A stretch of 64,000 nt of DNA from Aquiflexum gelatinilyticum. Its GTDB lineage: Bacteria; Bacteroidota; Bacteroidia; Cytophagales; Cyclobacteriaceae. Shown piece after piece: positions 1-64,000 of the stretch (position 1 is its first letter; every line of letters begins with the position of its first letter). Both the position numbers and the translations under genes were made by a program. The notes under the pieces are model-generated. The model made no database searches. It was given only the letters and a program-made list of their open reading frames with translations, and had not been told where the DNA came from. The stretch spans positions 310,001 to 374,000 of the forward strand of contig NZ_JANSUY010000003.1 of the NCBI RefSeq assembly GCF_024741135.1, read 5' to 3'.

Positions 1-756
1 ATGGGTTTGTTTTTCCTCCCGAACCTTCATTTTTGGTCTTCGGGGGTAGGCAAAGAAGCCTTTTTGATTTTGGGATTGGGTTGGGCAGTACGGGGCTTGG
101 CAGATTTTCCGCGACATTGGATACTGATGGTATTTGGGGTATTGCTTTCTTTTTGGGTACGTCCCATTTCAGGTCTGGTATTGGGTTTGGTGGTATGGCT
201 TGGTTTGTTGTCTGAGAAGCGGATTTCTGTTCTTTACAAGACAGGTTTTAGTTTAGTGATTTTGTTCGCTGTTGCCTATGCTGTTGAAAGGATTTTTGTG
301 GCGATGCATTTGGAGGAGATTTCCTTGTCAGCCTTGAGGCAGTTCAGTGCTGGGCAAATGGAGTTTTTACGGGGATTTGGCGCTGCTTCAGAAGTTCCTA
401 TGGAGGAATATTCCTGGGCTGCCAAACTATGGACTGTGTTATTCATGCCAATTTGGACAGACATCCGGGATTTTTGGGATTTGGCGGCAGTTATGGAAAA
501 CATTTTGGCTTTCCTTCTCCTGTTGGGTCTGGTATTTGGTTTGGCTTACTGGTGGTTTACAAAAATCAACATGGATATTCCTGGGGTTTTGAAATTGGGT
601 CTTGTCATGGCAATTTTGATGGGAATTGTATTTTCTCTGACATTAAATAATCTGGGAATCATGATGCGGATGAAAAGTACTTATATGTTGCTCTGTTATT
701 TGGCAGCTTGGAGGGTTATTTATTCGGCGAATAAGTCATATTATTGTATCTCCTGA
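1..756 (+). CDS. Multi-pass membrane protein of a surface-polysaccharide locus, 5' truncated (polymerase/EpsG-like)
   Basis: This is the C-terminal part of a polytopic inner-membrane protein; the frame is open at the first base, so the ATG at position 1 is probably internal. About five hydrophobic helices are visible (near residues 43-66, 78-95, 168-187, 199-216 and 224-240). The motif NLHFWSSGVGKEA near the N-terminus resembles the conserved loop of Bacteroidota O-antigen/exopolysaccharide polymerase-like proteins. It is followed 33 bp later by a polysaccharide deacetylase on the same strand, which fits a role in glycan assembly. Which sugar polymer is made cannot be read from here. A different type of polytopic membrane protein is possible. 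Confidence 0.5.
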   Translation: MGLFFLPNLHFWSSGVGKEAFLILGLGWAVRGLADFPRHWILMVFGVLLSFWVRPISGLVLGLVVWLGLLSEKRISVLYKTGFSLVILFAVAYAVERIFVAMHLEEISLSALRQFSAGQMEFLRGFGAASEVPMEEYSWAAKLWTVLFMPIWTDIRDFWDLAAVMENILAFLLLLGLVFGLAYWWFTKINMDIPGVLKLGLVMAILMGIVFSLTLNNLGIMMRMKSTYMLLCYLAAWRVIYSANKSYYCIS

Positions 757-789
757 AATTTTTGGTTAGAATATAAAATTTTATTTCGT

Positions 790-1758
790 TTGGAAAGGCC
801 CATTTTTACTATATCCTTAGACTTCGAGCTTCATTGGGGCAGGTTTGACAAATACCCCGTGGACAAATGTTTAACCTATTATTCAGAAACAAGGAAAGCC
901 ATTCCAAAGATGCTAGCCATGTTTGAATCCTATGGTGTGCATGCCACATGGGCTGCTGTTGGGGGATTGATGGCAGATAATCTCGAGGAGTGGCGGTCCT
1001 ACTCACCTGATTTGAAGCCCACCTATGTTCAAAAGGATTTTTCGGCATATCATTGGGTGGAAAGACAGCAGCAGCTTTATCCTGAAACACTTTTTGCCCC
1101 TAAATTGGTAAGGGAGATCATCCAATCCAAGGGTCAGGAGTTTGGCTGTCATACCTATTCCCATTATTATACCTGTGAAAAGGGACAGCAATTGGAGCAG
1201 TTCAGGGCGGATTTGAAATCCTGTCAGCGGCTGGCATTGGAGAAGTTTGACATGAAGGTGGAGACTTTGGTATTTCCAAGAAATCAATATGACCATGAAT
1301 CGATCCTTGTGGCTTCAGAAGAAGGGTTTGGTACGGTGCGTTCCAATCCGGAGGATTGGTTTTGGCGGCATACTGAGAGAAGGAGTTTAGTAAAGAAGCT
1401 TTTTCGGACCGGCGATACTTTGATTTCAATGGGGAAAGACAGTTTTTATCCATTGTCTGCTGTAGAACATAGTAATAATCCGGTGCTTTTGCCGACTTCC
1501 AGGTTGTTACGACCATTTGTAGGTAATAAGATGACTCATCAGCGCAGGATATCAAGGATCAAATCAGAGATGCAGCGGTCCGCAGAAAAGGGTATGGTGT
1601 ACCACCTGTGGTGGCATCCACATAATTTTGGACATTTTACGCAGGAAAACCTACATTACCTCCAAGAACTTTTGGCATTTTTTCAACAGCTTAGGGATGC
1701 CTATGGGATGGTTTCTCTGAACATGAAGGAAACAGCAGGTTTGGTCAGGGGGAAGTGA
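790..1758 (+). CDS. Polysaccharide deacetylase family protein (CE4/NodB fold)
   Basis: A 322-aa protein with the features of the NodB-type polysaccharide deacetylase family, which removes N- or O-acetyl groups from sugars using a metal bound by Asp-His-His. The first-strand acidic motif SLDFELHWG lies at residues 9-17 and the metal-binding H-x3-H is H121-T-Y-S-H125. A conserved FPRNQYD segment follows near residues 162-168, and a C-terminal WWHPHNFG motif near residues 272-280 may supply the catalytic His. No signal peptide is seen, so it may act on lipid-linked precursors in the cytoplasm. The only usable start is TTG at 790. It closes the polysaccharide gene row begun by the upstream membrane protein. 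Confidence 0.8.
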   Translation: MERPIFTISLDFELHWGRFDKYPVDKCLTYYSETRKAIPKMLAMFESYGVHATWAAVGGLMADNLEEWRSYSPDLKPTYVQKDFSAYHWVERQQQLYPETLFAPKLVREIIQSKGQEFGCHTYSHYYTCEKGQQLEQFRADLKSCQRLALEKFDMKVETLVFPRNQYDHESILVASEEGFGTVRSNPEDWFWRHTERRSLVKKLFRTGDTLISMGKDSFYPLSAVEHSNNPVLLPTSRLLRPFVGNKMTHQRRISRIKSEMQRSAEKGMVYHLWWHPHNFGHFTQENLHYLQELLAFFQQLRDAYGMVSLNMKETAGLVRGK

Positions 1759-1785
1759 GTTTAGTTTTAATGGTCAACAGGAAAT

Positions 1786-1834
1786 AGTCCACGGTCCATA
1801 GTCCATAGTCAACGGTCCACTTACCACAGTCCAC
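1786..1834. repeat. Heptanucleotide tandem array, consensus RGTCCAY, 7 units
   Basis: Seven consecutive 7-bp units read AGTCCAC, GGTCCAT, AGTCCAT, AGTCAAC, GGTCCAC, TTACCAC and AGTCCAC. The period is exact although individual bases vary. It starts 28 bp after the deacetylase stop codon. From memory, arrays of this AGTCCAT/GGTCCAC type are scattered between genes in many Bacteroidota; their function is unknown. Confidence 0.8.
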
Positions 1835-2170
1835 CGAAATATCAATTGTAATTCATACCAGGTAGTAATTGGATTGGGGTAATTGAGGAAGTTCTGATAT
1901 TTTGTATACTGGGTTTGTATCTGGACTTTACTTGGAAGAAACATAGGTTATATTCCAACTCTTGGGTAATTTTTAAATGAAATTCTATAAAAAAGGAGCT
2001 TTTGCTTCAATATTTGTTTTGAATCAAGACTCTAAGATTTTTATAAACTTAATAATGGATATTTAAAGATAGATTGTGGGTTTGGTTCGAATAATTAAAA
2101 TGCATATTGTTATTTTCATATATTCAACACTAATAGTTTAAAATAAAGAAAATAATTAACGGAATTAATA

Positions 2171-2200
2171 AAAAATACCCTGATCAGGGTATTTTTTTTT
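2171..2200. terminator. Perfect palindromic rho-independent terminator
   Basis: A 26-bp perfect palindrome (2171-2196, core TACCCTGATCAGGGTA) is flanked by an A run on the left and a T run on the right, the form of a bidirectional intrinsic terminator. No gene ends nearby: the deacetylase stops 410 bp upstream. It may end that transcript, end an unannotated small RNA, or act as an attenuator in a leader of the downstream export operon. Confidence 0.7.
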
Positions 2201-2280
2201 GCTAGGTCTTTTTATACTTTTGATACGGGTGATTAAGCGACTTTTCGCATTGATTTTTTATCGAAAGATTTCTAAACTAG

Positions 2281-2322
2281 GTAGGGATTGTCTAAAGAAA
2301 ATTTTTTAACCCTACTTTTTTT
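2281..2322 (+). terminator. Second terminator-like hairpin
   Basis: GTAGGG at 2281-2286 pairs with CCCTAC at 2310-2315, followed by seven T residues. The 23-nt loop is AT-rich and could extend the stem by a few weak pairs. It lies 80 bp after the palindromic terminator and, like it, has no gene attached. The stem is shorter than in the other terminators of this window. Confidence 0.45.
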
Positions 2323-2377
2323 GTTTTAGGTTTATTCACCGCAAAGGATTCAATGGTTTCGGAAAGGGTGGATGGAA

Positions 2378-2855
2378 GGTTTTTCTTTTTTACCACATAG
2401 ATCACAAAGACCACATGGTTTTTTATTTTTTACCATATAGACCACATAGTTTTTTCTTTTTTACCACAAAGACCACAAAGACCACAAAGACCACATGGGT
2501 TTTTCTTTTTTACCATATAGACCACAAAGACCACATGGTTTTTCTTTTTTACCACAAAGACCACAAAGACCACAAAGACCACATGGGTTTTTCTTTTTTA
2601 CCATATAGACCACATAGATCACATAGACCACATGGTTTTTTCTTTTTTACCGCATAGACCACATAAACCACATTGTTTTTTCTTTTTTACCATATAGACC
2701 ACATAGACCACATAGTTTTTTCTTTTTACCACAAAGACCACAAAGACCACATGGTTTTTTCTTTTTTACCACAAAGACCACAAAGACCACAAAGACCACA
2801 TGGTTTTTTCTTTTTTACTATATAGATCACATCGGCCGCATAGGCCACGTAGTTT
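2378..2855. repeat. Composite nonamer (ACCACAAAG) and T-tract tandem array
   Basis: Blocks of two to four 9-bp units (ACCACAAAG, with variants ACCATATAG, ACCACATAG and ATCACATAG) alternate with an ACCACATGG unit plus a 12-13-nt pyrimidine spacer of the type TTTTTTCTTTTTT. About eleven spacer-plus-block periods of roughly 40 bp are visible, with the last ones degenerate. The purine/pyrimidine asymmetry is strong. The array ends about 145 bp before the promoter of the polysaccharide export operon. It is neither coding nor a CRISPR, since the spacers are nearly identical. Confidence 0.85.
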
Positions 2856-3000
2856 TTTTCCTGTGGTTCTGCGTAGGAATTAAATTTAGGTTTACCTGAT
2901 TCCTGTGGGTTGTTTTAGCATGAAGAGCAGGAGAAAACTTTCACCCGTGGGTAGGTAAATTCAAAATGGGGAATTTATTACCATATTTACTTTATTTATT

Positions 3001-3008
3001 TATATTTG
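3001..3008 (+). promoter_or_regulatory. Bacteroidota -7 box (TAnnTTTG) of the export operon
   Basis: TATATTTG matches the Bacteroidota primary sigma -7 consensus TAnnTTTG exactly. No clear -33 TTTG is present. Transcription would start at about 3013-3016, which places the TTG at 3006 inside the promoter and supports the ATG at 3036 as the start of the downstream lipoprotein gene. Confidence 0.5.
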
Positions 3009-3035
3009 AAGACTTATCGACCCCGCTTATCATCT

Positions 3036-3851
3036 ATGAAGCAGCTTCTCATTTGGATTGTTTTCTTATTTTTAGCAGTTTCCTGTATCAGCAATAAGAG
3101 GATTACTTACCTTCAAAATCTTCCGGAAAATGAACCGATCGAATTGGATCAGTTTATTCCCTTTGCTGAGGTAGAATATCGGTATATCCTTCAACCCTTT
3201 GATATCGTGGATATTGATTTTGCCTCTTCTAATGAGGAATTGACCAAGGCATTTGAGTTTCAGGGTTCAAGGTCTGCAAGAGGCGGTGGTGGCGGTGGTG
3301 GAGGTGGTGCCGGCGATATCTTTTACTTTACAGGTTATTCTTTAGACCAAGAAGGTTATATCCTGTTGCCAAAGATCGGTAGGTTGAAAATTTCCGGTCT
3401 CAGTGAAGAAGAGGCGAGGGTTAAGGTACAAGAAGAAATCAGGGCTTATTTCAAAGAAGAGGTTTTTGTCAAGTTGCGGATTGGCGGGATCCGGTTTACA
3501 GCTATGGGAGAATTCAGCAGTGGAGGACCTATGGTGATTATGAAAAACAGGGCAACCATCTTTGATGCCATCTCTTTGGCGGGAGAGACAAATATTTTGG
3601 CAAGAAAGAACAAGCTGTTTTTGATTCGTCAATATGATGGGGGGACAAAAATCCACCAAATCAATCTGAACGACAGGGCTTTGTTGGCTTCTCCATACTA
3701 TTTTATCCAACCCAATGATATTTTATATTTGGAACCAATGAGAATCAGGCAGATAGGCAATGCGGATAATTTTTCACAATCTTTGGGATTGATCGTCTCC
3801 GTCACTACTTCTCTTTTGTTGATTTTTGCGCTAATCAGGGGTAATTTATGA
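3036..3851 (+). CDS. Polysaccharide export outer-membrane lipoprotein (Wza/BexD-like)
   Basis: A 271-aa member of the polysaccharide biosynthesis/export family, forming the outer-membrane exit channel for capsule or exopolysaccharide. From the ATG at 3036 the protein begins with a lipoprotein signal whose lipobox LAVSC puts the acylated Cys at residue 17. The Poly_export domain follows (YILQPFDIVDIDF), then an SLBB-type segment with the ILLPKIGRLKISG motif. One hydrophobic helix near residues 248-266 ends the protein. A run of nine Gly is encoded by GGN repeats inside the export domain and may vary in length. The stop overlaps the ATG of the Wzc-like gene (ATGA), so the two are translationally coupled. 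Confidence 0.88.
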   Translation: MKQLLIWIVFLFLAVSCISNKRITYLQNLPENEPIELDQFIPFAEVEYRYILQPFDIVDIDFASSNEELTKAFEFQGSRSARGGGGGGGGGAGDIFYFTGYSLDQEGYILLPKIGRLKISGLSEEEARVKVQEEIRAYFKEEVFVKLRIGGIRFTAMGEFSSGGPMVIMKNRATIFDAISLAGETNILARKNKLFLIRQYDGGTKIHQINLNDRALLASPYYFIQPNDILYLEPMRIRQIGNADNFSQSLGLIVSVTTSLLLIFALIRGNL

Positions 3852-6304
3852 TAGACGGGAAGATTGACATATCGAAGTTTGAGCAGGAAGCTAAGCCTAT
3901 TGACATCAAGTATTACCTGATCAAGTATTCGCGTTATTGGCCTTTATACGCCACCTGTATATTCATTGCGATGGTTTTGGTTTTTTTGTTTCACCGCTAT
4001 TCGGTAGAAGAATACCAAGTGCAGGGCAGTGTGCTGATCAAGCCAAAAAATTCTCCTGAGGTGCGAATTCTGGACAGATCCAACATTTTTTCCGGAAGTA
4101 ATAACCTTGAAAATGACATCCTGTTGTTTACATCTAAAAACCTGGCAGAGGAAGCATTGAAAAAATTGCACTTTGATGTCAGCTATTATGCCTCGACCAA
4201 TATCAAAGAAGTAGAGTTGTATGACAAGTCACCGATCAAAGTATTGGTAGATTGGGATGTACATCAGACTGAAGGAGGGACAGTCCATTTTACCATGGTT
4301 TCTGATACCGAGTTTACCTTGACCAAGGAGGATAAGGCCTTTTTTGATTTTTTCAATTCAAAGAATAATAGGCCTTTGGATGAAGCGATTTTGAATAAAA
4401 CCTACAAGTTTGGCGAGGTGATCCAATCGGATCTTTCCAAGTTTGTCATCCACCAAAACAGGGACATGGAGGAGGGAGACAAGCTTTATTTTATAATCCA
4501 TAACCCTGTGGATGTATTGGACAATTATTCAAGGGCGGTAACAGTTAGGCCGATCAATAGCTTGGGAACTGTCTTGCAGGTATCGATGGTGTCTCAGGTG
4601 GTAGAAAAGGGAAGGGATTATGTGAATGCCCTGATGGATTCCTTTATAGATTATGACCTCAAGGAAAAGAACAGGATTTCAGAAAACACCCTGCGGTTTA
4701 TCAGTGATCAGATGCATATTCTGGAAGATACTTTGAAGATGGTCGAAAGTTCTATGCTGAACTTCAAGGTAGACAATAAGCTGATGGATGTGAACTCTGA
4801 ATTCGGCGGGGTTTTGGGCAATATCCAAAATCTTGAAGACCTGATTCAGGACATTGAGTTTGAATTGAGTTATTACAAGTCCCTGCAGACCTACCTCGGT
4901 AACAAGACCAAAGATTATTCCGATATCATTGCTCCATCCATAGTAGGCTTGAGTGACGGGTTTTTGAATGGATTGATTCAAAGTCTGGTTGGGGTATCTA
5001 TGGAGAGAAGGAAGTTGTTGGCAGTGGTCAATGAAAACCATCCCAATGTGGTGCAATTGGATGAACAGATCAGCAAGCTTAGGGAGAATATTTTTGAAAA
5101 TATCAACAACTTGGTTTCGAATACGGAGCGCAGGAAGGCAGAAGCCCAAAAAAGACTCAAAGAGTTGGATGGAGAGTTTGCCAAATTGCCCCAGACAGAA
5201 TCCGATTACACCAAGATTTTGAGGCAGTTTAAGTTGAGGGAAAACCTTTATAATTATCTTTTGGAGAAAAGGGCAGAGGCAGGCATTGCGAAAGCTTCAA
5301 ATATTCCGGACAATTCGGTATTGGATTATGCCCGAAGGGGAAGTTTGATATTTCCAAAGAAGGCTCAAAACTATGGTTTGGCATTGGGACTTGGATTTTT
5401 TATCCCCTTGTTGTTTTTGTTGGCTTTTCATTATCTCAACAACAGGATCATGGATCAAATCCAATTGAAGAATGCAATTAGGATACCTTTGTTGGGCACC
5501 ATCGGTTTGAGTAATAAGGATACCAATATGATCGTAGCCGAATTTCCAAAAGCCATGGTTTCGGAATCCTTCAGGTCATTGAGGTCAGCCTTGTTTTATA
5601 TTGCAAGTGAGAAAAAGTGTAAAAAAATTCTGGTCACTTCTTCGGTATCCGGAGAAGGAAAGACTTTTATCAGTCTTAACCTGGCAGCCGCAATGGCACT
5701 GAGTGGCAAGAAGACGGTTTTGATAGGGTTGGATTTGAGGAAACCGAAAATCGCAGATTATGTGGGCGTAGGCAATAAGGTAGGACTTTCCTCCTATTTG
5801 GTAGACCGGTCAACCAAGGAGGAAATTGTCATTCCTACCAAATATGAGAACCTGTATATAGTCCCTTCCGGACCTATTCCGCCCAATCCTGCTGAATTGT
5901 TGCTTAAAGACAAGATGACTGAGTTTCTGACTTACCTGGAAGGTGAATTTGATGTAGTGGTGATGGATACTCCTCCTATAGGTTTGGTGTCGGAAACAAT
6001 GGATTTGTTACGTTTCTCGGACGTAAACCTGTATATCATCCGCCAAGACTATACCCACAAAAAGTACCTGCTGATGATCAATGACCTTTATGCCAATGAT
6101 CAGATTAGGGATTTTTATGCTGTTTTCAATGGCATGCGGGCAGGAGGAGATATTTATGACTTTGGAGGTTATAATTATGGCTACGGCTATAATTATTCCT
6201 ATATGAGGAAAAACAAATATACCGGCAACTATTACGAAGACGATGATTCCAAGAAGAAACCGTCCCAATGGCTCGATAAACTTATAGGGAAGTTTAGGGT
6301 GTAA
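3848..6304 (+). CDS. Wzc-like polysaccharide co-polymerase with BY-type tyrosine kinase domain
   Basis: An 818-aa inner-membrane protein that sets chain length and drives export of a surface polysaccharide. An N-terminal helix (about 34-54) starts the Wzz domain. A long periplasmic coiled-coil region (about 250-480) and a second helix (about 510-532) follow, then the cytoplasmic kinase. Walker A is SGEGKT at 601-606, Walker A' contains LDLRKPK with Asp 629, and Walker B is VVVMDTPP around 703-709. The C-terminus carries ten Tyr in about 30 residues (roughly 769-797), the expected autophosphorylation cluster. It pairs with the Wza-like lipoprotein by ATGA overlap. No glycosyltransferases follow, so the sugar genes lie elsewhere. 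Confidence 0.92.
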   Translation: MIDGKIDISKFEQEAKPIDIKYYLIKYSRYWPLYATCIFIAMVLVFLFHRYSVEEYQVQGSVLIKPKNSPEVRILDRSNIFSGSNNLENDILLFTSKNLAEEALKKLHFDVSYYASTNIKEVELYDKSPIKVLVDWDVHQTEGGTVHFTMVSDTEFTLTKEDKAFFDFFNSKNNRPLDEAILNKTYKFGEVIQSDLSKFVIHQNRDMEEGDKLYFIIHNPVDVLDNYSRAVTVRPINSLGTVLQVSMVSQVVEKGRDYVNALMDSFIDYDLKEKNRISENTLRFISDQMHILEDTLKMVESSMLNFKVDNKLMDVNSEFGGVLGNIQNLEDLIQDIEFELSYYKSLQTYLGNKTKDYSDIIAPSIVGLSDGFLNGLIQSLVGVSMERRKLLAVVNENHPNVVQLDEQISKLRENIFENINNLVSNTERRKAEAQKRLKELDGEFAKLPQTESDYTKILRQFKLRENLYNYLLEKRAEAGIAKASNIPDNSVLDYARRGSLIFPKKAQNYGLALGLGFFIPLLFLLAFHYLNNRIMDQIQLKNAIRIPLLGTIGLSNKDTNMIVAEFPKAMVSESFRSLRSALFYIASEKKCKKILVTSSVSGEGKTFISLNLAAAMALSGKKTVLIGLDLRKPKIADYVGVGNKVGLSSYLVDRSTKEEIVIPTKYENLYIVPSGPIPPNPAELLLKDKMTEFLTYLEGEFDVVVMDTPPIGLVSETMDLLRFSDVNLYIIRQDYTHKKYLLMINDLYANDQIRDFYAVFNGMRAGGDIYDFGGYNYGYGYNYSYMRKNKYTGNYYEDDDSKKKPSQWLDKLIGKFRV

Positions 6305-6540
6305 GGTAGTGTCATGCTGCGTGTAGCAAGGCATCTCAGGGGAAGACTTAATTGTTGTCTGCTACGCGTTGTTAGATGGGGTTAATTGGTTATTTGGTTA
6401 GTGGTTATTTGGTTAATTGATGTCAGGTTGTCTGTTTCGCGTTGTCGGGTTTTTGAAAGGGGTTGATTGGTTATTTGGTTATTGGTTAATAGTTAATAAG
6501 TTACGTTTATAAGAGTGGTTACCCTAGGGGGGAATCAAAG
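6305..6540. repeat. Intergenic repeat cluster after the export operon
   Basis: Two imperfect copies of a roughly 55-bp element begin with TTGTCT near 6355 and 6428 (TTGTCTGCTACGCGTTGT versus TTGTCTGTTTCGCGTTGT) and end with GGTTATTTGGTTA. The GGTTATTTGGTTA motif itself occurs three times. Just before them, GTCATGCTGCGTGTAGCAAG at about 6311 and the following GCATCTCAGG resemble an intergenic repeat I recall from many Bacteroidota genomes. No gene is present. Confidence 0.65.
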
Positions 6541-6575
6541 AAAAAGCCCTTGAGACTTAGTCCCAAGGGCTTTTT
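6541..6575. terminator. Bidirectional rho-independent terminator
   Basis: AAAAAGCCCTTG pairs with CAAGGGCTTTTT across an 11-nt loop, with A and T tracts on both sides. It can end the Wza/Wzc operon from the left and the small minus-strand ORF at 6606-6716 from the right. Confidence 0.9.
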
Positions 6576-6605
6576 CTATTGCCTGAATTGATTGACTCAT
6601 TTCGG

Positions 6606-6716
6606 TCAATCATTTTTCTTACCGTCTTTTTTGGCTTTCTTTTCAGCCCTTTTTTCTTTTAGGTTTTTACCAGGCTTCTTTTTCTCTTCCTTTTTTACAG
6701 TTTTTTCTTTTGACAT
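6606..6716 (-). CDS. 36-aa lysine-rich basic protein (hypothetical)
   Basis: A short ORF with ATG at 6716 and TGA at 6606. Of 36 residues about 17 are Lys, with many Glu and no hydrophobic segment (starts MSKEKTVKKEEKKKPGKN). Support for a real gene: a proper intrinsic terminator lies 31 bp downstream, the upstream 30 bp are A/T-rich as usual for this phylum, and the composition is coherent across the whole reading frame. Function is unknown; so charged a peptide could bind nucleic acid, but that is a guess. Confidence 0.6.
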   Translation of the reverse strand: MSKEKTVKKEEKKKPGKNLKEKRAEKKAKKDGKKND

Positions 6717-6835
6717 GGCTAGTAAATTTTATAAAAGTTAGCTGTTAATCCGCAATTCTCCAATGAAGCAGTTAAGGATTATTTTTAATGACTACATCAA
6801 ATGAGAAGAACCCTGTTTTAATCGGTTGAAAGTCT

Positions 6836-7228
6836 TTAGACTACCTTGTCAATTACCCTTTCCAATTTTTGTTGGACATCCAATGCTAATGGTCCGATGC
6901 TGCTGTCTCCCATGCTTCCCATGGCTGCCACCGGATCTACGGCAGATATTTCGATGTCCCCATTTGAAAGTTCCCGCAAGGTGACATTACAGGGTAAAAG
7001 GACACTCATGTGTGGGTCTATGGTCAGCACTTTGTCGGCATAGACAGGATTACAGGCACCTAAAATCAGGAAAGGCTTGTAGTCTTTGTCCAGTTTCTTT
7101 TTCATGGTGGCCTGAATGTCTATTTCTGTCAGGACGCCGAAGCCTTCGGATTTCAACGCTTCGGTGATTTTTTCTTTGACAGCGAGGAAGTCCTGTTTTG
7201 GGAGTGTTTTTGAGATATGGAAAGTCAT
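6836..7228 (-). CDS. DUF302 domain-containing protein
   Basis: A 130-aa cytoplasmic protein with the DUF302 fold over nearly its whole length: the N-terminal strand-helix pattern, then GFGVLTEIDIQATMKKKL, the central LGACNPVYADKVL and the LPCNVTLREL motif, all hallmarks of the family. The role of DUF302 is unknown; the conserved Cys residues have led to suggestions of redox or metal functions. No signal peptide is seen. It appears to be a single gene between two small minus-strand ORFs. Confidence 0.85.
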   Translation of the reverse strand: MTFHISKTLPKQDFLAVKEKITEALKSEGFGVLTEIDIQATMKKKLDKDYKPFLILGACNPVYADKVLTIDPHMSVLLPCNVTLRELSNGDIEISAVDPVAAMGSMGDSSIGPLALDVQQKLERVIDKVV

Positions 7229-7331
7229 GGATCTGTAAAGTTGATTTGGTTAAAGTTAGGGATATATACCTTTTAAAAAGGTGATAATTGTTACTTGGGG
7301 AAGGGTTATATGAATGAGTTGATGGATTTTA

Positions 7332-7517
7332 TCAATCTTTCGGAGCCGCATCCTCTTCAATCACATCCTGCTCTACAGTAAATACAATGTCGTCTTTTGA
7401 TTTGGTTTCACCCGTGTAAAAATTATGGACGCCCAACATAAAAGCCACAATCAAAGCCCAAGCAAGGTTGCGGATGGATTTCCAAACGGGTTTTAAGAAT
7501 TTAGCCACTAGGTTCAT
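7332..7517 (-). CDS. Small single-pass membrane protein (hypothetical)
   Basis: A 61-aa protein when read from the ATG at 7517; an in-frame ATG at 7556 would add 13 residues with no clear purpose. One hydrophobic helix lies near residues 16-34 (LAWALIVAFMLGVHNFY), preceded by basic residues and followed by an acidic tail (TVEQDVIEEDAAPKD). That charge pattern predicts the N-terminus inside and the tail in the periplasm. I do not recognise the family. Confidence 0.55.
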   Translation of the reverse strand: MNLVAKFLKPVWKSIRNLAWALIVAFMLGVHNFYTGETKSKDDIVFTVEQDVIEEDAAPKD

Positions 7518-7838
7518 CGGATTCGAATTTAGGTAATTTCCAAAGCTAATTATCATTTAAAAAAATATACCACTGTTTTTTCTGCCAAAAAGGCTTACAA
7601 TCCATGTTTTTAAGTCAGGAAAAGATCTTTTCCTCATTGACATCTGAATCCTTGCATGGGGTTTTTCCAAATCCTTTTTTTGCTAAAATTATTTGGTTAG
7701 GGACATAATTTTTCACCGAATTCATAAGGGAGCAGGAATAGTAAACAGCACTTAACATTCTTTCACACTTTATAATTTTTAGCCAGGCAACGTCTGAGTA
7801 AATTTTCAGGTTCCGATTTTTGAAAACCACACAAACTC

Positions 7839-8381
7839 TTGGAAGAATCTGAAATCATAGCAGGTTGCATCAGGAATCAGCCTCATGCACAACGGTGTCT
7901 CTTTGACAGGCATTATAAGCGGACCTTCCATGTGGCGATGCGGTACCTAGCCAACTACCATGATACCGAAGATGTCCTATCGGTTTCCTACACGAGGATT
8001 TTCAAAAATATAAGTCATTTTGAAAATAGGGGAGAAGGGAGTTTTCAAAAATGGATCAACACCATCGTCATCAATGAAGCGATCAGGTTTTTGAAAAGCA
8101 AAAAAGCACTTCTTTTCCAAGAAGATGAAGACCTGCTGACATTGAATGTCAGCTTTCCGGATAGCAGCGATTTGCTCGATGCAGAGGAGGTATCGCAAGT
8201 AGTGGAATCGATGCCCAAAGGTTACAGGACTGTTTTCAATTTATTTGCCATCGAAGGATATTCGCACAAAGAAATAGCTGAAATGCTGCAGATCAATGAG
8301 AATACCTCCAAATCCCAACTCAGCAAAGCAAGAAATTATATGATTCTCAAATTAAAAAAATCAAGCCATGCACTTAAATGA
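7839..8381 (+). CDS. ECF-type RNA polymerase sigma factor (module 1)
   Basis: A 180-aa sigma-70 family protein of extracytoplasmic function type. Region 2 is recognisable as FDRHYKRTFHVAMRYLANYHDTEDV (about residues 24-48) and region 4 as a C-terminal helix-turn-helix (YRTVFNLFAIEGYSHKEIAEML, about 130-151). The start is TTG at 7839; no ATG fits. Its end overlaps the next gene by 14 bp. That gene encodes a protein with one membrane helix, so the pair has the normal ECF sigma/anti-sigma arrangement and should report an envelope signal. Confidence 0.85.
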   Translation: MEESEIIAGCIRNQPHAQRCLFDRHYKRTFHVAMRYLANYHDTEDVLSVSYTRIFKNISHFENRGEGSFQKWINTIVINEAIRFLKSKKALLFQEDEDLLTLNVSFPDSSDLLDAEEVSQVVESMPKGYRTVFNLFAIEGYSHKEIAEMLQINENTSKSQLSKARNYMILKLKKSSHALK

Positions 8382-9039
8382 GATAGATGAAATCATCAAA
8401 AGGAGTTTGCAGGATTCCGAAAGGAAGTCTGACGATTTTGCAATGGAAGCCAAACTCAGGATCTGGGAAGCCATCGAAAAGCCCAAGAAAAAATCCGGTT
8501 TGTATTGGGGACTTGTACTGGCAATGGCGGCAGCGGTGTCCTTTTTTCTTATCTCTACTTTCCTGTTCCTGAAATTACAATCCAAGCAGGAGGAACTTGT
8601 AGCGTTGAGAACAAATACATCCACCGAAACTCAACCGGATATAAAAACCAGTGAAAGCCTTCCAATAGATGAAACAACCAAATCAGAAACTCAGACCATA
8701 GTCATGAATGAACCGGTTCCTGATTTGAAAAGGGAGAAAAGTAATTCCCAGCAAAAGACTCCAGTCAAAAAGCAAGTCAAAGAAGATGCAGCAGAAGCAA
8801 CAGTTCCGGAAATTGCAATCCCGCACGATTCAGTCACCGAAATGCCCACATCTGATATAGAAATTCCGGAAGTAGAAATTGCTGAACTTAAAGCTGAATT
8901 GATTTCATCGGATGAAACCAAAGAAGAAAATCAAGCCATTCCAAAAACCAAAACTCCTTCAAAAATTCGGTTTAGGTTTGGAAACAGTGAACCATCCTAT
9001 AATTCCAATAATTCGCTCGCACTCACCATCAAATTTTAA
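8368..9039 (+). CDS. Membrane-anchored anti-sigma-like protein
   Basis: A 223-aa protein with a cytoplasmic N-terminal helical segment of about 45 residues (EIDEIIKRSLQDSE), a membrane helix near residues 48-68 and a long periplasmic tail. The N-terminal layout matches Bacteroidota anti-sigma factors. The tail (about 80-190) is low-complexity and rich in Glu, Pro, Thr and Lys, unlikely to fold, and may reach across the periplasm. It overlaps the sigma gene by 14 bp and precedes a barrel protein by 17 bp, suggesting a signalling unit. Direct anti-sigma activity is inferred from context. Confidence 0.6.
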   Translation: MHLNEIDEIIKRSLQDSERKSDDFAMEAKLRIWEAIEKPKKKSGLYWGLVLAMAAAVSFFLISTFLFLKLQSKQEELVALRTNTSTETQPDIKTSESLPIDETTKSETQTIVMNEPVPDLKREKSNSQQKTPVKKQVKEDAAEATVPEIAIPHDSVTEMPTSDIEIPEVEIAELKAELISSDETKEENQAIPKTKTPSKIRFRFGNSEPSYNSNNSLALTIKF

Positions 9040-9056
9040 ACTAAACCAACTATTTT

Positions 9057-10031
9057 ATGAAACCTTCCTTACGATTACTGACTTTGCTATGCCTTATGAG
9101 TTTCCAGTCCGTTTTTGCCCAAAGACCTGGAGGTCCACAGGATACCATCTATTATCATGGAAATGAGAATCTGAACATCTACATCCTGTCTTCCGATTAC
9201 CACAAGCTGACCAAGGATGACCAACTTCAAAACATCCTGCTTGACTTCCAAAACAAGTTAAAGGAGATCAAAAACATGGTTCCTTCGTCCTCATCATATA
9301 AAATCGAATACCAATACAATAGCAAAATTGAAATCCTGAAGAGCGACAGAATTGCAAGTTTTACCATTTCAGAGGGTAAAAGCCTCAAGCAAGATTTTCA
9401 GAACCAAGCACTCATCACAGATCCGGGGAGCAGGTACCATGTGAATATTGGCTTTGATGGCTTGGAAACTTTGGTCAATGCGGATTTTACTCAAATCATT
9501 GGAGAAATCATCGCTGAACTTCCCGAAAAAGACAGGTACCTGAGGTATCTCGAATACCAACCTGAGGCAACAACAAACAAAGCCAAATTGATCCAAAACA
9601 GGCCTTCAGGGTATCTTGACATGCTGAGTTTGCAGGCCGGGGTCGGTGCCAATGTCTACAGAAGTAAATTTTTGACAGATATTACCGGGGAATTAAGTCT
9701 GCAACTTAACCAAAAAGGCATTTTGAGAAATCAGATTTATGTGTCCAATAACCTGATGTTTTCATTCGATGAGTCAAATTCGGCGGTGATCAACAATTTT
9801 ACCAATATTGGATACAGAAGAAATTTTTCCAATCAAAGAGATAAGCCTAATTGGCTGGGAGTAGAATTCGGCACACTTACGAAAAGGAGCGGGGATATTT
9901 TTCAACCCAATACCATGCGGTTTGGATTTAACTGGAAAGCCGCAAAGCACATCACAGTTGCACCGCAGATGTATTTTGATGGATTTTTCAAAAATGTCAG
10001 TCCGGGATTCAGGATAGGAATTGGGCTATAA
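9057..10031 (+). CDS. Exported outer-membrane beta-barrel-like protein (hypothetical)
   Basis: A 324-aa protein with a signal peptide (about residues 1-21, ending VFAQ). The first 170 residues are mixed and hydrophilic. The C-terminal 130 residues alternate hydrophobic and polar positions with many aromatic and Gly residues, and the last residues FRIGIGL look like a closing barrel strand. It follows the anti-sigma-like gene by 17 bp and is probably in the same operon, either as the regulated envelope protein or as part of the sensor. I cannot name the family. Confidence 0.6.
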   Translation: MKPSLRLLTLLCLMSFQSVFAQRPGGPQDTIYYHGNENLNIYILSSDYHKLTKDDQLQNILLDFQNKLKEIKNMVPSSSSYKIEYQYNSKIEILKSDRIASFTISEGKSLKQDFQNQALITDPGSRYHVNIGFDGLETLVNADFTQIIGEIIAELPEKDRYLRYLEYQPEATTNKAKLIQNRPSGYLDMLSLQAGVGANVYRSKFLTDITGELSLQLNQKGILRNQIYVSNNLMFSFDESNSAVINNFTNIGYRRNFSNQRDKPNWLGVEFGTLTKRSGDIFQPNTMRFGFNWKAAKHITVAPQMYFDGFFKNVSPGFRIGIGL

Positions 10032-10079
10032 GAATTGCCTTTGTTTTTTGTAAAATGGGATTTTTACCAATTCCAACCT

Positions 10080-10112
10080 AAAGGAGAAAATGATGTTTTC
10101 TCCTTTATTTTT
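10080..10112 (+). terminator. Rho-independent terminator after ECF module 1
   Basis: AAAGGAGAAAA pairs perfectly with TTTTCTCCTTT across a TGATG loop and is followed by ATTTTTT. It separates the first sigma operon from the second sigma gene. Confidence 0.8.
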
Positions 10113-10172
10113 TACCATACTGTGATAATTTTCCGATTCCTGCGTCTAATACTTTTAAATACCAAATTCATC

Positions 10173-10679
10173 ATGGAGTCAGATTCCAAAAAATCATTTG
10201 TTTCATTGATCCAACAAAACCAAGGGATTGTAAACAGCCTTTGCAGGCTGTATGCAACTTCCAATGAAGAAATGAAGGACTATCGGCAGGATGTGATGCT
10301 ATCCCTTTGGAAAGGATTCCCTAAGTACAGAGAGGAATCAAAAGTCAGCACCTGGATTTACAGAGTTGCCCTCAATACACTGATATCCATCTACCGGAAA
10401 AAGAAGCAGGTTTTAATTACTGAGCCATTTTCAGAATCCATTGAATCCATCCATTTTCAGAATAGCGGTTCAGATGATGACCTATTGGTCTTGCAGCAGG
10501 CAATCGGTTTTCTCAAACCATTAGAAAAGGCTTTGGTCATCCTCTATCTGGAAGGATACGACAATAAGGAAATTGGAAAAATTCTTTCCATAAGTGAATC
10601 CAATGTCAGTACCAAGTTGAACAGGATCAAAACCCAACTCAAAAAAACAGTAAAAACCTTACAAAATGAATCTAGATAA
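10173..10679 (+). CDS. ECF-type RNA polymerase sigma factor (module 2)
   Basis: A 168-aa ECF sigma factor. Region 2 contains MKDYRQDVMLSLWKGF and the following W-I-Y-R-V-A motif; region 4 contains LEKALVILYLEGYDNKEIGK and a recognition helix with SESNVSTKLNRIK. The ATG at 10173 is chosen because the longer frame starts inside the sequence that forms the preceding terminator and gives a non-conserved extension. Its last 14 bp overlap a 66-aa ORF, again a sigma/partner arrangement. The two sigma factors of this window are clearly different in sequence. Confidence 0.85.
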   Translation: MESDSKKSFVSLIQQNQGIVNSLCRLYATSNEEMKDYRQDVMLSLWKGFPKYREESKVSTWIYRVALNTLISIYRKKKQVLITEPFSESIESIHFQNSGSDDDLLVLQQAIGFLKPLEKALVILYLEGYDNKEIGKILSISESNVSTKLNRIKTQLKKTVKTLQNESR

Positions 10680-10866
10680 GCTAAAACCAACCTGGGAACA
10701 ATTCAAAGTCATCCATGCAATGGATGAAATGGATGAGTCCGACATTCTTTCCTGCCTTGAACCCAAAAAACAGGAAACCCATTTCAGGATTTCCAAAAGG
10801 ATTGCCCAGAATGCATTGGTTTTTTCATTCCTAATCATGACACTCAGTGGAGGTTGTTCCATCTAA
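10666..10866 (+). CDS. 66-aa membrane protein, possible short anti-sigma partner
   Basis: The ORF overlaps the sigma gene by 14 bp. The soluble N-terminal part (LDKLKPTWEQFKVIHAMDEM) is followed by a basic stretch and one hydrophobic helix near residues 48-62, ending at a Gly-Gly-Cys-Ser-Ile tail. This resembles the start of Bacteroidota anti-sigma proteins with most of the periplasmic part missing. It could be a complete mini-protein or a remnant. Its end overlaps the longest possible lgt frame. Confidence 0.6.
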   Translation: MNLDKLKPTWEQFKVIHAMDEMDESDILSCLEPKKQETHFRISKRIAQNALVFSFLIMTLSGGCSI

Positions 10867-10876
10867 AATTAACCTG

Positions 10877-11680
10877 ATGCTCCATTACATTCATTGGAGC
10901 CACGATGGCAGCATTATCGATCTGGGGTTTTATGATTTGAGAGTTTACTCTATGCTTTTTGCAGTGGGTTTTCTGATCGGATTTGTCCTGTTGCAAAAGC
11001 AATTCAAAGAGGCCTCCGTACCGCAAGAAAAACTCGATAAATTGTTTGTTTTCGCCATTATCGGCACCGTAGTGGGAGCTAGGCTAGGGCATTGTCTTTT
11101 TTATGAATTTGAGTATTATTCCAAAAATCCATTGGAAATATTTCTTCCCGTCCGGTTTTATCCGGAATTTGAATTCACAGGATTTTATGGACTGGCAAGT
11201 CATGGAGGCGCTATCGGGATATTGATCGCTGTATGGATTTATAGCAGGAAAGAAGAAATTAACATTTATTGGATTTTGGATAAAATAGCTTTGGTAATTC
11301 CATTGGCCTGCGGTTTTATCAGATTGGGGAACCTGTTCAACTCCGAGATGATCGGCAATCCTACCACTGTACCTTGGGCTTTTGTATTCCAAAGGATTGA
11401 TGACATACCAAGACATCCGGGACAACTGTATGAAGCAATGGCATATTTTACCATCTTTATACTTTTGAATTTTTATTCCAAAAAAGTCAAAAAAGGAGAT
11501 GGGTACCTGTTTGGTCTTTGTGTGGTGCTTTTATTTTCAGCGAGGTTTTTCCTGGAGTTTTTGAAAATCGATCAAGTAGGTTTCGAAGCTGAAATGTTCA
11601 TCAATATGGGTCAGGTACTGAGTCTTCCTTTTATAGCCGCAGGTGTGTTATTGATGAAAATAAAAACAGTAAAATTATAA
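10877..11680 (+). CDS. lgt: Prolipoprotein diacylglyceryl transferase
   Basis: Lgt moves a diacylglyceryl group from phosphatidylglycerol to the lipobox Cys of prolipoproteins in the inner membrane, the first step of lipoprotein maturation. The 267-aa protein has about seven membrane helices, the GLASHGGAIG motif containing the essential His, and the family signature region GFIRLGNLFNSEMIG. A PRHPGQLYEA segment follows. The ATG at 10877 is preferred to a GTG at 10847 that lies inside the previous gene. Many lipoproteins in this window are its predicted substrates. Confidence 0.95.
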   Translation: MLHYIHWSHDGSIIDLGFYDLRVYSMLFAVGFLIGFVLLQKQFKEASVPQEKLDKLFVFAIIGTVVGARLGHCLFYEFEYYSKNPLEIFLPVRFYPEFEFTGFYGLASHGGAIGILIAVWIYSRKEEINIYWILDKIALVIPLACGFIRLGNLFNSEMIGNPTTVPWAFVFQRIDDIPRHPGQLYEAMAYFTIFILLNFYSKKVKKGDGYLFGLCVVLLFSARFFLEFLKIDQVGFEAEMFINMGQVLSLPFIAAGVLLMKIKTVKL

Positions 11681-11808
11681 GCTAGGCGAATAGATATGAT
11701 AGTAAGAAAATTTTTCATCGGTAAGATTTTAACCCATCGAATATTCTTTAATAGGATATAAATGTTGTTTTTTCTATTTTCACATTTTGAGACAATAGAA
11801 AAACAAAT

Positions 11809-13005
11809 ATGAAAAAACACAACCTGATTAACCTCTTATTGCTGTTCCTGATTGCATTTTCGGCGCAGGCACAGGAAGCACTGTTTCGTGCCCAACAGAT
11901 CGTTTCCCCCGAAATCCACGATGACCAATCGGTGACTTTCCGGGTGTTTGCTCCGGATGCCAAATCTGTTCAGATCACAGGAGATTTTCTTCCCACTGTA
12001 AAAATGGAAACCCAATTCGGACCAATGGATGGACCAGGAAAAGCTGATCTTGTCAAAGGTGAAAACGGCGTTTGGGAATACAAATCTGCTCCTTTGAGTC
12101 CGGAATTGTATGGGTATTCCATCATTGTCGATGGCTTTACCACTACCGATCCCAACAACCCTTTTCTGATCAGGGATGTGGCATCAGTGACCAATATCCT
12201 TATCGTAGGCGCAGGTCAGGCAGATTATTACAGGGTGAAGGATGTTCCCCACGGTACAGTTGCACGCAGGTGGTATGATTCTCCGGGACTTGGGATGGAC
12301 CGTAGGCTGACTGTCTATACACCTCCGGGGTATGAAACTTCAAATGAAAAATATCCTGTTCTTTATTTGCTACACGGTGCCGGTGGTGACGAGGAAGCTT
12401 GGATTGCATTGGGCAGGACAGCCCAGATTTTGGACAATCTGATTGCCCAAGGAAAAGCCAAGCCGATGATTGTTGTGATGCCAAACGGTAACGTCATTCA
12501 GGATGCAGCGCCAGGTGAAGGAAAAGATGGTTTTTACAAGCCGGTGTTTATGGCGCCAAGAACGATGGACGGAGGCTATGAAGCTGCTTTTATGGACATC
12601 ATCAAGTTTGTGGAAAGCAGCTATCGCGTCAAAGCTGATAAATCCAACCGTGCAATCGCAGGCTTGTCCATGGGAGGATTCCATACCTTGCATATTTCAA
12701 GGTATTTCCCAAATACTTTTGATTATATGGGTTTGTTTTCAGCGGCCATCATGCCGCGTGAAGATGCCACCGGGAAAGTTTACAGCGATTTTGACAATAC
12801 ATTGACTGCCCAAATGAAAAACGGATATAAGTTGTATTGGATTGCCATCGGCAAAACTGATTTCCTATATAAAGCCAATGTTGAGTACAGAGAAAAGTTG
12901 GATAAGATGGGAATGAAGTATGATTATGTCGAATCTGAAGGTGGTCATACCTGGAGAAACTGGAGGGTTTACCTGACCCAATTTGCTCCGCAGCTATTTA
13001 AATAA
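11809..13005 (+). CDS. Secreted esterase with N-terminal CBM48-like domain (feruloyl/enterochelin esterase-like)
   Basis: A 398-aa exported alpha/beta hydrolase of the esterase D family. A signal peptide (1-22, ending AQA) precedes an E-set/CBM48-like domain (about 30-120: VTFRVFAPDAKSVQITGDF) and the hydrolase domain (about 145-398). The nucleophile is Ser 287 in GLSMGG, the acid probably Asp 351 in GKTDFLY, and the His is H380 in EGGHTWRNW. Bacteroidota proteins of this build include xylan feruloyl and acetyl esterases, so plant or algal glycan esters are likely substrates. No glycan-utilisation genes flank it. It has its own terminator. Confidence 0.85.
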   Translation: MKKHNLINLLLLFLIAFSAQAQEALFRAQQIVSPEIHDDQSVTFRVFAPDAKSVQITGDFLPTVKMETQFGPMDGPGKADLVKGENGVWEYKSAPLSPELYGYSIIVDGFTTTDPNNPFLIRDVASVTNILIVGAGQADYYRVKDVPHGTVARRWYDSPGLGMDRRLTVYTPPGYETSNEKYPVLYLLHGAGGDEEAWIALGRTAQILDNLIAQGKAKPMIVVMPNGNVIQDAAPGEGKDGFYKPVFMAPRTMDGGYEAAFMDIIKFVESSYRVKADKSNRAIAGLSMGGFHTLHISRYFPNTFDYMGLFSAAIMPREDATGKVYSDFDNTLTAQMKNGYKLYWIAIGKTDFLYKANVEYREKLDKMGMKYDYVESEGGHTWRNWRVYLTQFAPQLFK

Positions 13006-13025
13006 TTGTCGATTTTTGAAATTAG

Positions 13026-13055
13026 AACGCAGCCGGTAAGGCTGCGTTTTTTTTT
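13026..13055 (+). terminator. Rho-independent terminator of the esterase gene
   Basis: AACGCAGCC pairs with GGCTGCGTT across a GGTAA loop and is followed by about nine T residues, 20 bp after the stop codon. Confidence 0.93.
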
Positions 13056-13169
13056 GTCCTTTTGTTTCTTGTTTCGCCCTTTCAGGCCTGAAATGTTAAA
13101 AGTATTAATTTAAAGAAAACAGTGGGATGGAATGATTTAAAGAAATGTTCTCTTTTAAAAAATTGCTAT

Positions 13170-13562
13170 TTAAGCAACTTCCAGCCATTTTTGGATGATT
13201 TCTTGGATTTTGGTTTCATCTTCCAGAATTTCTTGCATGGATGTAAATCTGATTACTGCCCGGTCGTTTGCAGCCCATTTTAGCAAACCGGAATCTTCAT
13301 TGATCAGCTTTTCTTTTGGCAAATCTCTTTTCTTTGCACCCCGATGCAGGACCAGTTGAATACTGTCTTTTTTGGGAGAAAGGTTATATGTGATCTTGTC
13401 TTCGCCTTCCAGACAAAAACTCGGTGCATTCCATTTGATATGTTCGGTGAGATCGGGATTTGCGCTGAAAATGATTTCCCTGATTTTGAGGATTTCAGGT
13501 TTTAGGGGATGGTCTAATTGATCCAAGTAAATCAGGACCGGATTGGAAGACTCGGTTTTCAT
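13170..13562 (-). CDS. DUF1801 (YdhG/YjbR-type) domain protein
   Basis: A 130-aa protein with the DUF1801 pattern: an N-terminal DQLDHPLKPEILKIREII helix, the HIKWNAPSF motif near residues 38-46, and a C-terminal VIRFTSMQEI segment. Function is unknown; the family resembles iron-chaperone-like YdhG proteins. It is the last gene of a minus-strand run and its ATG overlaps the stop of the NTF2-like gene (ATGA). Small single-domain proteins of this kind often cluster with SRPBCC and VOC proteins in Bacteroidota. Confidence 0.85.
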   Translation of the reverse strand: MKTESSNPVLIYLDQLDHPLKPEILKIREIIFSANPDLTEHIKWNAPSFCLEGEDKITYNLSPKKDSIQLVLHRGAKKRDLPKEKLINEDSGLLKWAANDRAVIRFTSMQEILEDETKIQEIIQKWLEVA

Positions 13563-13927
13563 GGGTTTTTGGTTTTGAATACCTCAATGCAATAAGAGGA
13601 TATTGAGCTGATTTTATTTTCCGAATCAAATTGATAGACATCGCAGGCGGAGATTTTGGAGACCGTTTTGCCTTCCCGGATAAATTCACCGAGACCAATG
13701 ATTGCTACTTTTCCATTTTCTTCAATGGTTTGGTGGATTTTGAAATCCGTGCTCACAGATTGGAAATAGGTGGCGATATTTTGGCAATGGGTTTTTACCA
13801 TTTCCTTCCCTTCGAGGGTTTGTTCTCCGATGATTTCCCATCGGATATTGTCTGCCATATATTCAAATACTTCAGCAAAATTTCCTAGAGAAAAGTCCGA
13901 AGCAATCTGTTTTTGAGTTTGATTCAT
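13559..13927 (-). CDS. Nuclear transport factor 2-like (SnoaL-type) protein
   Basis: A 122-aa single-domain protein with the cone-shaped NTF2-like pattern: N-terminal helices (IASDFSLGNFAEVFEYMADNIRWEI), then a curved sheet with VAIIGLGEFIREGKTV and CDVYQFDSENKI. Such proteins are small-molecule binding domains or isomerases. No catalytic residue can be assigned. It overlaps the DUF1801 gene by 4 bp and lies 17 bp downstream of the 81-aa ORF in the same operon. Confidence 0.8.
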   Translation of the reverse strand: MNQTQKQIASDFSLGNFAEVFEYMADNIRWEIIGEQTLEGKEMVKTHCQNIATYFQSVSTDFKIHQTIEENGKVAIIGLGEFIREGKTVSKISACDVYQFDSENKISSISSYCIEVFKTKNP

Positions 13928-13944
13928 AGTCTCCTATTTTATTT

Positions 13945-14190
13945 TCAATCAGGTAAAGTTTCACACTGAAATCCATGTTGAATAAATAGGGCAGGAATAT
14001 GTTTGATATCTTCCCAACTTCCTTTGACCCTCAAAACCTTATCGCAATCGACCAAGTCGAAGTTTGCCATGATATCAATATAGCTGTTGTGGACCAATGC
14101 CAACAATTCTTCTGCCTCAGCTTCTGTTTGAACATTGGTTTTAAACACTTCTATGATTTTCAAGTTCCTAAAAATTTTGGTCAATGTCAT
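13945..14190 (-). CDS. Small conserved-looking protein, 81 aa (hypothetical)
   Basis: The protein has an alternating strand-helix pattern: IEVFKTNVQTEAEAEELLALV, then DIMANFDLVDCDKVLRVKG, then a short C-terminal strand. This is the ferredoxin-like arrangement of HMA-type domains but lacks a CxxC metal site. It starts with ATG at 14190 and lies within 20 bp of genes on both sides, so it belongs to the operon. The role is unknown; a small-molecule or metal sensor domain is possible. Confidence 0.65.
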   Translation of the reverse strand: MTLTKIFRNLKIIEVFKTNVQTEAEAEELLALVHNSYIDIMANFDLVDCDKVLRVKGSWEDIKHIPALFIQHGFQCETLPD

Positions 14191-14197
14191 TTTCCTT

Positions 14198-14650
14198 TTA
14201 TTTTCTCAAAAAATCAAATGCTCCTTTTCTGAGGTTGATGCCATATTCGAGGTAGGCTTTGAGACAGCATAGGAAATTAGTCCAGCCTTCTGTATTTCCC
14301 ATCAGCCATTTGATGCCGGATGGATTAGTGGGTCTTTCCTTTTCTTTGATTGTCACAAGGGTATCATTGTCTTTTCTGGATTCCAGAATTATCTCCACCA
14401 AATGGTCAAATGTCTCAATTTTCCAACTGAAAATGATCAATTTATCTGTTTCGATTTTCTTGACCTGGATAGGATCAGTACCTTCAAATTCCGGAAAACT
14501 CCAAAAGACAGTTTTTCCTTCCACCATTCTTCCGGAGCTTTCAGAGATAAAATATTGGGTCATATGTTTGGGATCCACAATGGCTTCAAAAACCTCAGAA
14601 ACAGGTTTTTGAATCTGTAAAGCGACTTTAATGCTCAGTGTATTTTCCAT
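14198..14650 (-). CDS. SRPBCC (AHSA1-type) domain protein
   Basis: A 150-aa START/Bet v1-like protein. The N-terminal strand ALQIQKPVSEVFEAIVDPKHMTQYF, the VFWSFPEFEG strand and the C-terminal long helix beginning SGIKWLMGNTEGWTNFLCCLKAYLEYG are typical of the AHSA1 group, which bind hydrophobic ligands in a deep pocket. It is one of two SRPBCC genes in this operon. Ligand unknown. Confidence 0.88.
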   Translation of the reverse strand: MENTLSIKVALQIQKPVSEVFEAIVDPKHMTQYFISESSGRMVEGKTVFWSFPEFEGTDPIQVKKIETDKLIIFSWKIETFDHLVEIILESRKDNDTLVTIKEKERPTNPSGIKWLMGNTEGWTNFLCCLKAYLEYGINLRKGAFDFLRK

Positions 14651-14664
14651 ACCACTCGGTTGGT

Positions 14665-14940
14665 TTAGGTATTAAAATTCAATCCCTCATCCGATAATGC
14701 CTGCCTCAGTATTGGAATCGAGGAAGGCCCGATTCCGTGGAGTTTCAGAATCTCGGATTCCTTGTATTTTGCCAAAATTGAAAGTTCTGAGATTCCTTGA
14801 TTTTCCAGAGCCCTTCTGGCCGGAGCTGCCAATTTTGATATCCAGCCCGACGGTTGTTTCTTGGTTTTTTCACATTCTGGGCAAACCGGACAATCACTGG
14901 TTTTATAAAATCTATGGCCTTTTGGACATGTTTTGAACAT
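14665..14940 (-). CDS. Small zinc-ribbon plus RNA polymerase alpha-CTD-like HhH protein
   Basis: A 91-aa protein from the ATG at 14940 (a TTG at 14961 would add seven residues). The N-terminus is a Cys/His cluster (TCPKGHRFYKTSDCPVCPEC, four to five ligands) that should bind zinc. The C-terminal 45 residues (ALENQGISELSILAKY, EILKLHGIGPSSIPILRQAL) match the helix-hairpin-helix of the RNA polymerase alpha C-terminal domain, suggesting DNA binding. It sits 14 bp after the SRPBCC start side in the operon. It could be a regulator; no target is known. Confidence 0.75.
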   Translation of the reverse strand: MFKTCPKGHRFYKTSDCPVCPECEKTKKQPSGWISKLAAPARRALENQGISELSILAKYKESEILKLHGIGPSSIPILRQALSDEGLNFNT

Positions 14941-15011
14941 GGATTTTTTGGTAATTTTCAAACAAATCTGGCTTACTTGGCTAAAGCTATTAGAGGCGCC
15001 AAAAGGAAAAA

Positions 15012-15452
15012 TTAACTGGCTGGTTCAGTGCAGGCAAACATCCAATTCACGCCGAATTTGTCCACGCAGCTTCCAAAATAATCTCCCCAAAATGCATCCT
15101 CCAATTCCATGGTGACCACACCACCGGCCGAAAGTGCTTTAAACAGTCTCTCTGTTTCAGACCTTGTGTCCGGTTGTAGGTTGATATGGACATTGTTACC
15201 CATTTCGACCTTGAATCCCATGAATGCAGGTGAGTCCGAGCCCATCAATAGATGACCTCCGGTTATTTCCAAAGCGACATGCATGACCAGGTATTTGTCT
15301 GCCTCGGGTAATGGCGGCATGTTTTCCATTGGGGGCATATCTCCAAAGCGGGAAATACCTCCGATAAATTCTCCACCAAAGATTGATTGGTAAAAATTGA
15401 ATGCTTCCTCCGTTTTGTCAGGAAAGTTGAGATAAGTGCCTACGCTTGCCAT
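15012..15452 (-). CDS. VOC family protein, PhnB-like
   Basis: A 146-aa vicinal-oxygen-chelate fold protein of the PhnB/3-demethylubiquinone-like group. The signature FPDKTEEAFNFYQSIFGGEF lies near the N-terminus, LVMHVALEITGGHLLMGSD in the middle and the C-terminal DAFWGDYFGSCVDKFGVNWMF is diagnostic. Members bind small ligands, sometimes with a metal; many are of unknown role. It lies between the two SRPBCC genes of the operon, a common grouping. Confidence 0.9.
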   Translation of the reverse strand: MASVGTYLNFPDKTEEAFNFYQSIFGGEFIGGISRFGDMPPMENMPPLPEADKYLVMHVALEITGGHLLMGSDSPAFMGFKVEMGNNVHINLQPDTRSETERLFKALSAGGVVTMELEDAFWGDYFGSCVDKFGVNWMFACTEPAS

Positions 15453-15475
15453 AGTTGTGGGGGTTTAGGGTTTAT

Positions 15476-16354
15476 TTATGATTCACATATTGATTTGAGT
15501 TTTTCCAATGCCTTAGGATAAGTTTCCTCAAAGTAGGATTTGAATTCTTCATTGGAATCCAGGTCCACAGTTAGCAAGGTTTTCCCATTTTTCGCCTCAT
15601 ATGTATAATTTTCCAATGCTCCTGCCCATCCCTCGATTTCCGGTCCGGAGGTAATTTCCTCTCCATTATTCAGAATTCCAAGATGTTCGATTGAGACAAA
15701 TTGGTTTTTGATGTTTTCTTTGATCCTGCTGACCATACCGCCTTCTTTTCCATCTTGGTCGGTGCCAACAAATACTATTTTGGAACCTTTGTCCCAAGAA
15801 CCTTCAAAACGGGAAGTCGGATTGAACACTGCTGTCCATTCCGAATAGGATTTGTCTCCAAGCATGGTATTGTAAACCTTATCAACTGGTGCGTCTATTT
15901 CAATTTTGAAATTGAGCCTTTGTGGACCGGATTGGGATTCTGCGTGTTTTTTGAAATTGTTTAAAATGGTCTGCCAGCCTTCTTTTTGGAGCTCGATGGA
16001 GTTGGTATTTTCAGCTTCAAAATCTTCCTTGACCATTGTCCCTTCGCCCTGGGATTCAAAAATGACCGACATTTTTCTGCCGTCTTCAAGGATGGAGGAT
16101 ATTTTTTTGAATTCTTCCACTTCGGTATGGTTACCCCCAAAGTCAAATCCAAAACTTCCATCTTTTGCCTCCATTCTGGAAGAAAACTTACCTCCCGCTT
16201 GAAGGTCATTTTCAGCACGTGGACATTGCCAATCTTCAGATGCAAAGTTCCATTGGGTAATATGTTCGGGTGCCGTCCACATGTGCCAAACTTGCTGGAC
16301 CGGGGCATTTACATAAGTTTCAATTGAAATAACGGTTTTTGGTAAGGAGTTCAT
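15476..16354 (-). CDS. Double SRPBCC (AHSA1-type) domain fusion protein
   Basis: A 292-aa protein when started at the ATG at 16354; the longer frame adds a non-conserved 28-residue leader that covers the promoter region. Two START-like domains follow each other: residues about 5-140 (ISIETYVNAPVQQVWHMWTA, then GWQTILNNFKKH) and about 147-290 (FKIEIDAPVDKVYNTMLGD, then GWAGALENYTYE). Single-domain AHSA1 proteins are usual, so this is a tandem fusion. It is the first gene of the minus-strand operon and is divergent from the GlxA-like regulator 123 bp away, its likely regulator. Confidence 0.85.
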   Translation of the reverse strand: MNSLPKTVISIETYVNAPVQQVWHMWTAPEHITQWNFASEDWQCPRAENDLQAGGKFSSRMEAKDGSFGFDFGGNHTEVEEFKKISSILEDGRKMSVIFESQGEGTMVKEDFEAENTNSIELQKEGWQTILNNFKKHAESQSGPQRLNFKIEIDAPVDKVYNTMLGDKSYSEWTAVFNPTSRFEGSWDKGSKIVFVGTDQDGKEGGMVSRIKENIKNQFVSIEHLGILNNGEEITSGPEIEGWAGALENYTYEAKNGKTLLTVDLDSNEEFKSYFEETYPKALEKLKSICES

Positions 16355-16477
16355 AGTTTGTGGTTTCAGGGATTTTAGTATGAATAAAGATGTAAAGTTA
16401 GTGCTTGAGGTTAAAAAAAACATGTATAAAAACGACAATCAAGGGGTGATTTGCGACAGGTTTTCTATATTTAAATC
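16355..16477. promoter_or_regulatory. Divergent promoter region between the SRPBCC operon and the GlxA-like regulator
   Basis: This 123-bp AT-rich spacer is the only upstream DNA for both the minus-strand operon and the AraC-type regulator, so it should hold both promoters and any operator. I see no clear TAnnTTTG box on either strand and no perfect inverted repeat. The assignment rests on layout alone. Confidence 0.45.
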
Positions 16478-17455
16478 ATGATAAAAGTTTCTATTCTCGT
16501 TCCTGAAAATTCGGTTTTGCAGGCCATTGCTGACCCTCAGTACTGTTTCAGTGCTGTCAATCAGTTTTTATCCCTTTCGGGAAAAGAGCCATTATTTGAG
16601 GTAAGTCTGGTCGGAGCAAAAAAGGAAATTAAGCTCAACGGAGGAAGTTTTTCAGTTTTTCCTGATACCCTGATCGATCAGGTCAGGAAGACTGATTTGG
16701 TAATTATTCCGGCACTCTTTGGAGATATGAAAGCTGCTCTGGAATCCAATAGGGAATTGATTCCATGGATAAGCGAACAGTATAATAAAGGTTCTGAAGT
16801 TGCTTCATTGTGTGTAGGTGCATTTTTGCTTGCTTCGACAGGATTGTTGGATGGCAAAAAATGTTCAACCCACTGGGGTTTTGCCAATGAATTCCATGAA
16901 ATGTTTCCTGAGGTGGAGGTTCAGGATGGCAGCATCGTCAGCGAAGAAGGGGGGATATATTCAAGTGGGGGAGCTAATTCCTATTGGAATCTTTTGCTTC
17001 ATCTCGTAGAAAAATATTCTGATAGAGAAACAGCTATCCTAGCTGCAAAATATTTTGCTATCGATATTGACAGGAACAATCAATCTGCCTTTTCAATGTT
17101 CAAAGGACAAAAGGACCATAAAGATGACTTGATCATTAAAGCTCAGGATTACATAGAATCCGTGATAGATGAGCGGATCAGTGTCGATGAACTTGCTGCA
17201 AGGGTAGCATTGGGAAGGAGAAGCTTTGAACGGAGGTTCAAACAGGCTACGAGAAATTCAGTCTTGGAATATATTCAAAGGGTGAAAATGGAAGCTGCCA
17301 AGAGGAGTTTTGAGGGGAGTAGAAAAAATATCAATGAGGTAATGTTTGAAGTAGGTTATACAGACAATAAGGCCTTTCGATCCACTTTTAAAAAAATAAC
17401 CGGATTGACCCCGCTGGAGTATCGAAACAAATACAACAAGCTTTCCTTGGCGTAG
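16478..17455 (+). CDS. GlxA-type AraC family transcriptional regulator (DJ-1/PfpI plus HTH)
   Basis: A 325-aa two-domain regulator. Residues about 5-185 form a DJ-1/PfpI-like domain with the nucleophile-elbow motif VASLCVGAFLLASTGLLDGK (Cys retained). Residues about 225-322 form the AraC double helix-turn-helix (RISVDELAARVALGRRSFER, then INEVMFEVGYTDNKAFRSTF and the closing TGLTPLEYR). DJ-1-like domains in this family usually sense a ligand. It is divergent from the SRPBCC/VOC operon, which it probably controls. A terminator follows. Confidence 0.9.
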   Translation: MIKVSILVPENSVLQAIADPQYCFSAVNQFLSLSGKEPLFEVSLVGAKKEIKLNGGSFSVFPDTLIDQVRKTDLVIIPALFGDMKAALESNRELIPWISEQYNKGSEVASLCVGAFLLASTGLLDGKKCSTHWGFANEFHEMFPEVEVQDGSIVSEEGGIYSSGGANSYWNLLLHLVEKYSDRETAILAAKYFAIDIDRNNQSAFSMFKGQKDHKDDLIIKAQDYIESVIDERISVDELAARVALGRRSFERRFKQATRNSVLEYIQRVKMEAAKRSFEGSRKNINEVMFEVGYTDNKAFRSTFKKITGLTPLEYRNKYNKLSLA

Positions 17456-17483
17456 CTTGGTTTTAATTTTTGGTAATTCAATA

Positions 17484-17518
17484 AAAAATCCCGGTCAAAA
17501 AAGCTGACCGGGATTTTT
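17484..17518. terminator. Bidirectional rho-independent terminator
   Basis: AAAAATCCCGGTCA pairs perfectly with TGACCGGGATTTTT over a 7-nt loop. It serves the AraC-type regulator from the left and the M23 peptidase gene from the right. Confidence 0.93.
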
Positions 17519-17540
17519 ATTTCATATTGAATTTAGAAGT

Positions 17541-18518
17541 TTAACTCAAAGACTGATTTTCTCTGCCTGACAGTTCGAGAATCTTATCAAACTCTTCCGG
17601 TGTAAGGTCTTTGAAGAAATAGTTGACGGGGTTTACAAACCTGCCGTCTTTCATGATTTCATAATGGACGTGTGGTGCTGTAGATGAACCGGTATTTCCC
17701 ACTGTTCCAATTAAATCACCTCTTTTTATTTTTTGGCCTTTTCTGACTTTGAATTCATTCATGTGCGCATATCGGGTGACAAAACCGAACCCATGGTCGA
17801 TTTCAATGTGCTTTCCATATCCACCAAAAACTGTTTTCACCGCTACCACCACACCGTCGCCTGTAGCATATATGGGAGTTCCTTTTGGTGCTGCAAAATC
17901 GACACCTTTATGCATTTTCCTCACTTTAAGGATAGGGTGGATTCTCATGCCATAACCTGAGGCAAGCATGTTTAGATTTTCATTTAAAATAGGTTGGATC
18001 GCCGGTACAGAAGCCCAATATTCTTCTTTTTTGTATGCCATGTCGGTCACTTCATCATAGCTGATGGATTGGACGTACATTTTTCTTTTCAGGGCATCCA
18101 CTTTTTGGGAAAGTGAGACAACAAGGTCTTCCTGTTTGAGTCCTTTTTCTTTGATTTCCTTGTATCTGTCAGAACCGCCGACACCTGCATTCCTCATTTC
18201 ATCGGGAATCGGTTCTGATTCAAAAATGATCCTGTACAGGTTGTCATCTCTTTGCTGAAGGTCACCCATCATGTGGTTGAGTTTGTTGACTTCCCCTTCA
18301 AGCAATTGGTAATAAAGGGTAAGTTCTTGATTTTCTTTCTTCAACATCAGCTCTTTTGGGCTTTCAAAAAAATAGTTGAAGGAAATCAACATGACAACGG
18401 CAATTACTGAAGCGAGTGAAAAGAATCCAAGGGAATTGAGGGCAATATCCCACTTGCTTCGCTGGTAGCGCTCGTATTTGCAGGTTTTGGGGTCGTAGTA
18501 ATATTTTATTCTACTCAT
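17541..18518 (-). CDS. M23 family metallopeptidase, membrane-anchored
   Basis: A 325-aa cell-wall peptidase of the LytM/M23B type. A membrane helix near residues 30-52 follows a basic cytoplasmic start, then a coiled-coil segment (about 60-150) and the peptidase domain (about 195-300). Zinc-site motifs are present: HKGVDF (His and Asp) and HVHYE (second His) with HGFGFVTRYAHM between. The complete site suggests an active endopeptidase that cuts peptidoglycan cross-links. The gene is divergent from alaS. Confidence 0.9.
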   Translation of the reverse strand: MSRIKYYYDPKTCKYERYQRSKWDIALNSLGFFSLASVIAVVMLISFNYFFESPKELMLKKENQELTLYYQLLEGEVNKLNHMMGDLQQRDDNLYRIIFESEPIPDEMRNAGVGGSDRYKEIKEKGLKQEDLVVSLSQKVDALKRKMYVQSISYDEVTDMAYKKEEYWASVPAIQPILNENLNMLASGYGMRIHPILKVRKMHKGVDFAAPKGTPIYATGDGVVVAVKTVFGGYGKHIEIDHGFGFVTRYAHMNEFKVRKGQKIKRGDLIGTVGNTGSSTAPHVHYEIMKDGRFVNPVNYFFKDLTPEEFDKILELSGRENQSLS

Positions 18519-18636
18519 TACGGATTGCGAGGTAAATATTCTAATTTTGTGCCCCTGTGGCAGTTGGGTGATAGCGTGTTGGGGACCACAAATATAGTAA
18601 ATAAAATAGATAATCCGAAAATAGTCAATAGGTTAG

Positions 18637-21267
18637 ATGAAAGCCAAAGAAATCCGAAATTTATTTATTCAATTTTTTGAGTCCAAAAAGCACCATTATG
18701 TGCCCTCCTCACCGATTGTGGTCAAAAACGACCCAACACTTATGTTTACCAATGCCGGCATGAATCAGTTCAAGGATTATTTTTTGGGAAATGAAGATCC
18801 CAAATTCTTGAGAGTGGCCAACAGCCAAAAATGTCTACGTGTCTCTGGCAAGCACAATGACTTGGAGGAAGTGGGTGTGGACACCTACCACCATACCATG
18901 TTTGAGATGTTGGGCAACTGGTCATTCGGAGATTATTTCAAAAAAGAAGCAATTGAGTGGGCCTGGGAATTATTGACTGAAGTCTATCAATTACCAAAAG
19001 ACCGGCTTTATGTTTCTGTTTTTGGAGGAGATGCGGGTGACAACTTGGAAAGGGATATAGAGGCTTTTCAGATTTGGAGCAAAATCCTTCCTGAAAGCAG
19101 GATTATTTTTGGTAGCAAAAAAGACAATTTTTGGGAAATGGGAGATACGGGACCTTGTGGACCATGCTCCGAAATCCACGTTGACCTCAGGTCAGATGAA
19201 GAAAGACAGAAAATTGACGGATTTGATTTGGTCAACAATGACCACCCTCAGGTAATCGAGATTTGGAACCTTGTTTTTATGCAGTTCAACAGGGTTGCTG
19301 ATGGGAGCCTTAAAGAACTTCCTGCCAAACATGTAGACACAGGAATGGGGTTTGAAAGGCTTGTGAGAGCAATCCAAAACAAATCTTCCAATTATGATAC
19401 CGATGTCTTTACACCTTTTATTCAGGCAGTAGCTGCCAAATCCGGGAAGGAATATGGAAAGGATGAAAAAATAGACATTGCTATGCGGGTGATCGTAGAT
19501 CACATCCGGGCGATATCATTTACCATTGCTGACGGTCAGCTGCCTTCCAATAACAAAGCCGGATATGTCATCCGAAGGATTTTGAGAAGGGCAGTAAGGT
19601 ATGGATATACTTTTCTGGGTTTCCAGAAACCGTTTTTATATGAATTACTTCCTTTGCTTACAGAGACTTTTGGGGATATTTTCCCTGAAGTAGCCGCTCA
19701 ACAGGATTTTATTGCCAAAGTGATTATGGAGGAGGAAAACTCCTTTTTGAGAACCTTGGATAATGGATTGAAAAAACTTGATCAGATCAAAGAAGAAATG
19801 GCTGCTTCAGGTCAGGCTGTAATAGAAGGAAAAGTCGCTTTCGAACTGTATGATACTTTTGGATTTCCGCTTGACCTGACTTCTTTGATTGCTCGGGAAA
19901 ATGGTCTGTCAGTAGATGAGAAGGGTTTTGCTATTGAGATGGAAAAGCAAAAAACCAGGTCTAGAGCTGCTGCAGAGCAGGAAACCGGCGATTGGGTTAT
20001 GGTTGGAGAAGACGAGGGCGTGGAATTTATAGGTTATGATTATCTCGAATCCCAAAGCAGGATAATCAAATACAGACAGATCAAGGATAAAAAAGGAGAC
20101 AGGTTTCAATTGGTGTTGGACAGGACACCGTTCTATGCCGAAAGCGGCGGACAGGTCGGAGATCAGGGTATATTGCAATCTGAAATTGAGAATATCAAAG
20201 TCCTAGATACCAAAAAGGAGAATGACCTCATTGTTCATTTTGTGGATAGGTTGCCTGTCAAACCTGAGGCTTTATTTGTTTCCAAAGTGAATGGAGAAAA
20301 GCGGAAGCTGAGCATGAACAACCATACTGCGACTCACTTACTCCATGCCGCATTGAAGCAAGTATTGGGAGACCATGTTCAACAAAAAGGATCTTTGGTC
20401 AATGAGGAAATCCTACGGTTCGACTTTTCCCATTTTGCGAAGCTAACTGAGGAAGAAATCGCTCAGGTAGAAAGTATAGTCAATACCAAAATCAGGGAGA
20501 ACATTTCTTTGAATGAGCAAAGAAATGTCCCTATCGCTGAAGCCAAAAACCAAGGCGCAACTGCCTTGTTTGGAGAGAAATATGGAGATTTTGTAAGGGT
20601 AATCACTTTTGACAGGAATTTTTCAGTTGAACTCTGTGGCGGTACACACGTATCTTCCACAGGCGTGATCGGTTTGTTCAAGATTGTTTCCGAAGGGTCA
20701 ATTTCAGCTGGAGTCAGAAGGATAGAGGCGATTACAGCTGACGCAGCTGAAGCTTATGTCAATGACCAGTTTCAATTGGTGAAAGAAATTCAGGAATTGT
20801 TGAAAAATCCCCGGGATGTCAAAAAATCCATTGAAGCCCTTATTCAGGAACGTAATGAATTAAAAAAGGAACTTGAATCTCTTCATACTCAACAGGCTGG
20901 AGCCCTCAAAGAAGAATTGATCCGTGGTATTGTGCAAGTGAATGGGACCAATCAGGTGGTTGCAAAAATATCCTTGCCTTCAGCAGACGCTTTGAAAAAA
21001 CTGGCATTTGAGCTTAAAAACGAGGTAGACAATGTTATTGCTGTTTTGGCAGCAGAGATTGATGGAAAACCACAGTTGGCGGTTTTGATCAGTGAAAATC
21101 TGGTCGCAGAAAAGTCGTTGAATGCAGGGTTATTGGTGAGGGAATTGGCAAAAGAGATTGATGGTGGGGGAGGTGGACAGCCTTTCTTTGCCACTGCAGG
21201 AGGAAAAAACCTTGCAGGGTTACCTGGAGTCCTTGTCAAGGCAAAGTCACTTTTGGCAGGAATTTAA
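18637..21267 (+). CDS. alaS: Alanine--tRNA ligase
   Basis: An 876-aa full-length alanyl-tRNA synthetase, the usual size. The class II catalytic domain starts with IRNLFIQFFESKKHHYVPSS and contains the GDTGPCGPCSEIH motif. The editing domain carries the zinc/editing residues HTATHLLH and CGGTH. The C-Ala end has the glycine-rich GGGGGQPFFATAGGK. It charges tRNA-Ala and clears mischarged Ser and Gly. It sits divergent from the M23 gene and 84 bp before gatB. Confidence 0.98.
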   Translation: MKAKEIRNLFIQFFESKKHHYVPSSPIVVKNDPTLMFTNAGMNQFKDYFLGNEDPKFLRVANSQKCLRVSGKHNDLEEVGVDTYHHTMFEMLGNWSFGDYFKKEAIEWAWELLTEVYQLPKDRLYVSVFGGDAGDNLERDIEAFQIWSKILPESRIIFGSKKDNFWEMGDTGPCGPCSEIHVDLRSDEERQKIDGFDLVNNDHPQVIEIWNLVFMQFNRVADGSLKELPAKHVDTGMGFERLVRAIQNKSSNYDTDVFTPFIQAVAAKSGKEYGKDEKIDIAMRVIVDHIRAISFTIADGQLPSNNKAGYVIRRILRRAVRYGYTFLGFQKPFLYELLPLLTETFGDIFPEVAAQQDFIAKVIMEEENSFLRTLDNGLKKLDQIKEEMAASGQAVIEGKVAFELYDTFGFPLDLTSLIARENGLSVDEKGFAIEMEKQKTRSRAAAEQETGDWVMVGEDEGVEFIGYDYLESQSRIIKYRQIKDKKGDRFQLVLDRTPFYAESGGQVGDQGILQSEIENIKVLDTKKENDLIVHFVDRLPVKPEALFVSKVNGEKRKLSMNNHTATHLLHAALKQVLGDHVQQKGSLVNEEILRFDFSHFAKLTEEEIAQVESIVNTKIRENISLNEQRNVPIAEAKNQGATALFGEKYGDFVRVITFDRNFSVELCGGTHVSSTGVIGLFKIVSEGSISAGVRRIEAITADAAEAYVNDQFQLVKEIQELLKNPRDVKKSIEALIQERNELKKELESLHTQQAGALKEELIRGIVQVNGTNQVVAKISLPSADALKKLAFELKNEVDNVIAVLAAEIDGKPQLAVLISENLVAEKSLNAGLLVRELAKEIDGGGGGQPFFATAGGKNLAGLPGVLVKAKSLLAGI

Positions 21268-21351
21268 GAGAAATAGGAGGTTCCTAATTTGGTTTTGGTC
21301 TATTTTGAATCCAATTTTAGGGCGATTGTAATACAGAATAAAAGAGAAAAG

Positions 21352-22812
21352 ATGCTTTCAGCAGAAGTCAAAAATAAATATGAATTGGTCATTGGACTGG
21401 AAGTACATGCCCAGTTGCTAACCCAAAGTAAGATGTACACTTCTGATTCTACGGAATTTGGAAATCTACCCAATACACATATTTCAGTCATTACCCTTGG
21501 CCATCCCGGTACACTTCCCAAAGTAAACCGAAAAGCAGTGGAGTTTGCCATTAAGATGGGTTTGGCATGTGATTGCGAAATTACAAGGCATAATATTTTT
21601 GCAAGGAAAAATTATTTCTATCCTGATCTTCCAAAAGGATATCAAATCACTCAGGATAAAAACCCTATCTGTGTAGGAGGAAATGTACCCATCACCCTGC
21701 CTGATGGGAGCAAGAAAACTGTGGCACTGACGAGGATTCACATGGAAGAAGATGCGGGAAAGTCAATGCACCTTGCAGGTGAAGTAGATACCTTGGTTGA
21801 TTTTAACAGAGCAGGGGTTCCTCTAATCGAAATCGTATCTGAACCAGATATGCGCTCTTCCGACGAAGCCTATGCTTACCTTGCCGAAATCAAAAAACTC
21901 GTCAAATATCTTGATATCTGCGATGGCAATATGGAAGAAGGCTCACTCCGATGTGACGCCAACGTCTCCGTGAGATTAAGGGGTGCTGCCGAATATGGAA
22001 AAAAAGTGGAAGTCAAAAATATGAATTCCTTCAGGAATGTGGTGAGGGCGATTGAACACGAATTTGAGCGTCAGGTGGAAATGGTGGAAGCCAATATTGA
22101 GATCATTTCTGAGACGAGGACTTTTGACGCATCCACAGGATTGACTGCAAGTATGAGGACCAAGGAAGACCTGAATGATTACAGGTATTTTCCTGAACCG
22201 GATTTGAGCCCTGTGATTGTATCAGAGGAATGGTTGGAAAGTGTAAAAGAATCCATGCCGGCTTTGCCACGAGAATTACACTACAAGTTTATAAACCAAT
22301 ACGGCTTATCAGAGTATGATGCCGGAGTGTTGACTGACAACAAAGAAATAGCACTCTATTACGAGGAAGTTTGTCTAAACACCAAAAATTATAAAGGAGC
22401 AGCCAATTGGGTGATGGGTCCTGTGAAATCCTACCTGAATGAGCTTACCCTGCATATTTCTGATTTTCCGATTTCTGCCAAAAGCCTTGCGGAGCTGATT
22501 GCCATCATTGACGAAGGGAAAATCAATTTCTCTGTGGCTTCACAAAAAGTATATCCTGAAATGTTGCTCCACAAGACAAAACGCCCGATAGAAATCGCTC
22601 AGGATTTAAATCTTATTCAAGAAAGTGATGAAGGTTCTCTGATGCCGATTATAGAAACGGTATTGTCCGAAAATGCTTTGAAAGTGGAAGAATACCGTTC
22701 CGGGAAAAAAGGATTGATGGCCATGTTTATGGGGCAGGTGATGAAAAAATCCCAAGGTAAGGCAGACCCAAAAGTTGCCACAAAATTACTGACTGAAATA
22801 CTTGAAAATTGA
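21352..22812 (+). CDS. gatB: Aspartyl/glutamyl-tRNA(Asn/Gln) amidotransferase subunit B
   Basis: A 486-aa GatB, the tRNA-binding kinase-like subunit of GatCAB that turns Glu-tRNA-Gln or Asp-tRNA-Asn into the correct amide. Hallmarks are ELVIGLEVHAQL at the N-terminus, RKNYFYPDLPKGYQI, and the EEGSLRCDANVSVR signature. The C-terminal YqeY-like tail ends MGQVMKKSQGKADPK. The ATG at 21352 is chosen because it gives the conserved family start; the frame extends 63 bp upstream with no similarity. gatA and gatC are not in the window. Confidence 0.97.
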   Translation: MLSAEVKNKYELVIGLEVHAQLLTQSKMYTSDSTEFGNLPNTHISVITLGHPGTLPKVNRKAVEFAIKMGLACDCEITRHNIFARKNYFYPDLPKGYQITQDKNPICVGGNVPITLPDGSKKTVALTRIHMEEDAGKSMHLAGEVDTLVDFNRAGVPLIEIVSEPDMRSSDEAYAYLAEIKKLVKYLDICDGNMEEGSLRCDANVSVRLRGAAEYGKKVEVKNMNSFRNVVRAIEHEFERQVEMVEANIEIISETRTFDASTGLTASMRTKEDLNDYRYFPEPDLSPVIVSEEWLESVKESMPALPRELHYKFINQYGLSEYDAGVLTDNKEIALYYEEVCLNTKNYKGAANWVMGPVKSYLNELTLHISDFPISAKSLAELIAIIDEGKINFSVASQKVYPEMLLHKTKRPIEIAQDLNLIQESDEGSLMPIIETVLSENALKVEEYRSGKKGLMAMFMGQVMKKSQGKADPKVATKLLTEILEN

Positions 22813-22813
22813 T

Positions 22814-23932
22814 ATGAAAAATCCATTTGTTGCTTCCTTATCTTTCCTGTTTTTGCTTTTGGTGATGGCCTGTGGTCAAGAAAGCGAACAGGAATTTGAT
22901 GGTTCTGTAAAGGTTTCAGGAGTGGTTAAAAACGCTCCCGAAGGAAGGATAGAGTTGTATAAGTTTGTGAATGAAAGCACAGAAATCATCGGAGAAATAC
23001 CAATGGGGTCAGGAGGGGATTTTGAGTATGAACTCAGCCTTGAGGGTCCTGCATTTTTTGAATTACACTTTATGAACCAAAAGATTGTCAAACTGGCTCT
23101 ATTTGCTGAGGATGTGGAGGTTTTTTATGATTTCAATGATGAAGCAAGCCTTAAGGTAGAAGGGTCGGAAGATTCTCAAAATCTCCAAAAAATTGAGGCG
23201 TTGACTGCTGAATACCAAAAGACCTTCAATGAATTGAATACTGCCTATTTTGAAGCCATGAGCAAAAGGGATCAGGAAGCGATCAAATCCATTCAGACCA
23301 CTGCCATGAACCTTGAAGTGACCCAAGGCCAAAAGGTGAAAGAAGTTCTTACCGGTATGGAGGGGAGTTTTGCCACGATGGCTGGGATTTCCATGCTCAA
23401 TATCAAAAATGATTTTCAGTACATTGATGAGTTGGTGGCCGGATTGAATGAAAAATATCCCAATACCAAGATGATTCAATCACTGATGAACCAGTTAGAC
23501 GATATGCGGGCATTGTCTATCGGTCAGGTAGCACCTGAGATTTCTTTGCCCAATCCTAATGGAGAACTTATTAAACTGTCTGATTTAAGGGGAAAGTATG
23601 TTTTGATTGATTTTTGGGCAGCTTGGTGCAGGCCCTGCAGGGAAGAAAACCCCAATGTGGTAAGGTTATACAACCAGTATAAAGATCAAGGTTTTGAAGT
23701 ATTCGGTGTGTCATTGGACAGAACCAAAGAAGCCTGGGTCAAAGCAATTGCCGATGATAACCTTACATGGACGCATGTATCAGACCTAAAGTATTTCAAT
23801 TCAGAAGCAGCTGCCATCTATCAGATCAATGCAATTCCTGCCACTTATATGCTTGACCCGGAGGGTAAAATTATCGGGAAAGATTTGAGAGGAGCGAGTT
23901 TAGAAAATAAGCTGAAAGAGATATTTGAATAA
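22814..23932 (+). CDS. Thioredoxin-like lipoprotein (DUF4369 plus TlpA/AhpC-type domain)
   Basis: A 372-aa exported redox protein. The lipobox LLVMAC follows a hydrophobic signal, giving a lipid-anchored protein. The N-terminal part (VSGVVKNAPEGRIELYKF) resembles the DUF4369 domain often fused to thioredoxins in Bacteroidota. The middle has a helical region, and the C-terminal thioredoxin fold begins GQVAPEISLPNPNGE with active site WCRPC at 271-275 and a cis-Pro motif NAIPATY. It probably reduces or forms disulfides in the periplasm. The ATG at 22814 is preferred to TTG at 22802; the gene abuts gatB. Confidence 0.9.
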   Translation: MKNPFVASLSFLFLLLVMACGQESEQEFDGSVKVSGVVKNAPEGRIELYKFVNESTEIIGEIPMGSGGDFEYELSLEGPAFFELHFMNQKIVKLALFAEDVEVFYDFNDEASLKVEGSEDSQNLQKIEALTAEYQKTFNELNTAYFEAMSKRDQEAIKSIQTTAMNLEVTQGQKVKEVLTGMEGSFATMAGISMLNIKNDFQYIDELVAGLNEKYPNTKMIQSLMNQLDDMRALSIGQVAPEISLPNPNGELIKLSDLRGKYVLIDFWAAWCRPCREENPNVVRLYNQYKDQGFEVFGVSLDRTKEAWVKAIADDNLTWTHVSDLKYFNSEAAAIYQINAIPATYMLDPEGKIIGKDLRGASLENKLKEIFE

Positions 23933-24193
23933 AGCCGGTGATTAATCCGAAAGGAAGGTTTGATAATTGACTTCTCTTCGGAATTAATTGATATTTTTTA
24001 CCGACTATACGATCTAACTTGATAAAAAAAGGAAATTTCAATTAGATTTGTACAGGCTTAAAAAACGCGATTTTTACAAGCAATTGCAAAACAAGCCATT
24101 CAAAAATCAAAAAATCTATTTTGAAATTTGAACGAAACCTGATCATAATTACCCAAATTCTAACAGTCTATTAAACTAATCAATTAACTAAAC
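23933..24193. other. Intergenic region with an imperfect inverted repeat
   Basis: 261 bp with no gene. ATTAATCCGAAAGGAAG near 23941 is nearly complementary to CTTCTCTTCGGAATTAAT near 23971, forming an imperfect hairpin followed 5 nt later by TTTTTT; it may end the thioredoxin-like gene. The remaining AT-rich 180 bp should hold the promoter of the following four-gene exported-protein run. No exact TAnnTTTG box was found. Confidence 0.4.
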
Positions 24194-24667
24194 ATGAAAA
24201 AAAGAACCGCCAAATCAACGTTAAGCAGGGTGCTGACAATTGCCTTGTTTGGTTTGCTTGCTCTTGGAGCTTGCAAAGGTAAAAAGAAAGTCGTGGCTGC
24301 TCCCGAGCCTGCGCCTGTAGAAGAGGTAAAACCAACGCCGCCACCGCCGCCACCTGCAGGGCCTTCTGCTGAAGAAGTAGCTGTTGGAAAACTTGAAAAT
24401 TACTTTAACAGCATTGCCGGATCTTCAAATGTAGATGCTGCCAACAGGACAATTCAGGAGGCAAAAGGTATGTTCTCCAATGGATCTACCCCCGTTTTGA
24501 TTGTGATTCACGAAGCCAATGGCATTAAAGATTACGATGAGCCTACCACGATAGAAAATTACCTTAACTATCTGAAGGACACCAAGAAAAACCTAAACTT
24601 CATTTCTGATATCAGACTTGACGGAAACGGTAAAGTTTCAGAATTGGAATTGCGTCGTAAAAAATAA
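24194..24667 (+). CDS. Proline-rich lipoprotein, first gene of the exported LRR cluster
   Basis: A 157-aa lipoprotein with lipobox LALGAC (Cys 27). A Lys patch and a Pro/Glu-rich linker (about 34-58) lift the C-terminal domain from the membrane. That domain (about 62-157: VGKLENYFNSIAGS, then ANRTIQEAKGMF) shows the same order of short motifs as the next gene and the N-terminus of the LRR protein: a G-S turn, a helix ending in A-x-x-L/M-F, then a Y-containing helix before strands. I infer one shared domain. Function unknown. Confidence 0.75.
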   Translation: MKKRTAKSTLSRVLTIALFGLLALGACKGKKKVVAAPEPAPVEEVKPTPPPPPPAGPSAEEVAVGKLENYFNSIAGSSNVDAANRTIQEAKGMFSNGSTPVLIVIHEANGIKDYDEPTTIENYLNYLKDTKKNLNFISDIRLDGNGKVSELELRRKK

Positions 24668-24691
24668 TATCCACCGAAAAATCACGAGATA

Positions 24692-25270
24692 ATGAAAAAA
24701 TATATTCCTCTTTTCCTGTTGCTCTTTTTTGCTTCAGCGACCATTACGTTGGCACAAACTGACAACATCAGTCCTGCAAGAAAGCAGGCCATTGATTCCC
24801 TTGCTTTGGAAAAAGTAAAAGACTTAAGTAAATACATCAGCATTATCGGAAGCAAAGAAACACAATTCTCAGAAGCCAATCGCGTTATGGATAGGGCTGA
24901 GGAGTTGTTTGCTCCAGATGCAGAGATGGGGGTTTCTTCCTTGAGCCGCAAAGAGATAGCCTACTACAAAGTGAGAAATTACTTTGAAAGACTGATGGCA
25001 TTGAACTATGACAAAGTCAACATCACTTGGTATGACATCCATTATATCAGTGATCTAGAAAGACAGCCTGATGGTCGCTATGTAGGTGTCATCACTGTTT
25101 ATCAAAGATTTGAAGGTACTTCAATCGAATCAGGTCTTAACTACCGAGACACGACCAAAAAGGATATCACGATCTATGTGGAGAAAAAGCAAACTCAGAT
25201 CGCAGGTAGAACAATCGAGTTTTGGGATGTGATGCTTGGAGATATCCGCGTGACAGAAACCGCTGCATGA
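24692..25270 (+). CDS. Exported protein of the LRR cluster (hypothetical)
   Basis: A 192-aa protein with a signal peptide (about 1-22, ending LAQ). The mature part contains DLSKYISIIGSKETQFSEAN, a helix ending AEELF, a YYKVRNYFERL helix and then four or so strands (NITWYDIHYISDLE, YVGVITVYQRFEG, ITIYVEKKQ, WDVMLGDIRV). This helix-then-curved-sheet order is compatible with an NTF2-like fold. The G-S-K-x-T turn recurs in the LRR protein. Its stop overlaps the next ATG (ATGA), so translation is coupled. Confidence 0.7.
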   Translation: MKKYIPLFLLLFFASATITLAQTDNISPARKQAIDSLALEKVKDLSKYISIIGSKETQFSEANRVMDRAEELFAPDAEMGVSSLSRKEIAYYKVRNYFERLMALNYDKVNITWYDIHYISDLERQPDGRYVGVITVYQRFEGTSIESGLNYRDTTKKDITIYVEKKQTQIAGRTIEFWDVMLGDIRVTETAA

Positions 25271-26106
25271 GAAAAGTAATTATTGCAATAACATTATTCA
25301 TTACTTCCTTTGGAATGGCACCGGGGCAGGGCTTGTTCAGCCCCGGTTCCCCCAAGGATGACGGCAAGTTTGCCGCTTCGACCAAACAGGTCAATCAATT
25401 TTTTAGACGATTCAATGCCGAAGAAAGTCAAGACGGCATGAAAAGATATTATTCGGGAGATGCCCTTTTCAGGGACAGGGAATTGAGGGGAAAATTTATC
25501 AGTATACTTTTTGACAATGAGACTTCCGGCATTTCAGGAGAATTGAAGACTGAGTTTATGCGTGATGTGTTGTCCGAAACACAACCACAGTTTTTGAATT
25601 TCCATGAAGGGGAATGGTTTGCCGAAGTGGTGTCCGTTTTCCAATACAAGGGCAGAAGCGAAAATGTGACCTTATTTTTAAAAATCCAACCTGAAGGATT
25701 GGGATATGAGTGGGTCATTGATAAAGTAGTCTTCCAACCCTTTAAAGATATTTTCAACAAACCAATCGGGACTGATAAAAGCTTTATCCATCCTCTGAGT
25801 CACGAACTCGGTTTTATGAATCTCCGCAAGGCATTCGAAAATTCCAATTCACCGGAATCTTATACCGCAAAGGAGTATGTTCCTGATTACCTTACCTTGT
25901 TTTTATACGAGTTAAAAAAAGGTAGCATCAAATTTGAAACAATATCTGATGTCAAGTTTCATTTTTTCCAAATCAACAATTGGTATTTCGAATTGGACCA
26001 GTTTAACAGGCCTGGATTCAATACAGGATGGTTGATAGGGGATTTGGTGAAACTGAAGCCGGGAGATAAAGAAACTATATTAGAATTCATATATGACCAG
26101 AAATAG
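25267..26106 (+). CDS. Exported protein of the LRR cluster (hypothetical)
   Basis: A 279-aa protein from the ATG at 25267, which overlaps the upstream stop. A signal peptide occupies about residues 1-21 (ends MAPGQG). The mature protein starts with a helix (TKQVNQFFRRFNAEES), continues with mixed strands (WFAEVVSVFQYKGRSENVTLFLK) and a LGFMNLRKAFENSNSP helix, and ends in strand-rich sequence. The pattern again suggests NTF2-like or similar small alpha-beta modules. It overlaps the LRR gene by 14 bp. I do not recognise a named family. Confidence 0.7.
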   Translation: MRKVIIAITLFITSFGMAPGQGLFSPGSPKDDGKFAASTKQVNQFFRRFNAEESQDGMKRYYSGDALFRDRELRGKFISILFDNETSGISGELKTEFMRDVLSETQPQFLNFHEGEWFAEVVSVFQYKGRSENVTLFLKIQPEGLGYEWVIDKVVFQPFKDIFNKPIGTDKSFIHPLSHELGFMNLRKAFENSNSPESYTAKEYVPDYLTLFLYELKKGSIKFETISDVKFHFFQINNWYFELDQFNRPGFNTGWLIGDLVKLKPGDKETILEFIYDQK

Positions 26107-28546
26107 ACAATCCATTCTATTTGTTTTGCTTTTTTTTGGCATCCATTTCTCAGGATATTCACAGGATTTGGGTGATTATTCAAAAGCAGATCTGAAAGAC
26201 CTTACCCAAAAAGTAGAGGATCAGGTTCAGTTTTTGGAGTTTTTTTTGAATACTTTGGGAAGTAAAGATACTCCTGCACGGGATAAGGACGTGATTATCA
26301 GGGAGAGCTATAAAAAGATTTTCAGAGACGGTAAAGTTCAAGTCGAAGATGACCTTCTATTGGATAGAAAAGTCATCACCAATAAAGATGTGACTGCATA
26401 CCTGAAAGACATTGAGTTTTTTTTCGATGAAGCTAGCTTCAAATTTAAAGTAAGAGAAACAAAACCATTTCTTAGGGAAAATGGGGAGTTGTCTTTTTTG
26501 GTTTCAATGGACAGGACTTTAACAGCCACCGGATTAAATAAGGAAAAAATCACCAATACCAAGGCGAGATTTATTGAGGTCAATGTAGATAAGAAAACCA
26601 ATGAACTCAAAATCGCCAGCGTTTATACAACCAAACTCAGCAGGGACAAGGAATTAGAAGAATGGTGGGCTACACTGTCCTACACTTGGACATCTTATTT
26701 TAGAAATAAGATTGGCATTGGTGAAGAAGATACTGTTACAGTTGACCATTTATATAAAATCAGCGCCATTGATTCCGTGGATTTTTCAGGAAATGAATAC
26801 CTGATTGAGCTTTGCCCGCTTGAAGCTTTGAGAGACTTAAAATACATAGATATCAGTAATACCAAGGTGGTGGAATTGAATCCTATCAGCAATGTGACTT
26901 TCCTCAGCCATCTCAATATTTCAAATACACCAACGACAGATATTCAGTTTATAAAGTATTCTGATAAACTGCAGTACCTGGACATTTCGAATACTTCGAT
27001 CGAGGACATCAGCGAATTGGGTAACCTTAAGAGCCTTCAAACCTTGCGGGCCGTCAACACCAAGATTATTTCTTACAGCGTGCTGAATTCCATGCAAGCC
27101 CTTAATTGGCTGGATTTGAATAACAGCAGCTTTACAAGTATTGAGGATATCCAAGAACTCAAAGGCTTGAAATACCTGGATGTCAGCGGAAACAGTTTGT
27201 CTAACATCGACCTTTTGGCAGGCTTGGAAAGTCTTACTGAAGTCAATCTGAGTCAGACCAACATTATTGATTTGACTCCTTTGGCGGCAATTTCTGCCCT
27301 GAAAATCATCAATGTCAACAACACCTCTGTTTCTAACATTACACCATTGAATAATAGGCCAAATCTGAGAATGCTTTATGCAGACCTTACTGAAGTCTCA
27401 GAATCCAGTGCCGAACAATATGCAAGAAATAACAGGAATGTTCTTTTGATCCATCATGTGGAGACTTTACAATCTTGGTGGGCAGGATTGTCTCAAGAAT
27501 GGAAACAGGCATTGATAGCTGTTAATCCCCGACTTGGGATTCCTTCACCAACTATTGAAGATCTTACTGGTACATTGGGAATCGATTCATTGGATATATC
27601 CGGTACAGGGGTCAATAACCTGAACCCTGTATTGAAATTTAAGAACCTCAATTACTTGGCCTTTGATGATAATGAAATCATCGACCTACTTCCATTGGCT
27701 GAAATGAAAACCCTTGAAATCATTTCAGGAAAAAACACCAAGATTAAAGACTTGGAGCCTTTGGTGGGGATGACAGATCTTACCAACATCGACTTTAGGG
27801 ATAGTCCCGTGACAGGTTTTATCATGTTGAAAAGTTTGCCAAAGCTTTCTTACCTGAACCTTGACAATTCAGAAATCGACCCTGCAAGTATTCCTGAATT
27901 TCTTTTATCCAATCCCAAAATCAACATAATCTATCGATCAGCACTGTTGGAGCAATGGTGGGCTGCTATAGAAGACTCTTGGAAAACCGCTTTTAAGAAA
28001 GCCTATGGGAATGGGGATGCAGTTCCGGACCTTGAGACACTTCACCGTTGGACTGCAATGCCGTCTCTGAAAGTTGAAAATTCGGATATTTCAAATTTAC
28101 AGGCCTTGGCTGTTTTTGTCAATTTGAGGTCTCTGTCTGTTTCCCATATCCCGATGACTGATATTTCAGGGCTGAGTGAATTGAAATTATTGGAGGAATT
28201 GAAAATTACAAATGCTCCGGTATCTGATTTAACTGTCCTCCCAATCTTATGGAATCTCAAATCCCTTGACTTGTCGTATACTGCGATTGAGGACTTGAGG
28301 CCTTTAGGCCAATTGAATGAGCTCAAAAGTATGGTCCTGACAGGGACCAACATCACTGTTTTGAGGGGATTGGAGACGCTTACAGGATTGGAAAAACTGG
28401 ACATCGGCGGTACCAACGTCAAATCTCTAAAACCTGTTCAGGGGCTGAATTTGAAAGAATTAAACTGCTTCAATACCAGACTGAATCAAAGGGCGGTCGA
28501 TGCCTTTAAAAAATTGAATCCTGAATGTGAGGTACGGTTTTATTGA
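26093..28546 (+). CDS. Large exported leucine-rich-repeat protein with three WW-x6-W modules
   Basis: An 817-aa secreted protein. A signal peptide (about 1-23, ending GYSQ) is followed by an N-terminal domain (about 30-185) similar in motif order to the 192-aa exported protein of the cluster (TLGSKDT, then KKIF, then strands). The rest is built from 22-residue LRRs of type LxxLxxLDISNTxIxDL, interrupted three times by a helical Trp module: W191-W192, W462-W463 and W622-W623, each followed six residues later by another Trp (199, 470, 630). No T9SS tail or lipobox is seen, so it may stay periplasmic. A protein-binding scaffold role is inferred. Confidence 0.85.
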   Translation: MTRNRQSILFVLLFFGIHFSGYSQDLGDYSKADLKDLTQKVEDQVQFLEFFLNTLGSKDTPARDKDVIIRESYKKIFRDGKVQVEDDLLLDRKVITNKDVTAYLKDIEFFFDEASFKFKVRETKPFLRENGELSFLVSMDRTLTATGLNKEKITNTKARFIEVNVDKKTNELKIASVYTTKLSRDKELEEWWATLSYTWTSYFRNKIGIGEEDTVTVDHLYKISAIDSVDFSGNEYLIELCPLEALRDLKYIDISNTKVVELNPISNVTFLSHLNISNTPTTDIQFIKYSDKLQYLDISNTSIEDISELGNLKSLQTLRAVNTKIISYSVLNSMQALNWLDLNNSSFTSIEDIQELKGLKYLDVSGNSLSNIDLLAGLESLTEVNLSQTNIIDLTPLAAISALKIINVNNTSVSNITPLNNRPNLRMLYADLTEVSESSAEQYARNNRNVLLIHHVETLQSWWAGLSQEWKQALIAVNPRLGIPSPTIEDLTGTLGIDSLDISGTGVNNLNPVLKFKNLNYLAFDDNEIIDLLPLAEMKTLEIISGKNTKIKDLEPLVGMTDLTNIDFRDSPVTGFIMLKSLPKLSYLNLDNSEIDPASIPEFLLSNPKINIIYRSALLEQWWAAIEDSWKTAFKKAYGNGDAVPDLETLHRWTAMPSLKVENSDISNLQALAVFVNLRSLSVSHIPMTDISGLSELKLLEELKITNAPVSDLTVLPILWNLKSLDLSYTAIEDLRPLGQLNELKSMVLTGTNITVLRGLETLTGLEKLDIGGTNVKSLKPVQGLNLKELNCFNTRLNQRAVDAFKKLNPECEVRFY

Positions 28547-28674
28547 GTAGGTGGGCAATTAGCATCAATAAGAAAACAGACTTCTGAAGTAATGTTCAAG
28601 AAGTGAAAATTTCGAAAGGTATAAGGCTTTTTTAAAGGGAAGGAATTTCGCTATTAAAGTTTATTAGGTGAGGT
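28547..28674. other. Convergent intergenic region after the LRR gene
   Basis: 128 bp between the convergent LRR and kinase-like genes. I see no intrinsic terminator, repeat or ORF in it, although transcripts arrive from both sides. Confidence 0.5.
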
Positions 28675-29697
28675 TTATTTTTTCCTTACTTGATCTAAGC
28701 TTAGTCTCAGGATATTTCCCATGTTTTTACATTCAAGGAATCGGTCATTTTTATAATGTTTTGCGAGATCCTGCTTGAGGTTTTCTGTATTTTCCTGGGT
28801 AGAAATGGTATCAGATTCCATGGTTTCCAAGAGGTCCTCAATTTCTATTTGAGAACTTTTGAGCCTGTTGGCAATCAGGGCCCGTTCTTCCCTTTGGTAT
28901 TGGGCCATTGACTCTGGGGTAATGTGCTTGAAGCCCATTTGGATCAAGGTGTTGTTCTGCTTGAAATACTGGGGTAAGTAGATTGATTTTTTTCCTTCGT
29001 AGGACTGCTGGTCAAAATCTATGGCCCTGATTCTGTAATGGGTTTCTTCAAAATCAGGTGTGACGTCGACCACAAAATTGGAGGAATGCATATCTCCAAG
29101 AAGCCTGACAAAACACCTTTCGTTGAATTTGACAAATTCTTTGGCCAATCGGATTGGGTTTTGTAATCCGTCATTGATATATAGCCGCATAAATTGCTCT
29201 CCAGGAATGCCTGCGATATGTTCTTCAATAAGTGTGTTTTGGTGAACTAGGTAATTGATTCGGTTGGGGGATAGGAGGTGTTCAAGTTCCAAGCCATAAA
29301 TCCTTGATGCGTCGGCCATCTTTACGTAGAAATAGTCGAAGTTGTCATTGATTCTGTTGACTATCCTGACTCTAAATGGTTTGGTGTTCCCATACACGCA
29401 AAGGTCCACCCGGTCCACGTACAGGTGTTCCATGACGGTCATATCCCCTTGGGCTTTGAGAAGAGAATAGATTTTCTTCACATTGTAATGAATTTCCTCT
29501 CTATCTGATTCAGCAAAAAATACCGTCTCCCAAAGGGTGTCGTTTCCTTTGGAGTCATACAGTGCGATGGAGGTACTGTATCTCAGAAGGTCATTGTATT
29601 GAATGGGAAAATCGACTTCGCGGCCATATTTGTTGAGGAATTCCCTCAATTTTGGGCTTATGGGATAGATGATTTTCTTTTTGCTGATCAAGGCCAT
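28675..29697 (-). CDS. Protein-kinase-fold protein of unknown target
   Basis: A 340-aa cytoplasmic protein that I cannot assign to a named family but that shows a full kinase-like set. There is a strand-borne Lys (YFYVKMAD, K126), Glu residues in the next helix (LELEHLL, 137/139), a hinge-like LIEEHIAGIPG and a catalytic loop GDMHSSN with D202 and N207 in the exact D-x4-N spacing. An IDFD metal motif follows (D227, D229). The C-terminal 80 residues are helical and charged. It is the last gene of a three-gene minus-strand run, 11 bp after the DUF3817 gene. ATG at 29697 is preferred to TTG at 29712. Confidence 0.6.
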   Translation of the reverse strand: MALISKKKIIYPISPKLREFLNKYGREVDFPIQYNDLLRYSTSIALYDSKGNDTLWETVFFAESDREEIHYNVKKIYSLLKAQGDMTVMEHLYVDRVDLCVYGNTKPFRVRIVNRINDNFDYFYVKMADASRIYGLELEHLLSPNRINYLVHQNTLIEEHIAGIPGEQFMRLYINDGLQNPIRLAKEFVKFNERCFVRLLGDMHSSNFVVDVTPDFEETHYRIRAIDFDQQSYEGKKSIYLPQYFKQNNTLIQMGFKHITPESMAQYQREERALIANRLKSSQIEIEDLLETMESDTISTQENTENLKQDLAKHYKNDRFLECKNMGNILRLSLDQVRKK

Positions 29698-29708
29698 AAG
29701 GCAGTTTG

Positions 29709-30032
29709 TCAAGATTTGACCATTTCTTTTTCTTCTTTGGTCATGTTTTTGTCAAAAATAAAAGGGCCAAATGGAAGTATGGAAACTGCCAAAGCAAAGA
29801 ATGTTTTTCCGAATTTCCATTCCATTTTGTGCGCTGTAGGAAATACAGCATAGATATATAGGATAAAGAGCAGCCCATGTGCCCAACCCACATAGGTGAC
29901 GGCCAAGGGAAGGTCCATCATGTATTTCAAAGGCATGGCAATGAAAAGGAGAATCAAGAAGGAAAAACCTTCCAAGATGCTGATTAACCTAAACCGCTTC
30001 AACCATTTGGTTTTTTCTTCTATCGTTCTCAT
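29709..30032 (-). CDS. DUF3817 family membrane protein
   Basis: A 107-aa protein with three membrane helices. The FRLISILEGFSFLILLFIAMPLKY start, VTYVGWAHGLLFILYI in the middle and a final helix ending PFGPFIFDK are typical of DUF3817 (YdzA-like) proteins, whose role is not known. The ATG at 30032 lies 2 bp after the stop of the upstream 179-aa gene, so the two are likely co-transcribed; a longer frame would overlap that gene. Confidence 0.88.
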   Translation of the reverse strand: MRTIEEKTKWLKRFRLISILEGFSFLILLFIAMPLKYMMDLPLAVTYVGWAHGLLFILYIYAVFPTAHKMEWKFGKTFFALAVSILPFGPFIFDKNMTKEEKEMVKS

Positions 30033-30034
30033 TT

Positions 30035-30574
30035 CTATTTTTTTGTTATGTTGAACAAGACCTGCAGTTCTTTCCAAAGTGCTTTTCGTAGGTCTAGGCT
30101 TTCAGAAATCTGCTTTAGATCGTCTGCAAAAAGGTACTCGATTTCATCTTCCTGATGAACCTCATATGTTTTTTTGACCGACATCATGATTTCGTGCCTT
30201 ACTTTGCCAAACACGATAATCCGGTTGGGATTAAGTGCTGAAATGGATGCCATACTAGTTTTTTCTGTATTTTCAGAGCTAGCCAATGCAATGTCTTTGA
30301 GAGAACAGGATACAGCACCTAAAATCTTGAACAAATAATCAGAAAGGTTGCTTTCCAAAGACTTTCCTTCATAGATTACCAAAATGCCTTTTTCGAATCC
30401 TCCTTCATATTCCAAAGCCACAGCCTCTTCTTCAAATTCCTCTTGTTGGGCAATTGGATTTTCCTCCAAAAGTACATTTTGTCTTTTTGCCAAAAGTAGT
30501 TCGGTTTCTTCAGGCAGAAGATAAATTTCATTGTCTAAAATCAATCCCAAATCGTGGATACTCAAATTTTCCAT
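30035..30574 (-). CDS. Hypothetical 179-aa protein, possible distant DNA polymerase III psi (HolD-like)
   Basis: A soluble protein without an obvious family. Its segment order recalls E. coli HolD: an N-terminal LGL...YLLP segment (cf. LGI...LRRP), a KGILVIYEG strand, a helix (LSDYLFKILGAV), then a NPNRIIVFGK strand, and a C-terminal helix RKALWKELQVLF (cf. ARAALWQQICTYE in HolD). An acidic linker (about 37-55) precedes the middle part. HolD joins the clamp loader to single-strand-binding protein. The comparison was made by eye and could be chance. It leads a run with DUF3817 and the kinase-like gene. Confidence 0.5.
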   Translation of the reverse strand: MENLSIHDLGLILDNEIYLLPEETELLLAKRQNVLLEENPIAQQEEFEEEAVALEYEGGFEKGILVIYEGKSLESNLSDYLFKILGAVSCSLKDIALASSENTEKTSMASISALNPNRIIVFGKVRHEIMMSVKKTYEVHQEDEIEYLFADDLKQISESLDLRKALWKELQVLFNITKK

Positions 30575-30769
30575 GTGCCTAAATTGATTAAAAATTTATC
30601 TGAAAGCAAGGATTTGGGAGCGAGAAACGAGAAACTGGAAATAAGAACGTTGAGGATAGATGCAGGCGCAGAAATGAAGGTTAATGGTTCGAATTACCCG
30701 AAAATTTCATCCCAAAATTATACTAAGCTATCATCAAGGAATCAGAAACAAAGAAACAAATTCCTTTTT

Positions 30770-31300
30770 TTATGCCTTATTTTCTTCAAATCCAAAGATA
30801 GATTTCAATTCCACTGCATCTTTGGGATCCATTCTTTTTGCTAGGACCAACCTGAGTTGTCTTCTCCTAAGTGCACCTTCATACAATTCGATTTCTTCGG
30901 CAGTTTCCGCAATGGCTTCAGGGACTTCAATCGGCCTACCGTTTTGGTCTACTGCTACGAATGTAAAAAATGCCCTATGAGTAAGGATTTTTTTATTTGC
31001 AGGGATATCCTCTGCCCATACCTCGATAAAAACTTCGATGGAGGAATTAAATGCCCTGGTTACTTTTGCTTTGAGTGTAACCACATTACCGAGAGCGATC
31101 GGATGTTTGAAAGAAATGCTGTCAGCAGAGGCCGTGACCACGATCCTGTTGGAGTGTTTTTGTGCTGCTATGGCTGCGACTATGTCCATCCAATGCATCA
31201 ATTTTCCACCCATAAGATTATGTAAGGTATTGGTATCGTTGGGTAAAACCATTTCTGTCATGATTACTTCTGACAGCTTTACGGGTTTCTGTTTTGGCAT
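30770..31300 (-). CDS. Acyl-CoA thioesterase, hotdog fold (YciA/BFIT-type)
   Basis: A 176-aa hotdog-fold enzyme that hydrolyses acyl-CoA to free acid and CoA. The family signature is LPNDTNTLHNLMGGKLMHWMD, with the catalytic Asn/Asp region, followed by VTASADSISFKHPIALGNVV and the EVWAEDI strand. The C-terminal 40 residues (AIAETAEEIELYEGALRRR) are a charged tail common in Bacteroidota members. It is a cytoplasmic single gene; the 195 bp upstream of the next minus gene holds nothing recognisable. Confidence 0.92.
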   Translation of the reverse strand: MPKQKPVKLSEVIMTEMVLPNDTNTLHNLMGGKLMHWMDIVAAIAAQKHSNRIVVTASADSISFKHPIALGNVVTLKAKVTRAFNSSIEVFIEVWAEDIPANKKILTHRAFFTFVAVDQNGRPIEVPEAIAETAEEIELYEGALRRRQLRLVLAKRMDPKDAVELKSIFGFEENKA

Positions 31301-31381
31301 AAAAGTTAATTTTTTTGTAAAAATACAAAACCTTTTTCGTTCAGTGAAAAATTGAAGGGGTGAATTCAGTATAAAATTTGG

Positions 31382-32038
31382 TTATTTCCATCCCTCCATT
31401 CCCAAAAGGGGTACAAAGGCAAAGTTATCAAACTCTTCCTGTTCAATTTTAGTTTCGGTGATTTTGGTCAGCTTCATCATTTTTTGTGTTTTGCGGTCTC
31501 CAACCGGAATCACCAAAATCCCGCCAACTTTCAATTGTTTCAGCAAAGAATTTGGTACTACAGGTGCGCCTGCAGTCACAAGGATTTTGTCAAAAGGGGC
31601 ATGTTCAGGCATTCCTTTGGATCCGTCTCCAAAATAAAAATGAAGCTGTATGCCCAATTTGGACATGAATTTCTTTGTCTTTTCGTAGAGATTTTTTTGG
31701 TATTCGATGGTGTATACCTCAGCTCCCAGCAAATGTAAGATGGCGCCCTGATATCCTGATCCGGTCCCGATTTCCAAAACCTTGTCACCAGGTTTTATAT
31801 TTAACAACTCCGTCTGAAAGGCGACAGTATAAGGTTGGGAAATAGTCTGACCTTCGCCGATTGGGAAGGCTTTGTCCTCATAAGCATGGGAGTCAAGGGC
31901 CGAATCAAAGAAAAAATGTCTTGGCAGCGTGTTGATGGCATTCAATACCGCTTCATTTTTGATCCCTTTTTGCCGGATGATTTTGACCAATTCTTTTCGC
32001 TGACCTTTGTGGCGGTAGCTGTCCTCTAATTTCAACAT
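31382..32038 (-). CDS. pcm: Protein-L-isoaspartate O-methyltransferase
   Basis: A 218-aa class I SAM-dependent methyltransferase that starts repair of isoaspartyl residues in aged proteins. The family markers are LNAINTLPRHFFFDSALDSHAYEDKA cut in two parts by the active-site region, GQTISQPYTVAFQTELL, the SAM-binding VLEIGTGSGYQGAIL, and a FDKILVTAGAP motif. No signal peptide is present. It stands alone, divergent from riboflavin synthase with 123 bp between. Confidence 0.95.
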   Translation of the reverse strand: MLKLEDSYRHKGQRKELVKIIRQKGIKNEAVLNAINTLPRHFFFDSALDSHAYEDKAFPIGEGQTISQPYTVAFQTELLNIKPGDKVLEIGTGSGYQGAILHLLGAEVYTIEYQKNLYEKTKKFMSKLGIQLHFYFGDGSKGMPEHAPFDKILVTAGAPVVPNSLLKQLKVGGILVIPVGDRKTQKMMKLTKITETKIEQEEFDNFAFVPLLGMEGWK

Positions 32039-32161
32039 GGGTGTTTTGTGATGGGAAACTTTTGTAAACGATGCTAAGTTAAGGGATAAATTGGCTTAAT
32101 TTGAAGCCAGAATAAAGCTTTGAAGCTTATTGTCTGAAATATTGAACTTTAGATTAAAAAT

Positions 32162-32755
32162 ATGTTTACAGGAATCATAGAAACTTTGGGAACAGTCAGC
32201 GGCATGACCAAAGAAGGTACCAATGTCCGGTTTGAAATATCCTCACCGATTACCTCCGAACTCAAAGTTGACCAATCTGTTTCCCATAATGGGGTTTGTC
32301 TTACAGTAGTAGCGGTTGAAGGAAATACCTATTCTGTAACAGCCATTGATGAGACATTGAAAAAAACCAATCTGAAATCCTGGGCAATCGGCAAAAAAGT
32401 TAACCTTGAGCGCTGCATGCCTGCAAACGGCAGGTTTGACGGACATATCGTACAGGGACATGTTGATCAAGTCGGTAAAATTGAGAAGATTTCCGAACAG
32501 GATGGTTCTTGGATTTTTGATTTTTCTTATGACCCAAACATAGGAAACGTGACTGTTGAAAAGGGTTCCATTGCGGTAAATGGCACAAGCCTGACTTGTT
32601 TCAACTCAAAAAACGGGAGGTTTTCTGTGGCGATCATTCCCTATACCTATGAAAATACCAATTTCCATGCATTACAGATGGGAGATGAGGTAAACCTGGA
32701 ATTTGATATTATCGGCAAATACATCCAAAGAATCATCCGAGGATATACAGATTAA
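32162..32755 (+). CDS. ribE: Riboflavin synthase, alpha subunit
   Basis: A 197-aa riboflavin synthase that converts two 6,7-dimethyl-8-ribityllumazines to riboflavin and a pyrimidine product. Two homologous lumazine-binding barrels are visible: the first begins MFTGIIETLGTV and contains SHNGVCLTVVAV; the second contains GHIVQGHVDQVGKI and SIAVNGTSLTCF. The C-terminal trimerisation helix follows. I saw no FMN riboswitch upstream. It ends 1 bp from the convergent PAP2 gene. Confidence 0.96.
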   Translation: MFTGIIETLGTVSGMTKEGTNVRFEISSPITSELKVDQSVSHNGVCLTVVAVEGNTYSVTAIDETLKKTNLKSWAIGKKVNLERCMPANGRFDGHIVQGHVDQVGKIEKISEQDGSWIFDFSYDPNIGNVTVEKGSIAVNGTSLTCFNSKNGRFSVAIIPYTYENTNFHALQMGDEVNLEFDIIGKYIQRIIRGYTD

Positions 32756-32756
32756 A

Positions 32757-33350
32757 CTAGTCAGTTTTGATCTTGTTTATTCCACTTTTCATCCTGATGA
32801 GATTGTAAATGAAACGGAATATGTGGAAAGCGGCCAATCCGCTGATCAATCCTACAAAAGCACCTACCAAAATGTCTCCGGGATAGTGTACCCCTAGGTA
32901 TATTCTGGTATAAGAAAAAAATATAGCCCATAGAAACAGCCATTTCACTGCCGGATATTTAAAGGAAAGGCCTAGATACATGGATGTCGCAATGGCAAAA
33001 CTGTTTGCCGCATGGGAGGAAGCAAAACCGTATTTGCCTCCGCAATTGCCGTAATTGTGCACCATTCCGTTCAACAGCACCTCATGACATGGTCTTAACC
33101 TCTCAAAAAACGGTTTCATCAGTCCTGAGGTGATTTGGTCAGCAAATAAGATGGAAAGCAGAACTCCCAAGATTACCCACCCACCCTGTTTGCCATAGGC
33201 TTTCCAGACCAGAAAAATCAAAAAAACATAAAGTGGAATCCAAGGAAAAGTACGGGTAGAGTAGTACATGATTGGATCCATAAAATCCGAGTGGTGTTGG
33301 TTTAACCACAAAAAAAGAGCCTCATCCCATTCACTGATTTTTTCCAGCAT
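32757..33350 (-). CDS. PAP2 family membrane phosphatase
   Basis: A 197-aa polytopic phosphatase. The three family motifs are present in order: a K-x6-RPC stretch (FFERLRPCHE), the SSHAANSF motif with the active-site His (FASSHAANSFAIA), and the third motif YTRIYLGVHYPGDIL with the catalytic His. About five membrane helices surround them. Substrates may be undecaprenyl diphosphate or phosphatidic acid type lipids; the sequence does not decide. It precedes nothing on its own strand that shares an operon except possibly hemF, 27 bp upstream. Confidence 0.92.
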   Translation of the reverse strand: MLEKISEWDEALFLWLNQHHSDFMDPIMYYSTRTFPWIPLYVFLIFLVWKAYGKQGGWVILGVLLSILFADQITSGLMKPFFERLRPCHEVLLNGMVHNYGNCGGKYGFASSHAANSFAIATSMYLGLSFKYPAVKWLFLWAIFFSYTRIYLGVHYPGDILVGAFVGLISGLAAFHIFRFIYNLIRMKSGINKIKTD

Positions 33351-33377
33351 ATTTCTTAAATATTCTTTTATGGGAAA

Positions 33378-34277
33378 TTAAATATTAACCCAATCAATTT
33401 CTTTTTTTAGGTGGTCAAGGGTGAATGCTTCTTTTGACCCGGCTTGCGGCTGATTCATGTATTCCCAATTGGCTACAGGTGGCATACTCATCAGGATGCT
33501 TTCCGTTCTGCCGTTGGTATCCAAGCCGAATTTGGTGCCTGCATCCCAAACAAGGTTAAATTCCACATACCTTCCCCTTCGGAGGGCCTGCCATTTTTTT
33601 TCATTTTCTCCGTAGGGCAGATTTTTGTTTTTTGCCATGAAGTGCCGGTAGACTTTTGGGAATAAGTAACCTATTGATTTGACAAAATCAAAAATAGAAC
33701 CCATTTCTTCTTGATCATTTGCTGTAAGTCTGTCAAAGAAAATCCCTCCAATTCCCCTTGTTTCATTTCTGTGTTTGATGAAAAAATAATCATCAGCCCA
33801 TTTTTTGAATTTGGGATAAAATTCGGTATTGGAAAGGTCACAGGTTTCTTTCACTTGTTGGTGAAAATATTTGGCATCTGCGATATCTACATAGTGAGGA
33901 GTAAGATCGATCCCGCCGCCAAACCACCTGACGCCATTACTCATTTCAAAATACCGGATGTTCATGTGGATAATCGGCACCATTGGACTTTCAGGATGGA
34001 TGACTATCGACACCCCTGTTGCGTAAAAATCAGCTTTTTCGAGATTGAGTTTCTGGAGGATTTTTTCCGGTGTGGGTCCTTCTACTGCTGAAAATGCCAC
34101 GCCGCCTTTTGCTATGATGTTGCCGTTTTGAAGAATCCGGGTACGTCCGCCACCGCCTTCAGTCCTCGTCCATTTGTCCTCTTGGAATTTTCCTTTGCCA
34201 TCTTCTATTTCCAGTTCCTTACAGATATGGTCCTGAATGTCCATAAAGTCACTGGTGATTTTTTCTTTTTCTAGCAT
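33378..34277 (-). CDS. hemF: Oxygen-dependent coproporphyrinogen III oxidase
   Basis: A 299-aa aerobic coproporphyrinogen oxidase that makes protoporphyrinogen IX in heme synthesis. Clear family segments are KWTRTEGGGGRTRIL, GVSIVIHPESPMVPIIHMNIR, WFGGGIDLTPHYV, RGIGGIFFD and the C-terminal GRYVEFNLVWDAGTKFGL. It indicates heme synthesis under oxygen. It lies between the PAP2 gene and the TrpF-like gene (20 bp upstream), on one strand. Confidence 0.97.
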   Translation of the reverse strand: MLEKEKITSDFMDIQDHICKELEIEDGKGKFQEDKWTRTEGGGGRTRILQNGNIIAKGGVAFSAVEGPTPEKILQKLNLEKADFYATGVSIVIHPESPMVPIIHMNIRYFEMSNGVRWFGGGIDLTPHYVDIADAKYFHQQVKETCDLSNTEFYPKFKKWADDYFFIKHRNETRGIGGIFFDRLTANDQEEMGSIFDFVKSIGYLFPKVYRHFMAKNKNLPYGENEKKWQALRRGRYVEFNLVWDAGTKFGLDTNGRTESILMSMPPVANWEYMNQPQAGSKEAFTLDHLKKEIDWVNI

Positions 34278-34297
34278 TTTTTTATTCCAAATCAGTT

Positions 34298-34924
34298 TTA
34301 ATCTTCTACTTCCAATACTTCCAAGATTTCTGCCAGCTGGTCAAAATCTTTCAGTCCCGGCTTGATTTCGTCACCCCCTTCAAGGGCAATTCCTTTTACT
34401 CCGGTCTGCTCCAACAAGTTTCTGACCGTTTCCGGTTCTATTCCAAATCCTAACAGAACTTCTACTTTGGAAGCCAAGGTGTGAAGCTTTTGGATGATGC
34501 CGGCATCTATTTCCAAGCTTTCGGAAACAAGGTGAAGCATTATATTAAAATCCTGAAAAAATTTGGCTTTTGCGATCAATTCATCCAAATCATCCTCTGA
34601 AGTCAATTCTTTTTTAAAAATTATGCCATACGAAGAATTGACCAACATCCTCAGATATATTTCCTCCCTGATTTCTATAAAGTTGATTCCTTTATATTCA
34701 TTGAGGTTGCCGAGGATTTTTTCCGGATGGGTACTTTCAAATTCCGCCACGAAATCCACTCCAGAAAGCCATCCTGTAATTTCATTGTATTTCTGTGGAG
34801 AAGTGAAGTTTTTGCTGCTTTCTTCCAGGTCAAAACCTATCATGTTGACATACATTCCGGCGCAATACCTGGCGTCGGTGAGGTTGGTGACTGCACTGAT
34901 TTTAACAAACGAATGAAGTGCCAT
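34298..34924 (-). CDS. TrpF-like TIM-barrel protein lacking catalytic residues
   Basis: A 208-aa protein related to phosphoribosylanthranilate isomerase. It keeps the start of the barrel (VKISAVTNLTDARYCAGM for the usual VKICGITN motif) and the C-terminal phosphate-site segment (GFGIEPETVRNLL, then EIKPGLKD). The catalytic Cys of KICGITN is Ser here and the GG of the usual LAGGL motif is GFG, so isomerase activity is doubtful. There are no trp genes around; it lies 20 bp upstream of hemF in the same direction. It may be a binding or scaffold paralogue, or a divergent enzyme. Confidence 0.65.
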   Translation of the reverse strand: MALHSFVKISAVTNLTDARYCAGMYVNMIGFDLEESSKNFTSPQKYNEITGWLSGVDFVAEFESTHPEKILGNLNEYKGINFIEIREEIYLRMLVNSSYGIIFKKELTSEDDLDELIAKAKFFQDFNIMLHLVSESLEIDAGIIQKLHTLASKVEVLLGFGIEPETVRNLLEQTGVKGIALEGGDEIKPGLKDFDQLAEILEVLEVED

Positions 34925-35006
34925 ACTGCTGTTTTGATGATTTTTGGATGCTAAGGTAGAAATTTCATCTTAAAATTGTATTTTTGTAAACGTCTAGAAC
35001 TCGCTT

Positions 35007-35693
35007 ATGCTTAAGATTCACCCACTTTACTTTCTTAGCTTAATTGCTTTTTTATTTTCCTGTGCAGATACTGAGAAGCCAAATGAAGATTTTGGCTTGG
35101 ACTATCAACCTTTGGAAGTGGACCTTTTTTGGGAATATGAAGTCAGTGAAACAATAGTTTTTGGTGAAAATGATGAAGAAAGCAGCGATTACTTTTTGAG
35201 GGACAAGGTTGATTATACCTTCTTGAATGCGGAAAATGAATTGGTTTATGTCGTTGTCAGAGAGAAATCTCTGGACAGATCCAACTGGTCTGTAATTGGA
35301 AGCTACTCTTTGCATTATCGAAATCTTGCCTTGGTCAGGACTTTTGAGAACAAAAAGACAGTCAATTTGGTTTTTCCTCCTAAGTTACAGAAAACATGGG
35401 ATGCCCAAGTTTTCAATTCCGAAGATCCCGATGAATATGAAATTTCATTTGTTGGTAAAATCGATGTCGGGCAACAGTCATTTTCCAAATCATTGAAGGT
35501 CCTACAAGAGGAAGATGATGATGAAATTACCTTTAGGGACAACAGGTACGAAGTATTTGCAAAAGGAATAGGATTGGTAGAACAATATTATGAGGTCTTG
35601 ACTTATTGCTCAAGAAATGATTGTCTGGGACAAATGTTAGTCGATTCAGGGAGACGGACCCATTTGAAAATTATAGGATATGGTAAACTTTAA
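35007..35693 (+). CDS. Lipoprotein of unknown function (upstream of S8 peptidase)
   Basis: A 228-aa lipoprotein with lipobox LFSC (Cys 19). The mature part is rich in charged beta strands (VDLFWEYEVSETIVFGEN, YTFLNAENELVYVVVREKS, EVFAKGIGLVEQYYEVL), a pattern I recall from Bacteroidota lipoproteins of unknown role. It overlaps the S8 peptidase gene by 14 bp, so the two are translated together and may act together at the cell surface. Confidence 0.8.
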   Translation: MLKIHPLYFLSLIAFLFSCADTEKPNEDFGLDYQPLEVDLFWEYEVSETIVFGENDEESSDYFLRDKVDYTFLNAENELVYVVVREKSLDRSNWSVIGSYSLHYRNLALVRTFENKKTVNLVFPPKLQKTWDAQVFNSEDPDEYEISFVGKIDVGQQSFSKSLKVLQEEDDDEITFRDNRYEVFAKGIGLVEQYYEVLTYCSRNDCLGQMLVDSGRRTHLKIIGYGKL

Positions 35694-37326
35694 CAGGTTT
35701 TTGCTTTCTGTTTTTTGTTTTTTGCTGGCGTCAGTTTCTTACGGCCAAAACAGATATGCTGTACATTTTAAATTCAAGCCCCAAGATACCTATTCCTTAA
35801 GCAGGCCGGCGGAATTTTTGTCAGCTGCGGCTTTAGAAAGAAGAGCAAAGTTTCAGATTCCAGTTGATAGCTTGGATTTACCGCTTTCAGCAAAATATGT
35901 TTCCGAGGTAGCTTCTAAATCAGGCAAAGTCCTTTACGAGATCACATGGCTAAATGCCACTTTAGTGGAAGCAAGTCCTGAGCAAATCATTGCTATCAGT
36001 GCGCTTCCATTTGTTGACAAAGTGGTTTTGGCAGCACCGGGCATGAGTTCCAACGGTAGATTGGGAATAGGTTTTGGCAATAAAGTCGGAACAAATTCAT
36101 CAATACATACAAACGCGAAAACCGCTGCAACACCCTATGATTTCCAGAATGAGCTGGTAGGCATTCCTGTCATGCATGGAGAAGGTTATAAAGGAAAGGG
36201 CATTACAATCGCTGTTTTTGATGCAGGCTTTCCCGGAGTTAATACTATTTCAGCTTTTTCTCATCTGTTTACCAACAATCAGATCGTGGGAACGAGGGAC
36301 TTTGTCCATTTAGAAAATGCCAATGTCTACAGTTTTAACCAGCATGGTACAAATGCCCTTTCTCTAATCGCAGCAAATCAAGAAAACTTGCTTGTCTCCG
36401 GTGCACCGGATTCCAAATATATACTAGGTATCACAGAGGATGTTCCCACTGAATACAGGATTGAGGAATACAATTGGGTACGGGCAGCCTCTTGGGCCGA
36501 CAGCCTTGGAGCAGATATTATCAGTAGTTCCTTGGGCTATTGGGATTTTGATGATCCTAGTATGGATTACACCAAAGAGGACTTGGATGGAAAGACAGCG
36601 ACTATCACCATAGGTGCCGATGTGGCTTCAGAAAAAGGTATCTTGGTCGTCACAAGTGCGGGAAATTATGGTTCCAGAGGAGTTTCCTCTATTATCGCTC
36701 CTGCAGATGCAGAGGGAATTTTATCCGTAGGTGCAGTCAATTCTAGCCTTACCAGAGCCGGGTTCAGTTCTCAGGGCCCTACAGCCGACGGCAGGTTTAA
36801 GCCCGAAGTTTCTGCTTTTGGCAACAGTGCGCAAGTAATCCGTTCCAATGGAACTCTAGGACCATCCAACGGCACTTCTTTTTCTGCGCCACAAGTTGCT
36901 GCTTTGGCTGCGGGATTATGGGAAGCACGGCCTGATTGGACCAAAGATAAACTGATTGAATATATCCTCAGGAGTTCAAGTCAATATGAAAACCCTGATA
37001 ACCTCTTGGGATATGGCATTCCGGATTTTTCAAAAGCTTATTATGGAGAGATTTTGAGTATTTTGACTTTGGAAAAAGAAAGTGATTTTAAAGTTTATCC
37101 CAATCCCTTGAACGGAGGTGATCTTTTTGTCCAATTCGGAAAAAGTCTCATGGGAGAGTTTTCAATATATGATGTCAATGGGAAGGAAATCCAAAAAATT
37201 GATATCCAAAGAGAATCCGTATCGCAACCCTTTGAAATCAGCCTTCCCAATATTCCTAAAGGGATGTTTTTGGTTCAGATGCAATCAGGCAGAGAGGTCA
37301 AAAGGACAAAATTGTTAAAAAGGTAA
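35680..37326 (+). CDS. Subtilisin-like S8 serine peptidase with T9SS sorting tail
   Basis: A 548-aa secreted peptidase. A signal peptide (about 1-22, ending SYGQ) and a propeptide precede the catalytic domain. The triad is Asp 181 (VFDAGF), His 222 (QHGT) and Ser 400 (NGTSFSAPQ), with the oxyanion Asn likely in SAGNYG. The last 80 residues (VYPNPLNGGDLFVQFG, ending KRTKLLKR) form a type A type IX secretion sorting domain, so the enzyme should be exported through the T9SS and attached to or released from the surface. It overlaps the upstream lipoprotein gene by 14 bp. Confidence 0.93.
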   Translation: MVNFNRFLLSVFCFLLASVSYGQNRYAVHFKFKPQDTYSLSRPAEFLSAAALERRAKFQIPVDSLDLPLSAKYVSEVASKSGKVLYEITWLNATLVEASPEQIIAISALPFVDKVVLAAPGMSSNGRLGIGFGNKVGTNSSIHTNAKTAATPYDFQNELVGIPVMHGEGYKGKGITIAVFDAGFPGVNTISAFSHLFTNNQIVGTRDFVHLENANVYSFNQHGTNALSLIAANQENLLVSGAPDSKYILGITEDVPTEYRIEEYNWVRAASWADSLGADIISSSLGYWDFDDPSMDYTKEDLDGKTATITIGADVASEKGILVVTSAGNYGSRGVSSIIAPADAEGILSVGAVNSSLTRAGFSSQGPTADGRFKPEVSAFGNSAQVIRSNGTLGPSNGTSFSAPQVAALAAGLWEARPDWTKDKLIEYILRSSSQYENPDNLLGYGIPDFSKAYYGEILSILTLEKESDFKVYPNPLNGGDLFVQFGKSLMGEFSIYDVNGKEIQKIDIQRESVSQPFEISLPNIPKGMFLVQMQSGREVKRTKLLKR

Positions 37327-37383
37327 AGCGTCAAAGAGATTTTTTTATTTCCTTTGCAGGCAATTCTATAACCCTTTCCTGCC

Positions 37384-38034
37384 ATGTCTGTTCAAGTTGC
37401 CCCTTCTGTATTAGCATCTGATTTTGCCAACATCCAAAGAGAAATCGAAATGCTCAATGCCTCAGAGGCAGATTACATTCATGTAGACATCATGGATGGG
37501 GTGTTTGTTCCAAATATTTCATTTGGCATACCAGTCACTGAAGCAATCCATAGGCATGCAAAAAAACCTTTGGATGTTCATTTGATGATCGTGGACCCAG
37601 ACCGGTACCTGGAAGCTTTCCAGAAAGCAGGAGCGCATATCATTTCTGTTCACTTGGAAGCTTGTAATCACTTGCACAGGACTTTGCAGGCCATAAAAGG
37701 CCTAGGCTGTAAAGCTGGAGTTGCTATCAACCCTCATACACCTGTTCACCTCTTGGAAGATATCATCCATGATATAGACCTAGTCTGTGTGATGTCCGTC
37801 AATCCTGGATTTGGCGCCCAAAAATTTATTGAACATACTTATGAGAAGGTTTCACAGCTGAAGTCTCTAATTTATAAAAGAGGGACATCTACTCTGATAG
37901 AAATCGACGGAGGAGTGAATCTAAAAAATGCGCCATTGCTTATTGCCGAGGGAGCGGATATTTTGGTTGCCGGTAATTTTGTTTTTTCAGCAGCAGATCC
38001 CATCCAGACCATACACGAACTTAAAGGGCTTTAA
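37384..38034 (+). CDS. rpe: Ribulose-phosphate 3-epimerase
   Basis: A 216-aa TIM-barrel enzyme that interconverts ribulose 5-phosphate and xylulose 5-phosphate in the pentose phosphate pathway. The markers are VAPSVLASDFANIQRE, DYIHVDIMDGVFVPNISFG, the KPLDVHLMIVDP segment with a metal-binding His, MSVNPGFGAQKFI, and the EIDGGVN phosphate-binding motif. It is a complete single gene. Confidence 0.97.
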   Translation: MSVQVAPSVLASDFANIQREIEMLNASEADYIHVDIMDGVFVPNISFGIPVTEAIHRHAKKPLDVHLMIVDPDRYLEAFQKAGAHIISVHLEACNHLHRTLQAIKGLGCKAGVAINPHTPVHLLEDIIHDIDLVCVMSVNPGFGAQKFIEHTYEKVSQLKSLIYKRGTSTLIEIDGGVNLKNAPLLIAEGADILVAGNFVFSAADPIQTIHELKGL

Positions 38035-38189
38035 ATGAGGCCATAAACCGTCTTCCTTTTATAATTCATATATTCCATTTAACATTTTTTAGGGTATTTT
38101 TTTTGATGATTTTGTTGTATTCATCAGGCTTAAGCCCTTTATTGAAAGTTGATACAATTTGAATTTATTTACCAAAACCCGTTTACAAC

Positions 38190-38684
38190 ATGAAAAAAGT
38201 GTTTTTATTGGCTTTCCTATTCATGGGAATTATGAGTGTGAAGTCTGTGGCACAAGAGGCAGCAGAGGAAGTTACAGAGGAAGAAATTTTGAAATTTGCG
38301 ACGATGGAAGAGTCAGTTGCGAATTTTTTGGCAGAAAAACAGGAAGAGTTGGTGGAGATGATCAAGGGGGATTCCACTTTAGGCGGTGCAGCTAGGTATA
38401 ATGAAATCAAAGGAGCTTGGGGGGATGATACAAAACTTGCAGAAATAAATATCACAGAAGAGGAAAAGGCTGCTTTCCAAAAGATCCAGGATTTTATGGA
38501 TTCCTTGGGTGAATCAGTCAAGAATTATAAGATTGATTTCATCAAGGATGCAGAAAAATTAGGAGCAGGAACCTATAATAAAATCATGAAAGCAAAATCT
38601 GCAGATCCCAGCCTGAATGAAAAAATCAATTCCCTGATTTCGGAATTGGGAAAAAAGCGGGAAGAAGGTGAGGGAAACGTTTAA
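38190..38684 (+). CDS. Small exported acidic helical protein (hypothetical)
   Basis: A 164-aa protein with a signal peptide (about 1-21, ending SVAQ). The mature part is almost all predicted helix and rich in Glu and Lys, with no Cys after the signal. The pattern (EEEILKFATMEESVANFLAE, then FQKIQDFMDSLGESVKNYK) resembles periplasmic DUF4168-like helical proteins. I cannot name a family. It is followed by a strong terminator. Confidence 0.7.
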   Translation: MKKVFLLAFLFMGIMSVKSVAQEAAEEVTEEEILKFATMEESVANFLAEKQEELVEMIKGDSTLGGAARYNEIKGAWGDDTKLAEINITEEEKAAFQKIQDFMDSLGESVKNYKIDFIKDAEKLGAGTYNKIMKAKSADPSLNEKINSLISELGKKREEGEGNV

Positions 38685-38710
38685 ATGGTCGAATCAGCAA
38701 CAAGACCCGG

Positions 38711-38739
38711 AAGGCTTTCATAATTGAAAGCCTTTTTTG
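38711..38739 (+). terminator. Rho-independent terminator
   Basis: AAGGCTTTC pairs with GAAAGCCTT across ATAATT and ends in a T run, 27 bp after the stop of the small exported protein. Its position also rules out the long frame of the following gene, whose TTG at 38724 falls inside the hairpin. Confidence 0.9.
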
Positions 38740-38786
38740 TTTTAGTCAAGGTATTGTTTTTAATTTCGGTTTCGTTAATTATTTGT

Positions 38787-39773
38787 ATGAAAAAACTAAT
38801 TGCGTTGATTGGGATTTTGTCTTTGGGAATTCAAATTGGAAATGCCCAAGATGAAGATATATTCGGGATAGATTCAAAAGCCAAATCCAAAACTAGGAAA
38901 AGCCAGAGTAATATTGGGAATGTTTTTAGGAATGCGATTGGGAATTTCAGTTTTGAGGTTTTTACAGGAGGTGCCTTCCATACCAATAAAATGGTGTTTA
39001 CGTCTCTTTCTCCCTCGCTATATCCTATTGAGCAATTCCAAAATATTGAAATCCCCCAGCAAATAACTGCTGAAGATACCCTTACTTTTTCAGGCAATAA
39101 TTTTGCCATCCCGGTCAATGCAGCAGTCAAAATCAATCTTTTCAATACATTGACTCTTGGTGCAGGTTATGGAAGGGAATTCGGCGGGATGTCAAGTCTG
39201 CGTTCAGGTGATTTGGAATTTCGTTTTGACAGGACCAACTATACTCTGGATAGGGCATTTGGTTCGATAGGATTGGTGCTTTATGATGCCAACAAACGGG
39301 CTAAGTTTTTGAGATGGCGGTATAGGGCTTTTGACTCCAACAACATCATGATGCAATCCGAAATGAACCAAAGGATTAGACAGATTTATCCTTGGAGATT
39401 TATGGCTGAAAGTGAATTTGGAAATGTCTACATGAGGAAGAATTTTGATGCTTTGGTCAATACCAATAACCAGTCTTTTTTCAACTTGGCTTTGCGGGTA
39501 GAAAAAGAATTTTCAGAGTACACCAAGTTTTTTGTCAAAACAGGAGCAGAATTCCGTAAATACAATTACCAGACAGAAATCCCGGAAGAATTTCAAACCA
39601 TTGGTCAAAATCTTTTTTTTGCACAGGTAGGATTGTCAATCAGTCTTCCTAGCACCAAGAGGTGTAAAGTTCCCGGTTGTGGGGTAGTAATGAAGCACTT
39701 GCACAACGGAGTGGAATACAGGGGCAGCTCTATTTTTCAACTACAAAACCGAAGGGTTGGGCAGTGGTATTGA
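38787..39773 (+). CDS. Exported outer-membrane protein (hypothetical)
   Basis: A 328-aa protein starting at ATG 38787 with a signal peptide (about 1-20, ending IGNAQ). The mature part has alternating polar/hydrophobic strands with many aromatic residues (FEVFTGGAFHTNKMVF, LTLGAGYGREFGGM, LFFAQVGLSISLP), the look of a small beta-barrel. A C-terminal extension carries the motif KRCKVPGCGVVMKHLHNGVEYRG. That segment with two Cys and two His after a barrel is unusual. It has its own upstream region after a terminator. Confidence 0.7.
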   Translation: MKKLIALIGILSLGIQIGNAQDEDIFGIDSKAKSKTRKSQSNIGNVFRNAIGNFSFEVFTGGAFHTNKMVFTSLSPSLYPIEQFQNIEIPQQITAEDTLTFSGNNFAIPVNAAVKINLFNTLTLGAGYGREFGGMSSLRSGDLEFRFDRTNYTLDRAFGSIGLVLYDANKRAKFLRWRYRAFDSNNIMMQSEMNQRIRQIYPWRFMAESEFGNVYMRKNFDALVNTNNQSFFNLALRVEKEFSEYTKFFVKTGAEFRKYNYQTEIPEEFQTIGQNLFFAQVGLSISLPSTKRCKVPGCGVVMKHLHNGVEYRGSSIFQLQNRRVGQWY

Positions 39774-39865
39774 TGCCAAATCAAAACCTGCCCCAAGATC
39801 GCTTTCCCTTTTTAAAACCGTATTCTTTTTATTAACTTGCAGGCTTATTGATCACCTTTTAAAAT

Positions 39866-42346
39866 ATGGCGCAAGGAGAAAACGAGAATATAATCCCTAT
39901 TACAATTGAGGATGAAATGAGAGGGGCGTACATCGATTATTCGATGTCAGTTATAGTTTCAAGGGCCCTTCCGGATGTTAGAGACGGACTCAAACCGGTT
40001 CATAGAAGAATACTTTTTGGTATGCAGGAATTGGGTGTGATGCATAACAAACCCTACAAGAAATCTGCAAGAATAGTTGGGGAAGTATTGGGTAAATACC
40101 ACCCGCACGGTGACTCTGCTGTATATGAGACCATGGTCAGAATGGCCCAGCCTTGGTCTTTGAGATATCCATTGGTAGATGGACAGGGAAACTTCGGTTC
40201 CGTAGATGGAGATAATCCGGCTGCGATGCGTTATACCGAAGCTAGGCTTAAAAGAATTGCAGAGGAGTTACTGATAGACATCAATAAAGAAACTGTTGAC
40301 TTCCAACTCAATTTTGATGATTCTTTAAAAGAACCTGTGGTCTTGCCTGCCAAAATCCCTGCATTGTTGCTTAACGGTACATCAGGAATTGCGGTCGGAA
40401 TGGCCACTAATATGGCTCCCCACAACCTTGGGGAAGTAGTAAGTGGGATCATCGCCTTTATTGACAACAGAGAAATTTCCGTAGCTGAATTGATGGAGTA
40501 TATCATTGCTCCTGATTTTCCTACAGGAGGAATTATTTACGGGTACAATGGTGTAAAAGCAGCCTTTGAAACAGGGAGAGGAAGAGTAGTCGTAAGAGGC
40601 AAGGCAGAGATTGAAACCCGGGACAATGGCAGAGAATCTATCATCATATCGGAGATCCCATATTTGGTCAATAAGGCCAATATGATTGAAAAAACTGCCG
40701 CACTTATTAATGAAAAGAAAATAGATGGCATTTCTGCGATCAGGGATGAATCTGACCGTCAGGGAATGCGGATTGTCTATGAGTTAAAAAGAGATGCGAT
40801 ATCAAGTGTTGTACTCAACAACCTATACAAGCAGACCCAGCTTCAGACTTCTTTTTCAGTCAATAACGTGGCCCTTGTAAAAGGCAGGCCACAGACATTG
40901 AACCTGAAGGACATGATTTTCCATTATGTCAACCACAGGCATGAGGTAGTCATCAGGAGGACAGAATATGAACTGAGAGAAGCTGAGAAAAGAGCCCATA
41001 TCTTAGAAGGATACCTGATTGCATTGGATCACCTTGATGAGGTGATTTCCTTGATCAGGAGTTCAAGGGATCCTGAAACAGCCAGAAATGGTTTGATGGA
41101 AAGATTCAGCTTGAGTGAAATTCAGGCACGTGCCATTCTTGACATGCGTTTGCAGCGTCTAACCGGCATGGAAAGGGAAAAAATTCAGGATGAATACAAT
41201 GAGATCATGACCTTAATTATAGACCTGAAGGATATTTTGGGTAGTGAGGAGCGTAGGATGCAGATCATCAAGGACGAACTCAATGAGATCAAAGACCGGT
41301 ACAATGATGCAAGAAGGACAACTATCGAGCACAATGCCGAAGATTTCAGCTATGAAGACATGATTCCCAATGAGGAGGTAATCATTACTGTTTCCCATCA
41401 GGGTTATATCAAAAGGACAGCATTGACTGAATATAGGTCTCAAGGTAGAGGCGGTGTTGGGTCTAGAGGAGCGATCACCAAAGAAGATGACTGGACCGAA
41501 TATCTTTTCACTGCTTCTACTCACAATTACCTATTGATTTTCACCGACTTAGGGAAATTATTTTGGCTGAAGACTTATGCGATACCTGAAGGCGCAAAAG
41601 CAACCAAAGGAAGACCAATCCAAAATCTGATCAATATTACTTCGGAAGACAAAATCAGGTCAATTATACAGGTCGGAGATTTGAATGATATTGATTATAT
41701 CACCAACAATTACCTAGTGATGGTAACCAAGAAGGGGATTATCAAAAAAACCAACTTGGAACAGTATTCCAGACCAAGGACAAATGGGATTATCGCCTTG
41801 AATATCAGGGAGGACGATCAGTTGCTTCGGGTGGATATGACCAATGGAGATTCCCATATCATCATTGCAGCCAAGTCCGGTAGAGCAGTTCATTTCCATG
41901 AATCTACTGTAAGACCAATGGGAAGGACAGCCACAGGTGTGAAGGCAATTACGTTAAGTGATGTTAAAGACGAAGTGGTTGGCATGGTATGTGCTTCGAG
42001 AGAAGATGCAACACTTCTTGTGGTTTCACAAAAAGGATATGGAAAACGTTCACTGATCGAGGAATATAGAATAACCAACCGTGGTGGAAAAGGGGTGAAA
42101 GCCATGAACATCACAGAAAAGACAGGTTATTTAGTAGCGATCAAAGAAGTGGTGGACAGTGATGATTTGATGATCATCAATAAGTCAGGGATTACAATCA
42201 GAACTCCGGTGTCAGAATTGAGAGTGATGGGAAGGGCTACACAGGGGGTCAGGTTGATTAAATTAAGCGAAAGTGATGAAATTTCGTCAGTCGAAAAAAT
42301 CACTAGGGAAGAAGAGGATGAAGTAGAAACTGCACCGGAATTATAA
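39866..42346 (+). CDS. gyrA: DNA gyrase subunit A
   Basis: An 826-aa type IIA topoisomerase subunit that cuts and reseals DNA during negative supercoiling. The active-site Tyr is Y123 in AMRYTEARL. The quinolone-resistance region reads [14 protein letters not shown], with Ser at the position of E. coli Ser83, as in susceptible strains. The C-terminal beta-pinwheel begins with a GyrA box QGRGGVG at 526-532, a slight departure from QRRGGKG. An acidic tail ends the protein. The box supports gyrase rather than ParC. gyrB is not in the window. Confidence 0.95.
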
Positions 42347-42403
42347 TCCAACACTTATTATAGAATCAATAAAGAACCAAATAATTAGCAAAAAAGAAAA
42401 CAA

Positions 42404-43612
42404 ATGAAAAAGGTAATCTTATCATTGGCAATGGTTGCAGTCGCGACGGTTGCCTTTGCCCAGAAGAAAGTCGTCAGTTCCGCGGAAAAGAACTTCAAAA
42501 AAGGAGATCTTGAACTTGCAATTTCGGAAATTGATGCAGCTCTTGAAAACCCTGAAACCAAGGATGACCCAAATACCCCACTCCTTAAAGCCAGGATTTT
42601 GACAAAAAAATTCGGTCAGGATTCTTCCAATGTAGCATCAACTGTAGAGATTGGCAGAAGTGCTCTTGATCAATTCAACAAGGCTATGGAAATGTCAGGA
42701 AATGATAAAGAGAGTAAAATAGGAAAAGAAGTTTATAAGGAGGAGATACCTGATCTTCCTGAAAACTTCAAGCCATACTCGATCAGAACCCTAAAAAATG
42801 CCGCATTTGAAAAGGCGATCAAAACCTATGAAAATGACGACATGGAAATGGCCTATGAGTTTTTCAACCTGATGTCCGACATCGATCCTACTGACACAAC
42901 CTCTTCCTTCAATGCAGGGTATATTGCCAATGACCTTGGTAAATATGAAGATGCCAAGAAGCAATTCAAAAAACTGATTGAGATCAAAGATTACAATAAG
43001 CTGAGTGCTTATTACCTTTTGATTCAAATCTTGAGTGCTGAGGATAAAAATCCGGAAGAAGCATATAAGTATGTAACCAGAGCCAGGGCTGATTATCCTG
43101 ATGATAAAACGCTGTCTGAATTTGAAGTTCAACTTTTGCTTCAGATGAACAAAATGGATGAGGCAATGGCTTCCGTAAAAGAAGCGTTGGCTGCAGATCC
43201 TAATAATGCAGGTTTACTGTTGAGATATGGTTACCTATTGGAGCAATCAGGCGATATGGCAGGTGCTTTGGCTGAGTACAAAAAGTCTGTGGTTGCAGAT
43301 CCGAATTTCTTTGAAGGAAACTATTATACTGGAGCAATATTCTTGGATCAGGCAAGGGAGATTTTGGCAAAAATCAATGACCTATCTGATGAAGAATGGG
43401 AAAAAAATGCACCAACAATGACCAAGCAGGCCGAAGGTCTTTATGCCGAGGCAGTTCCATATTTCGAAAAAGGTTTGTCTTTAAAGCCTGAAAATGTTGA
43501 AATCATGGAAATTTTATTCAATGTTCACACAAGATTGAAAAACACTGCAGAAGCTGAGAAATACAACAAAATGCTTGTTGCAAAATTAGGTGCTGACTGG
43601 ATGGAAAAATAA
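42404..43612 (+). CDS. Exported TPR-repeat protein
   Basis: A 402-aa protein with a signal peptide (about 1-19, ending AFAQ). The mature part is built of tetratricopeptide repeats, seen as NFKKGDLELAISEIDAAL, FNAGYIANDLGKYEDAKKQFKKLI, NAGLLLRYGYLLEQSGDMAGAL and the C-terminal EAVPYFEKGLSLKP. It is periplasmic and likely a protein-binding scaffold. It follows gyrA by 57 bp and ends at a strong terminator; a shared transcript with gyrA is possible. Confidence 0.88.
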   Translation: MKKVILSLAMVAVATVAFAQKKVVSSAEKNFKKGDLELAISEIDAALENPETKDDPNTPLLKARILTKKFGQDSSNVASTVEIGRSALDQFNKAMEMSGNDKESKIGKEVYKEEIPDLPENFKPYSIRTLKNAAFEKAIKTYENDDMEMAYEFFNLMSDIDPTDTTSSFNAGYIANDLGKYEDAKKQFKKLIEIKDYNKLSAYYLLIQILSAEDKNPEEAYKYVTRARADYPDDKTLSEFEVQLLLQMNKMDEAMASVKEALAADPNNAGLLLRYGYLLEQSGDMAGALAEYKKSVVADPNFFEGNYYTGAIFLDQAREILAKINDLSDEEWEKNAPTMTKQAEGLYAEAVPYFEKGLSLKPENVEIMEILFNVHTRLKNTAEAEKYNKMLVAKLGADWMEK

Positions 43613-43635
43613 TCCTAAGCATTTTAAATTACTTG

Positions 43636-43665
43636 AAAGGCCGTCAATTTTGACGGCCTTTTTTT
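43636..43665. terminator. Rho-independent terminator after the TPR gene
   Basis: AAAGGCCGTCA pairs perfectly with TGACGGCCTTT across ATTT, followed by a T run, 24 bp after the stop codon. Confidence 0.95.
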
Positions 43666-43739
43666 GTTGCATTTTCTGATTTTGTTTACTGCCAATAAAT
43701 TTTCATTTTTGCCGATTGATATAAAAAATTCCTTGTCAA

Positions 43740-44897
43740 ATGCCGGCAAATATCAGATTCAGGATTTTGGTTTTATTTTTATTTTTTTCCTTTGATCTGG
43801 CAAAGGCTTCCAATGAGTCAGATACTGTTGCCAATCATAATCCAAAATTCCAAAAGCACTTAAGCCTTTTGTTCGAAACAGGTCCTATGATTCCAAAAAA
43901 TACAGATTGGGGGGAATTCATCAACAACGGGTTGAATTATAAGGCGCTGGATTTGAGGCTAGGATTCAGAAATACAAAAAGCAATCTTTACAACAGGATT
44001 TACAGGTACCCCACTTATGGATTTGGACTTTACACGGCGACCTTCAAAAACGATTATATCGGCAAACCCAATGCGGTTTATGCATTCGCAGATTTGCCAT
44101 TTACCAAGACTTTTCTGAATGGTAAATTGAGATACAGTTACTTTGCGGCATTTGGTTTGGCATTTAACTTCAAACCTTATGATCCGGATTCTAATCCCAT
44201 CAACCTATTCATTGGTTCTTACAGAAATGGATATGTCCATGTAGGATTCTCTATGCGATATGCCATTACCCCATGGATGGACCTTGATGCTGCATTTGGA
44301 TTGAAGCATTTTTCTAACGGCTCTATTAAAAAACCAAATTCAGGATTGAATTTCATTCCGTTTTCCATAGGATTGAAATCAACCCTCAACCGTGCTTCTT
44401 TTGAAAACGCAGACCTTTCAGATATACCTCAATATATCAGTAACAACCATGTGAATCTTTGGACTTCCGTTGGAGCCAAAAACTATGAAATCGGAGGTGA
44501 CATCTACTTGAAGTGGGGATTCAGTGCCAATTACTTAAGGCAGACAGGATATAAACTTAGATATGGTTTAGGCTTGGATATGTTCTATGCCAATAACGGG
44601 ATCTTGCCGGGGGATTGGGTGAAAAACGGATTTATGGACAAAACCTCCTTTGCAGTAGTAGCTTCAGGAGAATGGGTACTGAAAAAAAATTTCTCTATTC
44701 CATTGGGCATCGGCGTGTATATCCATAGGAATGAATTCAATGATGAACCAAGTTTTTACTACGAAAGGATAGGAATCAGATATAGGTTTTCCAACCAAAT
44801 GTTTACCGGCATTACCTTAAAAGCACATGGTTTCAAAGCTGATATCTTTGAATGGACAGTAGGATACTCCATTTTTAAAGATAAAAACAAGTATTGA
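43740..44897 (+). CDS. PagL-like lipid A 3-O-deacylase (acyloxyacyl hydrolase family)
   Basis: A 385-aa outer-membrane beta-barrel with a signal peptide (about 1-24). The central H-x-S motif is LKHFSNG, with His 190 and Ser 192, followed by KKPNSGLN, which matches the catalytic His-Ser and following Asn-x-Gly of PagL enzymes that remove the 3-linked acyl chain of lipid A. It is longer than PagL of gamma-proteobacteria; the extra C-terminal strands (SNQMFTGITLKAHGFKADIFE) complete a bigger barrel. Expected effect: remodelled LPS. It is a single gene after a terminator. Confidence 0.8.
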   Translation: MPANIRFRILVLFLFFSFDLAKASNESDTVANHNPKFQKHLSLLFETGPMIPKNTDWGEFINNGLNYKALDLRLGFRNTKSNLYNRIYRYPTYGFGLYTATFKNDYIGKPNAVYAFADLPFTKTFLNGKLRYSYFAAFGLAFNFKPYDPDSNPINLFIGSYRNGYVHVGFSMRYAITPWMDLDAAFGLKHFSNGSIKKPNSGLNFIPFSIGLKSTLNRASFENADLSDIPQYISNNHVNLWTSVGAKNYEIGGDIYLKWGFSANYLRQTGYKLRYGLGLDMFYANNGILPGDWVKNGFMDKTSFAVVASGEWVLKKNFSIPLGIGVYIHRNEFNDEPSFYYERIGIRYRFSNQMFTGITLKAHGFKADIFEWTVGYSIFKDKNKY

Positions 44898-44992
44898 TTT
44901 AGGTATTTTAACAATTGGTACAACCCATTGATATAAAAAACAGTTTTTTTAGAAAATTGCTTGCAGTACATTTTATCCAAATTTTGAAAAAC

Positions 44993-47449
44993 ATGAAGAA
45001 TCAAAAGTGGTGGCTATTTTGCTTATGTTATCTTTTCGTATTTCCTATTTTTGCACAATCCAATCCTTCATCTAAACTTTACCATAGCCTTTTGAGATTC
45101 AAGGAGACCAAGCGGATATTATTTGTCGCAGCGCATCCTGATGACGAGAATACGAGACTGATAGCCTATCTGGCAAATGCTGAACATGCTGAAGTAGCTT
45201 ACCTTTCATTGACAAGAGGAGATGGGGGACAAAACCTCATCGGCAGTGAACTCGGGATAGAATTGGGTTTGATAAGGACACAGGAACTTTTGAGGGCAAG
45301 AGAAACAGATGGTGGCAGGCAGTTTTTTACCAGAGCTTTGGATTTTGGATTCAGCAAAAACCCCGACGAGACTTTCAACAATTGGGACAAAAAGAAACTC
45401 CTTTCAGATGTGGTTTGGATAATCCGTAAATACCAACCGGATGTGATTCTCAATAGGTTCAATACCATTCCCGGAACTACACATGGCCACCATACAAGTT
45501 CTGCCATGCTTTCTGTGGAGGCATTTGAACTGGCTGCAGACAAGAATGCATTTCCCGAGCAACTCAAATACGTCTCTGTGTGGCAGGCTAAAAGTGTCTT
45601 TTGGAATGCTTACAATTGGGGGGGGCAATATGAACCAGAAGAAGGGAAAACTTACCACAGATTTTTGGTAGGTGAATACAACCCATTATTGGGGACTACT
45701 TATTCTAAGATTGCCGCAGACAGCCGTACAATGCACAAATCGCAAGGCTTTGGCTCGACTTCACAGATCGGTCAAGGCAACGACTTCATTGAATTGATCA
45801 AAGGAGAACCTTTTAAAACACATCCTTTTGAAGCAATTGAAAGCCGATGGAATGATCTGCCAAATGGCGGTGAAATTACCAAATCCATTGAAGCCGTGCT
45901 TTCCTCTTTTGACTTTATACAACCTGAAAATAACTTGGAAGGCTTGTTGAAAATCAAATCATTACTTGATATTCAAAAATCAAATGCCCTTTGGCTAACA
46001 GAAAAAAAACAACAGCTTGACGGGTTGATCTTGGAGGTGCTTGGAATCAAAGCGGAGTTTAATATCAGGAAAGAAATCGGCTATCCTGGAGAAAAGATCA
46101 ATGCTGAATTTGTCTTTAATAACCCATCCCAAAGTGTCGTGAAAGTCAAATCCTTTGATGGTACACTTTTCAAGTCCCAAATCGATAAAGAACTGAATGG
46201 CAATATTCCGCTGACCATTCCGATTGAAATTCAAATACCCAAGGACTATCCCGTTTCTCAGCCTTTTTGGCTAGAAAAACCATTGGACGGTTCATTGTTT
46301 AATATTACCGAGCCGGAGAAAATCGGAAAACCCAACAATAGCCCAAGTATCCTCGGGTCAGTGTCCTTAGAAATAAAAGGGCAGAAAATCAAGATGGAGC
46401 TCCCTCTCCAATACAAATACAATGATCAGGTGGACGGAGAAGTTAAGCAGCCTTTCACCTTGGTACCTGAGGTCAATGTACATCTCGACAAGGCAAACCT
46501 TTTCCTTGTCAACGGTGCCGAGCAAAAACTCCACGTAGAAGTGAGCTTCCGGGATCAGATTTTGGACGGTGACTTGATGCTGAAAGGCTTGGCCTCAAAT
46601 CAATACCGTATAGTAAGAGTCGAAAAGGATGAAAGGAGAAAGAGAATACTTTATACACTTGATATCCTTGATTCTGACCAAGAGAAAAAGCAAGTTATGG
46701 TTACCTTCAGTAGTAAAGATGGCAGTGAATTCAACCAAGATACCAAACGGATTTCCTATAAACATATCCCTAATCTTACTTATTTCACAAGCACCACTTT
46801 GGGTGTAGTAAAGGCAGACATCAAAGTTTCCGGCCAAAAAATCGGATATATTAACGGGGCAGGGGATGATGTGGCTGAAATCCTTAAAAACCTCGGTTAT
46901 GAGGTGAGCATCCTTGAAGATTCAGATCTTCAGAAAGACAGGCTAAAGGCCTTTTCCACGGTTATTGTTGGGATCAGGGCATTCAATGTCAATCAGGCAC
47001 TCGCTTCCAATGTAGACCAGTTGATGGAATATGTAAAAGAAGGTGGAAATGTAATCGTCCAATACAATACTGGTTCTCCTTTGCTGACCAAAGACCTTGG
47101 ACCGCATCCATTTTCTATATCAAGGGAAAGGGTTACTGTGGAAAATTCACCGATTCAAGTGGATTATTCCCATCCAATTTTGGCAGGACCTAATAAAATC
47201 ACCCCTAAGGATTTTGAAGGTTGGGTTCAGGAAAGAGGGCTCTACTTCACCGCCAATTGGGACCCGAATTACAGTGCACCGATTGCCTTTCAGGATCCGG
47301 GAGAGGAATTCTTCCATGGATCTTTGATCCATACCAAATATGGCGAAGGGACATATACCTATTCTGGAATTTCCTGGTTCCGTCAGCTTCCGGCAGGCGT
47401 GCCTGGTGCAGTAAAAATATTTGTTAACCTTATTGAGCAGGGGAAATGA
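44993..47449 (+). CDS. PIG-L family N-acetylglucosaminyl deacetylase with C-terminal GATase-like domain
   Basis: An 818-aa exported enzyme. The signal peptide (about 1-22, ending FAQ) supports the ATG at 44993 over an upstream frame. The LmbE/PIG-L domain (about 38-260) shows the zinc motif AHPDDE (His 48, Asp 50, Asp 51) and H164-G-H-H167. A long beta-rich middle follows. The C-terminal 200 residues (YINGAGDDVAEILKNLGYEV onward) look like the glutamine-amidotransferase-like/ThuA-type fold. It probably removes acetyl groups from sugars in the periplasm. It is coupled by ATGA overlap to a 33-aa ORF and then to an SSS transporter. Confidence 0.88.
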   Translation: MKNQKWWLFCLCYLFVFPIFAQSNPSSKLYHSLLRFKETKRILFVAAHPDDENTRLIAYLANAEHAEVAYLSLTRGDGGQNLIGSELGIELGLIRTQELLRARETDGGRQFFTRALDFGFSKNPDETFNNWDKKKLLSDVVWIIRKYQPDVILNRFNTIPGTTHGHHTSSAMLSVEAFELAADKNAFPEQLKYVSVWQAKSVFWNAYNWGGQYEPEEGKTYHRFLVGEYNPLLGTTYSKIAADSRTMHKSQGFGSTSQIGQGNDFIELIKGEPFKTHPFEAIESRWNDLPNGGEITKSIEAVLSSFDFIQPENNLEGLLKIKSLLDIQKSNALWLTEKKQQLDGLILEVLGIKAEFNIRKEIGYPGEKINAEFVFNNPSQSVVKVKSFDGTLFKSQIDKELNGNIPLTIPIEIQIPKDYPVSQPFWLEKPLDGSLFNITEPEKIGKPNNSPSILGSVSLEIKGQKIKMELPLQYKYNDQVDGEVKQPFTLVPEVNVHLDKANLFLVNGAEQKLHVEVSFRDQILDGDLMLKGLASNQYRIVRVEKDERRKRILYTLDILDSDQEKKQVMVTFSSKDGSEFNQDTKRISYKHIPNLTYFTSTTLGVVKADIKVSGQKIGYINGAGDDVAEILKNLGYEVSILEDSDLQKDRLKAFSTVIVGIRAFNVNQALASNVDQLMEYVKEGGNVIVQYNTGSPLLTKDLGPHPFSISRERVTVENSPIQVDYSHPILAGPNKITPKDFEGWVQERGLYFTANWDPNYSAPIAFQDPGEEFFHGSLIHTKYGEGTYTYSGISWFRQLPAGVPGAVKIFVNLIEQGK

Positions 47450-47547
47450 AAGATAAAATCAACTGGAACAACTGGTACTTAGGCTTGATGCTGACCTTGG
47501 GTGGTTTGGTATTGTTTTTTTACTGGCTTACCCATCATTTCGCATGA
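47446..47547 (+). CDS. 33-aa single-helix membrane protein between PIG-L and SSS genes
   Basis: An ORF of 33 residues with ATG at 47446 overlapping the PIG-L stop (ATGA) and with a TGA at 47545-47547 that overlaps the ATG of the transporter. One hydrophobic helix (LGLMLTLGGLVLFFYWL) follows a Trp-rich polar start (KINWNNWY). The double coupling gives strong support for translation. A small subunit of the transporter is the obvious idea, comparable in spirit to the short partners of other SSS permeases, but unproven. Confidence 0.75.
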   Translation: MKDKINWNNWYLGLMLTLGGLVLFFYWLTHHFA

Positions 47548-49250
47548 GTGCATTAGACTGGATTGTTCTTTTTGGTACCCTCATTACCATTGCAGGATAT
47601 GGTGTGTACAAAACCTACAAGGTCAATGACATGGATGGTTATATCCGTGGCAGCGGTGACATGAACTGGTGGACAATCGGTCTTTCCATCATGGCGACAC
47701 AGGCGTCTGCGATTACTTTTCTCAGCACACCCGGACAGGCCTATGAGGACGGGATGCGGTTTATCCAGTTTTACTTCGGATTGCCCTTGGCTATGATTAT
47801 ACTTTCGGTCACATTCCTTCCGATTTATTACAAACTAAAAGTATATACGGCCTATGAGTTTTTGGAAACTAGGTTTGATTTGAAAACCAGGACTTTGGCA
47901 GCTTTTCTTTTTTTGGTTCAACGGGGTCTTGCGGCAGGGATAACGATCTATGCACCTGCAATTATCCTTTCGACTTTACTGAATTGGAACCTCACGTTCA
48001 CCAATATCTTTATCGGGATGATGGTGATTGTTTATACCGTTTCCGGCGGGACCAAGGCTGTATCCATTACCCAAAAGCAACAAATGGCTGTCATGATGGG
48101 AGGGATGCTTTTGGCGGGAATCTTAGTTATCTATATGCTTCCGGTGAAGTTTACTGATGCTCTGCATGTCGCGGGTAAAATGGAAAAACTCAATGTGGTC
48201 AATTTTGAGTTCAATTGGGCCGACAGATATAATTTTTGGTCGGGGATGACCGCAGCGCTGTTTCTTTTCCTTTCCTACTTTGGGACAGATCAATCTCAGG
48301 TGCAGCGCTATCTTTCTGGCAGTTCACTGACGCAAAGCAGGATGGGCCTGATGATGAATGGCCTGCTGAAAGTACCTATGCAGTTTATCATCCTCTTTAT
48401 CGGGGTAATGGTATTTGTGTTTTACCAGTTTTTCCAGCCTCCTGTTGTCTTCAATAAACAACAGACCGAGCAATTGGAAAACAGTGCCCTTAAGGAAGAT
48501 TACAGGTTTTTGCAGGATGAGTTCACACAGGTTTTTCAGGAGAAAAATAAGGACATCCAAGACCTTCTGAAAGCTGTGGAGTCGGAAGATGAAGCCGGTA
48601 TGGCCATGGCGAAAGATGGGATCCAAAAGAAAAGCCAATACCAGGAAACCATCCGAAATGAGGTAAAAGACCTGATTGTCAGAAATGACGCCGCTGCTGT
48701 TACCCGGGACACCGATTATATTTTCATGAGGTTTGTAATGGATTATCTTCCCAAAGGCATTATAGGGTTGTTGTTTGCGGTGATCTTCAGTGCGGCGATG
48801 TCTTCGTCTGCTTCTGAGTTTAACTCCTTAGGTACTACCACGACCATCGATATGTATAAGCGCTCTATCGTCAAGAATGCTAGTCAATACCATTATATGG
48901 TTTCTTCCAAATGGTTTACGGCGATTTGGGGAGGCTTTGCGATCCTGTTTGCGATTTATGCTTCCCTGTTTGAAAATCTGATCCAAGCCGTCAACCTGCT
49001 TGGTTCGCTCTTTTACGGGACGATTTTGGGGATTTTCCTCGTAGGTTTTTATATGAAGTGGGTCAAAGGTCACGCAGTTTTTATTGCGGCTTTTCTCGCT
49101 GAAGCGATTATTTTATTGATCCATTGGAAAAATGGCAGTACACTTTTGGGGGTTCAGATTGATATTGGATTTCTTTGGTACAATGCAATTGGCTGCATTT
49201 TGGTGATGTCATTTGCGGCCGTGTTACAGTTGTTTTTTGGAAGGAAATGA
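47544..49250 (+). CDS. Sodium:solute symporter (SSS family)
   Basis: A 568-aa polytopic transporter with the SSS fold (about 13 helices). The N-terminal GSGDMNWWTIGLSIMATQASAITFLSTPGQAYEDGM is cut into the first two helices and contains the Na-binding SAITF motif. A hydrophilic, Glu/Lys-rich insertion of about 90 residues (roughly 305-395) lies before the late helices; it looks coiled-coil. The AIIFSAAMSSSASEFN-like VIFSAAMSSSASEFNSL motif completes the sodium site. Linked to a PIG-L deacetylase and a 33-aa membrane ORF, it may import the sugar product. Confidence 0.9.
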   Translation: MSALDWIVLFGTLITIAGYGVYKTYKVNDMDGYIRGSGDMNWWTIGLSIMATQASAITFLSTPGQAYEDGMRFIQFYFGLPLAMIILSVTFLPIYYKLKVYTAYEFLETRFDLKTRTLAAFLFLVQRGLAAGITIYAPAIILSTLLNWNLTFTNIFIGMMVIVYTVSGGTKAVSITQKQQMAVMMGGMLLAGILVIYMLPVKFTDALHVAGKMEKLNVVNFEFNWADRYNFWSGMTAALFLFLSYFGTDQSQVQRYLSGSSLTQSRMGLMMNGLLKVPMQFIILFIGVMVFVFYQFFQPPVVFNKQQTEQLENSALKEDYRFLQDEFTQVFQEKNKDIQDLLKAVESEDEAGMAMAKDGIQKKSQYQETIRNEVKDLIVRNDAAAVTRDTDYIFMRFVMDYLPKGIIGLLFAVIFSAAMSSSASEFNSLGTTTTIDMYKRSIVKNASQYHYMVSSKWFTAIWGGFAILFAIYASLFENLIQAVNLLGSLFYGTILGIFLVGFYMKWVKGHAVFIAAFLAEAIILLIHWKNGSTLLGVQIDIGFLWYNAIGCILVMSFAAVLQLFFGRK

Positions 49251-49278
49251 AAGCGATTAAAGTAAAGAAAATTTAAAA

Positions 49279-49309
49279 AAAAAGGCGCAATATTCACTTG
49301 CGCCTTTTT
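49279..49309. terminator. Bidirectional rho-independent terminator
   Basis: AAAAAGGCGCAA pairs with TTGCGCCTTTTT across TATTCAC. It ends the transporter operon from the left and the DUF4136 gene from the right. Confidence 0.93.
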
Positions 49310-49326
49310 GGTTATAGAAGGTCAGA

Positions 49327-49911
49327 TTACTCAGCAAAAGGGTCAAAATCCCATTCATTGAAAATTGCAATTACTTTGGCCTCCAAGTTTGAGAAATCTT
49401 TCATGTCTGTCGCATCAAATGCGCCGGAAGCAAATCCCTGCCACAATTGAGTCCCTGTATTGGCATCTATAAAATTTACCATAACTGTGCCTGCTTTGAC
49501 AGGTACCATTTTTGAGTTTGTTGTTTTTGGACCAAACCCCAAATAGTTTTGACCATTTGTCAGGGTAAAAGTCCTTAATTCTGTTGGCTTTTCAAGAATA
49601 TGGAAGTTAACCAACATATCCGGACTGCTTTTATCGTGGCTAAATCCTTTGGCAGCCAATTGTGTATCTATGGCGTCTTTGACATTCTTATTGGCGCTTG
49701 TGTTGTTGTAAATCAACATGGTGCTTCCGTCAAAGATTAACTGGTCTTCGGGGATATTCTCTTTTGTGAAAATCCATTCATATGTTTTATACTCACTCAA
49801 ATCTATATTTTCCCTTTTATCTGTAAAAGCCTTTTGGCCAAAGGCCAAAGTTGACACCAATGGTATAAGTAAAATTGAAGTTAAAATATATTTAAAATTT
49901 AAATTTTTCAT
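49327..49911 (-). CDS. Exported DUF4136 domain protein
   Basis: A 194-aa exported protein with a signal peptide (about 1-25, ending AFGQ). The DUF4136 pattern is clear: DLSEYKTYEWIF near the start, VKDAIDTQLAAKGFSHDKSSPDMLVNFHI in the middle and GTVMVNFIDANTGTQLWQGFASGAF at the end. It lacks the usual lipobox Cys, since residues before the signal end read LVSTLAFGQ. The role of DUF4136 is unknown; members are often stress-related lipoproteins. An inverted repeat lies directly upstream. Confidence 0.9.
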   Translation of the reverse strand: MKNLNFKYILTSILLIPLVSTLAFGQKAFTDKRENIDLSEYKTYEWIFTKENIPEDQLIFDGSTMLIYNNTSANKNVKDAIDTQLAAKGFSHDKSSPDMLVNFHILEKPTELRTFTLTNGQNYLGFGPKTTNSKMVPVKAGTVMVNFIDANTGTQLWQGFASGAFDATDMKDFSNLEAKVIAIFNEWDFDPFAE

Positions 49912-49926
49912 GATTAAAATTGTTTT

Positions 49927-49960
49927 ATTTCGTTAAACATCTTGATAAATATAACGAAAT
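49927..49960. promoter_or_regulatory. Perfect inverted repeat ATTTCGTTA-N16-TAACGAAAT upstream of DUF4136
   Basis: The two 9-bp arms (49927-49935 and 49952-49960) are perfectly complementary with a 16-bp spacer, 16 bp before the DUF4136 ATG at 49911. The spacing and position fit an operator bound by a dimeric regulator. An mRNA hairpin near the start codon is the alternative; no T tract follows. Confidence 0.4.
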
Positions 49961-50161
49961 ATATAACAAAGGGTTAAACACTGCTTAATGTGTGAAAAAT
50001 ATTCATCTAATTATTTGCTTAAAATAGAATTTTATGGTAAATGATTATGATATGCCATATATGTTTTCCTCAAATGGAGAATTACACAATAAAATTTTTT
50101 GTAATTTTCTAATAATTAGAGCGAATTCTCTTGAAAAAACTTCTAGAAAGACTTAAATCTC

Positions 50162-50527
50162 ATGAAAACAACCCCAGAACACAATGAGCGTGTGGCAAAA
50201 ATGACTTTTGCCTCGGTGTTTCCCCACTATATCAGCAAGGTGGAAAGCAAAGGAAGGACAAAGGAAGAATTGCTTCAGGTCATCACTTGGCTGACCGGTT
50301 TTGATGAAAAGAAATTGCAGGAATTGATTGATGAAAAAGCCAACTTTGAAATCTTCTTTGAAAAGGCCGACCTAAATCCAAATGCGAGACTTATCACGGG
50401 ATTAATTTGTGGTTACCGTATTGAAGAAATTGAAAATCCCGTCACCCGAAAGGTCAGGTATTTGGACAAGTTGGTTGATGAGTTGGCCAAAGGAAAAAAG
50501 ATGGAAAAGATTTTACGGGTTGGGTGA
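50162..50527 (+). CDS. DUF2200 domain-containing protein
   Basis: A 121-aa protein almost fully covered by the DUF2200 pattern: HNERVAKMTFASVFPHYISKVESKGRT at the N-terminus, VITWLTGFDEKKLQ in the middle and the NPNARLITGLICGYRIEEIENP motif near the end. The function is unknown. It is cytoplasmic and stands alone, convergent with the AI-2E family gene 18 bp away. Confidence 0.92.
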   Translation: MKTTPEHNERVAKMTFASVFPHYISKVESKGRTKEELLQVITWLTGFDEKKLQELIDEKANFEIFFEKADLNPNARLITGLICGYRIEEIENPVTRKVRYLDKLVDELAKGKKMEKILRVG

Positions 50528-50545
50528 GGAGTTCCAATTCCAAAT

Positions 50546-51652
50546 TTACTTAAACCAGCCCTTTACTTTTTCTATCCACATTGAATTTTTTGCAGCTTTT
50601 TTTTCATCCCCGGAAATATCGTTGCTTATCAGCATGGCAATGGGTTTCAATTGGTCAAACTCTTCGCAGATTACTTTGAGGATGGAAGCAAATGGCAAAA
50701 ATAGAATCATGCCTGCCACTCCCCATACCGCAGCACCGACCAACAAACTCAATATGGCGACCAAGGCATTGACATTGAGGCTACTGCCAACAATCTTTGG
50801 ATTGAGAAAGTTGCTTTCAATTACCTGGATTGCCCAAAACCAAATAACCACCGCCACGGGAACCCATAGAGAGTCCGAAGACATAAAAGCGTAAAGTACC
50901 GGAATAACTGCGCCAATGGTGGTGCCGACAAAAGGTACTATGGATAACAGTGCTGCTAAAAATCCAAATAGAAAGGGATTGTCAATCCCTATGAGAAGCA
51001 ATCCTATACTGTTGGCAAAACCCAAAATCAAAATCAAAATAAACATTCCCGAAAGGTATTGTTTTCCAACACGCTGTATTTTTTGGAGCATCCTAAAGAT
51101 TCTATCCTGATTTTCTACCTCCCCAAAAGAGACAAATGCTTTGGTCAAACCATCCCGATAAATCAGAATCAAAAATGTAAATATGATGGTGGTAAATATG
51201 CCTGTAAATAGTGTGGCTGTAGTGCTAAATGTACTTTGTAATAATGTCCCGGATGATGCCTGAAGCCAACTTATTCCTTCCTCAATCAATTCTTCCCTAT
51301 TCAAATCTTCAATAAAATTGATATTTCCATTTATATAGACAATTACCTCGGATAGGGTGTCCATTATTTTTCCTGTGAATCCTGCAATCTGATCCGAAAA
51401 ATTCATAATCTGGGTTGAAAATAAAGTTAAAAATCCTGTTAAAATCAGAAACATCATCAGTAAAGAAAGGAAGGCAGCAAGCAACCGATTGACTCCCCAT
51501 GCCTCTAATTTTTGAACGACCGGAAATAAGATAAATGACACTAGCAATGCCATGCTAAGTGGTATCAAGACAGATTTGGCAATCACCATCACGGCAAAAA
51601 GACCAAATACGAAGGCCAGCACGAAGAATAATTTGGAGAAGGATAGATTCAT
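50546..51652 (-). CDS. AI-2E family transporter (UPF0118, PerM/TqsA-like)
   Basis: A 368-aa polytopic membrane protein with about eight helices. The family pattern is present: an N-terminal helix pair, LAAFLSLLMMFLILTGFLTLF, an amphipathic middle section, then the LLSIVPFVGTTIGAVIPVLYAF motif and NFLNPKIVGSSLNVNALVAILSLLVG near the C-terminus. Members export small molecules such as autoinducer-2 or Na+; the substrate here is open. It has its own upstream region shared with the MscS gene. Confidence 0.93.
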   Translation of the reverse strand: MNLSFSKLFFVLAFVFGLFAVMVIAKSVLIPLSMALLVSFILFPVVQKLEAWGVNRLLAAFLSLLMMFLILTGFLTLFSTQIMNFSDQIAGFTGKIMDTLSEVIVYINGNINFIEDLNREELIEEGISWLQASSGTLLQSTFSTTATLFTGIFTTIIFTFLILIYRDGLTKAFVSFGEVENQDRIFRMLQKIQRVGKQYLSGMFILILILGFANSIGLLLIGIDNPFLFGFLAALLSIVPFVGTTIGAVIPVLYAFMSSDSLWVPVAVVIWFWAIQVIESNFLNPKIVGSSLNVNALVAILSLLVGAAVWGVAGMILFLPFASILKVICEEFDQLKPIAMLISNDISGDEKKAAKNSMWIEKVKGWFK

Positions 51653-51955
51653 AGGTTTTTCAATGTCATGTCTTTAGCGTAAAAAATGGCATAGAATTAT
51701 TTATGCCTTTTTTGCTTGGAATCATTTAAGAAACCAAATTGAAACAAAAGAATTCGCTACAAAGGTCGGGATTTTTTATAGGAAAGAGCATTAAAATATC
51801 AATTGTGTTTTACATAATTCGCTGAAAACCCTAATTGGATCATTATTTCTGACATATCCCGCAGAACTGTCCTGTCGTAAATTCTGACGGAAAGAGCCAA
51901 TCAAGGAAAAACAGAAAGTTGGTTAAGATTACGCCTACTTGAGTTAACTTCAAGC
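51653..51955. other. Divergent intergenic region between AI-2E and MscS genes
   Basis: 303 bp without a gene. A weak hairpin (GGCATA at 51688 with TATGCC at 51702, flanked by six A and six T) lies 29 bp upstream of the AI-2E ATG and so would sit in its leader; it could act as an attenuator. Promoters for both divergent genes must lie here, but I found no exact TAnnTTTG box. Confidence 0.4.
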
Positions 51956-53026
51956 ATGGGAACAACAGAACAAAAAGAAGACAAAGAAATTGAAGCCATC
52001 AAAAAAGATGAAAAAGTGCAAAGAGCCCTGAGCGAAACCTCCCTTGTGGCACAAAAAGAAGGTCCCGATGGTGCACAAAAGAAAGTTCCCTTTCTAGGCA
52101 TCACAGCCATTGTTTTTTTGTCATGTGGAGCCCTTTATTTTCTCTTAGGCTGGAAGAGATTGCCTATTCCGATTACCTATATTCCACTTGCCCAAAAAAT
52201 TTTATTAGCCATAATGTTGGTTTCTTTGGTATTGTTTGCGATTAGGCTTTTAAAAAATATCGTTAACAGTAAGATTGAAGATAAAACCAAAGAATTTAAT
52301 TTCAACCGGATCGCAGACTTATTTGCAGCCCTGATCATTCTTGTCATTATCCTTTCCCTTCTTTTTGCGAATTGGTATGCGGCTGCGGTTTCATTTGGAA
52401 TTATATCCTTGATACTTGGTTTTGCATTGCAAAATTTGATCACTAGTTTTTTTGGATGGCTTTATATTCTGATCCGAAAACCGTTTGAAGTCGGTGACCG
52501 AATTAAGATAGGAAATGTCTTTGGAGATGTTATCAATGTGGGTTATCTCGACACCACCCTTTGGGAATTTCATGGGGATTATTTGTCATCTGACCATCCA
52601 AGCGGACGTATTATCAGGTTTGCCAATTCCAAGGTATTCGGTGAATACGTATACAACTATTCTTGGCCCTTGTTTCCTTTTATCTGGAACGAAATGAGCT
52701 TCTTTATTTCATATGACAGCGATTTTAAATTTACCAGCGATACCATCAAGCGTGTGGTTGAAGTTAAGATAGGTCAAGCAATGGTCAGAAGGGTGAAGCG
52801 ATTCAAAAAGATATTGTCAGAAACTCCCGTGGATGAACTAGATGTCAACGAATACCCGACGGTGATTTTGAAGGCGCATGTCAATACCTGGATAGAGGTG
52901 ACAGTGAGGTACCTGGTCGAACCCAAAAATTCCGGCCGTGTGAAAAGAGAACTTTTTGAAGTTGTAATAGAAGAATTAAAGAAAAATCCGGGTAAGGTGA
53001 TTTTTCCCAATACCAAGATGAAATGA
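51956..53026 (+). CDS. MscS-type mechanosensitive ion channel
   Basis: A 356-aa channel. A charged cytoplasmic N-terminus of about 45 residues precedes four membrane helices. The MscS pore helix and the following signature are visible: WYAAAVSFGIISLILGFALQNLITSFFGWLYILIRKPFEVGDRIKI. The beta domain continues with GDVINVGYLDTTLWEF. The C-terminal part forms the cytoplasmic cage and has a conserved-looking VTVRYLVEP strand. It releases solutes on osmotic down-shock. It is a single gene. Confidence 0.93.
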   Translation: MGTTEQKEDKEIEAIKKDEKVQRALSETSLVAQKEGPDGAQKKVPFLGITAIVFLSCGALYFLLGWKRLPIPITYIPLAQKILLAIMLVSLVLFAIRLLKNIVNSKIEDKTKEFNFNRIADLFAALIILVIILSLLFANWYAAAVSFGIISLILGFALQNLITSFFGWLYILIRKPFEVGDRIKIGNVFGDVINVGYLDTTLWEFHGDYLSSDHPSGRIIRFANSKVFGEYVYNYSWPLFPFIWNEMSFFISYDSDFKFTSDTIKRVVEVKIGQAMVRRVKRFKKILSETPVDELDVNEYPTVILKAHVNTWIEVTVRYLVEPKNSGRVKRELFEVVIEELKKNPGKVIFPNTKMK

Positions 53027-53316
53027 TCCTGCAAAAGATTTTTTTATAGGACAATGGAAATATATAACATAAAGATTGTCAAATACTTAAATCTCACGGT
53101 TTTTAGATTTTTACTTGAAAGTGGTAAAAGATGGAGAGTTTTTAATATTAATTTAATTTGACCAAAATTAACTATTGGGTTCAATGATCCATTTTGATTA
53201 TCAGAATTATAGATAGAATTTCAGTAAAACCTTTTTACCTGTAATTAATTTTTGAGCGACATACTTTGGCGTTTCATACTTCTACTTTTGGAAAGACATT
53301 AGAAATAAAGAGAAAC
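53027..53316. other. Intergenic region upstream of the AAA/zinc-finger/exonuclease/WYL row
   Basis: 290 bp, clearly AT-rich compared with its neighbours, with no ORF, repeat or hairpin that I can support. It must contain the promoter of the four-gene row. The low GC is compatible with an accessory module boundary but is also common in promoters. Confidence 0.4.
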
Positions 53317-54474
53317 ATGAAAACATCCAACCAAATATCAACTAATAACGGGAAGAATTTTTTTGATCTTCAAAACACATCTGCAAATATGAGTCTTTCA
53401 GAAGTTTTTGCAGAGAGAAGTATCTCCTATCTTAATGAATTGACACTATTTCTAGCCCATTTTAATTGTATTCCCAATTTAATTGAAGAGATAGATATTG
53501 ATTGCAAAAAGGCCAATCTTTGGTTTAACAATAAGTTTGGATCAGAAGTTAAAGCGCATTATTTCAACAAAAGGTACTTCGGGGGAAGTGTTAAGGCAGA
53601 ACTTGATGATATCTATTATTTTTTGGAGGAAGATTTATTGGTTGATTTTGACACCAACAGTTCCATAGTTAGATTTTTATTCAGAAAAACTGACCCTTCA
53701 AAAATTGAGGAAATAATTAAAGGAATTAAAAAATTCAAAAAAGGAAGGACCAAGCGAAAGCCTAAGATTTTATTGCTTGTTGGTGGCATGAAAGGGATTT
53801 ATACAGAAGCATTGGCAATAACAAAGCCGAAATTGAATATTCAGGATAATTATAACGAAGGCTTTTATGAAGTTCATCAGACTATCATAAAAAGACTTTC
53901 CAAGAAAAATGATAAGGGTATAGTCCTGCTTCATGGCAAACCTGGAACAGGAAAAACTTCTTACATCCGGTACCTCATCGCATCACTTAAAAAGAAAATT
54001 ATTTTTCTTCCGCCAAATATGGCAGGAGCCATTACAAGCCCAAACCTTATTTCCATTCTGATCGAAAATCCAAATTCCATCTTTGTCATTGAAGATGCCG
54101 AAAATATTGTAGTGGATCGGGAACGGGATGGAGATTCACCGGTATCGGCATTGTTGAATATTTCAGATGGATTGCTTGCTGACTGTCTGAATGTTCAAAT
54201 AATCTGTTCTTTCAACATTGATATTTCAAAGATTGACAGTGCATTGATTCGGAAAGGAAGACTTATAGCAAAGTATGAATTCAAAGAATTAGAAGTGGCC
54301 AAAGCCCAACAGCTATCTAACAAACTCGGCTTCAAAACGACCTTTGACAAACCCATGACATTGACTTCAGTCTATAACCAAGAAGAAAAAGATTACCAAC
54401 AAGCCAAAATTAGTAATCCGGTAGGTTTTCAACTTTTAAGCAAAAACAGGCAAGCCGAAAACTGTATAGAGTAG
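53317..54474 (+). CDS. AAA+ family ATPase (Bcs1-like), first gene of a possible accessory module
   Basis: A 385-aa ATPase from ATG 53317 (a TTG-led frame from 53266 is longer). The N-terminal 150 residues match nothing I know. Walker A is GKPGTGKT at 207-214, Walker B reads FVIEDAE (256-262, ED order instead of the usual DE), and the Bcs1-type sensor and Arg-finger region is present as IDSALIRKGRLIAKYEF. It lies 22 bp before the zinc-finger gene and forms a tight same-strand row with an exonuclease and a WYL regulator. Confidence 0.8.
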   Translation: MKTSNQISTNNGKNFFDLQNTSANMSLSEVFAERSISYLNELTLFLAHFNCIPNLIEEIDIDCKKANLWFNNKFGSEVKAHYFNKRYFGGSVKAELDDIYYFLEEDLLVDFDTNSSIVRFLFRKTDPSKIEEIIKGIKKFKKGRTKRKPKILLLVGGMKGIYTEALAITKPKLNIQDNYNEGFYEVHQTIIKRLSKKNDKGIVLLHGKPGTGKTSYIRYLIASLKKKIIFLPPNMAGAITSPNLISILIENPNSIFVIEDAENIVVDRERDGDSPVSALLNISDGLLADCLNVQIICSFNIDISKIDSALIRKGRLIAKYEFKELEVAKAQQLSNKLGFKTTFDKPMTLTSVYNQEEKDYQQAKISNPVGFQLLSKNRQAENCIE

Positions 54475-54496
54475 GCATCAAAATGAATTCAAAAAA

Positions 54497-54748
54497 ATGG
54501 CAAATTTTTATTGTGAATATTGTGGGTCAAAGTATCCAAGTGTGGCTAGTTTGACGAGTGCCCAATGTATGAGGTTTCCCAATGGACCAAATAATGGAAA
54601 ACACAAACTTTATGAAGGAAGCGAAAAATCACAATATGTCTGTAAATATTGCGCTACCAAATATTCTTCAGTTCCTTTCTTGACAAGCTATCTATGCATG
54701 AGGCATCCAAGCGGTTCTAATAAAGGGAAACACGCACTAGCTTTATAG
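54497..54748 (+). CDS. Tandem CCCH zinc-finger protein, 83 aa
   Basis: Two near-identical units 43 residues apart, each Y-x-C-x2-C with a following KY-x-SV-x2-LTS and CMR-x-P-x-G-x-N-x-GKH. Ligands are Cys 6, 9, 24 and His 36, and Cys 49, 52, 67 and His 79 (C-x2-C-x14-C-x11-H). Such regularity predicts two zinc-binding modules that could hold DNA, RNA or a protein. The stop is 3 bp before the exonuclease ATG. I do not know a named family. Confidence 0.75.
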   Translation: MANFYCEYCGSKYPSVASLTSAQCMRFPNGPNNGKHKLYEGSEKSQYVCKYCATKYSSVPFLTSYLCMRHPSGSNKGKHALAL

Positions 54749-54751
54749 ATT

Positions 54752-55228
54752 ATGGATTCATTTACCGCCATAGATTTTGAAACCGCGCAGGGATACCGAT
54801 GGAGTATTTGTCAGGTCGGATTGGTCCGGGTGGAGAATCGAATCATCACAGAGAAATTATCCATTCTCGTCCGGCCGCCAAAAAATTACTATTGGAATAA
54901 ATTTATTGACATACATGGAATTACTCCCGAACAAACTGCGGAATTACCAACGTTTGATTTAATTTGGGATCAAATTGAGCCTTTTATCACAAACCAGAAT
55001 GTAGTAGCCCACAATGGATTCCGCTTTGATTTTCAATGCTTAAAGGAGACACTGGCGTATTATGGTATTTCAATTCCGGTATTTACAGGGCATTGTACCT
55101 ACCGCATATTTGGAGTTAACTTGGCTTTCCTTTGCAAGAACTATGGAATCCAATTATACCACCATGATGCCCTGACCGATGTAATGGCTTGTGCAGAATT
55201 GTTTAAAATTTATTCACAAAACCAATAA
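54752..55228 (+). CDS. DEDDh 3'-5' exonuclease (DnaQ/PolC epsilon-like)
   Basis: A 158-aa single-domain exonuclease of the DnaQ family. The acidic residues are FTAIDFETA (Asp and Glu, ExoI), HNGFRFDFQCL (Asp, ExoII) and the H-x4-D pair in HHDALTDV (ExoIII, DEDDh type). The size equals the bare catalytic domain without extra modules. It removes nucleotides from 3' ends of DNA or RNA; the target is open. Its start is 3 bp after the zinc-finger gene, so co-translation is likely. Confidence 0.92.
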   Translation: MDSFTAIDFETAQGYRWSICQVGLVRVENRIITEKLSILVRPPKNYYWNKFIDIHGITPEQTAELPTFDLIWDQIEPFITNQNVVAHNGFRFDFQCLKETLAYYGISIPVFTGHCTYRIFGVNLAFLCKNYGIQLYHHDALTDVMACAELFKIYSQNQ

Positions 55229-55288
55229 TAGGAAGTTGAGTTAAGAGGTTTTATTTGTTGATTTTTATTTAAATGAGTTCACTAACTG

Positions 55289-56206
55289 ATGTCCAAACGA
55301 GGCTACATATCGCGCTACTTGCTTATTCTAAAAAAGTTGAAATTAAAACCTTATTCAACTTATGAGGAATTGCAAGCCTATATAGAAAATCAATTCGATT
55401 ACCTGCAGGTGCAGGATGATACTTTGAATATTGGCTTTTCGAAGCGAACGCTTCAAAGAGACATCAAGGAAATCAGAAACGTTTTTGGGATTGACATCGA
55501 ATTTTCAAAATCCAATAAGGGATATTTTATAAGCCAAAACGAAAATGAAAACATGAATTTCCAAAGAATGATGGAGGCATTCGATATGTTTAATTCTTTA
55601 AATCTGGCGCAGGATTTAACTCCTTTTATTCACTTGGAAAAACGCAGGCCACAGGGAACAGAAAATCTATACGGACTCCTTCACAGTATCAAGAATAGGT
55701 TAAAAATCGAATTTACATATCAGAAGTTTTGGGACGACGAACTGAGCCGACGAATAGTGGAACCCTATGCTTTGAAGGAATTCAAAAACCGATGGTATAT
55801 AATTGCTAAAGACTCCAAAGACAATGACATCAAAAGTTTTGCTTTGGACCGTTTGACGCAGCTTGAAATTTCAAAGCAGACTTTTGTTTATCCCAAGAAT
55901 TATAGCGTTGAAGAAAATTATCGCTATTGTTTTGGAATCATAAGTCCAAATGGAGAATCACCCCAAGATATTATTTTAGCATTTGACCCTTTTCAGGGAA
56001 AGTATATCAAAACATTGCCTTTGCATGACTCTCAGGTGATTTTGATAGACAATTCTGAAGAAATAAGGATCAAACTCAGGTTATGCCTTACTCATGATTT
56101 TTTGATGGAATTACTTTCTTTCGGAGAATACCTGAAAGTAATCGAGCCAAAGGCTTTGGCCGATAAGGTGAAAAAATCCCATGAGAAAGCATATAAGCAC
56201 TACTGA
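55289..56206 (+). CDS. WYL domain transcriptional regulator
   Basis: A 305-aa protein with an N-terminal winged helix (about 1-75: SKRTLQRDIKEIRNVFGIDIEF), a central WYL domain (about 130-215: RIVEPYALKEFKNRWYIIAKD, FALDRLTQLEI) and a C-terminal WCX-like part with EIRIKLRLCLTHDFLMELLSFGE. WYL proteins bind nucleic-acid or nucleotide ligands and often regulate phage-defence and mobile genes. It lies 60 bp after the exonuclease gene, last of the row, and may control it. Confidence 0.92.
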   Translation: MSKRGYISRYLLILKKLKLKPYSTYEELQAYIENQFDYLQVQDDTLNIGFSKRTLQRDIKEIRNVFGIDIEFSKSNKGYFISQNENENMNFQRMMEAFDMFNSLNLAQDLTPFIHLEKRRPQGTENLYGLLHSIKNRLKIEFTYQKFWDDELSRRIVEPYALKEFKNRWYIIAKDSKDNDIKSFALDRLTQLEISKQTFVYPKNYSVEENYRYCFGIISPNGESPQDIILAFDPFQGKYIKTLPLHDSQVILIDNSEEIRIKLRLCLTHDFLMELLSFGEYLKVIEPKALADKVKKSHEKAYKHY

Positions 56207-56304
56207 TTTTGGAGAAGGATTTGGTAATTGTTGAGATTAATCCGACAAATCTGATTCCTATAATCTCATCGTTTTTACCTTACGGTTACAAATAATTACT
56301 CCCC

Positions 56305-58128
56305 TTATTTTTTAACCATAAACTTCAGGTTCTGGATTTCATGGTGGGATGTAAATCTCACAAGGTAAACCCCGTTGGCAAACTCATTGACATCTATTGG
56401 AATCAGGTTTCCGTTGGTAGGAATATCATTCAAAGTTTGAATGACGGTTCCCTTTGAGTCCAAAACCTCTATATACTTGAGCTCAGGATCAATCATTTTA
56501 GGAAAGGCAATATGGATTATCCCTTGGCTTGGGTTGGGGTAGATGGTGATTTCATTTTTATTTTCATCTGGTGTGGATAAAATCATATCCACCCGCACGT
56601 TGGCAGTTTTGGAGCTTTCATTTCCATAAAGATCTCTGACGGTGAGTGTGACCAAATTTTCACCATTGTCTTCTTTGGAAAAGTTTGATTTTGAAAGACT
56701 TCGGCTTTCAATTCCACAATTGTCAAAAGAGCCATTGTCAATGTCTTCAGGCAAAAGCACCCCATTTCCATCTTCATTAAGCATCAAAGTAAAATTTCTG
56801 ATCAAGACAGTAGGTGGGTTTTTATCCATAACTGTGACTATTGCTTTTTGAGTATTTTCGTTTCCATTGATATCAATCGCTTTGAAGATTATTTCATTTT
56901 CACCAATATCATTACAGTCAAATTCAGTTTTGGATAGAAGCAACTCACGGATTCCCGCGTTATCTGTGGTGCCATCGTCAATTTCATCAGGTGAAATTTT
57001 TACTTGCCCCATTTCATTTAAATTGGCTGTAAGATTTTTTAACCTGATTACTGGCGGTTCGGTATCGGCTTTAGTTACATGGATATATTGGGTCCTGTTG
57101 ATGGTGGAGGAACCTAAAGCATTGGAGGTTTTCAATGAGACCTGAAAAACACCCTCATTTGGATAGGTAACGGTTGGATTTTGGAGGTTGCTGGTTTCGG
57201 GATTTCCTCCTTCAAATGTCCATTCCCATGCTGTGGGAGTCTCGTTACTCAAATCAAAAAAATTAACTTTTTGCCCTTCATATATTTCCCTGTTATCTGC
57301 CCCAAAAAATGCCAAAGGTAATTGCAAAGCTGAGGGAGCCGTCAGACTTTCTATTTTTTTACTGAGTTCATTGGTACACACCGAGCAAAAATCCCTTCCA
57401 AGGAATCTCATTTTACAATTTTGATGCGGTCTAAACCATGTCGGTGATTCTTCATGTGCATATATTCCTATTCCGTTTTGGTTAAGGAAATTTTTCCATC
57501 TGATATCATTAACATTGCTGGTTTGGGTCAAATTATAAGTTTCCCTGGCATATTGGCTTCCTGCCCAATACTCATCAGCCAAGCTGGAAAAAGTATGACC
57601 AAGTTCATGAATCATGATCTCTGCAGATTCGGGATTTGTCGAAAAAGTTGCAAATGTGCCTCCACCTCCTCCGTATCTTTGGTCGTTAACCATAATGAGT
57701 CCGATATCAAAAAATGGAGTATGGTTATTGAGAACTTCCAAAATCCTGTTGATTTGGGTTGGATATAGCAAGCGCTCTATATTTAAAGTATTGAAAGAGC
57801 TCCCAAAAAAATTATCAATAGGTTGGTCGGGACGGTTTGCCGCTCCTGAAACATTAGAAACCACCTTGACAGCATAAACATTGATTTTTTGAGAATAGGC
57901 ATTCCATGGACTTTGGATAAGCATGCCGTCAATATTTTTTTTGACATCTTCGATGAATTTTTCCTGTTCGTTCAAGGTATATCCATCGCCCATTACTACC
58001 AAATTGAGCATTTGGTCAGGTGAACCGTTGTATCTGATTATTTCCATTCCAAAGTTTTGTCCAAAGGAACTTTGGTAAAGGAAGAACAATGAAATTAAAT
58101 TGGCGATAAAAATAGCTACCTTCTTCAT
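56305..58128 (-). CDS. M64 family metallopeptidase with PKD and HYR-like domains and T9SS tail
   Basis: A 607-aa secreted peptidase. The signal peptide covers about 1-23. The IgA-peptidase M64 domain has the zinc motif HELGHTFSSLADEYW near residues 173-187 and the GGGGTFATFSTN loop before it. A PKD domain (about 270-345: PTAWEWTFEGGNP) and two HYR-like repeats (each with EPP-x-IRL or NPPTVLI then DN-x-GI) follow. The last 80 residues (ITIYPNPSQGIIHIAFP, ending FMVKK) are a type A T9SS sorting domain. The ATG overlaps the upstream lipoprotein stop (ATGA). Confidence 0.9.
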   Translation of the reverse strand: MKKVAIFIANLISLFFLYQSSFGQNFGMEIIRYNGSPDQMLNLVVMGDGYTLNEQEKFIEDVKKNIDGMLIQSPWNAYSQKINVYAVKVVSNVSGAANRPDQPIDNFFGSSFNTLNIERLLYPTQINRILEVLNNHTPFFDIGLIMVNDQRYGGGGGTFATFSTNPESAEIMIHELGHTFSSLADEYWAGSQYARETYNLTQTSNVNDIRWKNFLNQNGIGIYAHEESPTWFRPHQNCKMRFLGRDFCSVCTNELSKKIESLTAPSALQLPLAFFGADNREIYEGQKVNFFDLSNETPTAWEWTFEGGNPETSNLQNPTVTYPNEGVFQVSLKTSNALGSSTINRTQYIHVTKADTEPPVIRLKNLTANLNEMGQVKISPDEIDDGTTDNAGIRELLLSKTEFDCNDIGENEIIFKAIDINGNENTQKAIVTVMDKNPPTVLIRNFTLMLNEDGNGVLLPEDIDNGSFDNCGIESRSLSKSNFSKEDNGENLVTLTVRDLYGNESSKTANVRVDMILSTPDENKNEITIYPNPSQGIIHIAFPKMIDPELKYIEVLDSKGTVIQTLNDIPTNGNLIPIDVNEFANGVYLVRFTSHHEIQNLKFMVKK

Positions 58129-58634
58129 CGGACGTTTGGTTTATTATAGTTGAAGGTTTTTAATAATTCCCATTTATCCTCTGCGAGCTTTTCTACCTTG
58201 ATTTGCTGAAAACAATCTTTCCATTGAAGCCTTATAAAAAATTTCGCTTCCTCTAATTCCACCGCTTCAGCAATCAATTTTCCCGTACTGTCACCTGATG
58301 AATATTCAACTTTCCTTAAAAGGGGATTGGCAACGATCATTTCTTGGCAATTAACCCCCTTCAAATCCAGAAATGTCAGTTTAAGGTCTCCATTGTAAGA
58401 TGTGGATAGGCCTGTTTCATTTCCTTTGTAAACCCCCACATTGAGATAGGACTGGTCTATGGAAACAGAATCTTTTTGATTGATATAAAACAAAATCAGG
58501 AGGATTTCAGGATTGGTCCTTACTTCAGTTGAAACTTCATTTTGGATCCTAAACTGATCTTCAGGCTTTACACTTTTGCACGAGAAGTGAAAAACCAAGA
58601 ATAAAATGATTTGAAAATTTGAAAGCCTGTTCAT
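58125..58634 (-). CDS. Lipoprotein of unknown function coupled to the M64 peptidase
   Basis: A 169-aa lipoprotein with a short signal and the lipobox FHFSC (Cys 19). The mature part shows beta strands (VSIDQSYLNVGVYKG, LKLTFLDLKGVNC) without a known domain. It overlaps the M64 peptidase gene by 4 bp. The lipoprotein/T9SS peptidase pairing recurs elsewhere in this window (35007-37326), so these lipoproteins may assist or inhibit their peptidase, an inference from layout. Confidence 0.75.
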   Translation of the reverse strand: MNRLSNFQIILFLVFHFSCKSVKPEDQFRIQNEVSTEVRTNPEILLILFYINQKDSVSIDQSYLNVGVYKGNETGLSTSYNGDLKLTFLDLKGVNCQEMIVANPLLRKVEYSSGDSTGKLIAEAVELEEAKFFIRLQWKDCFQQIKVEKLAEDKWELLKTFNYNKPNVR

Positions 58635-58809
58635 ATTTTTCTTTTAAAAAATAGAACCTGAATATCTCAAAAAAATAGGTTTGATCCAAAAATCATTTCA
58701 GAATTCTAATCAGTTTTTAGTTTTTGAAAAAAAATGAATTCTGCCTAAGTCAATATTTTTGTCTTTAGAGATAAGAACAACTTCATTTCCTTGATTGATT
58801 TAAACCCTC

Positions 58810-59835
58810 TCACATCATAAAATTAAAACACTTCAAAACCCGGCTACGTTGGTTTCGGGATTTGGGATCGCCCATCAGGAACTGATATCGGAAAGATACT
58901 TCATGGGCGCCTTGGGTTTGGAAACCGATTTTGGAGATCATAAAGTCATAGCTATATCCGATTACCATGCCGTTGGACAGATTGATGCCAAAAAGAAAGA
59001 TGATGGAATCCTGATTGGGAAGGTCTCTTACTCCGGGAATTCCCCTGAATCCCAATCCCCCAATAACATTGCCAAAGAGCATCTGTACACCGAGGTCCAA
59101 TTGCTGAAAAGGATTTTGGTTTTTGTAGTTGGCAAGGATGGATACCTGATTGTCAAACTTTGACCCAAAATAATTTCTCGAGCCCAAAGGGAAATTGACT
59201 CCACCGTGAAAGCTCCATTTCATTGGCAGGAAGCCAGCTTCATTGTCCGGAAAAAAACTAAGGCTAGGCCTGTTGACATGGTGGGCAGATCCTCCCAACC
59301 AAAAATATTCATTGTTGACCAAGGCGCCAAAGGAAAGGTCTAGGTACCCGTTTGGTTCAAATTCAGGGATTTGGTCAATAGTAGTTTGGTTTATAGTGCG
59401 ATTGAAAAGGTCCACCTGATCTCCAAACACGAGGTTGTCAAGCTGAGCGCTACGTCTTACCCAAGCTGCCTGCCCTCCAAATTTGAAGTTCCAGGTATCT
59501 GCTACCTGTAAGTTATAACTATAGAGTAGAGATACGTCTGTGGTATTGATTTGCATGTTTGATTCTTGGAAGCTGTTGACCATAAATCCAAAACCACTGT
59601 TAAGGTCAAAGCTGTAATGGTCAAAATAGGCCGAATAGGCATTGAAATCATAGTTCAGGCCAGGCCATTGTTTGCGGTAATTGACACCAACGCGGCTCAG
59701 TTCGGTAGATCCTGTAAGAGCAGGGTTGAGGTTGAGGGGAGAGGCGTAAAACTGCGAAAAATGAAAATCCTGTGCCGATACCTGCAGGAAGGCGAAAATA
59801 CAGAACAGTCCGATAATGAATCTTTTTTCCATCAT
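58810..59835 (-). CDS. PorP/SprF family type IX secretion membrane protein
   Basis: A 341-aa outer-membrane barrel of the PorP/SprF family. The signal peptide is about 1-21 (FLQVSAQ). The diagnostic start DFHFSQFYASPLNLNPALTG follows, then GVNYRKQWPGL, and the barrel end with EVSFRYQFLMGDP. SprF-like proteins are needed for secretion of large adhesins with type B C-terminal domains; here the upstream CHU_C protein overlaps this gene by ATGA, the arrangement known for SprB and SprF. They should form one functional pair. Confidence 0.93.
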   Translation of the reverse strand: MMEKRFIIGLFCIFAFLQVSAQDFHFSQFYASPLNLNPALTGSTELSRVGVNYRKQWPGLNYDFNAYSAYFDHYSFDLNSGFGFMVNSFQESNMQINTTDVSLLYSYNLQVADTWNFKFGGQAAWVRRSAQLDNLVFGDQVDLFNRTINQTTIDQIPEFEPNGYLDLSFGALVNNEYFWLGGSAHHVNRPSLSFFPDNEAGFLPMKWSFHGGVNFPLGSRNYFGSKFDNQVSILANYKNQNPFQQLDLGVQMLFGNVIGGLGFRGIPGVRDLPNQDSIIFLFGINLSNGMVIGYSYDFMISKIGFQTQGAHEVSFRYQFLMGDPKSRNQRSRVLKCFNFMM

Positions 59836-62800
59836 TTCAGTAAGAGGAAGACCTCCGTTTGCGTTTCTACCCGTCCATCTACGGTTTCAAATTTGAGCCT
59901 GTATATGTAATTGCCAGGTATGGCATAATCTCCACCGACTTTCCCATCCCAACCCTGCGAATTGATGTCCTCGGTGTAGAAAATGGTTTCTCCCCATTTG
60001 TTCAAGATCCAAAATTCCATTTTGGTGACATTGACAAATTTGGGAAAGAAATAATCATTGATCCCATCTGCATTGGGAGAGAATACATTAGGGACCACCA
60101 AAAAGAAATCCGTTATCTCGATTTCTTTTTTAACTTCCAGGATACACCCGTTTTCATCTATAGCTTGGAGGGTGACGGTATATTTTCCTGGCTTTTGGTA
60201 TGTATGTGTTGGGTTGATTTCGGAGCTGCTGTTTCCATCACCAAAATCCCAGAAGTAGGAGATGATATTTCCTACAGATTTATTTTGGAAAGTGATTGGG
60301 ATACCGACAAGGAATGATCCGTTTTGGTCAATCCCGGTGGATTGGATGCTGGCATCGATGACTACGTCTGTGTTTTCCACTTCAAATGACTCATTGAAAG
60401 AGCATCCTACCGCGTCAGTGATGGAAAGCAGGTATAGACCCGGTTGTCTTGTAGACATTTTCAATCCATCATCCTCTACTGATCCGTTTGACCATTGTAT
60501 GGAATAAGGAGGTACTCCACCTGTTATTGAGATGTTGAATTCTTCTGTTATGGCTCTTGGTTCACAGACTACGTTGGTTTTTCTTACAGTGACCACCTCG
60601 ATCGGAGCAGGCCTTTTGATTAGGAACTGACCTTCGATCGTGCATCCATTCGCATCGGTTACCTCAAGAGAATAAGGTCCTGAGGAAAGATTGATGAGGT
60701 TTTGCTGGGTACTTCCGTTACTCCATTTGAAAGTGAATGGCGGGGTTCCGCCGGCTACATTGACCAAAATATTTCCGCTCTGAGGATTGTCGCAGGAAAG
60801 TGCATCAGTCACGACAGATTCTAGGACCAATGGATCCGGCTGGATAATCGTAAATTCCCTTCTTACAGGACAGGTACCGAATTTGGTGACAGTCACCCCG
60901 TAGTTGCCCGGACCTAAGTTGAAAATCCCAGGAAGTTCCTGTCCGTTGTCCCATCTTATATTGACGCCTTCATTACCGCCTTCGATATTCAATTCAATAG
61001 CCCCGTTTTGCTCGCCGAAACAGGTGATTTGGGTTACCTCTGAACTCACTTTGAATAAGGGTGCATCTACTATATTGACAGATTCGGAGACGATACAACC
61101 TGCTTGATCCTCCACAGTGACGGTGTAAGTCCCCGGACCTACATTTTCGAAGGAAGTTGCATTCGAACCAAAATCCCAATCTATCTGATAGGGTGCTACA
61201 CCGCCGATAATGTTCAGGTCTATTTTGCCATCATTGGCTTCGTAGCAAGAGATGTCTTCCTTGTTTACCTGAATCTGAAGCTTGACTTCCGGTTCGGCGA
61301 TGAGAATCGGACCTGTTGAGACACTGCAATTGTTGTTGTCGACCAAAGTCAGTTCATACGTACCTGCCTGCAGGTTTTCAATAATTGGACTGTCTGCTTC
61401 AAAAATCTGACCGTCTTTGGTCCAATTGAATTGGTATCCTTCAGGTTCTACTCCTCCTGAAACCGCTACCTCAATCCTTCCAGTATTGTCTCCTGTACAG
61501 AATACATCGGTTTTCTCAACAAAAGTTGCTAACAATGCTTCTGGTTCCATGAGGGTATAACTCTTGGCGATATTGCAGCCAAATTCATCTTCGATCAATA
61601 GTTCGTATTGGCCGGGGGCTAAATTTTCTATTGTCTGGTTCCCTGAAGTATAGCCATTGGGTCCGGTCCAAGTGAAGATGAAATTCCCGTTTCCTCCTGA
61701 GGGTATGACTGATACCCTGCCATCATTCGCTCCAAAGCAGCTGATTTCAAATCCTGAAAAATCTGAAACTTGCTCTGTGAGGCTGATGGATGGATTGACA
61801 GTGATTTTATAGATTTGCGGAATTCCGGAGCAGGAATTTTGAACTCCGGTAAAGGCACTGACCTGATATTCCACTGTGAGCGGGTTAGGACTTGGGTTGA
61901 TCAGATTTTGGACTGGAATGGTGTTTCCTTGGCCGGACAAGACTACACCTTCAACACCATTTGGGGAAGCAGTCCAAGTGAATGTTGCCGAAGGAACGGG
62001 ACTGGAGATCAAAACTTCGCTACTTGAGGTACCTGTACAAAGGACCTGGTCACCAATTGAAAAATTGATACCCGGAGAAGGAAGTAGTGTAACAATCAGT
62101 GAAAACGGTTTTCCCGGACAAGATCCCAGAAAAGGTGTGACTTGATAGAGAAGATTTCTTGCCTCATTGGTATTGTTGGAAAGGGTATTTTGAATAGAGG
62201 AACTAGGTTGGGTGGAAGGCGCTGCACCGAAAACACCCGGAATTTGGTTTACCGTCCAAGTGAATAAAGAACCTGGGATCAAATTTTCTGGAGTAAAGTC
62301 CAAATTGGATCCGCTGCATATTTCCAAGCTATCATCGATGTATACAGGCTCCGGATTGACAGTAATCTTGTAGGTTCCTACCACTTCTTCACAAGCTCCT
62401 AAGTCCTCTGCTACGATTTTGGCAAGAAAAATGACATCGATAGGGGCGTTTGTGATATTGGTCAAAAGTTGGGAAGGAATCACGTTTATCCCGCTTGCTA
62501 TTACCCCGCCAACGCCATTGCTTTGGGCGGTCCATTCTATATCATATCCCGGGGGTTCAGAAATCAGGTTGACCGCTGAGGTACTTTCCCCTGAACATAT
62601 TTCTTGGTCAGGAATAGAGAATTTTACTGTAGGGGCAGGAATGACTGCGACCAAAACCTCATCAAACTCCAAACAGCCCGTGTCTGTGTTTCTGATTTGG
62701 ACGGTATACTTTGTGGTTTGATCAGGTTGGATTGTTGGGCTTTTTGTGTTGGCATTTTCGATAGGGCTTACAGGATCTGAACTCCAGGAATAAGTATAAT

Positions 62801-64000
62801 TACCTTCAGGAGAGGCAATGGCATCCAATGTCAGGATTTCCCCTTTGCAGATACTTTTATCTTCCCCTGCATCTACAACAGGTAGCGGATTGAGCTCAAA
62901 CTGAATGGATTCCTGAACTGTTCCGCAGGAATTGGTAACTTCCAAGGTGATATTTTTTATGCCGGGAGTGCTAAATGTAATTGATCCTGGATCAAGGGTA
63001 TTTGCAGTTGCCGGTGTTCCTCCCTCAAATGTCCATTTATAAACTGTCGATTCTGAACCGCAAGAGCTGACATTTGCTAGGGGGTTGAGAACTAGTTCCC
63101 CACAGGCATCAGGGATATTTTCAATTGCAACCAATGGTGGAGCAAAAACAGTTACTGTTTTCAAATCGGAAAAAACACCACAAGGAGTATTTAGAGTTTG
63201 TGTGATCAGGTAATTTCCTGGACTTGTAAATTCAAATACAGGGTTGATGGAGTTGGGACCGGTTCCTTCTAAAAATGACCATGTGTCAGAAGTACTGCAT
63301 TCATTTCCTTGGATGGAAACGGACCAAGTCAGGAAATTCTCAGGTGCCGCACAGGTCTCGAGGATATTTGAGTTATTGGTAGTCCTCACCACGACTGGTC
63401 CACAACCTTCAAGTATATCCACTTCAAATGCAGGGATAGGTTCGGGGATGATACATACTGTTTCGGTGATTTCCTCTATGCCACACCTGTTGCCTGAAAT
63501 AAGTTTGATTGTGTAGACTCCCGGTTCGGTAAATCTTGGAGTCAAGACCATTGATCCATTAATCCAGGAATTAGGGATATTTGGATTTGTAAGGGTTCCC
63601 AAGGTATTTCCCGGACTCAATTCCCAACCTGTGGTGGGGCTTATTTCCCAGACAAACTTACCAATGTTGGTACATTGGCCACTGTTGTTTGCTTCATTTC
63701 CATAAAGAGTCTGGTTTTCAATTTCAAAAAAAGTATTTACACAATAAACATCCTCTTCAATTCCAATGATGGGTTCAGGTTTTTCGGTGACATAAATGGG
63801 TACGACTTGGGCAGAAGATTTTGAACAGGGATTTTCTGCCAAAATGGTGGCTGAAAATGAATTTGGGAATCCTTGCCCACCAGATTTTCCGCAGGAAGTT
63901 TCTGTAAAAATATGACTTACAGAAGGAGGGGGAGGGTGGTTGAAAACCTGTGGTTCTGATCCGTCAGAGAAAGTGACAGTATAAACCGTTCCGGAAGGAT
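59832..64000 (-). CDS. Giant cell-surface protein with SprB repeats, PKD and CHU_C gliding-type C-terminus, 5' truncated
   Basis: The frame stays open to the window edge, so at least 1389 residues are seen and the N-terminus is missing. The visible part has many Ig/PKD-like modules with PxGxYxxxW motifs, then six SprB-type repeats (beginning near ISCFGANDGRV, VFCTGDNTGRI, ISCYEANDGKI, ITCFGEQNGAI, LSCDNPQSGNI and VVCEPRAITEE). A PKD domain (SYFWDFGDGNSSSEINPTHTY) and the CHU_C tail (PNVFSPNADGINDYF, ending VFLLLK) follow. It is a T9SS type B substrate, probably an adhesin or gliding protein, and is coupled to the PorP/SprF gene. Confidence 0.93.
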   Translation of the reverse strand, partial: PSGTVYTVTFSDGSEPQVFNHPPPPSVSHIFTETSCGKSGGQGFPNSFSATILAENPCSKSSAQVVPIYVTEKPEPIIGIEEDVYCVNTFFEIENQTLYGNEANNSGQCTNIGKFVWEISPTTGWELSPGNTLGTLTNPNIPNSWINGSMVLTPRFTEPGVYTIKLISGNRCGIEEITETVCIIPEPIPAFEVDILEGCGPVVVRTTNNSNILETCAAPENFLTWSVSIQGNECSTSDTWSFLEGTGPNSINPVFEFTSPGNYLITQTLNTPCGVFSDLKTVTVFAPPLVAIENIPDACGELVLNPLANVSSCGSESTVYKWTFEGGTPATANTLDPGSITFSTPGIKNITLEVTNSCGTVQESIQFELNPLPVVDAGEDKSICKGEILTLDAIASPEGNYTYSWSSDPVSPIENANTKSPTIQPDQTTKYTVQIRNTDTGCLEFDEVLVAVIPAPTVKFSIPDQEICSGESTSAVNLISEPPGYDIEWTAQSNGVGGVIASGINVIPSQLLTNITNAPIDVIFLAKIVAEDLGACEEVVGTYKITVNPEPVYIDDSLEICSGSNLDFTPENLIPGSLFTWTVNQIPGVFGAAPSTQPSSSIQNTLSNNTNEARNLLYQVTPFLGSCPGKPFSLIVTLLPSPGINFSIGDQVLCTGTSSSEVLISSPVPSATFTWTASPNGVEGVVLSGQGNTIPVQNLINPSPNPLTVEYQVSAFTGVQNSCSGIPQIYKITVNPSISLTEQVSDFSGFEISCFGANDGRVSVIPSGGNGNFIFTWTGPNGYTSGNQTIENLAPGQYELLIEDEFGCNIAKSYTLMEPEALLATFVEKTDVFCTGDNTGRIEVAVSGGVEPEGYQFNWTKDGQIFEADSPIIENLQAGTYELTLVDNNNCSVSTGPILIAEPEVKLQIQVNKEDISCYEANDGKIDLNIIGGVAPYQIDWDFGSNATSFENVGPGTYTVTVEDQAGCIVSESVNIVDAPLFKVSSEVTQITCFGEQNGAIELNIEGGNEGVNIRWDNGQELPGIFNLGPGNYGVTVTKFGTCPVRREFTIIQPDPLVLESVVTDALSCDNPQSGNILVNVAGGTPPFTFKWSNGSTQQNLINLSSGPYSLEVTDANGCTIEGQFLIKRPAPIEVVTVRKTNVVCEPRAITEEFNISITGGVPPYSIQWSNGSVEDDGLKMSTRQPGLYLLSITDAVGCSFNESFEVENTDVVIDASIQSTGIDQNGSFLVGIPITFQNKSVGNIISYFWDFGDGNSSSEINPTHTYQKPGKYTVTLQAIDENGCILEVKKEIEITDFFLVVPNVFSPNADGINDYFFPKFVNVTKMEFWILNKWGETIFYTEDINSQGWDGKVGGDYAIPGNYIYRLKFETVDGRVETQTEVFLLLK

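What the first reader, a model, noticed from the sequence alone, without database searches (positions are those of the whole stretch)
53317..56206. Compact AAA ATPase / tandem zinc finger / DEDDh exonuclease / WYL row: candidate undescribed defence-type module
Seen: four same-strand genes with gaps of 22, 3 and 60 bp, preceded by an AT-rich 290-bp region, with unrelated housekeeping transporters upstream and a T9SS peptidase downstream. Known: WYL regulators and DnaQ-like nucleases with AAA ATPases recur in anti-phage systems. Inference: the ATPase could use the zinc-finger protein to choose a nucleic-acid target for the exonuclease, with the WYL protein controlling expression. I do not recognise this gene set as a named system.
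Basis: partly seen in the sequence, partly recalled or inferred. Interest (0 to 1): 0.75.

Follow-up and report, generated by a model that had tools for sequence, protein, structure and literature searches.

The report
Stripped-down WYL-controlled bacterial defence cassette
Four bacterial genes form one small genetic unit; it looks like a pared-down form of a cassette in which an ATPase and a switch protein recur while the DNA-cutting genes between them are swapped, lost or kept, probably to fight viruses, though no such activity has been tested.

Summary
The four genes and their 22, 3 and 60 bp gaps are real. They are one functional unit: against the copy in Cognataquiflexum nitidum (L002), homology covers 53240-56209 and stops in different flanks, and all four genes are under purifying selection (dN/dS 0.04-0.22). 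The row is one form of a wider Bacteroidota cassette: a Bcs1-like AAA ATPase leads, a WYL regulator lies downstream, and the middle is exchangeable. Of 105 ATPase copies examined, 33 have that layout; between the two, 16 carry GmrSD/DUF262 restriction genes, 18 the DEDDh exonuclease, 3 nothing. Trees suggest the window's lineage lost DUF262 genes; none was found in its genome. A conserved dyad element precedes the ATPase: 24 of 30 copies with the WYL gene, 4 of 23 without; a TAnnTTTG promoter element follows it at 8 bp in 45 of 55, like a CapW/BrxR operator. The 83-aa zinc-finger protein is not specific to the module: it also precedes DUF262 genes on plasmids and follows kinase-like genes. Defence is inferred, not shown. 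Reader partly right; new variant of a known kind.

The parts
53240..56209 (+). whole cassette: stretch homologous to the C. nitidum copy (L002/G121), with different DNA on both sides
   Evidence: blastn 91.4% over 53240-55232 and 92.9% over 55265-56209; of window 40001-64000 only one further 63-bp piece aligns to L002
53255..53274 (+). candidate WYL operator AGCGACATACTTTGGCGTTT, an imperfect dyad, 42 bp before the AAA start
   Evidence: motif and position conserved in related loci; dyad test; core 16-mer pattern once in the 5.0 Mb genome, the backward control pattern also once
53283..53290 (+). TACTTTTG, a TAnnTTTG promoter element (Bacteroidota -7 box, recalled), 8 bp after the operator
   Evidence: same 8-bp spacing in 45 of 55 sites; 58 of 559 control segments hold a TAnnTTTG anywhere
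53317..54474 (+). Bcs1-like AAA ATPase, first gene
   Evidence: PF00004; profile search best hits BCS1 4e-9; model pLDDT 82.8, pTM 0.58, PDB fold ranks 1-15 all Bcs1 or YjoB; G207, G210, G212, K213, E259, D260, N300, R312, R315 invariant in the 70-row alignment
54497..54748 (+). 83-aa tandem C-x2-C-x14-C-x11-H small protein (ZNF), probable zinc binder
   Evidence: 14-row alignment: C9, C24, H36, C49, C52, C67 invariant, C6 and H79 at least 90%; zinc binding inferred
54752..55228 (+). DEDDh 3'-5' exonuclease, the only nuclease recognised in the row
   Evidence: RNase_T 2.1e-14; D8, E10, D93, H138, D143 kept in 34 of 34 covering alignment pieces, 35 pieces in all, re-fetched copies of the window's own gene included
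55229..55288 (+). cargo slot: where relatives carry one or two DUF262/GmrSD genes; here 60 bp, in L002 181 bp and largely unalignable
55289..56206 (+). WYL-WCX regulator, last gene here; homology to L002 ends just after its stop codon
   Evidence: PF13280 and PF25583; weak PDB sequence matches to PafBC 6sj9, 8tp8 and CapW 7tb5

Best explanation
This is a pared-down form of a Bacteroidota cassette that I read as anti-phage defence. Shown by comparison: in a third of the ATPase copies examined a Bcs1-like AAA gene leads and a WYL-WCX gene follows on the same strand, with exchangeable, mostly nuclease-type cargo between them; and a conserved dyad element sits at the promoter of the ATPase. Inferred: the WYL protein represses the row at that dyad, as CapW and BrxR do at theirs, and lets go when its WYL domain binds a nucleic-acid ligand that appears on infection or DNA damage. 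The row is then expressed; the AAA ring remodels a protein partner or target, and the DEDDh exonuclease degrades nucleic acid. The small Cys/His protein is an interchangeable accessory, replaced in relatives by a 99-aa repeat protein or nothing. The window's lineage probably once had DUF262 (GmrSD-type) restriction genes between exonuclease and WYL and lost them, and the four genes kept working without them.
For: Unit and selection: boundaries; dN/dS AAA 0.216, ZNF 0.152, EXO 0.135, WYL 0.042; dS 0.24-0.37 against 0.31 and 0.48 for two neighbouring genes. Architecture: 33 of 105 AAA copies (32 loci, L026 twice; 28 after removing near-duplicates) have a close WYL gene downstream on the same strand; between them DUF262 in 16, EXO in 18 (L026 counted twice, L061 a fragment), nothing in 3. 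Cargo: GmrSD_N in all six DUF262 representatives tested, GmrSD_C in two; metallophosphoesterase = PADLOC candidate PDC-S10 and PD-(D/E)XK = PDC-S26. Loss: in both trees win+L002 lie inside starred clades of 8 rows, 5 DUF262+ in the AAA tree (95/95) and 6 in the WYL tree (97/85); no PF03235 match in the own genome, a 35-position match below the cut-off in G121. Regulation: operator in 24 of 30 against 4 of 23 deduplicated copies, Fisher p 7e-6; 267 of 371 dyad cells complementary against 42-150 for slid registers; TAnnTTTG 8 bp on in 45 of 55. Co-divergence rho 0.62, 0 of 2000. Patchiness: AAA in 17 of 395 (at most 5 candidates scored per genome, so a lower bound) and ZNF in 6 of 395 Bacteroidota genomes. 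Papers: CapW (PMC9122588) and BrxR (PMC9122601) bind palindromes or inverted repeats at defence promoters (passages); DriD and PafBC bind ssDNA (abstract start and title in a listing).
Against: No defence activity has been measured. The row is not in a visible defence island: the four flanking genes searched are two membrane transport proteins and two secretion-related genes. No PADLOC system is hit, only component-type models. The AAA-WYL link is common, not general: of 105 AAA copies 4 have the WYL on the same strand but upstream or distant, 9 on the other strand, 7 only a weak or partial WYL, 52 none seen. The 'AAA first, WYL later' order in the 33 was a selection criterion, and in 15 of the 33 another same-strand ORF of 60 aa or more follows the WYL gene within 150 bp, so WYL being last is shown only for the window and L002. 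A motif-free dyad scan showed no enrichment (27 of 104 against 211 of 834). In the majority operator form (29 of 53) one symmetric pair is A-G; and the column-shuffle result (1 of 2000) is also reached by a register slid by one. Operator seen in 4 of 23 copies without WYL in the flank and, by the cut-off used, missing in 6 of 30 with it; 13 of the 34 unclassed copies have it. The PWM was trained on the same loci, and relatedness inflates Fisher's test. Of 19 more distant WYL neighbourhoods fetched, 5 have this AAA family. Three copies have AAA and WYL with nothing between, so the exonuclease need not be the effector of the general system.
Confidence: 0.6

Rival explanations
1. A DNA-damage response or repair operon rather than a phage-defence unit: the WYL protein senses ssDNA made by damage, and the exonuclease and AAA protein serve repair or clean-up.
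For: The best sequence match of the WYL protein among solved structures is PafBC (6sj9, E 1.4e-5), a DNA-damage regulator (PMC6789036, abstract start); the exonuclease best matches a DNA polymerase III epsilon-type family, below its cut-off; the flanks searched are not defence genes.
Against: The same pair of genes encloses GmrSD-type restriction genes and PADLOC candidate genes in relatives; patchy distribution, 17 of 395 genomes (lower bound), is unlike a repair operon; repeated cargo change.
Confidence: 0.22
2. A decaying remnant of a type IV restriction cassette that lost its DUF262 effector and has no present function.
For: Tree position inside DUF262-rich clades; the slot between EXO and WYL differs between the two genomes; in six relatives (L003, L004, L005, L007, L009, L020) a further ORF overlaps the WYL end and none does here.
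Against: dN/dS 0.04-0.22 in all four genes over dS of about 0.3, catalytic residues intact, promoter and operator motif intact; other forms with EXO but without DUF262 exist (L026, L037, L075, L144).
Confidence: 0.08
3. Control genes of a mobile element or old prophage: the AAA protein is phage-derived and the row is moron cargo.
For: AAA relatives in 113 of 50,697 phage records, the 12 listed all from genomes of 284 kb or more, and in 17 viral loci, one (L082) matching almost the full length at 49%; the ZNF occurs in one viral contig and five plasmid records.
Against: No integrase, transposase or phage gene among the four flanking genes searched; the INPHARED relatives listed match only about half of the protein; no plasmid record covers 80% of the AAA.
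Confidence: 0.08
4. Two independent neighbours: an AAA-WYL pair and a chance-adjacent ZNF and exonuclease.
For: AAA and WYL alone occur in L041, L046 and L074; ZNF and EXO each occur elsewhere without the other.
Against: EXO lies between AAA and WYL in 18 of 33 copies; the 3-bp ZNF-EXO gap and shared homology with L002.
Confidence: 0.02

Closest known systems
CapW (WYL repressor of CBASS, PMC9122588) and BrxR (WYL repressor of BREX, PMC9122601)
   Same: WYL-WCX protein (an HTH only by a Pfam hit below cut-off), dyad element at the promoter of a multigene unit, company of type IV restriction genes in relatives (BrxR: 37 of 210 associated systems, passage).
   Different: Here the WYL gene is at the end of the row, whereas the BrxR passages describe systems downstream of brxR; no CBASS or BREX gene was found in the row; a Bcs1-like AAA partner is not in the passages I saw.
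GmrSD/DUF262 type IV restriction enzymes (BrxU, SspE type)
   Same: DUF262 proteins are the commonest large cargo between the same AAA and WYL genes in relatives; the ZNF protein lies just before DUF262 genes in L047, L206, L207 and L209.
   Different: The window's row has no DUF262 gene, and none was found in its genome.
Bcs1 / YjoB AAA proteins
   Same: AAA sequence and fold.
   Different: The N-terminal 190 residues evolve faster (dN/dS 0.25 against 0.13 for the rest) and the whole-chain fold match is modest (TM 0.37-0.46); a conserved (I/V/M)GF near the C terminus; a multigene bacterial setting.
DnaQ-like DEDDh exonucleases of PADLOC (DEDDh CRISPR-associated; PDC-S48)
   Same: Family-level match.
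   Different: Stand-alone 158-aa protein; the PDC-S48 models are 411 and 512 long and only their front part matches.

Membership tests
Named defence systems in PADLOC-DB 2.0.0 | full gene set of a named system present | tested here: not met
   component-type hits for EXO (DEDDh, PDC-S48) and WYL (also part-matches to Cas3c and AbiEii models); ATPase hits to RecD, Mad8, TRIP13, IetA and others only at E 0.0005 or worse; none for ZNF
CapW/BrxR-type WYL repressors | WYL and WCX domains behind a DNA-binding domain | tested here: met
   PF13280 and PF25583 above cut-off; the HTH only as HTH_11 at E 0.015, below cut-off
CapW/BrxR-type WYL repressors | dyad operator at the promoter of the unit | tested here: met
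   motif conserved, symmetric and phased with the promoter; motif-free scan negative; binding not tested
CapW/BrxR-type WYL repressors | WYL gene upstream of the genes it controls (as in the BrxR passages) | tested here: not met
   WYL is the last gene of the row in the window and L002
CapW/BrxR-type WYL repressors | repression relieved on infection | not testable with these tools
   needs reporter assays
GmrSD/DUF262 type IV restriction | GmrSD_N (PF03235) protein | tested here: not met
   none in the row, none found in the genome; present in relatives between the same genes
Bcs1-like AAA ATPases | Bcs1-type AAA module | tested here: met
   profile search BCS1 4e-9 best; fold search ranks 1-15 Bcs1/YjoB
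Bcs1-like AAA ATPases | Bcs1-type N-terminal region and heptameric translocation of folded protein (recalled) | tested here: inconclusive
   whole-chain TM 0.37-0.46 for ranks 1-15; oligomer not testable here
DEDDh exonucleases | five catalytic residues (motif assignment recalled) | tested here: met
   D8, E10, D93, H138, D143, in 34 of 34 covering alignment pieces

The most novel reading that the evidence does not exclude
Bacteroidota carry a defence chassis with a swap slot: a Bcs1-like AAA ATPase behind a phase-locked WYL operator at the front, the WYL repressor downstream, and interchangeable nucleic-acid-destroying cargo between. The AAA protein, not the cargo, is then the common sensor or motor that arms whatever nuclease is in the slot. 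The window's copy is a stand-alone AAA-exonuclease immune system reached by losing the restriction enzymes.
Probability: 0.36. Interest if true: 0.82.

Novelty: new variant of a known kind. Interest (0 to 1): 0.6.

Why it matters
If right, it adds a modular defence layout, recurrent ATPase and regulator with exchangeable nucleases, to a phylum whose defence systems are less studied than those of E. coli (general knowledge). It also gives a clean, testable regulator-operator pair and a natural experiment, since the same ATPase and regulator exist with and without restriction enzymes between them. It would put Bcs1-like ATPases, best known from mitochondria, into a bacterial conflict system.

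Tried and rejected
Rejected: the zinc-finger protein as a marker of the module. In an even sample it is in 6 of 395 Bacteroidota genomes; of the five beside the window's own, one has the AAA near it (G017) and four lie behind a large kinase-like gene (L167-L170, judged by eye; in L167 one more gene lies between and the contig ends soon after).

Rejected: a recently arrived island. Module dS to the sister copy (0.24-0.37) is close to that of two neighbouring genes (0.31, 0.48), so it is about as old as the split of the two species.

Rejected: the row fixed at one site. The same-genus genome G064 has the upstream channel gene and the downstream peptidase region 7.8 kb apart, and its only WYL match at E 1e-30 is 39% identical and elsewhere; 1.7 kb of that interval was not read. 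In G121 the cassette lies on another contig between a fragment that resembles an S9-type peptidase gene (by eye) and a 63-bp piece like the end of the PorP gene. G064 holds relatives of both pieces in one neighbourhood, so one insertion followed by rearrangement is possible; not resolved.

Led nowhere: motif-free dyad scan, no enrichment; phmmer of the exonuclease against the PDB, nothing at 1e-6; Pfam on five small cargo proteins, nothing at 1e-4. Literature: no paper holds 3 of the terms DUF262, WYL, AAA ATPase, Bacteroidetes, and seven further listings, each showing only its top rows, had no title or abstract start that describes it. Most subscription papers are not in the library.

Rows dropped: one search set aside 18 of 105 AAA copies as near-duplicates and left 34 of the remaining 87 unclassed (short flank, or WYL distant, weak or on the other strand); its WYL class also accepts WYL up to 3 kb upstream (L038, L049). 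One search used 53 distinct of 57 sites, chosen by PWM score and distance. One search left out L004 as a near-copy; one search's permutation test left out L144, L192, L026 and L026a (29 loci used). In one search the window itself is not among the 33 (L002 is), and the printed 'none: 4' counts L044 by a filter slip of mine; three have nothing between.
Full report
Observation. Pfam gives AAA, RNase_T and WYL-WCX, and for the 83-aa protein nothing above a cut-off. The row is preceded by AT-rich DNA and flanked by an AI-2E transporter and a mechanosensitive channel upstream and an M64 peptidase with a T9SS tail downstream.

One unit. The closest relative of the row is in Cognataquiflexum nitidum (L002; the same 59,793-bp contig as G121:C33). 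DNA homology runs from 53240 to 55232 (91.4%) and from 55265 to 56209 (92.9%); of window 40001-64000 only one 63-bp piece aligns besides, to another part of the window. The ends are therefore about 77 bp before the AAA start codon and just after the WYL stop codon. The break in homology lies in the EXO-WYL spacer: 60 bp here, 181 bp in L002. Purifying selection acts on all four genes (dN/dS 0.216, 0.152, 0.135, 0.042), with dS 0.24-0.37 against 0.31 and 0.48 for the two neighbouring genes, so the four-gene form is functional and about as old as the species split. A second genome of the genus (G064) has the flanking genes 7.8 kb apart and no close WYL.

What it belongs to. A scan of 84,980 species genomes with the ATPase found 173 relatives by pattern, of which the best 80 were returned. 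With loci from even and family samples added, 105 ATPase copies of 300 aa or more were examined. Of these, 33 (32 loci; 28 after removing near-duplicates) have a close WYL gene downstream on the same strand within 7.5 kb; 4 have one on the same strand elsewhere, 9 on the other strand, 7 only a weak or partial one, and 52 none in the fetched DNA, 27 of these with 7.4 kb or more of downstream flank. In the 33, what lies between differs: GmrSD/DUF262-type proteins in 16, the exonuclease in 18, nothing in 3; others hold a metallophosphoesterase (PADLOC candidate PDC-S10), a PD-(D/E)XK nuclease (PDC-S26), DnaB-like or RhuM-like proteins (named by eye), or unknown small proteins. A common full form is ATPase, 99-aa repeat protein, exonuclease, one or two DUF262 proteins, WYL; in 15 of the 33 a further same-strand ORF follows the WYL gene within 150 bp, so the WYL gene as the last one is shown for the window and L002 only. 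In the ATPase tree the DUF262 state changes at least 8 times over 33 rows (starred branches alone force 3), in the WYL tree 6 times over 32 rows (5 forced). In both, the window and L002 lie within a starred clade of 8 rows, of which 5 (ATPase) or 6 (WYL) have DUF262, which makes loss in this lineage the simpler reading. No DUF262 gene was found in the window's genome; G121 has a 35-position match below the cut-off, G064 two above it. ATPase and WYL distances correlate (rho 0.62, 29 loci, 0 of 2000 permutations).

Regulation. A 20-bp element, AGCGACA-N4-TTGGCGTTT-like, lies about 40 bp before the ATPase start in many of these loci. After removing near-duplicates, it is found in 24 of 30 copies with a close same-strand WYL gene and in 4 of 23 with at least 7.4 kb of downstream flank and no WYL gene (Fisher p 7e-6; 34 of the 87 deduplicated copies fell in neither class, 13 of them with the element; the model was trained on the same loci). 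Over 53 distinct copies, 267 of 371 symmetric cells are complementary, against 42 to 150 in slid registers; 1 of 2000 column shuffles reaches this, but a register slid by one also gives 1 of 2000, so the slid registers are the better control. Variants such as ACGCCA-TTGGCGT (L041), ACGACA-TTGTCGT (L018) and ACGTCA-TTGACGT (L192) keep the symmetry with different bases. Against this, a motif-free dyad scan was not enriched (27 of 104, control 211 of 834). A TAnnTTTG element, the Bacteroidota -7 box (recalled), follows exactly 8 bp later in 45 of 55 sites and 9 bp in one; 58 of 559 control segments hold one anywhere. The core 16-mer occurs once in the 5.0 Mb genome, at this promoter; the same pattern read backwards also occurs once, so the count says only that there is no wider set of exact sites. 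CapW binds imperfect palindromes of 19, 21 and 24 bp that overlap the -10 site of CBASS promoters, and BrxR an 11-bp inverted repeat with 5-bp spacer (passages of PMC9122588 and PMC9122601), so the layout fits a WYL repressor.

Parts. The ATPase is Bcs1-like by sequence profile and fold (PDB ranks 1-15, TM 0.37-0.46; model pLDDT 82.8, pTM 0.58); among viral folds the top named hits are phage ATPases, and 113 of 50,697 phage records match, the listed ones over its AAA half. Nearly all relatives shown carry an (I/V/M)GF-like motif near the end (L029 LGF, L070 IGY, one broken L071 copy without). The exonuclease keeps its five catalytic residues (34 of 34 covering alignment pieces). The WYL protein matches PafBC, 8tp8 and CapW 7tb5 weakly; that DriD and PafBC bind ssDNA is from an abstract start and a title in a listing. 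The 83-aa protein is rare (6 of 395 genomes). It stands just before DUF262 genes on a Myroides plasmid, on a Hymenobacter plasmid (WYL, finger, DUF262, DUF262) and in a viral contig; directly after the ATPase in L002, L047 and L143, one or two ORFs after it in L025 and L081 (the latter with an internal stop), and two genes before it in L144; and behind kinase-like genes in four genomes. So it travels with these systems but is not tied to the exonuclease.

How it most likely works. Steps shown by comparison: unit, recurrent ATPase and WYL with exchangeable cargo, operator-like element phased with the promoter, selection, conserved active-site residues. Steps inferred: WYL binds the element and represses; a nucleic-acid ligand from infection or damage releases it; the AAA ring acts on a protein partner or target; the exonuclease degrades nucleic acid. 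Defence rather than repair is inferred from cargo (type IV restriction enzymes and PADLOC candidates), patchiness (17 of 395 genomes, a lower bound) and cargo turnover. I put this at 0.6 and the repair reading at 0.22.

Known or new. No PADLOC system covers the set, and eight searches of open-access papers (top rows of the listings only) showed nothing on an AAA-WYL cassette with DUF262 or exonuclease cargo. The components and the idea of WYL-controlled defence are known; the layout with a Bcs1-like ATPase, a WYL regulator and a swap slot appears undescribed as far as these searches reach. I rate it a new variant of a known kind.

Noticed in passing
L003, L004, L005, L007 (whole cassettes): Very similar AAA-REP99-EXO-DUF262-WYL cassettes in Parapedobacter defluvii and several other Bacteroidota records (L007 with other DUF262 types): likely horizontal transfer. 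L008 (Phycisphaerales MAG) and L020 (Rickettsiales MAG) may be misbinned contigs.
   Followed up: partly
L168:8287-12362, L169, L170, L167: The same 83-aa Cys/His protein sits downstream of a large sensor-kinase-like gene, in three genomes with a 250-aa LytTR-like regulator before it (judged by eye): a second, non-defence-looking context for it.
   Followed up: partly
window AAA C terminus, about residues 369-371: A conserved (I/V/M)GF motif near the C terminus of nearly all relatives, phage ones included, reminiscent of docking motifs of AAA unfoldases (recalled).
   Followed up: no
L003:9182-9481: 99-aa protein of near-identical repeats that takes the place of the zinc-finger protein in 10 loci (11 with L078); only a Pfam hit below cut-off.
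   Followed up: no
L003:14726-15106 and the same place in L004, L005, L007, L009, L020: An ORF of 88-140 aa overlaps the end of the WYL gene in near relatives (one cluster in at least five of them) and is absent in the window: possibly a further cassette member.
   Followed up: no
L129 (G064), reverse-complement coordinates 4470-5483: In the stretch between channel gene and peptidase region of a sister genome, short ORFs resemble DUF1016-type nuclease fragments (by eye): a variable, perhaps decaying spot.
   Followed up: no
L148, L149, L150, L153: More distant WYL genes each lie beside a divergently oriented ORF of 701 aa in four genomes, two of them with DUF262 genes nearby: possibly another WYL-linked system.
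   Followed up: no
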